Shown: piece after piece, positions 1-46,754 of the stretch | How positions within the stretch are numbered: the stretch's first letter is position 1 | Layout of the letters: every line of letters begins with the position of its first letter | NCBI GenBank assembly: GCA_015295945.1 | Contig: DVED01000202.1 | Span: 1-46,754, forward strand | DNA length: 46,754 bases | Origin: Oscillatoriales cyanobacterium M59_W2019_021 | Lineage (GTDB): Bacteria > Cyanobacteriota > Cyanobacteriia > Cyanobacteriales > Geitlerinemataceae | Reading direction: 5' to 3' | Translations under genes and position numbers: made by a program | Notes under the pieces: model-generated | Told to the model about the DNA's origin: nothing | Database searches by the model: none | The model's input: only the letters and a program-made list of their open reading frames with translations

Positions 1-22
1 ATCTTTTTATTACAAAAAAATT

Positions 23-57
23 GGCGATCGTCATCATTTTATCAGATAACGATCGCC
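23..57 (-). terminator. Rho-independent terminator, minus strand
   Basis: Read on the minus strand, GGCGATCGT and ACGATCGCC form a perfect 9-bp stem around a 17-nt loop and are followed directly by AATTTTTTTG. This is the expected form of an intrinsic terminator for leftward transcription. The nearest upstream leftward gene is the FAD monooxygenase, whose stop lies about 220 nt away. The stem is also HIP1-like (CGATCG), so part of the symmetry may simply reflect that abundant palindrome. Confidence 0.6.
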
Positions 58-258
58 ATTTCTTTGGGCAATTGACCTTGAAAATGAAACAGCCCTGCCT
101 GCTTCCCCTGCTCATCTCCACCGAAAACTGTCTTATCCCGTACTGACGTTAAAATTAGTTGCCGGGGCGGGTTTCTAGTCCAGATTGTCGGTTAAGTCCG
201 ATCGAACTCTCGCTAAACCTGCCCCTACCGATCGCTGTTTCCTCACCTTCCTGCCTTA

Positions 259-277
259 ACTTATTACTTATTACTTA
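259..277. repeat. ACTTATT heptamer short tandem repeat
   Basis: Two full ACTTATT units plus a partial third lie at the 3' end of the leftward FAD monooxygenase gene. The TTA at 275-277 inside the repeat supplies that gene's TAA stop codon. The same heptamer recurs at 13637-13671 and, in the opposite orientation, at 31840-31860. Confidence 0.8.
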
Positions 278-1504
278 AAGTTGAGGATAAACCCGGCGGA
301 TACCAAACCCAATCAAGTTGGCGGGAACATCTCGTAAAACGGGCAAGCGGAGAAAGGCGGGGGGACTTAAAGTTCGATCGCCATCGAGTGCTGTAGCGAT
401 GATGCGCTTTTGGATGAACGTTTGGGCGGTTTGGATGACGCGGGTGGGCAATTCGCGCTGGCGTTGAACTTTGGCTAAGTCAGCAACGGTGAGACGATCG
501 CCCTTTAAGGGTGCGGCGAGGACGTTGGCGGCGACAACAGCATCTTGGATGGCATAGTTAATCCCCACGCCGCCGACGGGGGACATGATGTGCGCCGCAT
601 CGCCGATCAGCAACAATCCGGGACAATACCAGCGGGTGAGGCGATCGGATTTCACCGATAAGAGGGAAATCTGCGACCAATCTTGGAGTTCGTCGGTGCG
701 ATCGGCAAATTCCGGCGCTAATTCGGCGATCGATGCTCGCAACCCTTCAATCCCGGCATCTCGCAACGCTTGGTAGCTGCCTTTGACGATGACGTAACCC
801 AATTGCCAGTAGTCGCGGCGATCGATAATGGCTAGCAAGCGTCCCCCCCGAGCTCGTGCCAACAATCCCACCCCTTCAGGATCGTCCGCCTGACGGGACA
901 CGCGAAACCACAAGATATCCATCGGTGGCGACGTGGCAACGGCGGTAAACCCGGACAATTGGCGCAAGCGAGAAAATCGACCGTCTGCCCCCACGGTGAG
1001 GGACGATCGCACTTCGTGCCACCCTCCGTGTCCCCGATACCGCACGCCGCAGACTTTGCCGTCTTCCTCCACCAACTCCTGCGCGTTTGCCCCCATCACC
1101 AACTCAAAATGGGGATAGCGTTTGGCTTCGGCAATGATGAATTCGAGAAATTTCACTTGCGGCAACAAGGTAATGTAGGGATATTTCGTCCGCAAGCGGC
1201 TGAAATCTGCCATCGTCACCATCCCCGTTTCCGTCTGGATTTGAATGCGGCGCAACTGGGTATGGGGCAATTCCAGTAAGGGTTCTGCCAATCCCAACCG
1301 TTCCATAATTTCCATCACGGAAGGATGCAACGTATCGCCGCGAAACTCGCGATCGAAATCGCGATGCAATTCCAGCAGCGTTGTGGCAACGCCTTGACGT
1401 GCCAGCAACAGGGCTAAAACCGCTCCCGCCGGACCGCCGCCGACGATGCAGCAAGTGGTGTGTTTCGTGTCGATCGGTGTTTCTGGTGTCGAACGATCGT
1501 TCAT
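275..1504 (-). CDS. FAD-dependent aromatic-ring-type monooxygenase (UbiH/PHBH fold)
   Basis: A flavoprotein hydroxylase of about 409 residues. The N-terminal Rossmann motif GGGPAGA (about residues 22-28) binds the ADP part of FAD. The motif GDAAH followed by PVGGVGIN near residues 300-315 is the second FAD-binding signature of the p-hydroxybenzoate hydroxylase group. The substrate cannot be read from sequence; quinone, aromatic or halogenase-like roles are all possible. I chose the ATG at 1504 because GGAG lies 9 nt upstream on the coding strand. A longer open frame to 1555 would add 17 non-conserved residues. No signal peptide is seen, so it is probably cytosolic or membrane-peripheral. A VOC protein gene lies upstream on the same strand about 200 nt away, separated by two 24-bp repeats, so co-transcription is uncertain. 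The stop codon lies within a heptamer repeat array. Confidence 0.85.
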   Translation of the reverse strand: MNDRSTPETPIDTKHTTCCIVGGGPAGAVLALLLARQGVATTLLELHRDFDREFRGDTLHPSVMEIMERLGLAEPLLELPHTQLRRIQIQTETGMVTMADFSRLRTKYPYITLLPQVKFLEFIIAEAKRYPHFELVMGANAQELVEEDGKVCGVRYRGHGGWHEVRSSLTVGADGRFSRLRQLSGFTAVATSPPMDILWFRVSRQADDPEGVGLLARARGGRLLAIIDRRDYWQLGYVIVKGSYQALRDAGIEGLRASIAELAPEFADRTDELQDWSQISLLSVKSDRLTRWYCPGLLLIGDAAHIMSPVGGVGINYAIQDAVVAANVLAAPLKGDRLTVADLAKVQRQRELPTRVIQTAQTFIQKRIIATALDGDRTLSPPAFLRLPVLRDVPANLIGFGIRRVYPQL

Positions 1505-1623
1505 CGTGCCATCTCCAAAGTTCGGATTGTCGGGTCGGCGAACGGGGGATCTCACAATGCCGATCGGATGGCGAGGAACGTTCGGATGCGTTGCCAGGTG
1601 GGGGTTCGCCTACCCGATCGATC

Positions 1624-1671
1624 GCGTAGCCACTCCAGAGGAGTATCGCGTAGCCACTCCAGAGGAGTATC
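1624..1671. repeat. Two tandem copies of a 24-bp dispersed repeat
   Basis: Two identical head-to-tail 24-bp units, each containing the palindrome ACTCC-AGA-GGAGT, occupy 1624-1647 and 1648-1671. Two near-identical copies sit inside the phosphatase gene at 12613-12660 (opposite orientation), and a diverged copy lies inside the OYE gene at 9013-9036. A weak copy (GACCTAGGAGTATCGCC) is visible near 8385-8401. The unit length is a multiple of three. Confidence 0.85.
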
Positions 1672-1703
1672 GCCAACCCCCAATCCCAATGGTGAAGGAA
1701 TCG

Positions 1704-2177
1704 CTATCCCACGGCAACGGACGCTCGCTCGAAATACGCTTCAATATTTTCCGGTTTGACAAATTCCAGATATTCCGATGCCATGGCTGGGGGCAGCAGT
1801 TCTAATAATAGCCGATTTTCGACCCAGAATTCGACAACGCGAAAGGGCCCGCGATCGCACACTTGCACCCGCCAGCCTTGGCGATCGCCAATTTGGGCGA
1901 TCGTTTCTGCCTCCGTCGGCACGGAAATGGCGGCATGGGTAGCTGTTAGCGAGGACGTACTGGGATTGCGGCTAAAAATTGGCTCGTTTCCCGATGAAGG
2001 GGTCAGTTCGGTTCCCAACGGATAGATTTCAATTAACGAACCGTATTCGTCGCCGGGAACAACCATATGACTGCCGGGATGTGGTGGAAAGGGATAGGCT
2101 TTTCCTTGCCAAATTTCGGCGAGAACGCTAGCAACGCGCTCGGGATTTTTGGCGGAAATTGAAAAATGGTGAATCAC
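1704..2177 (-). CDS. VOC (glyoxalase/bleomycin resistance) family protein
   Basis: A 157-residue protein that opens with IHHFSISAKN, typical of the first strand of a vicinal-oxygen-chelate (VOC) module. It has a second half around residues 80-130 that includes a histidine in the pattern THAAISV and a VEFWVENRLLLELLPP strand-rich end. VOC proteins use metal ligands contributed by paired beta-alpha-beta modules and catalyse isomerisation, ring cleavage or conjugation; the reaction here cannot be assigned. The start codon is GTG at 2175-2177, with GAGGA about 9-13 nt upstream on the coding strand. Its neighbours are an FAD monooxygenase downstream on the same strand and a divergent SulP gene. 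It could be a metal-dependent lyase or a non-catalytic member of the superfamily. Confidence 0.75.
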   Translation of the reverse strand: MIHHFSISAKNPERVASVLAEIWQGKAYPFPPHPGSHMVVPGDEYGSLIEIYPLGTELTPSSGNEPIFSRNPSTSSLTATHAAISVPTEAETIAQIGDRQGWRVQVCDRGPFRVVEFWVENRLLLELLPPAMASEYLEFVKPENIEAYFERASVAVG

Positions 2178-2579
2178 GATCGTTTTTCCTCAAACTCAAC
2201 TCTATTTTAATGTCTTAAAAAGTTAACTCAATCGTAGCGAATTGATTTCTCTGTCAGGGGTTTTTCTTATGAAAAATTTATAAAATGTCCGATCTGTGGT
2301 AGTCTGTGGGACGAGCAAAAACGGAACGAGAATTGAAGACGAATGTACGGGGGTTGGATGGCATTCCTTCGTCCATTGAAAGGAGGGGAGATTCCACTGC
2401 GGTTCGGGTGAGGAAACGGTTCTCCTGTCCTAACCCCTCGTTTGACGAACGAATTGCCCTTCGAGATCGCGAATCCAGGCAACTCGATCGCCCAACAATC
2501 GTTGGCACATACGACTGCCAGGGGAAAAATGGTATCAATTCATTCTCGCTCCCAAAAACCATCAATAATGGGAGGTCAC
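2178..2579. other. Intergenic region with a long candidate leader hairpin
   Basis: This roughly 400-nt divergent spacer lies between the leftward VOC gene and the rightward SulP gene. It must contain both promoters. An AT-rich TATAAAAT-like box lies near 2277. Further in, AGGAGGGGAGA (2381-2391) can pair with TCTCCTGTCCT (2421-2431) with one G-G mismatch and one G-U pair, leaving a 29-nt loop. This would form a hairpin in the SulP mRNA leader if transcription starts upstream of it. Open frames crossing this region are not convincing as proteins. Confidence 0.4.
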
Positions 2580-4058
2580 GTGAATACAGCAATTTTGAGA
2601 AGAGAGTGGTTTTTTAATACCCGTAAAGATATTCTGGCGGGAATGGTGGTCGCTTTGGCGCTAATTCCAGAGGCGATTGCTTTTTCCATTATTGCGGGTG
2701 TCGATCCTAAAGTGGGGTTGTATGCTTCCTTTTGTATTGCCGTGACCACCGCAATATGTGGCGGACGACCGGGTTTGATTTCTGCGGCTACGGGTGCGAT
2801 GGCACTCTTGATGATTTCCCTCGTGAAAGACTACGGACTGCAATACTTATTTGCAGCAACCATTCTCACGGGAATTTTGCAAATTATTTTTGGTTGGCTC
2901 AAATTAGGTCGCCAAATGAAGTACGTTCCCCGTGCCGTCACCATTGGATTTGTCAATGCCTTGGCAATCTTGATTTTTATGGCGCAATTGCCGCAACTGA
3001 CCAACGTTCCATCGATGGTTTACGTCATGGTGGCTGTGGGTTTGGGAATTATTTATCTATTACCCAGAATCACCAAAGCCGTACCGTCTCCGTTAGTTGC
3101 GATTGTCGTCTTAACTGTAGTTTCGATCGCGAGTAATTTAGAGGTGCCGACAGTTGGAGATATGGGAGAATTGCCAACCGCTTTACCCGTGTTTCAACTC
3201 CCCAACGTACCGTTCAATTTGGAGACTTTTCAGATTATTTTTCCTTATGCCATTACAATGGCGATCGTCGGATTGCTAGAATCGCTGTTAACCGCATCGC
3301 TCTTAGACGAACTCACTGACACTTCCAGCAATAAAAATAGAGAAGCCAAAGGTCAAGGCATTGCGAATATTATTACCGGATGTTTTGGCGGCATGGCAGG
3401 ATGCGCCATGATCGGACAGTCGGTGATTAATATTCAGTCTGGGGGTCGAGGTCGCCTTTCGACATTGTGTGCCGGAGTTTGGTTGCTCTTTTTTATTTTA
3501 GTTTTGGGAGATTGGGTACGGCAAATTCCCATGGCATCCCTGGTTGCCGTCATGATTATGGTGTCGATCGGTACGTTTAGTTGGTCTTCGATCCGCAATA
3601 TCCCTCGCATTCCCCGCAGCGAAACAGCAGTAATGGTGACCACGGTTTTAATTACTGTATTTACCCATAATTTGGCGATCGGCGTGGTGGCTGGAATTGC
3701 GCTGAGTACGGTCTTTTTCTCGCGCAAAATTGCCAAGCTGGTTTTTGTCGATACCGTTTTGAGTCCCGATCAAACCCATCGAACTTATAGCATTTCCGGA
3801 CAAATCTTTTTTGTTTCAGTCGATGATTTTCTCGAGTCTTTCGACTTTAAAGAAGAACTGGAAAAAGTTACCCTGAATTTGACGCACGCTCATATTTGGG
3901 ATCAATCCGCCGTGGCAGCGATCGATAAAGTCGTTCTCAAGTTTCGTCGCAATGGAGCAGAGGTCGATCTCGTCGGCTTAAATGAAGCCAGTTCGACGCT
4001 GATGCAAAAGTTAGCCGTTCACGATAAACCCGAATCGCAAAATAGTTTGTCTCACTAA
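2580..4058 (+). CDS. SulP family anion transporter with C-terminal STAS domain
   Basis: A membrane transporter of about 492 residues. The hydrophobic core has 10 or more membrane segments and carries the SulP N-terminal signature ([19 protein letters not shown] and PKVGLYASF). The last 100 residues form a STAS domain ([10 protein letters not shown]... [11 protein letters not shown]). SulP proteins move sulfate, bicarbonate or related anions, often with sodium; the substrate here is not decided by sequence. The frame opens upstream, so the start is ambiguous. GTG at 2580 has GGAGG four bases upstream and puts the N-terminus at the usual place. ATG at 2568 and ATG at 2529 (preceded by AGGGG) are alternatives. 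The gene is followed after 9 nt by a tandem universal stress protein, and the pair is almost certainly one operon. Confidence 0.9.
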
Positions 4059-4067
4059 ATCACCTCC

Positions 4068-4928
4068 ATGAAACGAATTCTAGTTTGTACCGACGGTTCG
4101 ATTTTTTCTCAAAGTAGTTATCGCTATGCGGCTTGGCTGGCTCGCCGTTTGAACGCTGGCGTCGATGTGCTTCACGTTACGGATATTCGCGGTCAACAAG
4201 CCATTTTAACGGATAACCTCAGCGGAACGCTGGGATTGGATGCTTCGCGAGAATTGCTCGATCGCCTCGTTGAAGTCGAACACGAAAAAGCCAGAATCGC
4301 ACATCAAAAATCGAAACTCATTCTGGAAAATGCCGCTCGATTTTTTGAGAGCAAAAAAATTCCCTTTCAAACGATTCACGAAACTGGATTTTTGGTCGAT
4401 ATTTTTCATCAGTTTGAAGAAAAAGCCGATGCGATCGTCCTAGGTAAACGGGGAGAAAACGCACAATTTGCCTCGGGACATTTGGGGGCGAACCTCGATC
4501 GTATCGTCCGAGCGAGTCACAAACCCTGCTGGATGAGTTCCCGCGAATTTCAGCCGATCGATCGGATCTTGCTGGCTTACGATGGCAGTTCCAGCAGTCA
4601 AAAAATGCTGCGATTTATGATGGATTCTTCAGTTTTTAAAGGCTTGGAACTCCATATCTTAAAAGTTACCCAAAATCCCGAGGACGAGTCGGCGATCGCC
4701 TGTTTGGAAGCCGCCGAAACCCAAGCTCGATCGGCAGGATTCGATCCGATCTGTTGTTTGCTAGAAGGTCATCCAGAAACGGCGATCGGGACTTATATCG
4801 AAGAACGCAACATTAACTTACTGTTAATGGGGGCTTACGGACACAGCCGCATTCGACATTTAATCGTCGGGAGTACCACCCTTCAAATGTTACGCAGCAG
4901 TCACGTTCCGGTCTTTCTATTTCGGTAA
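4068..4928 (+). CDS. Tandem universal stress protein (UspA) domain protein
   Basis: A 286-residue cytosolic protein with two UspA folds. The first begins MKRILVCTDGS; the second begins at about residue 163 with DRILLAYDGSSSS. The second domain keeps the ATP-binding pattern G-2x-G-9x-GS (GAYG...VGS), while the first has a degenerate version (GKRG...LGA). This suggests that one nucleotide site remains. Two-domain Usp proteins are often encoded next to ion transporters. The start is only 9 nt after the SulP stop, so translation is likely coupled and a role in sensing energy state for that transporter is a reasonable inference. It is not proven by sequence. Nothing is truncated. Confidence 0.92.
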   Translation: MKRILVCTDGSIFSQSSYRYAAWLARRLNAGVDVLHVTDIRGQQAILTDNLSGTLGLDASRELLDRLVEVEHEKARIAHQKSKLILENAARFFESKKIPFQTIHETGFLVDIFHQFEEKADAIVLGKRGENAQFASGHLGANLDRIVRASHKPCWMSSREFQPIDRILLAYDGSSSSQKMLRFMMDSSVFKGLELHILKVTQNPEDESAIACLEAAETQARSAGFDPICCLLEGHPETAIGTYIEERNINLLLMGAYGHSRIRHLIVGSTTLQMLRSSHVPVFLFR

Positions 4929-4991
4929 TCGATCGCCTTGGCTCTCCCAACACTTTGGGGTCAAATGTATATTATGTAACAAACTTCGGGT

Positions 4992-5058
4992 GGTGGGTTA
5001 CGGCACGGATTCAAACGGATTGGTTTTTCCGATCGATCGTACCCGTGCCTAACCCACC
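4992..5058. repeat. Inverted repeat, probable non-coding mobile-type element
   Basis: GGTGGGTTACGGCACGG at 4992-5008 is matched in inverse orientation by CCGTGCC-TAACCCACC at 5043-5058, with one unpaired base, around a 34-nt centre. Further TAACCCA words follow at 5085 and 5131. Sequences of this GTGGGTTA/TAACCCAC type are commonly dispersed in cyanobacterial genomes. It lies in the 283-nt gap between the convergent Usp and desaturase genes and could also act as a transcription stop. Confidence 0.55.
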
Positions 5059-5211
5059 CTACGAAACTCGACCATCTTTTGGGCTAACCCACAAAGTTTA
5101 TGCAAATGCTACGCCCGATTGCCTTGTCCTAACCCATGTGGCGATTGCTATATTGCGTAGGAACGCAAACCTTGCGCCCTAGATTGGTAGACCACATTGA
5201 GGGATTTGATA

Positions 5212-6768
5212 TTAGAGTTGAGGCATAATTTCTGACTGAATTTGCCGCACGGCAGTCAGTGCCGAATAACTCACCCCCGCCGTGCCTTCTCCGGGATGGG
5301 TGGAATCGCCCACTAACCAGAGGTTGGGCAACGGGGTGCGGTTGGCAAAGCCAAACGGTCCGAAGGTGGAAATCCGCTGTCCGATGCCGCCAACCACACC
5401 GCGATCGCGTCCGGTAAACTGTTGAAAGGTGCGGGGCGTTGCCGCTTCGACGTGGACGATCGTTTCTGGGGTTAAATGGAAATAGTCCCCGAGGCGGGAA
5501 ACGGCTTCCTGGGTGTACTCCTGCTTCAGAGCTTCGTAGTCCCGGCAGTTCCACCACTGGCGGGGATCGGTGAAGGAGGAGGCGATAATCGTGGCTTTGC
5601 CTTGGGGGGCGCGTCCGTCTCCCGGTTGGCTGACGGAGACGAACAGGGAATTGTTCTCGCCAATGGGTCCGGTGGCGTTGTAGAGAAATTGTAGGTGGGG
5701 GGGACAGTTGGCGGGAATTGCCGCTTCCTCCACGCCTAAATAGACGACAAACGCGCCCGATGCGTCTGGGAGTTTCTCCACCCGATGTTTGTACCCTCGC
5801 ATCGGCAACGGCAATCCTGACGAACGTTTCCCTTCCCCTTCCAACAATTGCACCAAGTTCTGCACGGTAACGTTGGCGACAACGATATCGGCGGATTCCG
5901 TCCAAACTTCGTCGGTTTTCAGGTTGCGAATTTTCACTCCCGTGACTTTGCCGCCTTGGGTGTCGATATTTTCGACAGCGTGGCGCATTAATAACTTGCC
6001 GCCATCTCGTTTTAAAGCAGAAACCAGGCGATCGCTCAACACCTGCATACTGCCTTTGAGGTGATACAATCCCATCGGGGCTTGGGAAATGCCCAACGCC
6101 GTCGCCGCGTACAGTAGTGCCGTTTCTTCGGCGTCTACTTGAGAATACAGCTTCAGTTGCAAATCGAGAAAGGTTCGCAGGCGATCGTCTCCATCCAATT
6201 TAAACCAACGCAAGGCATCCCCCACCGTCCAATAGGTAAAGGGAACGGTGAACAGGGTATCCGGACGAACGGCGCGAACCAGTTGCCACATATCCCACAG
6301 ATTGCGCGGCGGCAATACCGGATCGCGCTGTTGAAAGGCGAAGCTGTAGCGAAATAACTTGCCCATCAGTTGCCAAAAGGGTTCGCTGCCGGGAAACTGG
6401 CGCTGCCGTTCTGCTTGCCATTTGTGCGGATCGCGCCAGACGTTAATCGGTTCGGTTTCGCCGGGTAAATAGACCGCACACGCCGGATCGCAGAAGGTGG
6501 CTTCGGGAAGGTCGATTTCCAATTCTGAGAAGATGCGGTGGTGGATGCCACCCGCTTCTAAACCAGCGACTTGGGTTGCCCCAACATCGAAGGTAAAGCC
6601 CCGCCGTTGGAAGGTGGAGGCGCACCCGCCGGGAACGATCGCCCGATCGAGCGTTAAAACCGAATACCCCCGACGGGCGAGTAATGCCGCTGTCGTTAAT
6701 CCCCCAATCCCCGCACCGATGACGATCGCGCGGGTGGGGCGGGTGTCGAAACTGAGACGATCGCGCAT
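5212..6768 (-). CDS. crtD: C-3',4' carotenoid desaturase, CrtD type
   Basis: A 518-residue FAD-dependent carotenoid desaturase/isomerase. The N-terminus carries the dinucleotide-binding motif GAGIGGL (residues 18-24), followed by the family signature PGGCASTF and FDVGATQVAG. Near the C-terminus, NLWLVGDSTHPGEG and AGVSYSALT form the closing FAD-contact motif. Within this superfamily (CrtI, CrtISO, CrtO, CrtD) the sequence best resembles my recollection of cyanobacterial CrtD, which acts on monocyclic carotenoids in myxoxanthophyll synthesis. CrtISO is the main alternative. The family acts at the membrane surface on lipid-soluble carotenes. It is monocistronic, with about 230 nt of upstream sequence shared with the divergent M16 peptidase gene. 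ATG at 6766-6768 is the first in-frame start and gives a normal length. Confidence 0.8.
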   Translation of the reverse strand: MRDRLSFDTRPTRAIVIGAGIGGLTTAALLARRGYSVLTLDRAIVPGGCASTFQRRGFTFDVGATQVAGLEAGGIHHRIFSELEIDLPEATFCDPACAVYLPGETEPINVWRDPHKWQAERQRQFPGSEPFWQLMGKLFRYSFAFQQRDPVLPPRNLWDMWQLVRAVRPDTLFTVPFTYWTVGDALRWFKLDGDDRLRTFLDLQLKLYSQVDAEETALLYAATALGISQAPMGLYHLKGSMQVLSDRLVSALKRDGGKLLMRHAVENIDTQGGKVTGVKIRNLKTDEVWTESADIVVANVTVQNLVQLLEGEGKRSSGLPLPMRGYKHRVEKLPDASGAFVVYLGVEEAAIPANCPPHLQFLYNATGPIGENNSLFVSVSQPGDGRAPQGKATIIASSFTDPRQWWNCRDYEALKQEYTQEAVSRLGDYFHLTPETIVHVEAATPRTFQQFTGRDRGVVGGIGQRISTFGPFGFANRTPLPNLWLVGDSTHPGEGTAGVSYSALTAVRQIQSEIMPQL

Positions 6769-7002
6769 AAATTCTTATTTACTTTACATATCTTAATACT
6801 TATCGTATCTTAAAATAAAACAAGAATAAATATCGATATCGATCGCAACGCGGGTTCTTGGGGAGTGGCTAGTCGCTAGCAACTAGTGACAAAAAACTGA
6901 TAACGGGTCACTGTCTTTTTCCCCTCCTCCCCCGGTTTCTACCCTCTGCCTTAAAATTCCCACCTAGTCGCGAAAACCCAGCCCCTTACACTTAACGATC
7001 GC

Positions 7003-8313
7003 ATGACTTTTACCCTGCTTTCTCGATCTGCCGCTACAACTCTCAACTCCCCGACGATTCAGCATTTTCCCCAAGGTTTTACCATCATTGCCGAGCAAGT
7101 TCCCGTGGAAGCGGTGAATTTGAGCTTGTGGGCGAATGTGGGATCGGCAGTGGAACCCGATCGCATCAACGGGATGGCGCACTTCTTGGAGCATATGGTG
7201 TTTAAAGGCACCGATCGTTTGGAAATCGGCGAATTCGAGCGGGCGATCGAAGAACGAGGCGCCATCACCAATGCCGCCACCAGCCAAGATTACACCCACT
7301 ACTACATCACCACTGCCCCCAAAGACTTCGCTGCCCTCGCCCCCCTACAATTGGACGTGGTGTTCAATCCCCGCATCGACGAAGACGCTTTCGAGCGAGA
7401 AAAATCGGTGGTCTTAGAAGAAATCCGCCGATCGCAAGACAGTCCCCAACGCCGCAGCTTCCAACGGGCGATGGAGGTGGCATTTGAAGCGCTCCCCTAC
7501 CGCCGTCCCGTTTTGGGTTCCGTCGAGGCGATCGAAGCCCTCAGCGCCCAGCAAATGCGGGATTTCCACGGAACCTGGTATCAACCGAGTGCCATGACTG
7601 CCGTGGCGGTGGGCAATCTCCCCGTAGAGGAGTTAATCGATACGGTGGCGTCCTCCTTTCTAGATGTTGCGGGCGACAGCTTTTCCACCGCCGCCCCCCG
7701 TTTTTCCATTCCTCAATTCGGTTCTGCCAACCCGGAACCCGCCTTCGGCGAAATCATCCGCCGCGAGTATGTCGATGAAAGCATACAACAAGCGCGGTTA
7801 GTGATGATGTGGCGGGTTCCCGGTATGATGCAACTCGAAAAAACCTATGCCTTGGATGTCTTAGCCGCGATTCTGGGCAAAGGACGCACGGGACGCCTGA
7901 TTCGCCAATTGCGGGAAGAAGAAGGGTTGGTGTCCCACATCGGCGCCGGAAATATGAGCCAACGCTTGCAAGGGATTTTCCAAGTTTCGGCGCAGTTACC
8001 GACAGAAAATATCGCCACGGTAGAAGCCAAAATCCTCGATCGCATTCGTGCCTTGCAAACTGCCCCCGTTCTGGAATCGGAACTCGCCCGGATTCGGACG
8101 CAAGTTGCCAATCGGTTTATTTTCGGCAACGAAACCCCGAGCGATCGCGCCAATTTGTACGGTTATTTTAACGCCACTGTCGGCGATTTAAATCCGGCGA
8201 TCGACTATCCCCAAACCATTCAAAGTTTGGACTTAGATGACTTGCAACGCGCGGCGATCGAGTATCTTTCTCCGGAAGCGTACGGCATCGTCATCATTCG
8301 TCCAAAAAATTGA
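7003..8313 (+). CDS. M16 family zinc metallopeptidase
   Basis: A 436-residue member of the pitrilysin/processing-peptidase family. The inverted zinc motif HFLEH occupies residues 60-64. A third ligand Glu lies about 76 residues later in VVLEEI (near 139-140), so the protein keeps the full HxxEH-76x-E set and should be catalytic. The C-terminal half is the non-catalytic M16 repeat (RTGRLIRQLREEEGLVS). Cyanobacteria often carry two linked M16 genes; here only the active type is present. There is no signal peptide, so it probably acts in the cytosol. The start ATG is at 7003. The YjbQ gene follows after about 150 nt that includes a degenerate copy of the dispersed 24-bp repeat, and an operon continuing to OYE is possible. 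Confidence 0.93.
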   Translation: MTFTLLSRSAATTLNSPTIQHFPQGFTIIAEQVPVEAVNLSLWANVGSAVEPDRINGMAHFLEHMVFKGTDRLEIGEFERAIEERGAITNAATSQDYTHYYITTAPKDFAALAPLQLDVVFNPRIDEDAFEREKSVVLEEIRRSQDSPQRRSFQRAMEVAFEALPYRRPVLGSVEAIEALSAQQMRDFHGTWYQPSAMTAVAVGNLPVEELIDTVASSFLDVAGDSFSTAAPRFSIPQFGSANPEPAFGEIIRREYVDESIQQARLVMMWRVPGMMQLEKTYALDVLAAILGKGRTGRLIRQLREEEGLVSHIGAGNMSQRLQGIFQVSAQLPTENIATVEAKILDRIRALQTAPVLESELARIRTQVANRFIFGNETPSDRANLYGYFNATVGDLNPAIDYPQTIQSLDLDDLQRAAIEYLSPEAYGIVIIRPKN

Positions 8314-8459
8314 GACTCTTTGGGTCGGGAGATCGATCGAGATGTGAAATCCCAGGCAAATTGGCAACCGTTCGCGCAGCGACGACCTAGGAGTATCGCC
8401 ACTTCGGACTCGCGTTCGATCCTCGATTTCACCCTCTAAATTCCCGATCGCGCCCACCC

Positions 8460-8912
8460 ATGATAATTCAAAACCACATTCTCCATCTCGAAACCGCACC
8501 GGGTATAGAAATTTATAACCTCACCCCTCAAATTGCCAATTTGCTGGCAGCAACTGCCATTCAAAACGGTCAAGTCTCGGTCTTTTCCCGCCACACGACC
8601 ACCGCACTTGCCATTAATGAATACGAAGAAAGATTGCTCGGGGATCTCAAAGTTTACTTAAAAAAACTCGCGCCGCCGGACGACAAATACTTGCACAACG
8701 ATTTGCACCTGCGCGACGTTCCCCCCGACGAACCAGAAAATGCCCACTCGCACTTGATGGCAATGACGTTGAGTACCAGTGAGGTCATTCCCGTTCTGGA
8801 GGGAAAAATGGCATTAGGAACTTGGCAATCGATCCTCTTTTTCGAGTTAGACGGACCGAGAACGCGCGAAGTTTTAGTGCAGATTTTGGGTGCAGATCCC
8901 ATCCCCTTCTAA
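8460..8912 (+). CDS. yjbQ: YjbQ family protein (UPF0047)
   Basis: A 150-residue single-domain protein. It carries the family signature FSRHTTTALAINEYEERL (residues about 41-58), then the histidine-containing AHSHLMAM and the ending ALGTWQSILFFELDGPR. Escherichia coli YjbQ has weak thiamine-phosphate synthase activity, and the family name in databases reflects this. The natural role is unsettled. The fold is compact, cytosolic and complete, with normal family length. The start ATG at 8460 directly follows the M16 downstream spacer. The OYE gene begins about 90 nt later on the same strand, consistent with a loose gene cluster rather than a defined pathway. Confidence 0.9.
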   Translation: MIIQNHILHLETAPGIEIYNLTPQIANLLAATAIQNGQVSVFSRHTTTALAINEYEERLLGDLKVYLKKLAPPDDKYLHNDLHLRDVPPDEPENAHSHLMAMTLSTSEVIPVLEGKMALGTWQSILFFELDGPRTREVLVQILGADPIPF

Positions 8913-9002
8913 ATATAGGCGATCGGGTTTTGATCGAACCTAAATCTGGCAGAGTGTGGCATAATGCAAGCCGTAAAACCCGGTTGCGGAGAAAATCCGG
9001 AA

Positions 9003-10145
9003 ATGAGCGATCGCTTAGCCACTCCACAGGAGTCTCGCCCGACTGCCCCCGCCTTGCTGAGTCCTTTTACCTTGGGGGATTTGTCCCTGCCCAATCGCGC
9101 GGTGATGGCGCCGCTCACGCGATCGCGAGCGGGTGAGGAGCGGATGCCCAACGCCTTGATGCGCGAGTATTACCTCCAACGAGTTTCGGCGGGTTTAATT
9201 GTCACCGAGGCAACGGTGGTTTCCCAGCAAGGGAATGGTTGGCTGCATACGCCGGGGATTTATGCCGACGAGCAGGCGGAAGCTTGGAAATCGATCGTCG
9301 ATGCGGTGCGGGATGCCGGAGGGCGGATGTTTCTGCAATTGTGGCACTGCGGTCGGGCGTCCCACAGCAGTTTTCAACCCGACGGTCAACTTCCGGTGGC
9401 GCCCTCGGCGATTAAACTCGAAGGCGATGACATCCATACCCCCATTGGCAAGCAACCGCACGAAGTCCCTCGGGCGCTAGAAACTGAGGAAATTCCCCAG
9501 ATTGTCGAAGATTATCGTCGGGCGGCGGAACGGGCAAAATGGGCGGGTTTCGACGGCATCGAAATTCACTCGGCAAATGGCTATTTACTCGATACGTTTT
9601 TGCAATCGAAAACCAATCACCGCAGCGATCGCTATGGGGGCAGTTTGGAAAATCGGTCTCGTTTTCTCCAGGAAATTTTGGACGCGGTTAGTACCGTTTT
9701 TCCCGCCGATCGTATCGGCGTTCGCCTGTCTCCCAATGGCGGTTTCAACGATATGGGTTCGCCGGATTTTCGGGAAACGTTTCTCTATGTTGCCGAACGG
9801 TTAAATTCCTATGGATTGGCATATTTGCATTTACTTGACGGTTTGGAATTCGGCTTTCACGAACTCGGAGAACCGATGACTCTCTCGGAATTTCGCCAGG
9901 TGTTTTCCGGACCGATCGTCGGGAATTGCGGGTACGATCGCGACTCCGCCGACGCTGCCATTCAACAGGGAGTTGCTGACTTAATTGCCTTTGGGCGACC
10001 CTACATCAGCAATCCGGATTTGGTCGAACGGTTTGCCAATGATTGGCCCCTCAATCCCCCTGCCGATATGAGCGTTTGGTATTCGTTTGGGGCAGAAGGG
10101 TATACGGATTTTCCTTTCTTTAACGAGGAATCCGCCCAGGGTTAA
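9003..10145 (+). CDS. Old Yellow Enzyme family alkene reductase
   Basis: An FMN-dependent ene-reductase of about 380 residues with a TIM-barrel fold. Recognisable motifs are LPNRAVMAPLTRSRA near the N-terminus, QLWHCGRASH, EIHSANGYLLDTFLQSKTN and RSDRYGGSLENR (His/Asn substrate pair and phosphate loop), and IAFGRPYISNPDL at the C-terminus. The family reduces activated C=C bonds using NADPH, with homologues annotated as N-ethylmaleimide reductase. The physiological substrate is unknown. I chose ATG 9003; an earlier ATG at 8964 would add 13 residues and has no better ribosome site. Residues about 5-11 (ATPQESR region) come from a diverged copy of the 24-bp dispersed repeat at 9013-9036. The start of the conserved domain follows right after it. 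Confidence 0.9.
   Translation: MSDRLATPQESRPTAPALLSPFTLGDLSLPNRAVMAPLTRSRAGEERMPNALMREYYLQRVSAGLIVTEATVVSQQGNGWLHTPGIYADEQAEAWKSIVDAVRDAGGRMFLQLWHCGRASHSSFQPDGQLPVAPSAIKLEGDDIHTPIGKQPHEVPRALETEEIPQIVEDYRRAAERAKWAGFDGIEIHSANGYLLDTFLQSKTNHRSDRYGGSLENRSRFLQEILDAVSTVFPADRIGVRLSPNGGFNDMGSPDFRETFLYVAERLNSYGLAYLHLLDGLEFGFHELGEPMTLSEFRQVFSGPIVGNCGYDRDSADAAIQQGVADLIAFGRPYISNPDLVERFANDWPLNPPADMSVWYSFGAEGYTDFPFFNEESAQG
9013..9036. repeat. 24-bp dispersed repeat inside OYE coding sequence
   Basis: This 24-bp segment differs at three positions from the units at 1624-1671 and keeps the ACTCC...GGAGT palindrome. It is read in the same phase as the copies in the phosphatase gene, giving ATPQESR here against ATPEEYR there. 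It contributes only to the non-conserved N-terminal extension. Confidence 0.7.
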
Positions 10146-10287
10146 GAGATCGTTTATTGCGGTGGGCAACGGCGGATTGGCAATGGATATTGAGGAACAC
10201 GATCGCGATCTCATCGCCATTGCCCTCCCTACTGACTTCTGACGGCTGACAGCTCACGGCTAATAGCTATCAAGATTTGATACGGAA

Positions 10288-11124
10288 TTGAAACCCCAAT
10301 CCTTTTGGTACGATGGTAACCTCGTCTCCGGCTCCACGATCGCCCTAGAACTCGACGATCCGGGCTGGCTGTACGGCGCTACGGTGTTTACCACCTTACG
10401 GATCTACGATAAAACCTTATATCATCCCCTGACGTGCTGGACGGCACACCGCGATCGCCTCTCGAGTTCGATCGCCGCTTTCGGTTGGCAGCCTCCCCAT
10501 TGGGAACGGCTACTCCGAGGGGCAACGCACCTGAGTGCCGACTTTCCCGTTCTGCGCGTTACCCTGTTTCCCGACGGACGCGAACTGATAACCGGGCGAT
10601 CGCTTTTACCTGACTTAGATCGCATCCAAAAGCAGGGAATTACTGCTTGGATTGCTGATTCTCCTCACTTTCGGCGATCGCTCCCCGATCTCAAAACTGG
10701 AAACTACCTGGGTGCTTGGCTGGCACTGCAAACTGCCCGCACTCACAACGCCCGAGAAGCCATCCTCATCGATGAAGGCGGAAATTGGCTGGAAACGAGT
10801 ACCGGAAACCTGTGGGGATGGGGCAACGGTTGCTGGCGGACGCCGCCGGAAGGGGGGATTTTACCCGGAATTGGGCGATCGTCCCTCCTCGAGTTTCTGC
10901 GCGATCGCCCCTACCCCGTTATCGAAGAACCCTGGACGCCGGAGGTTCTCCCCACTTTAGAAGCGATCGCCTACACCAATAGCGTCGTCGAACTCGTCCC
11001 TATCCATACCGTCTTGCCTCCGTCCGGCAATCCTCTCCGCTTCGACCCCCACCATCCCAGCTTCGCCCTCCTCCGACAATTATGGCAACATCAGGGAGAA
11101 GAGGGTGAGGGGATGAGGAGGTGA
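10288..11124 (+). CDS. pabC: PLP-dependent class IV aminotransferase, likely 4-amino-4-deoxychorismate lyase
   Basis: A 278-residue fold-type IV PLP enzyme. Lys136 in DLKTGNYL is the expected Schiff-base lysine. It is followed by NAREAILIDEGGNWLETSTGNLW, which matches the cofactor-phosphate and substrate loop of this class. The C-terminal motif EAIAYTNSVVELVPI is also typical. In cyanobacteria this branch is generally annotated as aminodeoxychorismate lyase, which releases p-aminobenzoate for folate synthesis. A branched-chain or D-amino acid aminotransferase cannot be excluded from sequence. The only start that fits the conserved N-terminus is TTG at 10288, with GGA close upstream, so initiation may be weak. 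It stands 142 nt after the OYE gene, in a spacer with AGCTATCA/GACGGCTGACAGC-type repeats. Confidence 0.8.
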   Translation: MKPQSFWYDGNLVSGSTIALELDDPGWLYGATVFTTLRIYDKTLYHPLTCWTAHRDRLSSSIAAFGWQPPHWERLLRGATHLSADFPVLRVTLFPDGRELITGRSLLPDLDRIQKQGITAWIADSPHFRRSLPDLKTGNYLGAWLALQTARTHNAREAILIDEGGNWLETSTGNLWGWGNGCWRTPPEGGILPGIGRSSLLEFLRDRPYPVIEEPWTPEVLPTLEAIAYTNSVVELVPIHTVLPPSGNPLRFDPHHPSFALLRQLWQHQGEEGEGMRR

Positions 11125-11180
11125 GGGAAAAAAAGCGGGGGGAGCCGGGGGAGAAAGCAACTAGAACTAGCAATTACAAA

Positions 11181-11201
11181 CCCCAAACCCCAAACCCCAA
11201 A
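11181..11201. repeat. CCCCAAA heptamer tandem repeat
   Basis: Three exact CCCCAAA units sit between the convergent pabC and phosphatase genes. A degenerate CCCAAA array followed by TGACCAATGACTAATTAC occurs at 33226-33265, and the complement is near 27477-27500. These are short tandem repeats of the kind common in filamentous cyanobacteria. Confidence 0.75.
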
Positions 11202-11209
11202 TCGACCAA

Positions 11210-13162
11210 TCATCCTTGCTTGAGAACCAACAGGGTAATGTCATCGTAAATTTTCTGCGTGCTGATATATTGTTTGAGATCGGCAACGATCGCTCGTTGG
11301 ATGTCCCGCGCGTCCTGATGTGCGTGACGGCGAGCGACTTGTGCGAGGCGATCAACGCCGTATCGCTTGCCATAGGGGTTTTCGGCTTCGGGAATTCCGT
11401 CGGTATAGAGAATAACCACATCGCCAGAATTTAATTCGATCGACGCGCAATTGACAAATCGAGCGATGTCGTCTTCTAAGCCGATGGGAAAACCCAAATC
11501 GATGGTATCGATGCGTTCGATTTTGCCATTTTTTCGGATGACGATCGCTTCTTCATGCTGTCCGCTCAACTGCAATTTTCGGTCTTGATATTCGAGTAAT
11601 GCCAGGGTCAAACTTTTATCGGAGTTCATGCGCCGAACGCTGCCGCAAATGACTCGATTGAGCACTTCTAATATTTTTTTTGAATCGGTTTCGCGATTTG
11701 CCAGTAAGGTTCGGACTGCGGTTTGAACGACGATCGTCAAAACGCCACTTTCGAGTCCGTGTCCGGTGACATCCCCAATCCCAATCAGCAGTCTGCCCTC
11801 TTGAAAAAGAACATCGTAATAATCGCCCCCTACGTCAGCCGCTGGCTCCATAAATCCGGCAATTTCTAAGCCGTCAATTCCTACAAATTCCCGCTCTTTG
11901 GGTAACAGCATTCGGTGTACTTTGTGCGTGATTTCTAGCTCGGTATTGAGGGATCGATTGACCGCTTCTGTTTTTAACGTGCGCTGGGTGACATGCGTTA
12001 AATAAGTGGCTAGCAAACTGGTTAAAAAGAGTCCAATGGTTAAAGTGGCGATCGCTCGACTGGCAACTTTATCCGTACTCGCTCTCGGCACGATCAACAC
12101 CGACCATTCTCGATCGGCAACATTGAGCGTACGAACGCAGGTACTTCCATCTCGACCGTAAGGACAGTAATTCGTCGTGCCGGTTTTAAGAGTGGGAATT
12201 TTAGATTTATCTTGAATAAATTCTCGGGTGCGAGAATTATAAAATAGTAATAATTCGGAATTTTCTTGATATAATGATTTGATTAATGAAGAATCCAAGC
12301 GATCAAAAGAAAGATCGAAAAGATAAAAGTTAAGATCTTCCAGACTCAAAGCCCCGATCGAATTTGAAATAACTTCTTGAATGTCGATCGAGAGGTAAAT
12401 TATACCTTTTAATTTTTTATCGGAAACGGCTTCCGTGGAGAGTTGTGTCGAAGCAGGAATACTATAAATGGGTTGGTAAATTTCAAATATAGAAACAGCA
12501 GAATCATTTCTCGATAAATGGGGTGTGGCAATTGCAATCTCAAACGTTTTAGCTCGATCGATGCTTAACCTAGAAATCGGATTTGCCGCGCGATCGCATC
12601 CCACCTCCGGACGATACTCCTCTGGAGCCGCTGCGCGATACTCCTCTGGAGTCGCTGCGCGATCGAGTGTTGGCATTTCTAAATAGATCGTTGGATAGTA
12701 TTCCGCACGAGCTTCCAACGGAAGCTCTCGATTCGAGCCTTCACAGTTGCGAATGCGGAAATTGGGATCTTCAAGTTGGCGATTTTTTTCATAGCGCGAT
12801 CGCTCGTCTCCGGGAACGTATTCCAACCAACCTAACTCCAAAATCCCCGGTTCTCGCGTGAGAAACACTTTGGAAAAGCGAGCAAACTCTTCCGCAGTCA
12901 CCCGTTCTGACGAATCGTAAAATGCACCCATTGCTCGAGGAACTTGCAAATATTCATCGATACTTTGCTGTAACGCTAAAGCTAAATTATTCGCACGTTG
13001 GGGAAATTCTTCTTGAAGTTGAGTGGTTTCCCAGTTCCAGGCAACTCCAGATGCGAATGCCGAACAACCGATGCCCGCAATCCAACTCAACCAGACGGGT
13101 AAGTAAGGCGATGCTTTCAGCCACTTGAAGTTTTTGAATTTTGGATTGAGTTTGGCGATCAC
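11210..13162 (-). CDS. CHASE-domain sensor with SpoIIE/PP2C-type phosphatase
   Basis: A 650-residue membrane signalling protein. A membrane segment at about residues 25-45 is followed by an extracytoplasmic sensor to about residue 340 that matches CHASE (pattern ILELGWLEYVPGDERSRYE). A second membrane segment follows, and then a cytosolic SpoIIE/RsbU phosphatase domain. The metal-binding acidic motifs are all present: ADVGGDYYD, GIGDVTGHG, YTDGIPEAE and DDITLLVL. It should therefore be active on a serine/threonine phosphoprotein, probably an anti-sigma antagonist; the partner is not in the window. Two ATPEEYR-type 8-residue units inside the sensor domain are encoded by the 24-bp dispersed repeat. 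ATG at 13160-13162 gives the best N-terminal membrane anchor. It is probably monocistronic. Confidence 0.9.
   Translation of the reverse strand: MIAKLNPKFKNFKWLKASPYLPVWLSWIAGIGCSAFASGVAWNWETTQLQEEFPQRANNLALALQQSIDEYLQVPRAMGAFYDSSERVTAEEFARFSKVFLTREPGILELGWLEYVPGDERSRYEKNRQLEDPNFRIRNCEGSNRELPLEARAEYYPTIYLEMPTLDRAATPEEYRAAAPEEYRPEVGCDRAANPISRLSIDRAKTFEIAIATPHLSRNDSAVSIFEIYQPIYSIPASTQLSTEAVSDKKLKGIIYLSIDIQEVISNSIGALSLEDLNFYLFDLSFDRLDSSLIKSLYQENSELLLFYNSRTREFIQDKSKIPTLKTGTTNYCPYGRDGSTCVRTLNVADREWSVLIVPRASTDKVASRAIATLTIGLFLTSLLATYLTHVTQRTLKTEAVNRSLNTELEITHKVHRMLLPKEREFVGIDGLEIAGFMEPAADVGGDYYDVLFQEGRLLIGIGDVTGHGLESGVLTIVVQTAVRTLLANRETDSKKILEVLNRVICGSVRRMNSDKSLTLALLEYQDRKLQLSGQHEEAIVIRKNGKIERIDTIDLGFPIGLEDDIARFVNCASIELNSGDVVILYTDGIPEAENPYGKRYGVDRLAQVARRHAHQDARDIQRAIVADLKQYISTQKIYDDITLLVLKQG
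12613..12660. repeat. Two in-frame copies of the 24-bp dispersed repeat within the phosphatase gene
   Basis: Units at 12613-12636 and 12637-12660 are inverse copies of the 1624-1671 repeat, with one base difference between them. Read on the coding strand they add two 8-residue blocks (ATPEEYRA, AAPEEYRP) to the extracytoplasmic sensor domain without breaking the frame. Confidence 0.85.
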
Positions 13163-13312
13163 TTTTTTTTCGATCGATGCTGGAGACTGGAAATCCGCCT
13201 ATCGGGTTGTCCTAATGTCACCATAGCATAATTTTTTCGCCGATATCGAGTTGACCAACCTTAGAATTCTCCACGGCTTTATGTCGATGAACTCATCGAG
13301 ATCGACGCGATT

Positions 13313-13630
13313 TTATTGAAAGTAAAGTGCTGTCAACAGGGCAACAAATGCTAACCAAATGTTACGACTGACTTCCTGTCCGTATTTAAATTCCTCCAAA
13401 CTCGGACGACACGTCTCGTCCACCGCATTCCAAATAAAACAGTATTCGATCCAAAACCAAAGTGGGGGTAAAATCGCCGTGAGAATGAGGGCTAGTTTTG
13501 CTAAAATCCGATCGTGCCAGTTCGCCAAAGCGGGAGTGAGCATGATAATCACCGCCGCGATCCCGAGACTCAGCAGTGTCCACCCGGCAATCCCCACCCA
13601 TTTCCACCGGTTATTTTTTGAGTCTGTCAT
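13313..13630 (-). CDS. Small hypothetical membrane protein
   Basis: A 105-residue protein of unknown function. It has three hydrophobic stretches, at about residues 12-31, 43-64 and 90-104, which look like membrane helices. A hydrophilic loop between the second and third carries DETCRPSLEEFKYGQE. There is no signal peptidase site. The codon pattern and the ATG at 13628-13630 look real, and similar small proteins occur in cyanobacteria. The ACTTATT repeat array separates it from the GDPD gene upstream on the same strand by only 32 nt, so the two may be co-transcribed. I do not recognise the family. Confidence 0.65.
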   Translation of the reverse strand: MTDSKNNRWKWVGIAGWTLLSLGIAAVIIMLTPALANWHDRILAKLALILTAILPPLWFWIEYCFIWNAVDETCRPSLEEFKYGQEVSRNIWLAFVALLTALYFQ

Positions 13631-13636
13631 TGCTTT

Positions 13637-13671
13637 ACTTATTACTTATTACTTATTACTTATTACTTATT
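13637..13671. repeat. Five exact ACTTATT heptamer repeats
   Basis: Five perfect head-to-tail ACTTATT units fill the gap between two leftward genes. The TTA at 13663-13665 within units 4 and 5 is the complement of the TAA stop of the GDPD gene, so the last two codons and the stop of that gene come from the array. Confidence 0.9.
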
Positions 13672-14421
13672 AAGCAACGCATTGGTAATGATTCGCCGAA
13701 TGCCGATATCCGTTAAACGCTGCCAATCGAGCGGATCGTCTACCGTCCAAACCACCGCTTCTACACCGCGATCTCGACCGATTTGTACCCATTGGGGGCG
13801 ATCGAGAAAAATGCGATATTCGGCAATGGTAACGGCATTGCCGTCGGCGGCAGCAAGTTCGAGTTTGGCAGCGTATTTCTCCGCTGTTTCGACGCTGTAA
13901 CCGATGGAAAATTGGCGAGTTATTTCGCGAATGAGATCGAGAATGGTCTCGCTAAACGAACAGAGAAAACACCGATTTTCCCAGCCTGTCGAGAGGAGTA
14001 AATCGACCAAAACTTGCAGATTTTCAATCGACCACGAACAGTGCGGTTTGAGATCTAAATAGAGAAATCGATCGAGGGTTTGCAAGCAATCTAACACTTC
14101 AGAAAGGGTAGGAATCCGCGTGCCGATATATCGATCGCTAAAGTGAGAACCAACATCCAGTTGTTGCAGTTGGGACACTGTTAAATCAGAAACTGAACCG
14201 GAAATTCCAGCGAGGCGATCGAGGGTGATATCGTGAAAAGTCACGGGAACGCCATCAGCACTCAGTTGCACGTCCAACTCCACCGAATGCGCCCCGGATT
14301 GCAACGCAGCATCGAAAGCGGGAAGGGTATTTTCTGGGGCGATCGCACTGTATCCTCGATGGGCAATAATTTCGATTTTTTCCCAAGAATTTTTATCGGT
14401 CGATCGTTCGAGATTTTGCAT
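13663..14421 (-). CDS. Glycerophosphodiester phosphodiesterase
   Basis: A 252-residue GDPD/UgpQ-type TIM-barrel enzyme. The start is diagnostic: IAHRGYSAIAPENTLPAF (His-Arg of the HR motif and the E-N pair), then VELDVQLSADGVPVTFHD, which provides the Glu-Asp calcium ligands and the second catalytic His. It hydrolyses glycerophosphodiesters to glycerol 3-phosphate and an alcohol. There is no signal peptide, so it is probably cytosolic and linked to lipid headgroup turnover. The C-terminal segment WTVDDPLDW is family typical. The start ATG is at 14419-14421. The gene is complete, but its 3' end runs into a heptamer repeat. The small membrane protein follows on the same strand. Confidence 0.93.
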   Translation of the reverse strand: MQNLERSTDKNSWEKIEIIAHRGYSAIAPENTLPAFDAALQSGAHSVELDVQLSADGVPVTFHDITLDRLAGISGSVSDLTVSQLQQLDVGSHFSDRYIGTRIPTLSEVLDCLQTLDRFLYLDLKPHCSWSIENLQVLVDLLLSTGWENRCFLCSFSETILDLIREITRQFSIGYSVETAEKYAAKLELAAADGNAVTIAEYRIFLDRPQWVQIGRDRGVEAVVWTVDDPLDWQRLTDIGIRRIITNALLNK

Positions 14422-14584
14422 TTTATGGTATTGTAACCTAAGCTGTTAGTTTTTAACGATTCGCGATTTTGGCGTTGAAATCGCGAAATTATTCCATCGA
14501 GGCGATCGATTCAGTCTATATCGCCTGACCTTTGCATCCGTTCGACTCGCAAATTTTTCTCCTCTATTTTTCTAGGACTTTCTC

Positions 14585-15223
14585 ATGAAAAAATACTGGT
14601 CGGTTGCCGCGATCGCGGCTTGTTTGTCTGCTTGGGGAACGATCGTTCCTCTGTCTATTGCTAGCGCGAATACGGCAATCCCAACTGGGGCGATCGAGCA
14701 GCTATCCTTAGACCAACAAACGGCACTCGAAAATGGCGACATTATCATCACGGGAACCGACGGCGATTATGTTGCCAGAATGGTTGTCGATGCGTCGGTA
14801 GACGACTTGTGGTCAGTGCTGACCGACTATAATAATTTTACCGAATTTTTGCCCAATATTGTCTCCAGTACAGTTGTCGAATCGACGGGAAATAACTATG
14901 TTGTCGAGCAAGTGAGCAAGCAGCGAGTTTTCTTATTCGATATCGAATCACGATTGTTAACCGAAAATATTCAAACGGAAAAACAGCGCGTCGATTTCCG
15001 CTTAATTGAAGGAGATTTAGCACTTTTTCAAGGATACTGGACGATCGAACCCATCTCTTCAACTGTTGAAGGCAATCGGGATCGATTGCTCATCACCCAA
15101 TCCGTCGAAGTTCAACCCGAACGCGGAACCCCAGAAGCCATGTTTTACGACATTTTTAAAAGTGCTTTAGAAAAGACGCTAACGGCAATTCGCGAAGAGG
15201 TCGATCGACGGAAAAGTTTGTAA
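14585..15223 (+). CDS. Exported SRPBCC (polyketide cyclase/dehydrase-like) protein
   Basis: A 212-residue protein with an N-terminal signal peptide: a positively charged start (MKKYW), a hydrophobic core and a cut probably after SIASA near residue 28. The mature part is a START/SRPBCC fold (residues about 60-200) with the pattern VDASVDDLWSVLTDYNNFTEFLPNI, which is the usual first helix of cyclase/dehydrase-like lipid-binding proteins. This fold forms a pocket for hydrophobic ligands. The ligand is unknown; in cyanobacteria such proteins may be lumenal or periplasmic. The start ATG is at 14585, with the GGAC of CTAGGACTTTCTC just upstream as a weak ribosome site. It is monocistronic, ending at a clear terminator. 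Confidence 0.85.
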   Translation: MKKYWSVAAIAACLSAWGTIVPLSIASANTAIPTGAIEQLSLDQQTALENGDIIITGTDGDYVARMVVDASVDDLWSVLTDYNNFTEFLPNIVSSTVVESTGNNYVVEQVSKQRVFLFDIESRLLTENIQTEKQRVDFRLIEGDLALFQGYWTIEPISSTVEGNRDRLLITQSVEVQPERGTPEAMFYDIFKSALEKTLTAIREEVDRRKSL

Positions 15224-15256
15224 GGGATTTCTCAAAAATTTAGGGTCAACTGATTC

Positions 15257-15286
15257 GATCCCCTCTGGATTTAGGGGGATCTTTTT
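15257..15286 (+). terminator. Rho-independent terminator after the SRPBCC gene
   Basis: GATCCCC (15257-15263) pairs with GGGGATC (15275-15281) around an 11-nt loop, followed by TTTTT. It lies 34 nt after the SRPBCC stop and between two convergent genes. Confidence 0.75.
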
Positions 15287-15303
15287 AGCTCGCTAAATTA
15301 CGG

Positions 15304-18027
15304 TTATTCATTCGATCGATCGCCATTCACTCCACAATTTAGCGAACCTAACGAAGATCGATCAAGTGGCAAATTCAACCTTCTATTCGGCATTTGTGCC
15401 ACCAATTCAACTTGACCTTTCTCGTTGATTATCCAACCTTGTGCTTCGACTAAGGGAGGTGTAGGGTTATCTATCGGTACATCCGAAACCTTCCCCTCGG
15501 GATCGACCCAACCGGAAGAACTGGAAAGCATATCGGTCGGACTTCGGGGAATGCCGCCGCGTCCGGTTGCTACAAATTCGCTGCGTCGAGAGTTTCCCGG
15601 CGAACAGCGAGTATCGAGCAAATCTTCCACATCTACCACATTTTCCGGCAACTTCACCAAACCCGAAGTGGGATCGACCCCTTCCAAATTAATTTCGACC
15701 ACACCGTTAAATTCGGGTCCGAGTGCGGAAGTTGCGGTCAAATCGCTTTGCGGTGTGGGAAAATCGCGAAATTCCGTTCCCAAAACTCCTTGGGTATTAA
15801 TCGTAATTTGACCGCCTTCGCTTTGCTGGGAATTGGCGCTGATATCGCTATTTTCTAATGCGGTTAGAGTGTCGGTATCGATATCAATATTTCCGCCTTT
15901 ACTACCGGAATTGGTACTGATGAGGCTACCGTGACGCAGTTGCATCCCAGATGAACGCACGCGAATATTGCCAAAGTCACCCCGTCCGGTGTCCGATCGA
16001 ATAATGCCATTATCGAGATAAAGGTTATCTGTAACAATATCTATATCTCCGGCTTCTCCTGACTCATTGGTGGGTTCGAGCAACGTTGCTGTTATTACGG
16101 CTCCATCTCGAACGATTAACGTTCCGGTTTGCCGTTTAATATTACCGGAGTTACCGCTGGCATTGAGTTGAGAACTGACGAATAAACCACTGTCAAATAA
16201 GCCACTATTTTGACCGACCAATTCTACAAATTCTGAAGCTTTAACATCGATCGTGCCACCCGTACCCGAACCCCAAGTTACTGCTTGAATTTGCGCTCCA
16301 TTCCGGACAATTAAGCGTGGAGTTTCAATAGTAATATATCCTCCAGATCCACTATTTTCCGTCGTTGTGCCAACAGTGCTATGAAAGGAATTAATGGGAT
16401 CTTCTATGTTAATATTTTTTCCAAAAAGTTCGATTGATTCTGATGCAACTAGGAGAATATTACCTGCTCGACCTGATGCAAATGCTAGCGTGTAAATTTG
16501 CGATCCATCTTCGATGACTAATCTTCTAGTTTCAATTGTTATATTTCCAGCCGAACCCGAGCTAAAACTTACAGATTGTAAATTGCTAGAACCAAATCCA
16601 AATGGCTTGCCTCTGACTAGTACGTTAATAAAGGTTGGAGAAGAAACTAATTCAACCCAATCTGAAGCCGTAACCGTTAAGTTTCCCCCGCGACCTTCTG
16701 CTATAGAAGTTGTAATCAACAATCCTCCATCATACACACCTAAACGTTGTGTCGAGAGGGTTAAGTTTCCTGCTGCACCCGTCCCATCTGTTCCCGTAAT
16801 GAGTGCCGAGCGATTGACGTTAACCGCATCTGTTGCCGTAACCTCTAACGCTCCGCCGCGTCCTCGATCGAAGGTGGAAGTTGCAACGATCGCCCCATTC
16901 TCGAGAAATAATCGAGCGGTCTGAATGCTGATATTTCCGGCATCTCCTTCTCCGAAACTGACGGCAAATATACCATCACTAATGTCATCTAAATTAAACC
17001 GACTTTCAGCTAAATCTAATACGATTGAAAGTAAATTTCCTCTACCACTGAGATCGATCTCATCCGACGCCTCCAGAGTGACATCTCCTCCTCTGCCACT
17101 TCCCTCCGTCGCCGTTGAAATTAACGAGCCCTCTTCTAATAAAAATCGATCGGCATGAATGGCTATTCCCCGACCATTTTCACTCCCCAATGTCTTCGAT
17201 AAAATTGCCGATTCTCCGGTGAGGAAAACCCGTCCTCCCCACAACTGAATCTCACCCCCACCCATCCCACTCGCATCGAGAACCGATTGTTGAGAAATCT
17301 CGAGATTTCCAAATTGTTCGACATTTTCGGATTCCCAGGCGAATGAGGTTGGGTTGAAGCTAACTTGACTGCCTGCTGCCACACTCCCCACTTCAATTCT
17401 TCCCTCGGGTGCCCTTAAAGACGCATCCTCCAGCTTGACATTGCCGCCAACCAGTGACAAAGTGCGATCGGGTTCGACCTCTAAAGTGGAAGAACGGACT
17501 AAAATTTGACCCGGATTTTCCCCAAATTGCAATCCGATGGGAACGTTAATCGTCAGCAACGGTGGCGCATCCGGTTCCGTCGCACTGTAGAAACTGCCAT
17601 CGGCAAATACCAAACTTTCGGCGGTACTGCCAAAAAACGATCCCCCAATCTGTAACTGCGCGTTCGGTCCAAAAACAATGCCGTTGGGATTGACCAGAAA
17701 TAGGTTCGCCGTACCGTTGGCGCGAATTAACCCGTCGATGTGCGAGGCATTTGTCCCCGTGATGCGCGTCAGGATGTTTTCGACAGTAACGGGATTGTTA
17801 AAAAAGGCTTCCCATCCCGTGGGAACAGAAAAGTCGGTAAAACTGTGAAACAAATTGCCGCCAACTTGGGTTCCCCCTTCGATGACTGAGGTATTGTTGA
17901 TGGGAGGAAGAACGATCGAATTCTGGGGTAGCGTCCCATCCGGCACGATTTGTGCCACTGCTGACGGGATGCCGCTCAAGCTGGAGAGAACAAGGGCGAT
18001 TGTGAGTCCGGATGCACCGAGTTTCAT
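15304..18027 (-). CDS. Two-partner-secretion exoprotein (filamentous hemagglutinin N-terminal domain)
   Basis: A 907-residue secreted protein. A signal peptide ends near residue 25 (SAVAQ). It is followed by the TPS/haemagglutination-activity domain, with the hallmark FLVNPNGIVFG near residues 115-125. The rest is a long beta-helix of imperfect repeats (patterns such as GRGGxxxxxASDxVEL and SGSAGNITIET). The C-terminal 150 residues include a short cysteine pair (DTRCSPG and LNCGVN). Such proteins leave the cell through a TpsB/FhaC-type outer membrane partner, which is not in this window. The length is normal for cyanobacterial members. The start ATG at 18025-18027 is divergent from recQ with only about 100 nt between them. 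A TPR-CHAT protease gene, often found near such exoproteins, lies 2 kb away. Confidence 0.9.
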   Translation of the reverse strand: MKLGASGLTIALVLSSLSGIPSAVAQIVPDGTLPQNSIVLPPINNTSVIEGGTQVGGNLFHSFTDFSVPTGWEAFFNNPVTVENILTRITGTNASHIDGLIRANGTANLFLVNPNGIVFGPNAQLQIGGSFFGSTAESLVFADGSFYSATEPDAPPLLTINVPIGLQFGENPGQILVRSSTLEVEPDRTLSLVGGNVKLEDASLRAPEGRIEVGSVAAGSQVSFNPTSFAWESENVEQFGNLEISQQSVLDASGMGGGEIQLWGGRVFLTGESAILSKTLGSENGRGIAIHADRFLLEEGSLISTATEGSGRGGDVTLEASDEIDLSGRGNLLSIVLDLAESRFNLDDISDGIFAVSFGEGDAGNISIQTARLFLENGAIVATSTFDRGRGGALEVTATDAVNVNRSALITGTDGTGAAGNLTLSTQRLGVYDGGLLITTSIAEGRGGNLTVTASDWVELVSSPTFINVLVRGKPFGFGSSNLQSVSFSSGSAGNITIETRRLVIEDGSQIYTLAFASGRAGNILLVASESIELFGKNINIEDPINSFHSTVGTTTENSGSGGYITIETPRLIVRNGAQIQAVTWGSGTGGTIDVKASEFVELVGQNSGLFDSGLFVSSQLNASGNSGNIKRQTGTLIVRDGAVITATLLEPTNESGEAGDIDIVTDNLYLDNGIIRSDTGRGDFGNIRVRSSGMQLRHGSLISTNSGSKGGNIDIDTDTLTALENSDISANSQQSEGGQITINTQGVLGTEFRDFPTPQSDLTATSALGPEFNGVVEINLEGVDPTSGLVKLPENVVDVEDLLDTRCSPGNSRRSEFVATGRGGIPRSPTDMLSSSSGWVDPEGKVSDVPIDNPTPPLVEAQGWIINEKGQVELVAQMPNRRLNLPLDRSSLGSLNCGVNGDRSNE

Positions 18028-18124
18028 GAGTCAGGCAAGATGGTCGATCGCCAGTATTTTATGCTAGAAAGCAATAAAGATCTCTAAATTTTTGCAAAAT
18101 TTCTCTGACTTTCAGGCGATCGCT

Positions 18125-19558
18125 ATGACCGATAATCAGTGGACACAAGTTCGGGAAACCTTCCAAAAACTGTGGGGATACGAGGACTTTCGGTATCCCC
18201 AAGGGGAAATCGTCCGATCGCTCTTGCAGCACCAAGATGCCTTAGTCGTGTTGCCAACGGGGGGCGGAAAATCCATCTGTTTTCAACTTCCGGCGCTCTT
18301 ACAAACCGGGTTAACTTTGGTAATTTCACCGTTAGTGGCACTGATGGAAAATCAAGTCAAAGAATTGCGCGATCGCCGCTTACCTGCGACTGCCTTACAC
18401 TCAGAAATTCCCCGATTTCAAACCAAGGAAATTCTCCAAGGAATTGCTCAAAATCGCTTTCGATTGCTGTATCTTTCCCCAGAAACGTTACTCAGTCCTA
18501 AAGTATGGGAAATCCTCACAAAACCCGAGATTGCCATTAACGGATTAATTCTCGACGAAGCCCATTGTTTGGTACAGTGGGGCGATACCTTTCGTCCCGC
18601 ATATCGCCGTTTGGGAGCAGTTCGAGAAGCCTTGCTGAAGTGCAAACCCGCCGGAACCCGCATCCCCGTCGCCGCCTTCACCGCCACTGCCGACCCCGCC
18701 GCACAGCAAACCATCCGCCAAGTCTTGCAACTGAAATCGCCCCAACTTTTCTTACAAAACCCCTATCGTGCCAACCTCGCCTTAACCGTCCGCATTGCCT
18801 GGACGCCGCGCGGACGGAAACAACAGTTACATCAATTCATCCAGGCGCATCCCCGACAAACCGGGCTAATTTACGCCCGAACGCGCCAGGATACGGAACG
18901 GTTAGCCAACCAGTTGCGGGACGCCGGATATGCCACGGCGGCGTACCATGCCGGGTTGAGTCCCCAGGAGAGACGATCGATCGAGAATCTCTGGTTAGAG
19001 GGTAAGTTACCGTTCGTGGTGTGTACCTCTGCTTTTGGCATGGGGGTGAATAAAAGTAACGTGCGCTGGGTCGTCCATTTCCAAGCGCCTGCTTTGTTAT
19101 CGGAGTACGTGCAAGAAGTGGGACGGGCGGGACGGGACGGCAAACCCGCCTCAGTCCTGACTCTGGTGAGCGAACCGACAGGAATTCTCGATCCCACCGA
19201 CAAACAGCGCTGGGACTTTTTCCAAGAACGCGGGCGCTCGCAAATTCAACGCGCCCGCCAACTGGCAAAGAAACTCCCCCCCCAAGGCAACATCCTCGAA
19301 GTTTCCCGGCAATACCCAGATAGTCCGATCGCCCTGTCCGTCCTCCACAGTACCGGACAACTGCAATGGATCGATCCCTTCCGCTACCGAATTCTTCCCG
19401 CTAAAACCGCCCCAACCGCGAATCTCGACGCCGCCAAACAAATGGCGCAGTATCTCAACACCCGCTACTGTCGCTGGCAGTTTCTCCTCCAAGCTTTTGG
19501 ATTTGGCAAAGAAGCACGGGGATTGCGTTGCGGCAAGTGCGATCGGTGTCGGGAATAG
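18125..19558 (+). CDS. recQ: RecQ-type ATP-dependent DNA helicase
   Basis: A superfamily 2 3'-5' helicase of 477 residues. Motifs appear in order: LPTGGGKS (Walker A), LDEAHCLVQWG (the DEAH box with the RecQ aromatic-rich-loop position), AFTATADP, TGLIYARTR, AYHAGLSPQERR, GMGVNKSNVRWVVHF and EYVQEVGRAGRDG (motif VI). The C-terminus has GLRCGKCDRC, a short cysteine cluster rather than a full RecQ zinc/winged-helix plus HRDC. It is thus one of the short cyanobacterial RecQ proteins. I chose ATG 18125; an upstream in-frame TTG at 18092 is less likely. It unwinds recombination and replication intermediates in the cytosol. It is divergent from the exoprotein gene, with no sign of an operon. Confidence 0.92.
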   Translation: MTDNQWTQVRETFQKLWGYEDFRYPQGEIVRSLLQHQDALVVLPTGGGKSICFQLPALLQTGLTLVISPLVALMENQVKELRDRRLPATALHSEIPRFQTKEILQGIAQNRFRLLYLSPETLLSPKVWEILTKPEIAINGLILDEAHCLVQWGDTFRPAYRRLGAVREALLKCKPAGTRIPVAAFTATADPAAQQTIRQVLQLKSPQLFLQNPYRANLALTVRIAWTPRGRKQQLHQFIQAHPRQTGLIYARTRQDTERLANQLRDAGYATAAYHAGLSPQERRSIENLWLEGKLPFVVCTSAFGMGVNKSNVRWVVHFQAPALLSEYVQEVGRAGRDGKPASVLTLVSEPTGILDPTDKQRWDFFQERGRSQIQRARQLAKKLPPQGNILEVSRQYPDSPIALSVLHSTGQLQWIDPFRYRILPAKTAPTANLDAAKQMAQYLNTRYCRWQFLLQAFGFGKEARGLRCGKCDRCRE

Positions 19559-20008
19559 TCACAGGCAGAGGGAGCAGAGGGAGCTTTCTTGAGCAGGGGG
19601 AGAAGAAAGCCACTAGCAACTAGTATCGAGGACAAAGATTTTTTTTCATAGTGGGTTAAGCGTGGGTTAAGCTCGAGCGATGCCATACGTTCGCTGTACT
19701 GTGATCGGGTGTCTTTGCGGGTGGAGATGCGCGATCGCTCCCCAATCGCCGAAAGTCTAGCAGAGAGAAGAAGGTTGACCGATCTGAGGTTCGGACATTG
19801 CTGGAGTTTTCAGCGCCGCACGCCTAGGGATAAAATTGCTGAAGTCGCTTGTTTGTCCTCAATGCTACAACCGTGTCAAATTGCCAACTGTATCTCTGAG
19901 ATCGGATGTTTTGGGAATTTTATAAAAGTTTAGAATTGCGATCGGGTTTTCCCGAACTTCGCTGGGTAAATTGAAGTCAAAATCTGAACGTTTGTCGGGG
20001 GTGCGGTG
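19559..20008. other. Intergenic spacer with a direct repeat
   Basis: About 450 nt lie between recQ and the TPR-CHAT gene. It contains a CTAGCAACTAGT-type palindrome near 19614-19625, related to words at 6871-6888 and 11157-11171. It also has an exact 11-bp tandem repeat GTGGGTTAAGC at 19651-19661 and 19662-19672. A 74-codon frame starting at GTG 19709 lacks a ribosome site and protein-like composition. The promoter of the CHAT gene must lie here, but I cannot place it with confidence. Confidence 0.4.
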
Positions 20009-22612
20009 ATGAAACGATCGAAAAAAGCGATGGGGATAGTGACGATTGCCCTGCTTCTATCCCTCGGTTCGGTGGGTTGGGCGCAGACCGAAAACGGGGG
20101 GAGCGAATCGGCTTTACAACTCTATCAAACGGGCGTCGAACAGTATCGCCAAGGTGAGTTAGACGCTGCTTTGCAAACCTTCGATCGGTTCCTGGAAATC
20201 GTCCGCGCCACCGAAAACTCCCAAGGGGAAAGCGTGGCTCTCAACCAAATCGGCTTGATTTATGCCGAACGGGGAAAACCGCAAGAAGCGCTGGAGCTTT
20301 ACCAACAAGCTTTGGCGATCGCCGAGTCGATCGACGATCACCAAACCCAAGGAAAGATCCTCAATAATATCGGTGCGATTTACTCGAAATTATACCAATA
20401 TTCTCAAGCCCTTTCTTTTTACCAACGCGGTTTAGAGATTTTGCGGCAAGGGGACGATCTCGCAGCGCAAATCGAAAGTTTCAATAATGTGGGGCTGACC
20501 CAATTGGAATTGGGTCAAACAGACGCGGCGAGAACGAGTTTTGCCGAAGCGCTGACGCTCGCCCGAAAACTTGAAGATCTCGCTTTAGAAGGGCGCACGC
20601 TGAGCTATCTCGGCAATGCAGACAGCCAACTGGGACGCTATGCCGATGCTTTACAGAATTATAACGACGCTCTGACCCTCAACCGAGACACGGGAGATCG
20701 CCTCGCCGAAGGAACCACCCTGACCGGGTTGGCATTGGTTTACAGCCACCTGGGACGGGACGAAACCGCGCGATCGCTTTACGAACAAGCGCTAACCATT
20801 GTCCGAGAAACGAGAGATCGCAGTACCGAAGCGCAAATTCTCACGGGGTTGGGGTTGGTATACGGCAACCTGGGAGACCCCGACGCCGCCCTCAACGCTT
20901 ACCAGCAGGGATTAGCGATCCAGCAAGAACTGGGGGAAGAAATCGCTGCCGAGGCAACGCTGGTGGGGTTAGCGCAAGCGTACGAAAATTTGGGACAGAT
21001 GGAAACGGCACTGCAATATTACCAGCAAGCGCTGAGTGCGAGTCAAACTTCCGAAGATCGCGCCACCGAAGCCACCATTCTCAACAATATCGGCGGGTTT
21101 TACCAAAAATTGGGACAGTGGTCGGAGGCAGTAGAGTTTTACCAACGGGCGCTGGCAATCGCCCGAGACTCGGGAAATCGCGCTACCGAAGGCACGGCGC
21201 GAACCAACATCGGCGCGACCTTCGTGGCGGCGGGACAATGGGCGGATGCCGAAGCCGAATTGCGCGGGGCGATCGAGATTTGGGAAAGCTTGCGAACCGG
21301 GTTGAGCGATGCCGATCAAGTGGCGATTTTCGACAAGCGATCGATCGCTTACGATTTGTGGCAACGAGCCTTAGTCGAACAAGAGCGGGTAGCCGATGCC
21401 CTGGAAGTTGCCGAACGGGGACGGGCGCGGGCATTTGTAGAATTGCTGTCGTTGCGGGTCGGAGAGCGATCGGCAGCGGAATTTGCCGCCCCTGCTGCCC
21501 TCAGCTTTGGGGAAATCCAACGAGTTGCCGCCGAGAGCCATGCCACCTTAGTGGAATATGCGATCGTCGAAGATCGACTCTATATTTGGGTCGTTTCGCC
21601 CGACGGCAATCTCGAGTTTCGATCGGTCGTCCTCGATCGAGCGATTCCCGACATTGCCGTTGCTGCCAATCGGGGGGCGCAATTGAGTCGGGGGATGTCC
21701 GATTGGGTGCGGGGCATCCGAGGCGACACTTCAGAATCCGCCGAAACCGTCACCACCCGCTTGCAGAAAAGCTACAACGCCTTCATCGCTCCGATCGCCG
21801 ATCTCTTACCCGACGATCCCGAAGCCAACGTCGTCATCATTCCCCACAAAGAACTCTTCCTGGTTCCCTTCGCCGCCTTACAAGCCCCCGACGGTCGCTA
21901 TCTCGTCGAAACCCACACCCTCTCGATCGCCCCGTCCATCCAAGTTCTCCATCTGGCAAACCAACAAAAAGCCGGAATGCAACCCTCCCCCACTGCCGGA
22001 GCGCTGGTAGTCGGCAACCCCACCATGCCCGAAATTACCTGAGAACCGGGACTTCCCCCAGAACCCTTAGACCCCCTCCCTGGCGCCCAAGTGGAAGCCG
22101 AAGAAATTGCCCGCCTCCTGAACGCCCAACCCCTGATCGGGTCGGCAGCCACCGAATCCGCCGTTGTTGCCGCCCTCCCCAACGCCCGCATCGTCCACTT
22201 AGCAACCCACGGCTTCCTCAGCGATTTCGGCACGGGCATCCCCGGCGCCTTGGCTCTCGCGCCCTCTGCCACCGACGACGGCTTACTCACCGCCCGCGAA
22301 ATCTTCAACTTGCGCCTCAATGCCGAATTGGTGGCTCTCAGCGCGTGCGATACGGGCAGGGGAACCATCACCGGAGATGGCGTAATTGGCTTGTCCCGCG
22401 CCTTCATCACCGCAGGCGTCCCCTCGTTGTTAGTGTCGCTGTGGGCGGTTCCCGACGCACCCACCCAAGAACTCACCGTCGAATTTTACCGCCAACTGGA
22501 AACCCACCCCGACAAAGCGCGGGCGTTGCGGCAAGCCATGTTGCACATGATGCAGAAATACCCGAAACCTCGGGATTGGGGGGCATTTATTCTGGTCGGC
22601 ACGGCTGAATGA
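20009..22612 (+). pseudogene. TPR-CHAT protease gene interrupted by an in-frame TGA
   Basis: One reading frame of 868 codons is broken by a single TGA at 22040-22042 (codon 678). Before the stop are a signal-like N-terminus (LLLSLGSVGWAQ), about ten 40-residue TPR units, and the first half of a CHAT (caspase HetF-associated with TPRs) domain, ending in VVGNPTMPEIT. After the stop the same frame resumes with the rest of CHAT, including the catalytic His734 in LATHG and Cys780 in LSACDTG. The truncated 677-residue product would lack both catalytic residues. No frameshift is needed to restore the protein. It could be a recent nonsense mutation, an assembly error, or TGA read-through. ATG 20009 is chosen as start (GTG at 20006 is adjacent), with GGGGG upstream. 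CHAT-TPR proteins of cyanobacteria often accompany two-partner-secretion exoproteins. Confidence 0.88.
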
Positions 22613-22753
22613 CCGTGGCGACTACGATCGCTGAACTTTAGGAGGATATCGACAATCCGAAAACTCTAGTCCGCCCGGAATCGGCACGTCAGCGCCCTAA
22701 AGCGGATTGCTGGGACGCTGATTGCTGATAGCTATAAATATTGCAAAATCGGA

Positions 22754-23113
22754 CTATTGCGAACCCAACAGCTTGTTTTCATTTTCCCCCACGCGAGGCA
22801 ATCCCAAACTGTAATTTTGAACGCGGGCGTTGAGATTGTAGCTAATTTTCCCTTCAGATAAGAGCGATCGCACGAAATGTTCCAAATCCGACCCAATGCG
22901 GCGCAGATTGTATTCGGTCAACTCTTCGCCCTCGTAAGACTCGACGAACTCCTCAAACTTACGATACACCGATTGTAGGGCGTCATCATTCCAATTAAAT
23001 TCGTTATCGGGATCGACATCCAAGGTCAGAACGCCCTCCTTGGGAATCAAATCCCGATCTCGAACTTCAGCCGTAAAAATATGGATGTGGCGAGTAGTCG
23101 ATTTGAGTAGCAT
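22754..23113 (-). CDS. ndhM: NAD(P)H-quinone oxidoreductase subunit M
   Basis: A 119-residue subunit of the cyanobacterial/chloroplast NDH-1 complex. The sequence is diagnostic: it begins MLLKSTTRHIHIFTAEV, has VLTLDVDPDNEFNWNDDALQ in the middle, and then YNLRRIGSDLEHFVRSLL. NdhM belongs to the oxygenic-phototroph-specific subunits on the peripheral arm, near the ferredoxin docking side. The complex drives cyclic electron flow, respiration and CO2 uptake in the thylakoid membrane. There are no membrane helices, as expected. The ATG is at 23111-23113. The gene is complete and monocistronic. Its promoter must lie in the 200-nt spacer that also holds the AACCACAAA inverted repeat. Confidence 0.97.
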   Translation of the reverse strand: MLLKSTTRHIHIFTAEVRDRDLIPKEGVLTLDVDPDNEFNWNDDALQSVYRKFEEFVESYEGEELTEYNLRRIGSDLEHFVRSLLSEGKISYNLNARVQNYSLGLPRVGENENKLLGSQ

Positions 23114-23168
23114 GGTTGTCTGGAACTCAGATAGGTGTAAAAGTTAACTTAATTTTGCCACGGAAGAA

Positions 23169-23293
23169 GAACCACAAAAGAAAGAGTTCAGAATTCAGGC
23201 GTTGCAGGAGTAAGCGCTTCGCGCTCACGAGCGCCTACAGAATGGGGGAAAAGTCCCAACGCGCTCTTGGCGTCCTTCGTGCCTTTGTGGTTC
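23169..23293. repeat. Terminal inverted repeats of a MITE-like sequence
   Basis: GAACCACAAA at 23169-23178 is matched inversely by TTTGTGGTTC at 23284-23293, with flanking purine-rich similarity (GGAAGAA/GGAAAGG). The 105-nt interior contains GCGCTTCGCGCTCACGAGCGCC-type palindromic text. It lies between ndhM and the kinase gene. This suggests a non-autonomous repeat, but no target duplication is clear. Confidence 0.4.
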
Positions 23294-23316
23294 CTTTCCT
23301 TTTTTCTCTTCTTCCC

Positions 23317-25296
23317 TCAATCGAACCAGCGCCAAATTTTCACGGTTTTGTCGCAACTCCCACTCACCATCGTCTTGCCATCGGCACTAATTGCCAAACT
23401 ATCCACCGTCCCCATATGACCGGAGAGGGTATAGCAAACTTCGCCACTACTGATTTGCCATACCTTAATTTTTTTATCGCTGCTGGCACTGATCAACTGT
23501 TCGCCATTGGGATGAAATAATACCGCATTCACATCGGCAAAGTGACCGGAGAAGGTTTGCAACAATTTTCCCGTGGGTAACTGCCACAAACGCACCGTGC
23601 GATCTTTGCCGCCGCTTGCCAGGAGCGTTCCTCCCGCACTCATTGCCAGCGAAGTGACCGAATTATTATGTCCGTGCAACGTGGCGATCGCCTTGCGAGT
23701 TGCCGGATTCCACAGATAAATGTGATTGTCCAACCCACCGCTGGCGAGGACTTTACCGTTCGGCGAGATCGTCAGCGCTTTGATAATCCCCGATTCCCCC
23801 GCTAAGGCGGCAATCGGCGCGCCGCTGGCAACGTTCCACAGGCGAATCGTCCGATCTTCGCTGCCACTGGCGAGGGTTTGTCCGTCGGGAAAAAAGGCAA
23901 CCGCCGTGACATCGCGCAAGTGAGCGCTGAGGGTATGCACGAGTTTTCCCGAGCTCAGATCGGTGAGATGGATGGACGCATCGTCGCTGCCGCTGGCAAG
24001 GAACTGACAGTTGGGAGAGATCTCCAGTGCGTTCACCGCGCTGCGATGGTGGGTGAGGGTAAAGATTTCTTGCCCCGTCTGCAAGTTCCAAACGCGAATT
24101 TTTTTGTCCAAGCAACCGCTAGCGAGGATCGATGCGTTGGGAGCTAGCGCGACGGTCGTTACCCAAGAGGTATGGTCGTCGATCGTGTGGATGCAGTTCC
24201 AACCGGGCGAATTCGTCGGGGCATGGGGCGCCAAAAAGGCTTGGGTGGGAATGGTAGAGGTGGGGGCTTTCGGCGGTAGGGAGGTTTTGCGAGCGGGGGG
24301 CGGAAGTTCGATGGTGGTGGGCGCGTCGTTGGGGCGGGGGAACGATCGCGGCGGCGCGGATTGGCGCGTGGGGGGTCTCGAAGACGGCACGGCGAGGGTT
24401 TTGAAATCCCGAACGATCTCATCGACGGATTGGTAGCGCTCGACGACCAGATCGCGAATCATCTTCTCCAAAATTGCCGTCAGCCGATCGCTGATGCTAA
24501 TGCGCTTGCGAGCCAGTTGCTCTTTCCAGCGCCAGCCTTTAATCGGATCGTAGAGCAAATCCGGTCGGGTGTGGGTCAGCAAGTGAATGCAAGTCACCCC
24601 CAGACTGTAAATATCGCTGGCGGGATAGGCTTTGCCGCTGCGCAGTTGTTCTAAGGGGGCGTATCCTGCCGTTCCCACCTTGGTTCCCGGTCGCGCCAGG
24701 GAGGTATTGGTCAGTTGTTTGGCAACGCCGAAATCGATTAACACCAGCTTGCCATTGCGATCGCGACGCAGGATATTCACTGGCGTGATGTCCCGGTGGA
24801 TCACCCCCCGGCGGTGGATGAACCGCAAAACCGGCAGCAGTTGAGTTAAAATTTGGCAGATCTGCTGCTCGCTAAACGCCCCCCGTTCCTCCAACTCGTG
24901 CCACAGCGTCTGCCCCTCGATAAATTCTTGGACGAGATAGAGGCGACCCCCCTCTTCAAAAAAGGCAAATAGCGTCGGGATTTGCGGGTGTTCCCCCAAC
25001 TTCGACAGTTGCATCGCCTCGTGCTTGAACAATTCGATCGTCTTTTTCCAACTCGCCGGATCGATTCCGCTCCCCAGTAATTGATGGGGCAGAAGTTGCT
25101 TGATAGCACAGCGCGTATCCAGGCGATCGCGATCGACCGCCAAATACGTCCGCCCGAATCCCCCCTGACCGAGCATCTTTAACGGGCGGTAGCGACCCCG
25201 CAACAACAGCGACGATCCGCAGGTTTGGCAAGATGTGGCATTATCGGGATTTTGGGGCTGCGAGCAATCGGGATTCAGACAAAAAATCATAGTCAT
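23317..25296 (-). CDS. Ser/Thr protein kinase with C-terminal WD40 propeller
   Basis: A 659-residue cytosolic signalling protein. It begins with a small cysteine-rich (zinc-ribbon-like) segment, CLNPDC...CQTCG. A Hanks-type kinase domain follows from about residue 34 to 300: glycine loop GQGGFGRTY, ATP lysine in CAIKQLL, catalytic loop VIHRDITPVNIL, and LIDFGVAK. The HRD and DFG residues are intact, so it should be active. A Pro-rich linker leads to seven WD40 repeats (SGSEDRTIRLWN and similar), which make a protein-interaction propeller. This layout is typical of cyanobacterial kinases of unknown target. The start could be ATG 25296 or the second Met at 25290, which fits the usual MIxCLNPDC better. 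The DEAD-box helicase gene lies 200 nt upstream on the same strand. Confidence 0.95.
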   Translation of the reverse strand: MTMIFCLNPDCSQPQNPDNATSCQTCGSSLLLRGRYRPLKMLGQGGFGRTYLAVDRDRLDTRCAIKQLLPHQLLGSGIDPASWKKTIELFKHEAMQLSKLGEHPQIPTLFAFFEEGGRLYLVQEFIEGQTLWHELEERGAFSEQQICQILTQLLPVLRFIHRRGVIHRDITPVNILRRDRNGKLVLIDFGVAKQLTNTSLARPGTKVGTAGYAPLEQLRSGKAYPASDIYSLGVTCIHLLTHTRPDLLYDPIKGWRWKEQLARKRISISDRLTAILEKMIRDLVVERYQSVDEIVRDFKTLAVPSSRPPTRQSAPPRSFPRPNDAPTTIELPPPARKTSLPPKAPTSTIPTQAFLAPHAPTNSPGWNCIHTIDDHTSWVTTVALAPNASILASGCLDKKIRVWNLQTGQEIFTLTHHRSAVNALEISPNCQFLASGSDDASIHLTDLSSGKLVHTLSAHLRDVTAVAFFPDGQTLASGSEDRTIRLWNVASGAPIAALAGESGIIKALTISPNGKVLASGGLDNHIYLWNPATRKAIATLHGHNNSVTSLAMSAGGTLLASGGKDRTVRLWQLPTGKLLQTFSGHFADVNAVLFHPNGEQLISASSDKKIKVWQISSGEVCYTLSGHMGTVDSLAISADGKTMVSGSCDKTVKIWRWFD

Positions 25297-25495
25297 CTAC
25301 TCTAGCCGGAGAGCATTCTCGAGGGTCGATCTTGCCGCATCTGGGATGAAGCGATCGCGGGAAGAAGGCAAGTGGGCTGCCACGGAGCAATCCCGCATCA
25401 GTCGAGCGTTCCCCCAATCGCTCGCACCGCCACTCCCGAAGGAGGGGACGACGCCACCGATGCAAACCGGAGCGCCGCCAGACCGTTCGGACAGT

Positions 25496-26950
25496 TTATC
25501 TGCGTTGTTTTCGGGGTGGCATCCGATTGGATGTCCCTCGACGGGGACGGGGTTTCGGACGCTTGCGCCGCTTGAACCGATCGAGCATTCGTTCCACTTC
25601 CTGAGAACTAAACCCGATCCGACTCGGGCCGGCAACCGGTTGTTGACCCAGCAGCAGGGAAATAGCTTTACAAGCAATTTGAGAGCTATCCAATTCCTCT
25701 TCCAATTGCTGCAACAACTCCACCGCCTCTTCGTTAATATGCTGGTGTTGCAGTTTGCCTATCAGTTCGTTTTGATACTGCTTCTTCGCCTCGCCGATGG
25801 TGGGAACCTCTTCGTAAACAATCGGTGCCCCCGAGGTACTCATAATCCGACTGAGGGTTTTAAATTCTAGAGGTGTCACCAGGGTAATTGCCGTCCCCTT
25901 TTTCCCCGCCCGACCCGTGCGTCCCACCCGGTGGACGTAGCTGTCGGAATCGAAGGGAATGTGGTAGTTAAACACGTGGGTGACGTCGTGAATGTCCAAA
26001 CCCCGTGCTGCTACGTCGGTCGCGATCAGCATATCGATCCGACTTTGCTTGAAATTATCGATGGTTTCGTCCCGCTGGCGCTGCTGCATATCGCCGTGGA
26101 GGGCGGCGGCTGCATAACCCCGAGAGACCAACGTGGTCGAGAGGGTATCGGTTTCCTTTTTCGTGCGGCAAAAAATCAGGGACTTGCCTGGGGTTTCCGT
26201 ATCGATCAGGCGCACCAAAGCTTCTTCCCGTTCCCGCTCCTCGATCACGTAGTAACGCTGGGTAATATCGGCATTGGTGGTGGTATCTTTGGGCGTGATA
26301 TCGATTTCGATCGGCTCTTTGAGAATTTTCTGAGCCAATTTGCGGATTGCCGGGGGCATGGTCGCCGAAAACAGCAGGGTTTGCCGCTCCGTGGGCAAAT
26401 ATCCGAAAATCTCTTCGATATCGTCGAGAAAGCCCATATCCAGCATTTCATCGGCTTCGTCTAAAATCACGATCGACGGATTGAAACCCTTCAATCGATC
26501 AGATTTCAAATGATCCAAAAGCCTTCCCGGCGTTGCCGTCACCACCTGCGCCCCGCGCCGAATCAGTTCGACCTGTCGTCCGATGGATTGACCGCCATAC
26601 ACGGCAACCGTGCGAATTCCCGCATAGCGCCCCAAACGATACAGTTCGTCGCTGACTTGGGATGCCAGTTCGCGGGTGGGAACGATCACTAACACTTCTA
26701 CTTTGTTCGATCCCTGCACGGCATTCATCGCCGGCAAGCCAAACGCGGCAGTTTTCCCCGTTCCCGTCTGGGCTTGAGCTACGGTATCCCTGCCGGATAG
26801 AATAATCGGGATCGCTCGCTGCTGAATCGGACTGGGCGATCGGAACCCCGCCTCTGTCACCCCTTTGAGGATTTCCGGGCGCAAACCGAACTCTTCAAAG
26901 GTCGGCATCGGTTCGGGGGTGCGATTCTCTTGCTCTACTGTAGTATCCAT
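25496..26950 (-). CDS. DEAD-box ATP-dependent RNA helicase
   Basis: A 484-residue RNA helicase with the full motif set. The Q motif is at FEEFGLRPEILKGV...PSPIQQRAIP. It is followed by AQTGTGKT (I), PTRELA (Ia), TPGRLLDHL (Ib), LDEADEML (II), FSATMPP (III), ATDVAARGLDI (V) and HRVGRTGRAG (VI). A C-terminal extension ends in a strongly basic tail (RKRPKPRPRR), likely for RNA binding. It resembles DeaD/CsdA and cyanobacterial Crh helicases, which help ribosome assembly, mRNA decay and cold acclimation. I do not assign CrhR specifically. ATG at 26948-26950 is the start. A 685-nt gene-free upstream stretch, partly shared with the groEL promoter, leaves room for a long 5' leader as seen for cold-regulated helicases. 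Confidence 0.95.
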   Translation of the reverse strand: MDTTVEQENRTPEPMPTFEEFGLRPEILKGVTEAGFRSPSPIQQRAIPIILSGRDTVAQAQTGTGKTAAFGLPAMNAVQGSNKVEVLVIVPTRELASQVSDELYRLGRYAGIRTVAVYGGQSIGRQVELIRRGAQVVTATPGRLLDHLKSDRLKGFNPSIVILDEADEMLDMGFLDDIEEIFGYLPTERQTLLFSATMPPAIRKLAQKILKEPIEIDITPKDTTTNADITQRYYVIEEREREEALVRLIDTETPGKSLIFCRTKKETDTLSTTLVSRGYAAAALHGDMQQRQRDETIDNFKQSRIDMLIATDVAARGLDIHDVTHVFNYHIPFDSDSYVHRVGRTGRAGKKGTAITLVTPLEFKTLSRIMSTSGAPIVYEEVPTIGEAKKQYQNELIGKLQHQHINEEAVELLQQLEEELDSSQIACKAISLLLGQQPVAGPSRIGFSSQEVERMLDRFKRRKRPKPRPRRGTSNRMPPRKQRR

Positions 26951-27635
26951 AAGTTATGTTTGCGTTCTTGGGTTGAGATTGCCTGAGAGAGTGACTTGGA
27001 AAGCCAACGGTTTTGCCGGGGTTGGGTCGAAATTGCCAAGATAGAACTTGCCCCAGTGGGCATTGAGACTGAGATTTCGAGTTAGACAATTTCCCCGCAG
27101 GAACCGTCGCTGACTCATGGCTAATCCAACCTCGACACGCCCACAACGTTTATAAGCGTGGGTTTTTGGGTTCGATCGCTGGAGGGAAAAACTCCGGCGA
27201 GATCGAGATTCGGCTCGTTTGATAGCCATCAGCAGTCAGCTATCTGCCATCAGCCAGAACGATAGAGATCGGCTGAGTGCCAGTATGACCGGGGTGTTCG
27301 GCTACTCGGGTCGAACCCGAATGCCATACCCTCATGGCTATCGCTATACAACTTACACCTTACGCTGAAATTCCCGTTTTCACCCACGGGACAGAAGATC
27401 GATGACTGCTGACTTCAACGATCGTCGATCCGATGACAGTTGCGATGTTAACCTTTACAAATTCTATCAAATTTAGGGTTGGGGGTTTGGAGTTGGGGTT
27501 TGTGATGGGGTTAATGGTTAGTTGCTTCTCTCCTCTGGCTCAAGACGGCTTCCCCGGCTTCCTTTCCCCCTCTTCTCCTCTTCTCCTCACCTCCTCACCC
27601 TCTTCTCCCCCCCAATCGAGTACGGTTTCCACGAA
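26951..27635. other. Long divergent intergenic region upstream of the RNA helicase and groEL
   Basis: No convincing gene is present in 685 nt. Hairpins TCGGGT-CGA-ACCCGA (27306-27320) and GCCAT-ACCCTC-ATGGC (27323-27338) follow each other. A TCAGCAGTCAGCTATCTGCCATCAGC repeat-like stretch lies at about 27230-27255. A GGGTTTGG/GGGGTTTG short repeat lies near 27477-27500, complementary to the CCCCAAA array. The region serves as the 5' flank of both the leftward helicase gene and the rightward groEL. The T-arm-like word GGGTTCGACCC on the minus strand is not part of a tRNA that I can fold. Confidence 0.4.
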
Positions 27636-27662
27636 CTAGCACTCTCAATTCTCGAGTGCTAA
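27636..27662 (+). promoter_or_regulatory. CIRCE operator (HrcA binding site)
   Basis: CTAGCACTC, a 9-nt spacer, and GAGTGCTAA match the CIRCE consensus TTAGCACTC-N9-GAGTGCTAA with one mismatch. It ends 33 nt before the groEL ATG, the expected position for HrcA repression of chaperonin genes released on heat shock. Confidence 0.95.
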
Positions 27663-27695
27663 ATTTTTCTATTGGAGAGCTAAAATCACTCGAGA

Positions 27696-29351
27696 ATGGC
27701 AAAAATAGTTTCGTTTAAAGAAGAGTCCCGACGGGCGATCGAGCAGGGGATTGACGCCCTTGCCGATGCCGTGCGGATCACCCTCGGTCCCAAAGGTCGC
27801 AACGTCGTTCTAGAAAAGAAATTCGGCGCACCCGAGATTGTTAACGATGGGATCACCATCGCCAAAGAAATCGAACTCTCCGATCCCCTGGAAAACACGG
27901 GCGCTCAACTCATTCGCGAAGTGGCTTCCCAAACCAAAGAAATCGCTGGGGATGGAACCACCACTGCCACGGTTCTCGCCCAAGCCATCATTCGCGAAGG
28001 CTTGAAAAACGTGGCTGCCGGCGCCAATCCGGTTGCCCTCAAACGGGGCATCGATAAAACCGTCGCCCGATTGGTCTCGGAAATCGCAGCCGTTAGCAAG
28101 CCGGTCGAAGGGGACGCCATCGCTCAAGTAGCAACGGTTTCAGCGGGGAATGACGAGCAAATCGGTCAAATCATTGCCGAAGCGATGGCAAAAGTCACCA
28201 AAGATGGCGTAATTACCGTCGAGGAGTCGAAGTCGCTGACGACGGAACTGGAAGTCGTCGAAGGGATGCAAATCGATCGCGGCTATATATCTCCCTACTT
28301 CGTCACCGATTCCGAACGGATGATGGTGGAATTCGACAATGCCTGCATTCTGATTACCGATAAAAAAATCGGCTCGATTCAAGATTTGATCCCCACCTTG
28401 GAAAAAGTGGCGCAGCAAGGCAAACCCCTGCTGATTATTGCCGAAGATGTGGAAGGGGAAGCCCTAGCCACCTTAGTGGTCAACAAAGCTCGGGGCGTGT
28501 TGAACGTGGCGGCTATTAAAGCGCCGGGGTTCGGCGATCGTCGCAAAGCCATGCTCCAAGATATCGCCATCCTCACCGGCGGTCAACTGGTGTCCGAAGA
28601 AGTGGGCTTGAGTTTGGACGCGATTTCCCTGGAAATGCTGGGAACGGCGCGCAAGGTGACGCTGACCAAAGATACCACCACCCTCCTCGCCGAAATCGAC
28701 GATCGCACTAAAGCTTCCGTAGATAAGCGCGTTGCCCAACTGCGCCAAGAGTTAGCCAACTCCGATTCGGATTACGACAAAGAAAAACTGCAAGAACGAA
28801 TCGCCAAACTCGCTGGCGGCGTCGCTGTCATCAAAGTGGGCGCGGCAACCGAAACCGAACTCAAAGATCGCAAACTGCGCATCGAAGATGCTCTCAACGC
28901 CACCAAAGCGGCAGTTGACGAAGGCATCGTTCCCGGCGGCGGCACCACCCTCATTCGCCTGGCTGCGAAGATAGACAGCTTCAAAGCCGATCTGTCTGGG
29001 GAAGAAAAAGTGGCAGCGGAAATCATTGCCAAAGCCTTGGAAGCCCCCCTGTATCAAATGGCAAAAAATGCCGGGGTCGAAGGTTCGGTGATCGTCGAGA
29101 AAGTCCGCGATGCCGATTTCAACATCGGTTACAATGCCATGACCGGACAACTGGAAAACTTGATCGCTTCCGGGATTATCGATCCGGCGAAGGTCGTCCG
29201 GTCGGCACTGCAAAATGCCGCCTCCATTGCCGGAATGGTGCTGACCACCGAAGCCCTAGTCGTCGAAAAACCGGAACCGAAAGCGGCGGCTGCACCCGGA
29301 ATGGATGCTATGGGCGGCATGGGCGGTATGGGCGGCATGGGCATGATGTAG
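27696..29351 (+). CDS. groEL: Chaperonin GroEL (60 kDa), second copy type without groES
   Basis: A complete 551-residue chaperonin. Signatures include [36 protein letters not shown] (nucleotide site), [16 protein letters not shown], and a C-terminal GGM-rich tail ([13 protein letters not shown]). The tail indicates a member that keeps the classical ring-interior Gly-Met end. It folds proteins in a double ring in the cytosol. No groES precedes it: the 700 nt upstream have no small co-chaperonin gene. This is therefore most likely the monocistronic groEL2-type copy of cyanobacteria, with a groESL operon elsewhere. The CIRCE site upstream predicts HrcA control. It ends at a strong terminator. 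Confidence 0.97.
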
Positions 29352-29464
29352 TCATTGCCGACTGCTGCTGGAGGTCAACCCCTTGGCAGGTAGCGCGAGA
29401 TCGATCGATATCGGTCTCCGTTTGAACCGCCCATCTTCTGTGAATGCCTTAATTGCCAGTCTAG

Positions 29465-29501
29465 AGGCGAATCGCCGCGAGCGATTCGCCTGATTTTTTT
29501 T
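29465..29501 (+). terminator. Rho-independent terminator after groEL
   Basis: AGGCGAATCGC (29465-29475) and GCGATTCGCCT (29481-29491) make a perfect 11-bp stem with a 5-nt loop, followed by GATTTTTTTT. It is a strong intrinsic terminator about 115 nt after the groEL stop. Confidence 0.93.
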
Positions 29502-29599
29502 GTAAATTCTTGACGAAGTTGTGGGTTTTCCCGAAGGGATGAGGGAGCGTTGCTCGCCGCGAAAAGTTATGATGCTTCATAGGGATTGCCCTATATGGT

Positions 29600-29929
29600 T
29601 TGACCGATCGGGGAATTCATCGTGGCAAATTAGTGACGATCGAGGTGGATCGTGCCATCGCTCCCCCAGTTCGGGTTTTCAGATCGCCAGTTGGTATCCG
29701 ACTGGCAATCGACGCCAATCCCGACTCGCTAGTCCTTGAATCGCTTTTTGATGGGGTGTACCGCATTGTTGAACGACCTCTAGCACTAAGGGTTGACATC
29801 CTTATTGACCGTACTAGTTGGGAAAATCTGGAAAACCGCAGTTCTCCAGCGCTCGTTCCCCGCTTATCCGTCACCCACACTGACTCATGCACGTCCCACA
29901 CAATCCGGAACTGTTCGGCGCTTTTTTAG
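29600..29929 (+). CDS. Possible small hypothetical gene overlapping the histidine kinase start
   Basis: A 109-codon open frame opens at TTG 29600 or later starts such as GTG 29633. It overlaps the first 43 nt of the histidine kinase gene. Its middle part ([31 protein letters not shown]) has a protein-like mix of hydrophobic and acidic residues and codon choice like the neighbours. No good ribosome site and no known family are recognised. It fills most of the 535-nt gap between groEL and the kinase. It may be an unannotated small gene, a remnant, or chance. Confidence 0.25.
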
Positions 29930-31836
29930 ACTACAGTCCCCTGGCGATTGCCATGGTCGATCGCCAGATGCGCTATTTATGCGTCAGCCAGAAATGGGTA
30001 GAGGAGTTGGGACTGGATGATTCGACGGCGATCGGTCGATCGCACTACGAAGCGTATCCCTATCGTCGCACGGCTTGGAAACAAATTCATCAACACTGTT
30101 TGGCCGGTCATGAGGGCAAGTGGCAAGAACCTAAAATCCGCCAGTCCGACGTTAGAGGGGCTGCCTTTCAGTGGCACATTTGTCCGTGGCGGACGGCAAC
30201 CGGAGAAATCGGCGGCTTGATTTTGGTGCGAGAAAATATTACCAAACCCAAACAGGCGATCGCCACGTTGAAAAGTGCCAACCACACCCTGAAGAAATCC
30301 TTGCACCAAGTCCGCACCCAACTTCAGACGACTCTGGAAGACTTGCGCCGCGAAAAAGAAGAACGCCAGCGCCTCGACGACACCCTCCCCATTACCCAAA
30401 TGTCGATCAATAAAGCCGGAGACGCGGTTTTCTGGATCGATCGCCAGGGCAAACTCTTTTATATCAACGATGCCGCTTGTCTGGCATTGGGATACACCCG
30501 CGACGAACTTCTCTCCCTCACCATTCACGACATCAACCCGGATTTGCCCCCCGAAGTTTGGCCCGATTATTGGGATCAAATTCAGGAATTCGGCTCCTTT
30601 ACCCTCGATTCCCGACATCGAACGAAAACGGGCAAAATCTTTCCGGTAGAAGTCACGGTTAACTCCCTGATGTACAAGGGTCAAGAGTGCGCCTGTACCT
30701 TCGTGCGCGACATTACCGAACGCAAGCGTGCTGAAGCCGAACTCTATCAAGCCACCCTCGCCGCCGAAGCCGCTAACCAAGCCAAAAGTTCCTTCCTCGC
30801 CAGCATGAGCCACGAACTGCGCACGCCCCTCAACGCCATTATCGGCTACAGCGAAATCTTGCAGGAAGAAGTGGAAGACTTGGGCTTGGAAAACGAAGAT
30901 ATCATGTCCGACTTGCAAAGCATTACCACGGCGGGTCGGCATTTGCTCTCGATTATCAGCGATATTCTCGACTTCTCCAAAATCGAAGCGGGGAAAATGG
31001 ATCTGGTTCCCGAAGAATTCGAGGTTTCCCAACTGATTTACGAAGTCGAGTCTACCATCGAGCCGTTGGTGGAGAAAAATACCAACACGCTTAAAGTGAT
31101 TTGCAGCCTCAATGTGGGGACGATGTATACTGATCGCACGAAAATGCGACAGGTGCTGCTCAACTTGCTGAGCAATGCTGCCAAGTTCACCCACCAGGGA
31201 ACGATTACGATGACCGTCAATCGCCAAACGTCACCGTTTGCCCTCTACGCCAGCGATCCCGATCGCGATCCCGAAAATACCGCCTCCGATTCCTTTTCCT
31301 GGATTTGCATCCGCGTCAGCGATACGGGAATCGGCATGACCCCCGATCAAATCGACCAGATTTTCGAGCCGTTTACCCAAGCCGACGGTTCGACGACGCG
31401 CCAATACGGCGGTACGGGATTGGGACTGGCAATCAGCCGCCGCTTCTGTCAGATGATGGGGGGAGATATCACCGTCGAAAGCCAAGAGAACGTGGGTTCG
31501 ACGTTTACGATCGATTTGCCCGCCAGCGTTCTACATAAGGATACCTTTACGAACGGATTGCCGGCTACGCCAGCCGATCGAGTTGCCGAGGAAGATGAGG
31601 ACGAAACGCTTTCCGAACCCGATGGAGATTCAGAGTCTTTATGGTCGGTTCCCGATCCGGAGATGACAGACGAAGACTTCGCCGAGTGGGAATTGACCCA
31701 TGCAGATTTAAATTTAGACTTGCCTCCGTGGGACGATTTGCCCGAAGATTTAGAAATTCCCCCCATTCCCGGCTTGGAGTTGGAGGAGGTGATCGAAAAA
31801 AAAGAGTGGCGTTTTGAAATGGAAGGCAGTGAGTAA
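29887..31836 (+). CDS. PAS-PAS sensor histidine kinase with acidic C-terminal tail
   Basis: A 649-residue soluble hybrid-less histidine kinase. A first PAS domain covers about residues 8-120 ([19 protein letters not shown]). A coiled-coil follows ([11 protein letters not shown]), then a second PAS with the PAC end [17 protein letters not shown]. The HisKA motif is [17 protein letters not shown], with His as phosphoacceptor. The ATPase domain carries the N box (NLLSNAAKF), G1 (DTGIGM), F box and G2 (GGTGLGLAI). There are no membrane segments and no receiver domain, so a separate response regulator is needed and none is linked. The last 90 residues are very acidic and Pro-rich ([25 protein letters not shown]), which is unusual. 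The start is ATG 29887. An ACTTATT-type repeat follows the stop. Confidence 0.93.
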
Positions 31837-31839
31837 ATC

Positions 31840-31860
31840 TTAAGTAATAAGTAATAAGTT
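31840..31860. repeat. AATAAGT heptamer repeat (inverse of ACTTATT)
   Basis: Two to three AAGTAAT units lie between the histidine kinase stop and the aminotransferase start. They are the reverse complement of the ACTTATT arrays at 259-277 and 13637-13671. The gap to the next gene is only 33 nt, so both genes may share a transcript. Confidence 0.75.
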
Positions 31861-31869
31861 GAAATTAGC

Positions 31870-32994
31870 ATGAAAAACTATCCCCCCGTATCTGCCTTGC
31901 AAATGCCCGATCGCCTGCTGTTGGGTCCTGGACCGTCTAACGCCCATCCGGCAGTGCTTCAAGCCATGAGTACGCCTCCGGTGGGACATCTCGACCCCAC
32001 CTTTCTAGCGTTGATGGACGAAATTCAATCGCTGTTGCGCTACGTGTGGCAGACCCAGAACCCGATGACGATCGCCGTTAGCGGGACGGGAACCGCAGCC
32101 ATGGAAGCGACGATCGCCAATTCCGTCCAACCGGGAGATATCGTCTGTGTCGGTGTTGCTGGCTATTTCGGCAATCGCTTGGTGGATATGGCACGACGCT
32201 ACGGGGGGGACGTGCGGACGATCTCCAAACCCTGGGGAGACGTTTTTTCCTTAGAAGAACTGCGGCAGGCACTCGAAACCTACTGTCCGGCAATCCTAGC
32301 ATTGGTACACGCGGAAACGTCTACGGGTGCGCGTCAACCCCTCGAAGGCGTCGGCGAATTATGCCGGGAATTCGGCTGTTTGTTGTTGGTGGATACGGTG
32401 ACGAGTTTGGGCGGTGTCCCCATTTTCCTGGACGAATGGGGAGTCGATCTTGCCTACAGTTGCTCTCAAAAAGGGTTGGGTTGCTCTCCCGGCGCGTCCC
32501 CATTTACTATGAGTCCCAAGGCTTGGGAAAAATTGCAGCAACGCCCCAACAAAGTGCCCAATTGGTATCTGGATATGACGCTGCTCGGCAAATATTGGGG
32601 CAGCGAACGAATGTATCACCACACCGCACCGATTAACCTTTACTACGGACTTCGGGAAGCACTGCGTTTAATTGCTGAAGAGGGATTGGAAAATTGCTGG
32701 CAGCGCCACCAACAGAATGCCGAATACCTGTGGGAACAGTTAGAAATGCTCGGTCTAATCCCCCACGTTGCTCGAGAATTTCGACTGCCGACGCTGACAA
32801 CGGTTCGCATTCCGGATGGGGTCGATGGTAAAGCGATTTCGGGCAAATTATTACAGGAATACAACATCGAAATTGGCGGCGGATTGGGAGAGTTGGCGGG
32901 TCAAGTTTGGCGGGTGGGACTGATGGGTTATAACAGTCGAAAAGAAAGCGTCGATCGCCTGATTTCCGCCTTGAAAGAGGTATTGCTGCGGTAA
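31870..32994 (+). CDS. Class V aminotransferase (alanine/serine-glyoxylate type)
   Basis: A 374-residue fold-type I PLP enzyme. The N-terminus LLLGPGPSNAHPAVL is typical of serine-pyruvate/alanine-glyoxylate aminotransferases. SGTGTAAMEA binds the cofactor phosphate, DTVTSLGG carries the PLP ring Asp, and SQKGLG holds the Schiff-base Lys201. The end WRVGLMGYNS is family typical. Cyanobacterial homologues convert glyoxylate to glycine in photorespiration; some are annotated as soluble hydrogenase 42-kDa subunit from an old misnaming. The amino donor (alanine or serine) cannot be decided. The start ATG is at 31870. A hairpin with partial U tract follows at 33012-33040. Confidence 0.93.
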   Translation: MKNYPPVSALQMPDRLLLGPGPSNAHPAVLQAMSTPPVGHLDPTFLALMDEIQSLLRYVWQTQNPMTIAVSGTGTAAMEATIANSVQPGDIVCVGVAGYFGNRLVDMARRYGGDVRTISKPWGDVFSLEELRQALETYCPAILALVHAETSTGARQPLEGVGELCREFGCLLLVDTVTSLGGVPIFLDEWGVDLAYSCSQKGLGCSPGASPFTMSPKAWEKLQQRPNKVPNWYLDMTLLGKYWGSERMYHHTAPINLYYGLREALRLIAEEGLENCWQRHQQNAEYLWEQLEMLGLIPHVAREFRLPTLTTVRIPDGVDGKAISGKLLQEYNIEIGGGLGELAGQVWRVGLMGYNSRKESVDRLISALKEVLLR

Positions 32995-33011
32995 CATCAG
33001 AAGCTATACAT

Positions 33012-33044
33012 TGGAAGGGCGATCGCCAATCGCCCCTCCATTTA
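33012..33044 (+). terminator. Probable terminator after the aminotransferase
   Basis: TGGAAGGGCGAT (33012-33023) pairs with ATCGCCCCTCCA (33029-33040) with one A-C mismatch around a 5-nt loop. Only TTTAT follows, so it is a weaker intrinsic terminator. Confidence 0.55.
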
Positions 33045-33261
33045 TCAATGACCGGGTCAATATCAGAAACGGGTAATATGCTGCGTTCTATTTTCTCTCC
33101 ATTCAAAGCTATTGGCGATCGAGAAAAAACGTAACTCGCAATTTTTATGATTGCGACGTTTATTTTATATGGAGTCTATTAAGGGTTAAGTTATTCAGGA
33201 CGAATGACCGATCGGTAATTAACCAATCCCAAACCCAAAACCCCAAATGACCAATGACTAA

Positions 33262-34254
33262 TTACCGACTCCTTCCTCCCATCAAATACAACAACGCCAT
33301 TCGTACAGCAACCCCACTGGTAACTTGCGTTTGAATCAAACTCAACGCCGGATCGTCCATCAAATCCGAGCTAATTTCCACCCCGCGATTCACCGGACCT
33401 GGATGTAAAACTTTCACGTCCGGTTTGCACAATTGAAGGCGATCGCGCGTAATCCCAAAATGTTGGTGATATTCCCGCAAACTCGGTAACAAATGTTGCC
33501 CCATCCGTTCTTTTTGCAGGCGCAGTGTCATCACAAAATCGGCATCTTGCAGCGCGGGTTCCACTTGCCAGTGCAGGAACAATCTCTGGCGGCGTTCGTC
33601 TTTAATAGTATGGGCAAACAGTTTGGGTAACAACGTTGGCGGTGCGGCTAAGTGAACTTCGACACCGCTTGCTGTCAAGCTCCAAAGATTCGATCGCGCC
33701 ACTCGCGAGTGCAAGATATCCCCCACAATCGCCACTTTCTTATCTTTTAGTAACTGCGATCGCGGATTTTCAGGATCGAGCAGGGAACAGAGTGTAAATA
33801 GATCTAGGAGGGCTTGAGACGGATGCTCGTGCTGACCGTCTCCGGCATTGAGAACGCCCACCCCCGTTCCCAATCGATCCATTTCGGCAGCAACCGCGTG
33901 GGGAACCCCCGCTTCCCGATGGCGGATGACCATAATATCGGTTCCCATTGCCAAATAGGTTTTGGCAGTATCCAAAATGGTCTCCCCTTTGGTGAGGGAC
34001 GAACTCCCCGGAGAAAAGGTCAGCGCATCCGCACTGAGGCGCTTGGCGGCTAATTCAAAACTACTGCGGGTGCGCGTCGAAGGTTCAAAAAACATCGTGG
34101 TGACGACTTGACCTTGCAGCGTTGGCACTTTCTTCGTTCTCCGGGACAGTACCTCCCGAAAACTGGCAGCCGTTTGCAGCACGATATCGTATTCAGTCGG
34201 GAGAAAGTCCGCCAGAGAAAGAACGTGGCGGCGCGTCCAAGTCGTCGTAACCAT
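33262..34254 (-). CDS. pyrB: Aspartate carbamoyltransferase catalytic chain
   Basis: A 330-residue transcarbamylase of pyrimidine synthesis. It condenses carbamoyl phosphate and aspartate to carbamoyl aspartate in the cytosol. The carbamoyl phosphate motif [12 protein letters not shown] (residues about 55-66) is diagnostic. It is supported by [28 protein letters not shown] (aspartate domain) and HPGPVNRG near the C-terminus. The start is ATG 34252-34254; an upstream in-frame TTG would add three residues only. No regulatory chain (pyrI) or pyrR is seen beside it. It is divergent from the GerMN gene with just 27 nt between start codons, so the promoters must overlap or sit inside the opposite coding regions. 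A degenerate CCCAAA repeat lies just downstream. Confidence 0.96.
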
Positions 34255-34281
34255 CGATCGCAATTTAAGCAGGTTTTACTT

Positions 34282-34806
34282 ATGAACAGTACCAAAAAAT
34301 GTCTCATTTCCTTTGTTTCTGGCGTTGTCTTTGCCGGAGCGATCGGCTATAGTTGGGCAACGTTCGGCGAAAGAATTTCCTTACCCTCAGCGCAAGCGAG
34401 TCCCACCGCACCGGAAACCGTCACCCCATTGCTGGCACAAGTCGAACCGGAAAATACCGTTCCCGTGACAATTTACTACGCCGACAGCCAGTGCGAAACC
34501 CTGCTGCCTCAATCCGTCCGGGTTCCGGCTGAGAATACGTTAGAAGGGGCGGTAGGAGCGACGATCGATCGGTGGAATAGCGGCGACTTCACCCTTGCCG
34601 GATATCGCCTCAGCGTCGATGATGCCACCGGAATTGCTACAGTTGACCTGCGCGTCGATCCCAATTCCCCCCGACAAATGATCTCCCTATCCAGTTGCGA
34701 GCGATTTGCGCTATTTGGCAGCCTCACGGAAACCCTGACTCAAAATCCCGATTGGCGGATTTCCAGCGTGCAATTCACCGAAAAAGGGGAACGAATTAGT
34801 TTTTAG
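34282..34806 (+). CDS. GerMN domain protein, membrane-anchored or exported
   Basis: A 174-residue protein with an N-terminal hydrophobic segment (ISFVSGVVFAGAIGYSWA, residues about 9-26) acting as signal or anchor. It is followed by a GerMN-type domain from residue about 60: VTIYYADSQCETLLPQSVRV, then a helix (LEGAVGATIDRWNSG) and ATVDLRVDP. GerMN domains occur in spore germination and lipoprotein-like proteins. In cyanobacteria they are extracytoplasmic proteins of unknown role. The start ATG 34282 has AGG 9-11 nt upstream. A longer upstream frame overlaps pyrB and is rejected. A single Cys pair (QCE and SSCER) could form a disulfide. No operon partner is seen. Confidence 0.8.
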   Translation: MNSTKKCLISFVSGVVFAGAIGYSWATFGERISLPSAQASPTAPETVTPLLAQVEPENTVPVTIYYADSQCETLLPQSVRVPAENTLEGAVGATIDRWNSGDFTLAGYRLSVDDATGIATVDLRVDPNSPRQMISLSSCERFALFGSLTETLTQNPDWRISSVQFTEKGERISF

Positions 34807-34829
34807 CGATTTGAACTCCATAGACGAAT

Positions 34830-35171
34830 TCATAAACTTGCTTGCAATTGTTGTAGGGGATGAATGAGTGGAGGCAGATTGTTTTGAATGGTTGACCAGG
34901 TAATTCGTAAATTTACTTAAAAATATTCGTGAGCGATAATATTTCTCATATTACTCATTAGCCGCTAGGGAATTTCAGGTGCTAAGGCTTGAAGGTCAGC
35001 AGGAACATTCATCGCAGCTTCACCAATAATAATTAGATCGTAAAGTACAGCTTTAACAACAGTTTCGTGTTGACTAAACTCATCAAAACTCATACTAGCA
35101 GTTCGTCTTTGAATACTATCAATTGCGTTGAGAATATCTTGAATACGCTCTTTTGCAGATCTAGAAGACAT
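34830..35171 (-). pseudogene. hepT: HepT-family toxin gene with two in-frame stop codons
   Basis: The frame starting at ATG 35169-35171 reads as a HepT (DUF86) toxin. TAG at codon 69 (34965-34967) replaces the tryptophan of the PEIPW motif, and TAA occurs at codon 85 (34917-34919). Read through, the frame runs 113 codons to TGA at 34830-34832, the normal HepT length. It contains the RNase motif RX4HXY at R76, H81 and Y83 (RNIIAHEY), followed by TWSTIQNNLPPL. The 68-residue product would lack the active site. No frameshift has occurred, so decay looks recent. It overlaps its MntA partner by 11 nt. HepT is a ribonuclease that MntA inactivates by AMPylating the motif tyrosine. Confidence 0.88.
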
Positions 35172-35451
35172 GAATAGCTTCCTCTAAAATCGGTTGCCGG
35201 AGATGTTCTTTTAAGGCATCTGCTGTACCGAGATCGACGGGACATTGGAATAAATCTTCCAGATAGTGTTTGATTTGAAAAAATTCGAAGAAGCCAACGT
35301 ATTCATTTAACTCAACCAAGATATCAACATCGCTTTGAGGGGTCGCTCGATCTCGAGCAACAGAGCCAAAAAGGTTAAGAGATTTGACCCCAAGCTTGCG
35401 TAGCTCTTCTTGATGAAGGTTAACTAAATTCAGTACATCTGACTTCCTCAT
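35161..35451 (-). CDS. mntA: MntA-type nucleotidyltransferase antitoxin
   Basis: A 96-residue minimal nucleotidyltransferase. The catalytic signature GS-X10-DXD is intact: G29, S30, D41 and D43 (FGSVARDR...SDVDILVE). In the HepT/MntA toxin-antitoxin family this enzyme neutralises HepT by transferring AMP to the toxin tyrosine. I chose ATG 35449-35451, with AAAGG upstream on the coding strand. A longer frame from TTG 35487 adds 12 residues. The 3' end overlaps the hepT start by 11 nt, the usual operon order with antitoxin first. Because hepT is broken, this antitoxin appears orphaned. A chromosomal nucleotidyltransferase with another target is the alternative. Confidence 0.9.
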   Translation of the reverse strand: MRKSDVLNLVNLHQEELRKLGVKSLNLFGSVARDRATPQSDVDILVELNEYVGFFEFFQIKHYLEDLFQCPVDLGTADALKEHLRQPILEEAIHVF

Positions 35452-35633
35452 ACTTTTACCTTTTACTTGATATAACAATGTCTCCAATAGACATCTCCGA
35501 AAGTGAAAGGAAACGATCGCACATTCATTTTAACCTAGCGATCGCGTTCGCTGTCACAATCATCGCTGAAATCGCGCTTTTCGTTGAGGCTTTGAGGGAG
35601 GATTAATACTAGATTGACGACAGAAAATCCAGC

Positions 35634-36052
35634 CTACAGAAAAAGCGATCGCACTTTTCGCAAAAAATTTTCTATTTCCTGTTCGCTTTCCAACACGATT
35701 AACGGGGAAACAATTTCTTGCCACATCACGTAAGAACGTCGCGGACGATCTTCAGAGAGGGGGGAACGTTGGGAACATAAAACCAATCCGGTGCTTCCGC
35801 GCCCTTTTCCGGGGGTTCGGTCAATCGCCAATAAATTCCCGAATTTTGACCGATGCAATATTGTCCGTCGGGATGCAACGCTTGCAAAATGGGGGTAATC
35901 GAATCGGTAAGGAGAAAGCTTTGCGGATGTTCTTGGAAATTTTTCACAAACGTGCCATCGGATTCGGGAAGTTGAGTGTGGTCGGGTAAAGATTTGGGGA
36001 AATCCGATGGGGGTGGCGAGATACCCGTTCGATCTGTTCTCGTTGAGATCAT
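35634..36052 (-). pseudogene. Uma2 family (DUF820) gene remnant with frameshift
   Basis: The first frame begins at ATG 36050-36052, with GGAG upstream, and reads through LPDHTQLPESDGTF and APDWFYVPNVPP. It then shifts at a run of six C (coding strand; 35759-35764) to a short wrong ending. The adjacent frame carries on the family sequence: LSEDRPRRSYVMWQEIVSPLIVLE. One extra C would rejoin them. Even repaired, the protein would be only about 139 residues, ending in ESEQEIENFLRKV. It would thus miss most of the restriction-endonuclease-like core present in full Uma2 proteins (about 190-240 residues). It is most likely a decayed fragment. Uma2 genes are very numerous in cyanobacteria. Confidence 0.8.
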
Positions 36053-36352
36053 ATCAGATTGACTCCTCGATCGCTTCCACTATATTAATCGATCTGTCCG
36101 CGAAGTGGCGATCGAGAGCCGTCTTGGGAAAGTTATCGGACTTTTCAACTGTACAATTGTTTCATTTTTTCAATGCTTGGGTTCGAGATGTAGAAATTGT
36201 CGCGAATATGAAAATTAAATCTCAATCTCAAGATCGATCGGGGTTGTTGCTTTGCAATTTTTCGTCAGTTCGATCTTTAAGTAGATTCCATTCGATGTTC
36301 ATTTTTGGTCTTTCCTAACGTTTTGCTTAACCCATAGTGATGTTAACTAGAT
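36053..36352. other. Intergenic spacer, no gene seen
   Basis: This 300-nt AT-rich stretch lies between the start of the Uma2 remnant and the end of the GUN4 gene. The open frames crossing it lack ribosome sites and protein-like composition. It must hold the promoter of the Uma2 remnant. No repeat or stable hairpin with U tract was noticed. Confidence 0.4.
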
Positions 36353-37549
36353 TTACCCATTAAATCCACAGATTGGATTGAGGTCAAACCGCCATTCTCG
36401 GACATAACCCGAACCGTAGGTGTAATAGCTATATCCCATATCGTAAGGATAGTAACCCTTGGGAACGCGCAGCGGATCGACGGCATCGAATTCTGGGTTG
36501 TAGGTGTCTTCAAACCTTGAAGGTTGGAATTGAGACCAACCGATCGCCCGACGAAATGCGTCAATACTTTCAAGACTCGGGTCTTGTCGATCGATCGGTA
36601 ACAGTTTGAGTTTGGCAAGAACGGAAGTTTGAGCGCTCAACCCAAATCGACCTCGGGAATAATACGTCCAGCGATCGTCCACGGCTGCGAGCAAATAGCA
36701 GGGAATGAGTTCGTGGCTAGCTGAGTCGCGAAATTCAGCGAAGTTAGCTTGTCGATAGCGATCGAGTAAGATTTTCGTAATCTTATCCGCTTCGATCCAC
36801 TGTTGTTGCGCTAACGATCAATCTAACGCCGCGAATAACTTCGGCAGTCCTTCCCCTCCCCAATCCGGCGTTTCCCCCCATCGTTCGGCAACTTTTTTGA
36901 GGTGGCAGCGACGATCGTCCGATTTGCGCGTGCAGTCGGCATAATATTCGTTACGGAGAACGGAAATCGGGATCTGACGGCGGCAATCTTGCAGTCGCCA
37001 ACCGATCGCCGCGACCCCACCCCAAACGCTACCGCTTACCCCATTTCCCGTAGTCGCTGGCAAGTGTCCGGCGGGTGCTTGGGCGGAAAAGTCGAGATCG
37101 TTATAGTCCCGCCACTTCCCTTGAGTTCGCCAACCCACGCGATCGCCCAATTTCTCGGCAATATCCGGTGTATATTCCCCCACCGTACCGCCAACTGACA
37201 CCCAAATTCGGCGTTGTTGCTCGAACCCAAATCGTCCTTGACTGTATTGTTCCCAGAGTCGATCGATCTGTAACAAAGTGTTGCAATCGAGGTTTTCCAC
37301 ATCCGATCGATCGAGCCAACCTGACGCCGCTCGCTCGCTCCTTTTCAGAATGAGTTGCAGCGTTTCGGCATCCGCCGCACGCCAATTTTGGGATTGGAGG
37401 TGTTGAGTGAGGCGCGTATCGTCGATCTTTGACGTTGGGTCTGACTCAAACTGACAAGACTGCACGCCGAGGGCGATCGAGACAATGCCAATCGCCCCGA
37501 ACGTCCAGTTTTTAATCGAGAGACGATCGCTGCATTGTGAGAGAGCCAT
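36353..37549 (-). pseudogene. Tandem GUN4-domain protein gene interrupted by TGA
   Basis: One frame of 399 codons is broken by TGA at 36818-36820 (codon 244). The N-terminus has a hydrophobic segment (FGAIGIVSIALGV) ending in a cysteine (QSC), suggesting a membrane-anchored or lipoprotein-like protein. A complete GUN4 domain follows: WRAADAETLQLIL, GWLDRSDVENLDC, IDRLWEQYSQGRFGF and VGWRTQGKW. After the TGA, the same frame resumes with LAQQQWIEADKITKILLDRY and YYSRGRFGLSAQTSVL, a second GUN4-like module. GUN4 domains bind porphyrins or bilins. The stop lies in GATTGATCG, one transition from GATCGATCG, a word very common in this genome, which would encode Asp-Arg-Ser. It is probably a recent nonsense mutation. 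The 243-residue product still contains one whole GUN4 domain and might be functional. Confidence 0.85.
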
Positions 37550-37767
37550 AAGTCGTGAGTTTCCGGATGGATTCCGATCGTTTTGGGTCTGTCGGGTGAT
37601 GCGAATAAAGTTGACAAACGCCCATTGACGAAACATTCGATGGCTTTGTGGCGATCGAAGTCGCACTTTCTTAAATTAATTCAAAGAAAATGTCGAACGT
37701 GTTTCCCAAATGATAGGCTTCCAAATATATTCACAACCGCGATTTGGTAATCGGTAATACACCCTTT

Positions 37768-37795
37768 TTGCAGGGTGATGTAGATCACCTATAAT
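37768..37795 (+). promoter_or_regulatory. Sigma70-type promoter with a CRP-like palindrome between -35 and -10
   Basis: TTGCAG (37768-37773) and a perfect TATAAT (37790-37795) are spaced by 16 nt. The spacer is exactly the palindrome GGTGATGTAGATCACC, i.e. GTGA-N6-TCAC, close to the CRP-family consensus TGTGA-N6-TCACA. Binding there would block RNA polymerase, so repression is predicted. A second AGATCAC half-site occurs at 37803-37810. The start of the 65-residue gene is about 70 nt downstream. Confidence 0.7.
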
Positions 37796-37867
37796 GACAA
37801 GTTAGATCACTGGATGAATGCTAAATTTGTTAGAGGATAGATATAGAAGAATTCTTGCGATCGTTCG

Positions 37868-38065
37868 ATGAAAGCAACAGCCGCCATTCGCCACCTTGTA
37901 GAGAAAGCGCTTTATATTAAACGCTTAACGCCGGATCTCGAAAACGAAATTAATAACGAACTAACGCGATTGGGATATATTTCCGATGTGGATTACGAAG
38001 CCTTAGAGCTTTTGATGGATGAAATGGATCGGGGAAGAATCGAGTTAGTTGCCAGCCCTTATTAA
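37868..38065 (+). CDS. Small conserved cyanobacterial protein of unknown function
   Basis: A 65-residue, helix-rich, acidic protein. The first half (IRHLVEKALYIKRLTPDLENEIN) and the second half (YEALELLMDEMDRGRIELV) look like two amphipathic helices. It has no signal, no cysteines and no membrane segment. I recognise it as the type of short conserved cyanobacterial hypothetical, but can give no function. ATG 37868 is preceded by an obvious promoter about 70 nt upstream, with a CRP-like operator placed between its boxes, so it is a real and regulated gene. It is convergent with der. Confidence 0.8.
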   Translation: MKATAAIRHLVEKALYIKRLTPDLENEINNELTRLGYISDVDYEALELLMDEMDRGRIELVASPY

Positions 38066-38186
38066 TACACTTGCATTTTATGCACTTGCTTTAGCGATGT
38101 TTTAGTTGCGGTCTTAGTTGAGGAATTGGGAAATTGACCCCCGGGTGATGAAAATTGGCAAATTTCCCAGATCCTGTTCCCATTTA

Positions 38187-39548
38187 TTAAACTCGAACGG
38201 CACGATTCGTCCCACTCGATTCGACTTCCCGCGCTTTCTTCCCGCGCCACAGCAAGCGAATCGGCGTTCCCCGAAATCCGAGGTGTTCTCGGAACTGGCG
38301 TTCGATATAGCGGCGGTAATTGTTCCCAAAACGCTGGGGATCGTTAACGAAGAGGGCGATCGTCGGGGGTTGACCGGACACTTGCGTTCCATAGTAGATT
38401 TTCCCCTGTTTCCCCTGGCGGGTTGTTGGCGGACTTTGCCACGCGATCGCCTCTTCCAGAACTTCGTTAATCGCAGACGTTGCTACCCGCCGTTTGTGTT
38501 CCGCTGCCGCCGCATTGACGGCTTCGAGGATGCGATCGATCCGCAAACCCGTTAAAGCACTGACAAAGACCGAATCTGCCCAATTCAGGTAATATAACTT
38601 GTCTTCTAGGTGCTTTTGCCGGTCGTAAATGGTATACGAATCCTTTTCTACGGCATCCCACTTATTCATCACGATGACGCAAGCGCGACCTTCCTCAACA
38701 ATGCGTCCGGCGAGTTTTTGGTCTTGTTCGGTGACGCCGGCGATCGCATCGAGGACGAGTAAGACCACATCCGATCGCCGAATCGCTTTAAACGCGCGGT
38801 TGATGCTAAAAAACTCCAGACCGTAATCGACGTTTTTCTTCTTGCGAATTCCGGCAGTATCGATCAGGCGATAGCGCTGACCGTCGCGTTCGATTTCCAT
38901 ATCGATGGGATCGCGCGTCGTGCCGGAAATGGGACTGACGATCGATCGGTTCTTGCCGACAAAGGCATTGAGCAAGCTCGATTTTCCCACATTGGGACGA
39001 CCGACGATCGCGACTTTAATTTCATCGGTTTGGGGAAGTTCGTCCACTCGGGGAAGATACGGAATCAAGTTATCCAGGAGATCGCCAACGCCACTGCCGT
39101 GAATGCCAGAAACGGCATAAGGTTCTCCCAATCCCAAACTCCAAAATTGCGCGGCTTGCATCAACCCCTGTTCTGGCGATTCGCATTTGTTGACGGCAAG
39201 TAGGACGGGAACCGACTGTTGGCGCAACCAACTGGCGATTTCTTCATCGGCTGCCATCGGTCCGTTTTGTCCGTCCACGACGAAAATTGCAGCACTGGCT
39301 TCGGCAAGTGCGGCTAAGGCTTGTTCGCGGATTTGAGGTAAAAACTCGCTATCGTCGTCGAAGACCAGTCCCCCCGTATCCACCACTTGAAAGTCGCGAT
39401 CTTGCCAAAAGGCAGGTTTGTAGGTGCGATCGCGCGTTACGCCAGGGAGATCGTGGACGATCGCCTCCCTGCCTCCCGTCAGACGATTGACGAGTGTAGA
39501 CTTACCCACGTTGGGTCGTCCGATAATCGCAACAATGGGTAGAGCCAT
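38187..39548 (-). CDS. der: Ribosome-assembly GTPase Der (EngA)
   Basis: A 453-residue GTPase with two tandem G domains and a C-terminal KH-like domain. Domain 1 starts [17 protein letters not shown], then [10 protein letters not shown] and DTGGL. Domain 2 repeats the set at about residue 180: [33 protein letters not shown] and MNKWD. The tandem G domain layout is unique to Der, which acts in 50S subunit assembly and is usually essential. The KH-like end contains [23 protein letters not shown]. The start is ATG 39546-39548; an earlier non-ATG start adds five residues and is rejected. It is monocistronic with normal length. Confidence 0.97.
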
Positions 39549-39682
39549 GAGCCTAGAACACACAATAATTTAAATGTCCGATTTGCGGACATCTCTATCA
39601 TTGTAGCGAGTTGCATCTAGATTTCAACGAATCCGCATCGAATCGCTCAGGCGCGTCTGCAATGCGATCGCGCCCTAACAAT

Positions 39683-40396
39683 CTACCGATACATCACGTA
39701 ATACGTCACCATCGGAATCACCGTTGCGCCGATGAGTAACAAAATCACCACAACCGTTGAGTTGCCCTTGGTGGCTGCGGTTTCTTCTGCCGTTGCAAAC
39801 GTTCCTTCGACTTGCACCGTATCGCGCACTTGCGGCGGTCCGGGATCGGGTTCGCCCGAAAGGACGGCAACCAGGCGATCGCTAGCATCCACAAAACCTT
39901 CGTTATATTTATCTCCCTCGCGAATGGGAACCATTAAGGTTTCGCTGGCAACGCTGCGGGCGATCTCTTCGGTGAGTGCTGGGTTTACACCATCGCCGAC
40001 GCGAATCGCCGAATTATTGGTGAGGGTATCCAAAACCAATAAAATTTGGTTGGCTTGCGCTTCCGGTGTCGGATACCAAGCTTCAAACAAACTGTTGGTA
40101 AAACTTTCGATAGTTTCGCCGTAGTCGAGTTTGCGGACGGTGACAAACCGGGCTTCCGTACCGGTTTGCTCGTTGATGCGGGTAAGATTGTCATCGATTT
40201 TGCTCTTACCGACGAGACTCAAGACGTTGGCATCGTCTACGATCCAAGTGGGTTCGCCAGCCGCGACGACAGGCAAGTCGTAAACCCCCGTCGCCCAAGC
40301 CGGATTTACGAACAGAACGGATGCGATCGCCACCACGAGCAGCGATAGCAGTCCCCGTTGAATTCGGTGTTGATGTGAATGGAGGAACTGTTTCAC
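39683..40396 (-). CDS. psb32: TPM-domain photosystem II repair protein (Psb32/TLP18.3 type)
   Basis: A 237-residue protein with an N-terminal signal peptide (hydrophobic LLSLLVVAIASVLFV, cut after AWA near residue 36). A TPM phosphatase-like domain follows: VYDLPVVAAGEPTWIVDDANVLS, LDYGETIESFTNSLFEAWYP, ILLVLDTLTNNSAIRVGDGV. A single C-terminal membrane helix (VVVILLLIGATVIPMVTYYV) anchors it, so the domain faces the lumen or periplasm. In cyanobacteria and chloroplasts this family (Psb32/TLP18.3) protects and helps repair photosystem II after light damage. The start ATG is at 40394-40396. The next gene upstream on the same strand encodes the membrane/coiled-coil protein at 40578-41909, 181 nt away. 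Confidence 0.92.
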   Translation of the reverse strand: MKQFLHSHQHRIQRGLLSLLVVAIASVLFVNPAWATGVYDLPVVAAGEPTWIVDDANVLSLVGKSKIDDNLTRINEQTGTEARFVTVRKLDYGETIESFTNSLFEAWYPTPEAQANQILLVLDTLTNNSAIRVGDGVNPALTEEIARSVASETLMVPIREGDKYNEGFVDASDRLVAVLSGEPDPGPPQVRDTVQVEGTFATAEETAATKGNSTVVVILLLIGATVIPMVTYYVMYR

Positions 40397-40577
40397 GATA
40401 CTTCTGCTTCCAATTGAGTGCTTTCCTCAAAATACTACGATACAGAGTTCCTCGACCTCAAAATTCAGGCGCTGGTTAAGCGGTTTCGCCTTTTGCCAAC
40501 GCCATCAATTCCTCTCCCCGTCTCCCTTTCACCGCGTCCCCGCGTCCGTCTCGTTGGCAATTTAAATGTAAAACAGC

Positions 40578-41909
40578 TTATTTGGGTTGCAGTTGTGCCA
40601 ATTTATTTTGCGCGAATTGCCGCAGTTCTCGAGCTTCGTCCGCTGCGGTCGTCCCGTCCTGCACGTTATCTAACTCGTTGATAATATCTTGGAGAAGACT
40701 AACAAGTTGAGGACTTTGAGGATCTCTCGCCGCCAGACTTTGCCAGTTGGAAACTCGAGCTTTGGCTTGTTGCAAGGCGCGTAACGAGTCTCGTTCGGCA
40801 ACTTGGCGCGTTTGAGCTTGCCCTAAATTGACGGTATATTCAGCTAATTTGGTTTGAGCTTCCAGATAGCCGGGATTTTCGGCATCGACTTCTTTGAGGC
40901 GATCGATCGCTTCTTGCCACAACTGGGCGATTTGTTCCCACTGCGCTTCTGGATGGGGTGGATTTTGCGAGGCGTTTGCGGCTTGGAGGGCGAATAATTT
41001 GGCAGCTTCTACAGCGTTACTGCTGCGCTGACTGGCACTCATCGTTCCCGTCATGTCTTGAAAGTCCCGTTGGGCAGAAGTGAGTTGGGTTTGAGCCGTC
41101 TTTCCAGCTAGCGTTTCCGCCGGAATTTGCCCGAGGCGATCGATCGCCGTTTGCCAAGCGGCAATGGCAGGGGTTTGTTCTGTAGCGTTTGCTGCCAGAT
41201 ATTGCCCTTTAGCAGAACTCAGTTCCGCGTTGACTTCTTCGAGTAGCGTTAGGGCATTTTGTTCCTGAAAGAGTTTGGCTTCCATCCGGGCGATCGATTG
41301 TCGTGCCGCTTGAAATTCGTCCAACGTAAAGCGCCAGCTACAACCCATCAACGAGCAATACGCGCGAGGTTCGTAACCGAGAAACCAGACGGGAAGGGCA
41401 TCCAAATGCTCTTGTGCCTGTTGCACTTTTTCCGTCCCCAGTTGAAAATCGGCGGCACTGGTGGCTTGGTTCACCAGTTGGTCGGCTTGTTCGGTCAGGG
41501 CGATCGCCTCCCGATAATGGTAATCCATTTGCATGAAACTGGGCAGCAGCAAAATGGGAGCCACTCGCGCCACGGGACGGCGAATGGGAGGATAGGGTAA
41601 ATTGGCAATGGCGATCGTTCCCACGCCTCCCAGGGTTAATAAAGTCGCCCATTTTAGTGCGTTCCCAATTCCCGGTGGTCGGTTGGCTTGAGCCGCACGC
41701 CGAATGACTGCGGGACTGAAATCGGGGAACAAGTCGCGAATTTCGTAGGCGATTTCGCTTTCCGTGAGGGGACTGCCCGATTGAATGCGGAGCTTGGCCA
41801 GCCGCTTCATTGCCATATCTCGCTGTATCCGGCTCGCCGGATCGTTACCCGCGCATTTTTTCAATTCTGCGCTTAAAATTGCAAAAGCACGTTCGCTCAA
41901 GCGGCTCAT
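40578..41909 (-). CDS. Cyanobacterial membrane-anchored coiled-coil protein of unknown function
   Basis: A 443-residue protein that I do not recognise as a named family. Residues 1-85 are cytosolic and basic to polar (AMKRLAKLRIQSGSPLTESEIAYEIRDLFPDFSPAVIRRA), resembling a small helical domain. One membrane segment lies at about residues 87-105 (WATLLTLGGVGTIAIANL). The rest, likely extracytoplasmic, is rich in Ala, Gln and Glu in long helices with TPR-like or coiled-coil spacing (AKLFALQAANASQN, AEYTVNLGQAQTRQVAERDSLRAL). A small loop with two cysteines (AYCSLMGCSW) is conserved-looking. It may be structural or act as a scaffold. The start ATG is at 41907-41909. It precedes psb32 on the same strand. 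Confidence 0.75.
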   Translation of the reverse strand: MSRLSERAFAILSAELKKCAGNDPASRIQRDMAMKRLAKLRIQSGSPLTESEIAYEIRDLFPDFSPAVIRRAAQANRPPGIGNALKWATLLTLGGVGTIAIANLPYPPIRRPVARVAPILLLPSFMQMDYHYREAIALTEQADQLVNQATSAADFQLGTEKVQQAQEHLDALPVWFLGYEPRAYCSLMGCSWRFTLDEFQAARQSIARMEAKLFQEQNALTLLEEVNAELSSAKGQYLAANATEQTPAIAAWQTAIDRLGQIPAETLAGKTAQTQLTSAQRDFQDMTGTMSASQRSSNAVEAAKLFALQAANASQNPPHPEAQWEQIAQLWQEAIDRLKEVDAENPGYLEAQTKLAEYTVNLGQAQTRQVAERDSLRALQQAKARVSNWQSLAARDPQSPQLVSLLQDIINELDNVQDGTTAADEARELRQFAQNKLAQLQPK

Positions 41910-42251
41910 TTTAGTTCTTCCCGATCACTAGTTTAATGCAGATAAAAGGGATTATTATTCGGATTGTTTGAGTTAGCCGATCTCTTCTCTCAATTATGCC
42001 GCGTATCATTAGCTCCCGTCAATCGTTAAATTCACGGATGTAAAAACTGATAGATTGGAGGGCTAAATTAAAATTCAATAATTTTGCGGATATGACGATC
42101 GATCGCTTTCCTAACGTTCCAGTTATTCCAGACTTCGTTAATAAGACTTGCGAGCGAACTTTTATTGTCAAGATTGAAATCGAATCATTTGATGCCGTGT
42201 CCATCGATTAGTTGCTAACATTAGTTCAAAACGATAGATCGTTGCTCGCTT
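41910..42251. other. Divergent spacer upstream of the SLC13 permease
   Basis: A 342-nt AT-rich region holding the promoters of the coiled-coil protein gene (leftward) and the SLC13 gene (rightward). The only gene-like content is a 39-codon frame at 42092-42211, listed separately. No strong hairpin, riboswitch or known operator was recognised. Confidence 0.4.
42092..42211 (+). CDS. Possible 39-residue leader ORF before the SLC13 gene
   Basis: ATG 42092 to TAG 42211 encodes 39 residues (MTIDRFPNVPVIPDFVNKT... ending FDAVSID) with protein-like composition and codon use. GCGGAT just upstream could be a weak ribosome site. It ends 40 nt before the permease start, so it might be a small protein or a leader peptide. 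It has one cysteine. No family is recognised, and chance cannot be excluded. Confidence 0.25.
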   Translation: MTIDRFPNVPVIPDFVNKTCERTFIVKIEIESFDAVSID

Positions 42252-44051
42252 ATGGATCGTACAATTGTATTAACGTTAGGCGTAGTGGTGACCGCACTGG
42301 TTTTCTTTATTACAGAATGGTTACCTGTAGACTTAACTGCTATTTTGGTTGCTGTTGTTTTAATTGTACTGGGTCTTGTGAGTCCCGATGAAGGGATTTC
42401 GGGGTTTGGCAATTCGGCAACGATTACCGTTATGGCAATGTTTATTCTCAGTGCGGGAATTGCCAGAACGGGAGCTATGCAAATCATGCGCGACAAGTTA
42501 TTGCAATGGGGAGGTAAGACTGCTTCTCAGCAAATTTTTGTCATGGGAATGCTAGTCGGATCGATCACGGCATTTATTAACAATACCGCTGTAGTCGCTG
42601 TCTTTTTACCGATTGTCGAAGACTGGTGCAGGCGTCAAAAAATTTCGGCATCTAAAATGCTGATCCCGCTTTCCTACGCCACGATTATGGGTGGAATGAT
42701 TACGGTTATCGGTACATCAACGAATATCTTAGCTAGTGGTTTGTCGGCAAAATTAGGATATGGAGAATTTGAGTTATTTCAGTTTACAAAACTAGGCTTG
42801 ATTGTCTTTGCTATTGGGATGATATATTTGTCATTTTTTGCACCCAAATTACTGCCCAACCGCAAACAAACGAATGGAAAATTGCTGTCCCAAGAATACG
42901 GATTAAAAGAGTACGTCAGCGAAGTCGTGATTACGCCCCGATCAAGTTTGATCGGACAAACGTTGCGATCGAGCGAAATTCAACGCAAATTCGATCTCGA
43001 CGTTCTGGAAATCGTCCGCAATAACGTACATTTTCCCCAGCCGATCGCCGATAAAGTGTTGGAAGCAGGAGATATTTTACTGGTTCGCGGCAGTCGCGAA
43101 GACTTGCTCAGCATCCGCGAACGACAAGGAATCGACATCTTGCCCGAAGTAGAATTCGGTACGAGTTCGATCGCCGAATCCGAGCTAATTTCGACTGAAG
43201 AAAGTGTCGCTGAAGTCTTAATCCTAAACAACTCTAACCTAATTGGCTCGACTCTCAAAGATTTAAGATTTAGACAGCGTTATAATGCTACCGTTTTAGC
43301 TATTCGACGTGGTCAAGAATTTCTGAGGGAACGCATGGGACGAGTTCCATTACGCTTTGGTGATTTGCTTTTAATCCAAGGTCCTAAACAAAGTTTGCTA
43401 GGGCTACAAACTAGTCGAGATTTACTGGTTATCGAGCAACGAGATGTCGATAATTTGCGGCAAGATAAAGCCTTAATTGCGTTAGGAATTACCGCAGCCG
43501 TCGTGTTAGTCGCGGCGATCGGTTGGATGCCGATTTTAGTCAGTGCCTTAGCGGGAGTTATTCTAATGGTGGTGACAGGTTGTTTGAAACCCGGTGAAAT
43601 TTACGATGCCGTTCGTTGGGATATTATTTTCCTCTTAGCCGGACTCATTCCTCTAGGAATCGCTATGGATAAATCTGGTGCAACTAAATGGCTAGCCGAA
43701 CATTTGGTTTCTATGGGTCAAAACTTACCGAGCTCATGGATTTTGACCCTATTTTTTATTGCTACTGCTTTGCTGACAGAAATCCTTTCAAACAATGCCT
43801 CGGTTGTTTTGATGCTCCCCATTGCCGTTGAGGTCGCCAAAACCCTCGATCTCAATCCGTTTGCCTTTATGTTTGCCGTAACCTTTGCCGCCTCCAACAG
43901 CTACATTACTCCCATCGGCTATCAAACGAATACAATGGTATATGGTCCAGGAGGCTACAAGTTTCTCGATTTTACTCGCGTCGGTGCCCCCTTAAGTTTG
44001 ATAATGGCAATTGTCATACCCCGGCTCATTATCTGGCTATACGGCTTGTAA
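42252..44051 (+). CDS. SLC13 family (DASS) permease with two TrkA-C domains
   Basis: A 599-residue membrane transporter. The first six or so membrane segments include FINNTAVVAVFLPI, the SNT-type helix-hairpin motif of SLC13 carriers. A soluble insert of about 200 residues (about 215-400) has two RCK_C/TrkA-C modules (VVITPRSSLIGQTLRSSEIQRKF and EVLILNNSNLIGSTLKDLRF). The second membrane half repeats the motif as LSNNASVVLMLPI and SNSYITPIGYQTN. Proteins of this layout in algae and cyanobacteria are sodium-sulfate carriers (SLT type), though some members transport dicarboxylates or other anions. The next gene being APS kinase supports sulfate. The start is ATG 42252. The insert may sense a nucleotide or the substrate. 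Confidence 0.9.
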   Translation: MDRTIVLTLGVVVTALVFFITEWLPVDLTAILVAVVLIVLGLVSPDEGISGFGNSATITVMAMFILSAGIARTGAMQIMRDKLLQWGGKTASQQIFVMGMLVGSITAFINNTAVVAVFLPIVEDWCRRQKISASKMLIPLSYATIMGGMITVIGTSTNILASGLSAKLGYGEFELFQFTKLGLIVFAIGMIYLSFFAPKLLPNRKQTNGKLLSQEYGLKEYVSEVVITPRSSLIGQTLRSSEIQRKFDLDVLEIVRNNVHFPQPIADKVLEAGDILLVRGSREDLLSIRERQGIDILPEVEFGTSSIAESELISTEESVAEVLILNNSNLIGSTLKDLRFRQRYNATVLAIRRGQEFLRERMGRVPLRFGDLLLIQGPKQSLLGLQTSRDLLVIEQRDVDNLRQDKALIALGITAAVVLVAAIGWMPILVSALAGVILMVVTGCLKPGEIYDAVRWDIIFLLAGLIPLGIAMDKSGATKWLAEHLVSMGQNLPSSWILTLFFIATALLTEILSNNASVVLMLPIAVEVAKTLDLNPFAFMFAVTFAASNSYITPIGYQTNTMVYGPGGYKFLDFTRVGAPLSLIMAIVIPRLIIWLYGL

Positions 44052-44065
44052 CTTCGATCGGGCTG

Positions 44066-44085
44066 GATCGGTAATTTTACCGATC
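44066..44085. other. Short palindrome after the SLC13 gene
   Basis: GATCGGTA and TACCGATC form an 8-bp stem with a 4-nt loop 15 nt after the permease stop. It has no U tract and may be a weak transcription stop or processing hairpin, or chance in a CGATCG-rich genome. Confidence 0.35.
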
Positions 44086-44321
44086 GACGATCGCCAAAAT
44101 CATCTGGATTCCGGCAAAAATCCTGATGTTAAATTTCGGAGAGAACGATTAAACTAGTTATAATCACCGACAGTAGTTGTTCGTATGATGTCAATACAGA
44201 AACGGAATCGGGATGCAAAAATTTGCCCGTTCCGAAATTAATTCTGTATTCCCTGAAACTCGTCAGAGGTAACTGTAAGTTACAATAAGGCGTTTGAGTT
44301 CACAGCAATTGGAGAATTATT

Positions 44322-44858
44322 ATGCAACATCGTGGTGTGACGGTCTGGTTCACGGGTTTGAGTGGAGCGGGCAAAACCACTATCAGCCACGCACTAGCCG
44401 ATAAACTGCGATCGCAGGGATGCAAGCTGGAAATCCTCGATGGCGATATCGTTCGCGAGAACCTGACCAAAGGGTTGGGATTCAGCAAAGAAGATCGGGA
44501 CACGAACATCCGCCGTATCGGCTTTGTCGCCCATCTCCTGACCCGCAACGGCGTCATCGTTTTTGTCTCCGCAATTTCCCCTTATCGCGCAATTCGGGAA
44601 GAATTGAAAGAGAAAATTGGCGACTTTGTGGAAGTTTTTGTTAATGCTCCGTTAGCTGTTTGCGAAGATCGAGATGTTAAAGGATTGTACAAAAAAGCTC
44701 GCTCTGGAGAAATCGCCCAATTTACAGGAATCAGCGATCCCTACGAAGCACCGGAAAACCCCACGGTGGAATGCCGCACGGATCTCGAAACCCTCGAAGA
44801 AAGCATGGCTAAGGTGATGAAAACTTTAGAAGAACTGGGGTATTTGACGGCCGAGTAG
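44322..44858 (+). CDS. cysC: Adenylylsulfate (APS) kinase
   Basis: A 178-residue kinase that phosphorylates adenylylsulfate to PAPS in sulfate assimilation. The P-loop GLSGAGKT is at residues 12-19. It is followed by ILDGDIVRENL (the APS-binding Asp and Arg), FSKEDRDTNIRRIGFVA, the lid region KGLYKKARSGEIAQFTGISDPYEAPENP, and a normal C-terminus. The length is that of free-standing CysC without a sulfurylase fusion. It is cytosolic. Start ATG 44322 follows GGAG 6-9 nt upstream. It lies 270 nt after the SLC13 permease on the same strand. The spacer has an imperfect hairpin, CGGAATCGGG/CCCGTTCCG (44203-44234), which might be part of a regulated leader. Confidence 0.97.
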   Translation: MQHRGVTVWFTGLSGAGKTTISHALADKLRSQGCKLEILDGDIVRENLTKGLGFSKEDRDTNIRRIGFVAHLLTRNGVIVFVSAISPYRAIREELKEKIGDFVEVFVNAPLAVCEDRDVKGLYKKARSGEIAQFTGISDPYEAPENPTVECRTDLETLEESMAKVMKTLEELGYLTAE

Positions 44859-45004
44859 ATCTCTGAATTTCGATCGGTTTGACGGATGTAGTGAAAGCAC
44901 CATACTGACCTCATCCGAACTCGATCGAAAACGACTTTAGACTTTAGAGAGACGCTCTCACTTCAGAGGTATCGTCTCCGTTAAAACGATCTCCTTTATC
45001 TTGG

Positions 45005-45040
45005 AAAAAGGTTCGCTGGAAATGGCTCGCGAACCTTTTT
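45005..45040 (+). terminator. Rho-independent terminator between cysC and the ferritin-like gene
   Basis: AAAAAGGTTCGC (45005-45016) and GCGAACCTTTTT (45029-45040) make a perfect 12-bp stem with a 12-nt loop. The U tract is part of the stem end and continues as GTGTTTTG. It lies about 150 nt after the cysC stop. Confidence 0.85.
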
Positions 45041-45138
45041 GTGTTTTGTAACGATGACAGAGGATACAGAGATGTTCCTTCTTGAGGAGGTATGGAAAAC
45101 TTCAAACTTCCAGTACAATGCAAAGGATATCAATCTGT

Positions 45139-45585
45139 ATGCCAGAAATTATGAAAGAACTAGACATCGAAAGAACGATCGAACTGCTCAACTCGATTAT
45201 GGAATTTGAATTAGCTGGAGTAGTCCGCTACACCCACTACTCCCTAATGGTAACCGGTCCCAATCGAATTCCGATCGTCGAGTTTTTTAAAGCCCAAGCT
45301 ACTGAATCCCTCATGCACGCCCAACAAGTGGGGGAAATTCTCACGGGCTTAGAGGGACATCCCAGTTTGAAAGTGGCTCCTATGGAGGAAAGCTACCGCC
45401 ATTCCGTTGCCGATATTTTGTCCGAAAGCCTCAATCACGAAAAAATGGCTCTCGACCACTACAAAAAACTCCTCGGCGTCGTGGCAGATGCCAGCGTTTA
45501 CCTGGAAGAATTCGCTCGCACCATGATTGGCACGGAGGAATTACATACGATCGAACTCAAGAAAATGTTACGCGATTTTAGCTGA
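45139..45585 (+). CDS. Bacterioferritin/ferritin-like protein
   Basis: A four-helix-bundle protein of about 148 residues. Helix A carries IMEFELAGVVRYTHYSL (Glu and Tyr of the di-iron centre). Helix B has ATESLMHAQQVGE, helix C LNHEKMALDHYKKLL, and helix D GTEELHTIELKKML with a standard ExxH. The first ExxH is shifted by one residue (ESLMH), so ferroxidase activity is not certain; it may store iron or act as a partner subunit. ATG 45139 is preferred, with AAGGA upstream; ATG 45118 and ATG 45151 are alternatives. The FTR1 permease gene follows after 91 nt on the same strand, suggesting an iron uptake and storage unit. Confidence 0.85.
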   Translation: MPEIMKELDIERTIELLNSIMEFELAGVVRYTHYSLMVTGPNRIPIVEFFKAQATESLMHAQQVGEILTGLEGHPSLKVAPMEESYRHSVADILSESLNHEKMALDHYKKLLGVVADASVYLEEFARTMIGTEELHTIELKKMLRDFS

Positions 45586-45599
45586 GTCACCTTGCCTGA

Positions 45600-45616
45600 A
45601 GTGATGCGTCATCACT
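45600..45616 (+). promoter_or_regulatory. Perfect palindrome upstream of the FTR1 gene
   Basis: AGTGATG-CGT-CATCACT is a 7-bp perfect inverted repeat with a 3-nt centre, 14 nt after the ferritin stop and about 60 nt before the FTR1 start. It could be an operator or a processing hairpin. The TGAT...ATCA core resembles a Fur half-site pair, but the match is too short to call a Fur box. Confidence 0.4.
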
Positions 45617-45676
45617 CGAGATCGATCGTCACTGGGACAAATGACCACTACCCACACGCACTAAAAACGACGAAAT

Positions 45677-46609
45677 ATGGATTTCAGTACGGCTTTACCG
45701 ACCTTTATCGTAACCTTCAGAGAAGGCTTTGAAGCAGCATTGGTCGTTGGCATCGTGTTAGCTTGTTTGAAAAAAGCCCAGCAAACCCACCTCAAGTCCT
45801 GGGTATTGGGAGGAGTAGGGGCGGGAATTTTTGCCAGTACGATGGTTGGCATAACGCTGGGTTGGGGATTGAAAATCCTGAGAACTTCTAACAAACCCTA
45901 TGCCCCAGTCATCGAACCCCTATTCAAAACGGGTTTGTGCGTATTGGCGATCGTCATGCTGAGTTGGATGCTCATTTGGATGACCCAGCAGGCACGAACA
46001 CTTAAAGCTGAAGTAGAGTCAGCCATCAGTACAGCCCTCGTCGAAAATTCCCGTCAAGCTGGATGGGGAATTTTCGGCTTGGTGTTCGTTGCCGTACTTC
46101 GAGAAGGTTTTGAAACCGTCGTGTTTGTTCTAGCTAAGTTTCAGCAAGGTTGGATTCCTGTTCTGGGGGCGATCGGCGGATTAATCGGAGCGACACTTTT
46201 GGGAGTCTTACTATTTCGCTGGGGAGTCAAAATTAACCTGCGATTATTCTTTCAAGTGATGGGAATTTTCCTACTTCTCATCGTATCCGGACTCGCAGTA
46301 TCCGCCCTCAAATATGCTGAAAGCGCTGCTTTGACTTTAAGTCAACTTCAGCCTCAGTTTGCAAATCTTTGTTCTGGCGATCGCGCTTCTTGTCTTCTCG
46401 GTCCATTAGTTTGGGATCTCAGTCATCTCTTACCCGATAAAAAATTTCCCGGTTTACTTCTTAAATCCCTCTTTGGTTACCGCGATCGTATCTTCGCACT
46501 CCAAGCAATTGCTTATCTAGCCTTGTTGGTCACAGCCGGAAGTCTATATTTTCAAAATCTTTCTACCCCGTCAGATTCAAGGGCGATCGGGTCTGCTTCT
46601 TCACACTAG
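45677..46609 (+). CDS. FTR1 family high-affinity iron permease
   Basis: A 310-residue membrane protein of the FTR1/EfeU family. The family iron motif REGFE appears twice, at residues 15-19 (TFREGFEAALVVG) and again near residue 152 (LREGFETVVFV). Seven or so membrane helices are predicted from the hydrophobic pattern. A long external loop with a Cys pair (LCSGDRASCLLG) lies between the last two helices. FTR1 proteins import iron together with an oxidase or peroxidase partner; the EfeO and EfeB genes are not in the window. The start is ATG 45677. It is linked to the ferritin-like gene. It ends just before a perfect bidirectional terminator shared with the rRNA operon. Confidence 0.93.
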   Translation: MDFSTALPTFIVTFREGFEAALVVGIVLACLKKAQQTHLKSWVLGGVGAGIFASTMVGITLGWGLKILRTSNKPYAPVIEPLFKTGLCVLAIVMLSWMLIWMTQQARTLKAEVESAISTALVENSRQAGWGIFGLVFVAVLREGFETVVFVLAKFQQGWIPVLGAIGGLIGATLLGVLLFRWGVKINLRLFFQVMGIFLLLIVSGLAVSALKYAESAALTLSQLQPQFANLCSGDRASCLLGPLVWDLSHLLPDKKFPGLLLKSLFGYRDRIFALQAIAYLALLVTAGSLYFQNLSTPSDSRAIGSASSH

Positions 46610-46613
46610 ACAG

Positions 46614-46649
46614 AAAATCCCTTCTATTCTTAGAAGGGATTTTTCTTTT
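46614..46649. terminator. Bidirectional terminator between FTR1 and the rRNA operon
   Basis: AAAATCCCTTCT (46614-46625) and AGAAGGGATTTT (46632-46643) form a perfect 12-bp stem with a 6-nt loop. On the plus strand TCTTTT follows; on the minus strand the stem itself ends in TTTT. It can stop both the rightward FTR1 transcript and the leftward rRNA transcript. Confidence 0.93.
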
Positions 46650-46664
46650 ACGGTTTCCAAAAAA

Positions 46665-46754
46665 GAACCTGGCACTGAGCTATTGTCCCAGGAGGCAACC
46701 CTCCAAGTATCTTGGCCGCAGAAGCGTTTCACCTCCGAGTTCGGGATGGGATCG
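46665..46754 (-). rRNA. rrf: 5S ribosomal RNA (partial, 3' part)
   Basis: Read on the minus strand this holds CCCATCCCGAACTCGG, GTGAAAC and the closing TGCCAGGTTC, which are conserved 5S rRNA elements (loop B/C region and 3' end of helix I). The 5' portion lies beyond the window edge. The gene is leftward, so 16S and 23S should lie upstream, outside to the right. The bidirectional terminator follows about 20 nt after its 3' end. Confidence 0.93.

What the first reader, a model, noticed from the sequence alone, without database searches (positions are those of the whole stretch)
20009..22612. TPR-CHAT protease split by a single TGA just before its catalytic dyad
Codon 678 is TGA, while the same frame continues for 190 codons with the complete catalytic half (His734 in LATHG, Cys780 in LSACDTG). 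No other lesion is seen in 868 codons. The TPR part alone would be a binding-only protein. CHAT proteases are effectors in several bacterial defence and death systems, so loss, read-through or conditional expression of the catalytic half would matter.
Basis: partly seen in the sequence, partly recalled or inferred. Interest (0 to 1): 0.6.

Follow-up and report, generated by a model that had tools for sequence, protein, structure and literature searches.

The report
Secreted TPR-CHAT protease gene with nonsense codon
One of about 39 caspase-like (CHAT) protease genes in this cyanobacterium is cut by a single stop codon just before its active site; everything tested points to an ordinary, recent loss of function in a large redundant family, with no sign of programmed read-through.

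Summary
In detail: at 22040-22042 a TGA interrupts an otherwise open 867-codon TPR-CHAT frame, and the downstream part keeps His734 and Cys780. The stop falls in a variable, gap-tolerant loop. Relatives carry P, T, L, A, V, F and others there, or nothing; none has Trp or Cys. No recoding machinery was found (no SelB or tRNA-Sec above cut-off, no unusual RNA fold after the TGA), and the only in-frame restart before the dyad (GTG 22091) has no ribosome-binding site. In the predicted fold the stop separates the first strand of the caspase-like sheet from the rest, so neither half should work alone. The catalytic half still fits its family profile as well as intact members do, and no second lesion is present, so the stop is young (or, less likely, a sequence error). 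The genome holds 39 CHAT matches; at least three others are frameshifted or truncated remnants, and related species also carry isolated stops. A signal peptide, common in the subfamily, suggests an extracytoplasmic protease rather than a cytosolic phage-defence effector. Best reading: a recent nonsense allele of one redundant paralogue. Interest is low. No sister strain or reads could be examined.

The parts
20009..20083 (+). Sec-type signal peptide, residues 1-25, MKRSKKAMGIVTIALLLSLGSVGWA|Q
   Evidence: Sequence; strict motif found in 59 of 78 related proteins against 71 of 265 control ORFs
20114..21298 (+). TPR repeat region (about residues 36-430)
   Evidence: Pfam TPR_12 and other TPR models
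21299..22039 (+). linker and N-terminal part of CHAT, ending with the first strand of the caspase-like sheet (residues 664-669)
   Evidence: Pfam CHAT profile 4-89; AF2 model
22040..22042 (+). internal TGA stop, codon 678, in a variable loop between strand 664-669 and helix 691-703
22043..22612 (+). catalytic half of CHAT downstream of the stop, with the natural stop
   Evidence: Pfam CHAT 101-288, E 8e-56; leave-one-out HMM 1.55 bits per residue, mid-range for the family
22208..22210 (+). His734 codon of the catalytic dyad
22346..22348 (+). Cys780 codon of the catalytic dyad

Best explanation
A recent nonsense mutation has inactivated one member of a large paralogous family of secreted TPR-CHAT (caspase/separase-like) cysteine proteases. 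The intact gene would make an exported protein whose TPR solenoid binds a partner and controls a C-terminal His-Cys protease. Here translation stops in the loop after the first strand of the protease sheet, so the product is a signal peptide, TPR, linker and an incomplete CHAT fold with no active site; the catalytic half is not translated. The lesion is tolerated because intact paralogues of the same subfamily remain. Shown: the stop, the intact downstream frame, the non-conserved position, absence of recoding signals, paralogue redundancy and other broken copies. Inferred: export, that the product is inactive, and that the lesion is young.
For: Single TGA in an otherwise open frame. Codon 678 is in a variable, gap-tolerant loop; P 11, none 6, T 5, L 4 and others among 35 relatives, no Trp or Cys. 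No tRNA-Sec or SelB above cut-off. Following RNA folds no better than shuffles, z +0.5 to +0.9. Only in-frame start before the dyad is GTG 22091 without an SD. AF2 model (pLDDT 85.7) puts the stop between strand 235-240 and helix 262-274, with all later core strands downstream. 39 CHAT matches in the genome; C172 is frameshifted twice, C174 and C5 are C-terminal remnants and C5 has lost the catalytic Cys. Homologues in other species carry isolated in-frame TAA or TAG. Catalytic half still scores mid-range for the family, so decay is recent.
Against: Only one lesion, so decay itself has not been seen to proceed. No sister strain or ortholog closer than about 51% was found, so the ancestral codon is unknown. 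No reads, so a base-call error cannot be excluded.
Confidence: 0.74

Rival explanations
1. The TGA is a sequencing or assembly error in a draft genome, and the gene is intact.
For: Draft in 212 contigs; no second lesion; the downstream half is fully family-like.
Against: The local DNA is unique in the genome (next best 73% over 114 bases), so no paralogue collapse. The frame continues unshifted, so it is not a homopolymer indel. Other broken CHAT copies show that real decay happens here.
Confidence: 0.14
2. The truncated secreted TPR protein is functional as a binding-only protein or decoy, and the downstream part is a relic.
For: Signal peptide and TPR part are intact and family-like.
Against: The product also carries a broken CHAT piece that should not fold; no TPR-only relative ending at this place was seen among the loci examined. 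Cannot be tested by selection without close relatives.
Confidence: 0.08
3. Programmed expression of the catalytic half: UGA read-through, selenocysteine, or re-initiation giving a two-chain protease.
For: Downstream frame is clean and conserved; the split falls in a loop.
Against: No Sec machinery above cut-off, no structured element, no conserved Trp/Cys/stop at the site in any relative, no SD before GTG 22091, and that start would lack the first sheet strand.
Confidence: 0.04

Closest known systems
Cyanobacterial secreted TPR-CHAT proteins (subfamily with N-terminal '...AQT' signal peptide)
   Same: Same architecture, about 38-51% identity, same His-Cys motifs, signal peptide
   Different: Relatives are uninterrupted at this position
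Csx29 / TPR-CHAT of Craspase (type III-E CRISPR)
   Same: Linker-CHAT model matches Csx29 (7y9x_B) with Z 29.7 over 357 residues, rmsd 3.8, and TPR-CHAT with Z 29.4; His-Cys dyad (PMC9729208)
   Different: No CRISPR or gRAMP family found in the window ORFs scanned; probably exported rather than cytosolic; 16-17% identity
Eukaryotic separase
   Same: Caspase-like sheet with His-Cys dyad; Z about 25
   Different: Only the fold is shared
DdvA, transmembrane anti-sigma factor with CHAT (8rot)
   Same: Top Foldseek hit, and the only solved chain found by sequence
   Different: A transmembrane anti-sigma factor by its title; larger protein (991 aa)
HetF of Anabaena
   Same: Cyanobacterial CHAT protein with TPRs
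   Different: HetF has CHAT at its N-terminus (aa 1-555) with transmembrane and TPR parts (PMC8406250)

Membership tests
CHAT protease (PF12770) | CHAT domain match over the whole profile | tested here: met
   Profile 4-288 with 1 TGA inside, 247 bits
CHAT protease (PF12770) | His-Cys dyad translated in the product | tested here: not met
   Dyad codons lie downstream of the stop; so the gene is an interrupted family member, not a working protease as read
Pseudogene / nonsense allele | Inactivating lesion relative to intact relatives | tested here: met
   The 35 relatives in A2 are open through this position
Pseudogene / nonsense allele | Accumulated further lesions or relaxed selection | tested here: inconclusive
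   No second lesion; profile score mid-range; 4 and 3 departures at near-invariant sites before and after the stop, at the high end of the family
Pseudogene / nonsense allele | Same or additional lesions in sister strains | not testable with these tools
   No same-genus genome held; no ortholog in family genomes
Selenoprotein or UGA read-through gene | Sec machinery in genome and Cys/Sec at the site in relatives | tested here: not met
Craspase TPR-CHAT (Csx29) | Encoded next to Cas7-11/gRAMP | tested here: not met
   No CRISPR family at cut-off among the window ORFs scanned; not searched genome-wide
Anti-phage defence effector (PADLOC models) | Match of the catalytic half to a defence model | tested here: not met
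   0 families for the catalytic half; mostly generic TPR models for the upstream part

The most novel reading that the evidence does not exclude
The TGA is a maintained, conditionally bypassed or re-initiated stop that makes a secreted two-part CHAT protease.
Probability: 0.03. Interest if true: 0.7.

Novelty: new member of a known kind. Interest (0 to 1): 0.12.

Why it matters
Mostly as a calibration: a clean open frame past a stop with an intact active site looks like recoding, but the site's variability, the paralogue number and the remnants elsewhere in the genome point to ordinary turnover in a large protease family. It would matter only if strains kept the stop while the catalytic half stayed under selection.

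Tried and rejected
Selenocysteine or other recoding. Re-initiation. Paralogue collapse in assembly. Ancestral codon through synteny: the neighbourhood around ndhM is not kept in ten family genomes. Close orthologs in genome contigs and viral contigs by single-protein search: none. Ka/Ks was not attempted: the nearest relatives are at most about 51% identical, too far for synonymous sites to be informative. Two-partner-secretion partnership of this gene: a TPS gene is near, but on the opposite strand with recQ between, and only 2 of 78 subfamily loci have a TPS gene detected nearby, so I do not claim it. No published TPS-CHAT link found in the paper library. The first alignment used minus-strand loci unreversed and was discarded.

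Full report
Observation. The frame from ATG 20009 to 22612 holds a single internal stop, TGA at 22040-22042, codon 678. Upstream are a signal peptide, TPR repeats and the first part of a CHAT domain (Pfam profile 4-89); downstream is the rest (101-288, E 8e-56) with His734 and Cys780. The gene is real and interrupted.

What stands at codon 678 elsewhere. I aligned about 50 homologues from own and related genomes and 35 named cyanobacterial ones. The position lies between the conserved GNPTMP and LPGA motifs, in a stretch of variable length. At the exact column the 35 relatives have P 11, no residue 6, T 5, L 4, A 2, V 2, F 2, K, S, N. None has Trp or Cys. A stop conserved for read-through, or a Sec codon, would be expected to leave a pattern here; there is none.

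Recoding signals. tRNA-Sec and SelB give only sub-threshold matches, best 43.6 bits against 47 and 189 against 242. RNA after the TGA folds no better than shuffles. The first in-frame start after the stop is GTG 22091, with CTCCCTGGCGCCCAA before it and no SD; later ones lie past the His codon. TGA is a normal stop here, ending 5 of 27 long ORFs in the window.

Structure. An AF2 model of residues 430-867 from the read-through frame and 35 relatives has mean pLDDT 85.7 and pTM 0.89. Codon 678 is model residue 249, in the loop between strand 235-240 and helix 262-274. The strands leading to the His (297-304) and the Cys (345-350) and two later ones are all downstream. From established knowledge of clan CD proteases, the first strand sits in the middle of the sheet, so neither half should fold as a protease alone (inference). 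Solved matches are Craspase TPR-CHAT/Csx29 (Z 29.7), separase (Z about 25) and DdvA.

State of the downstream half. A leave-one-out profile gives 1.55 bits per residue for the catalytic half, rank 21 of 45 family members. At near-invariant sites it departs at 3 of 60 after the stop and 4 of 37 before it, at the high end of the family, with no excess after the stop. About 4% of random substitutions in this frame would make a stop (325 of 7794), so the absence of a second stop allows at most about 70 neutral substitutions (my estimate, 3/0.042). The lesion is young or an error.

Family context. The genome has 39 CHAT matches. The closest paralogues (C204, C65, C89, C165; 41-51%) are open, although C204 runs off a contig end. 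C172 is shifted through three frames and meets a contig end; C174 and C5 keep only the C-terminal third of CHAT, and C5 reads LSAGDTG in place of LSACDTG. In other species L024 has one TAA and L040 two, at other positions, and among the listed family rows one further CHAT has a TAG. Single lesions are part of normal turnover in this family.

Function of the intact type. The signal peptide MKRSKKAMGIVTIALLLSLGSVGWA|Q is matched by 59 of 78 relatives with a strict motif against 71 of 265 control ORFs. An extracytoplasmic TPR-regulated protease is therefore likely (inference).

Limits. No same-genus genome is held, no family genome has an ortholog or the same neighbourhood, and no reads are available. 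The ancestral codon and the age cannot be settled, and an error in the sequence keeps about 14%.

Noticed in passing
window 15304-18027 (-): Two-partner-secretion exoprotein (TPS domain PF05860), two genes from the CHAT gene. In this genome about half of the 24 TPS matches lie next to or in the same open frame as a CHAT domain (fused in C50, C112, C143, C72; near in C124, C197, C25, C161, C187, C172, C151, C107); 8 of 20 non-fused within about 5 kb, chance about 0.001 by a simple binomial. Co-directional TPS-CHAT pairs also occur in family genomes. No paper found.
   Followed up: partly
G000:C190:3083-4114 and G000:C99:29023-29961: Only two ShlB-type TPS transporters for some 24 TPS matches.
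   Followed up: no
L099 (G000:C172:5500-8816): Divergent TPS gene next to a CHAT gene broken by two frame changes before the contig end.
   Followed up: partly
L102:287-616 (G000:C5): CHAT remnant with the catalytic Cys replaced by Gly in LSACDTG.
   Followed up: no
window 46667-46754 (-): 5S rRNA at the contig end, cut off, so the contig probably breaks at a ribosomal operon.
   Followed up: no
window 18092-19558 (+): RecQ-family helicase of only 488 aa; Pfam finds DEAD, Helicase_C and a weak zinc-binding domain only.
   Followed up: no
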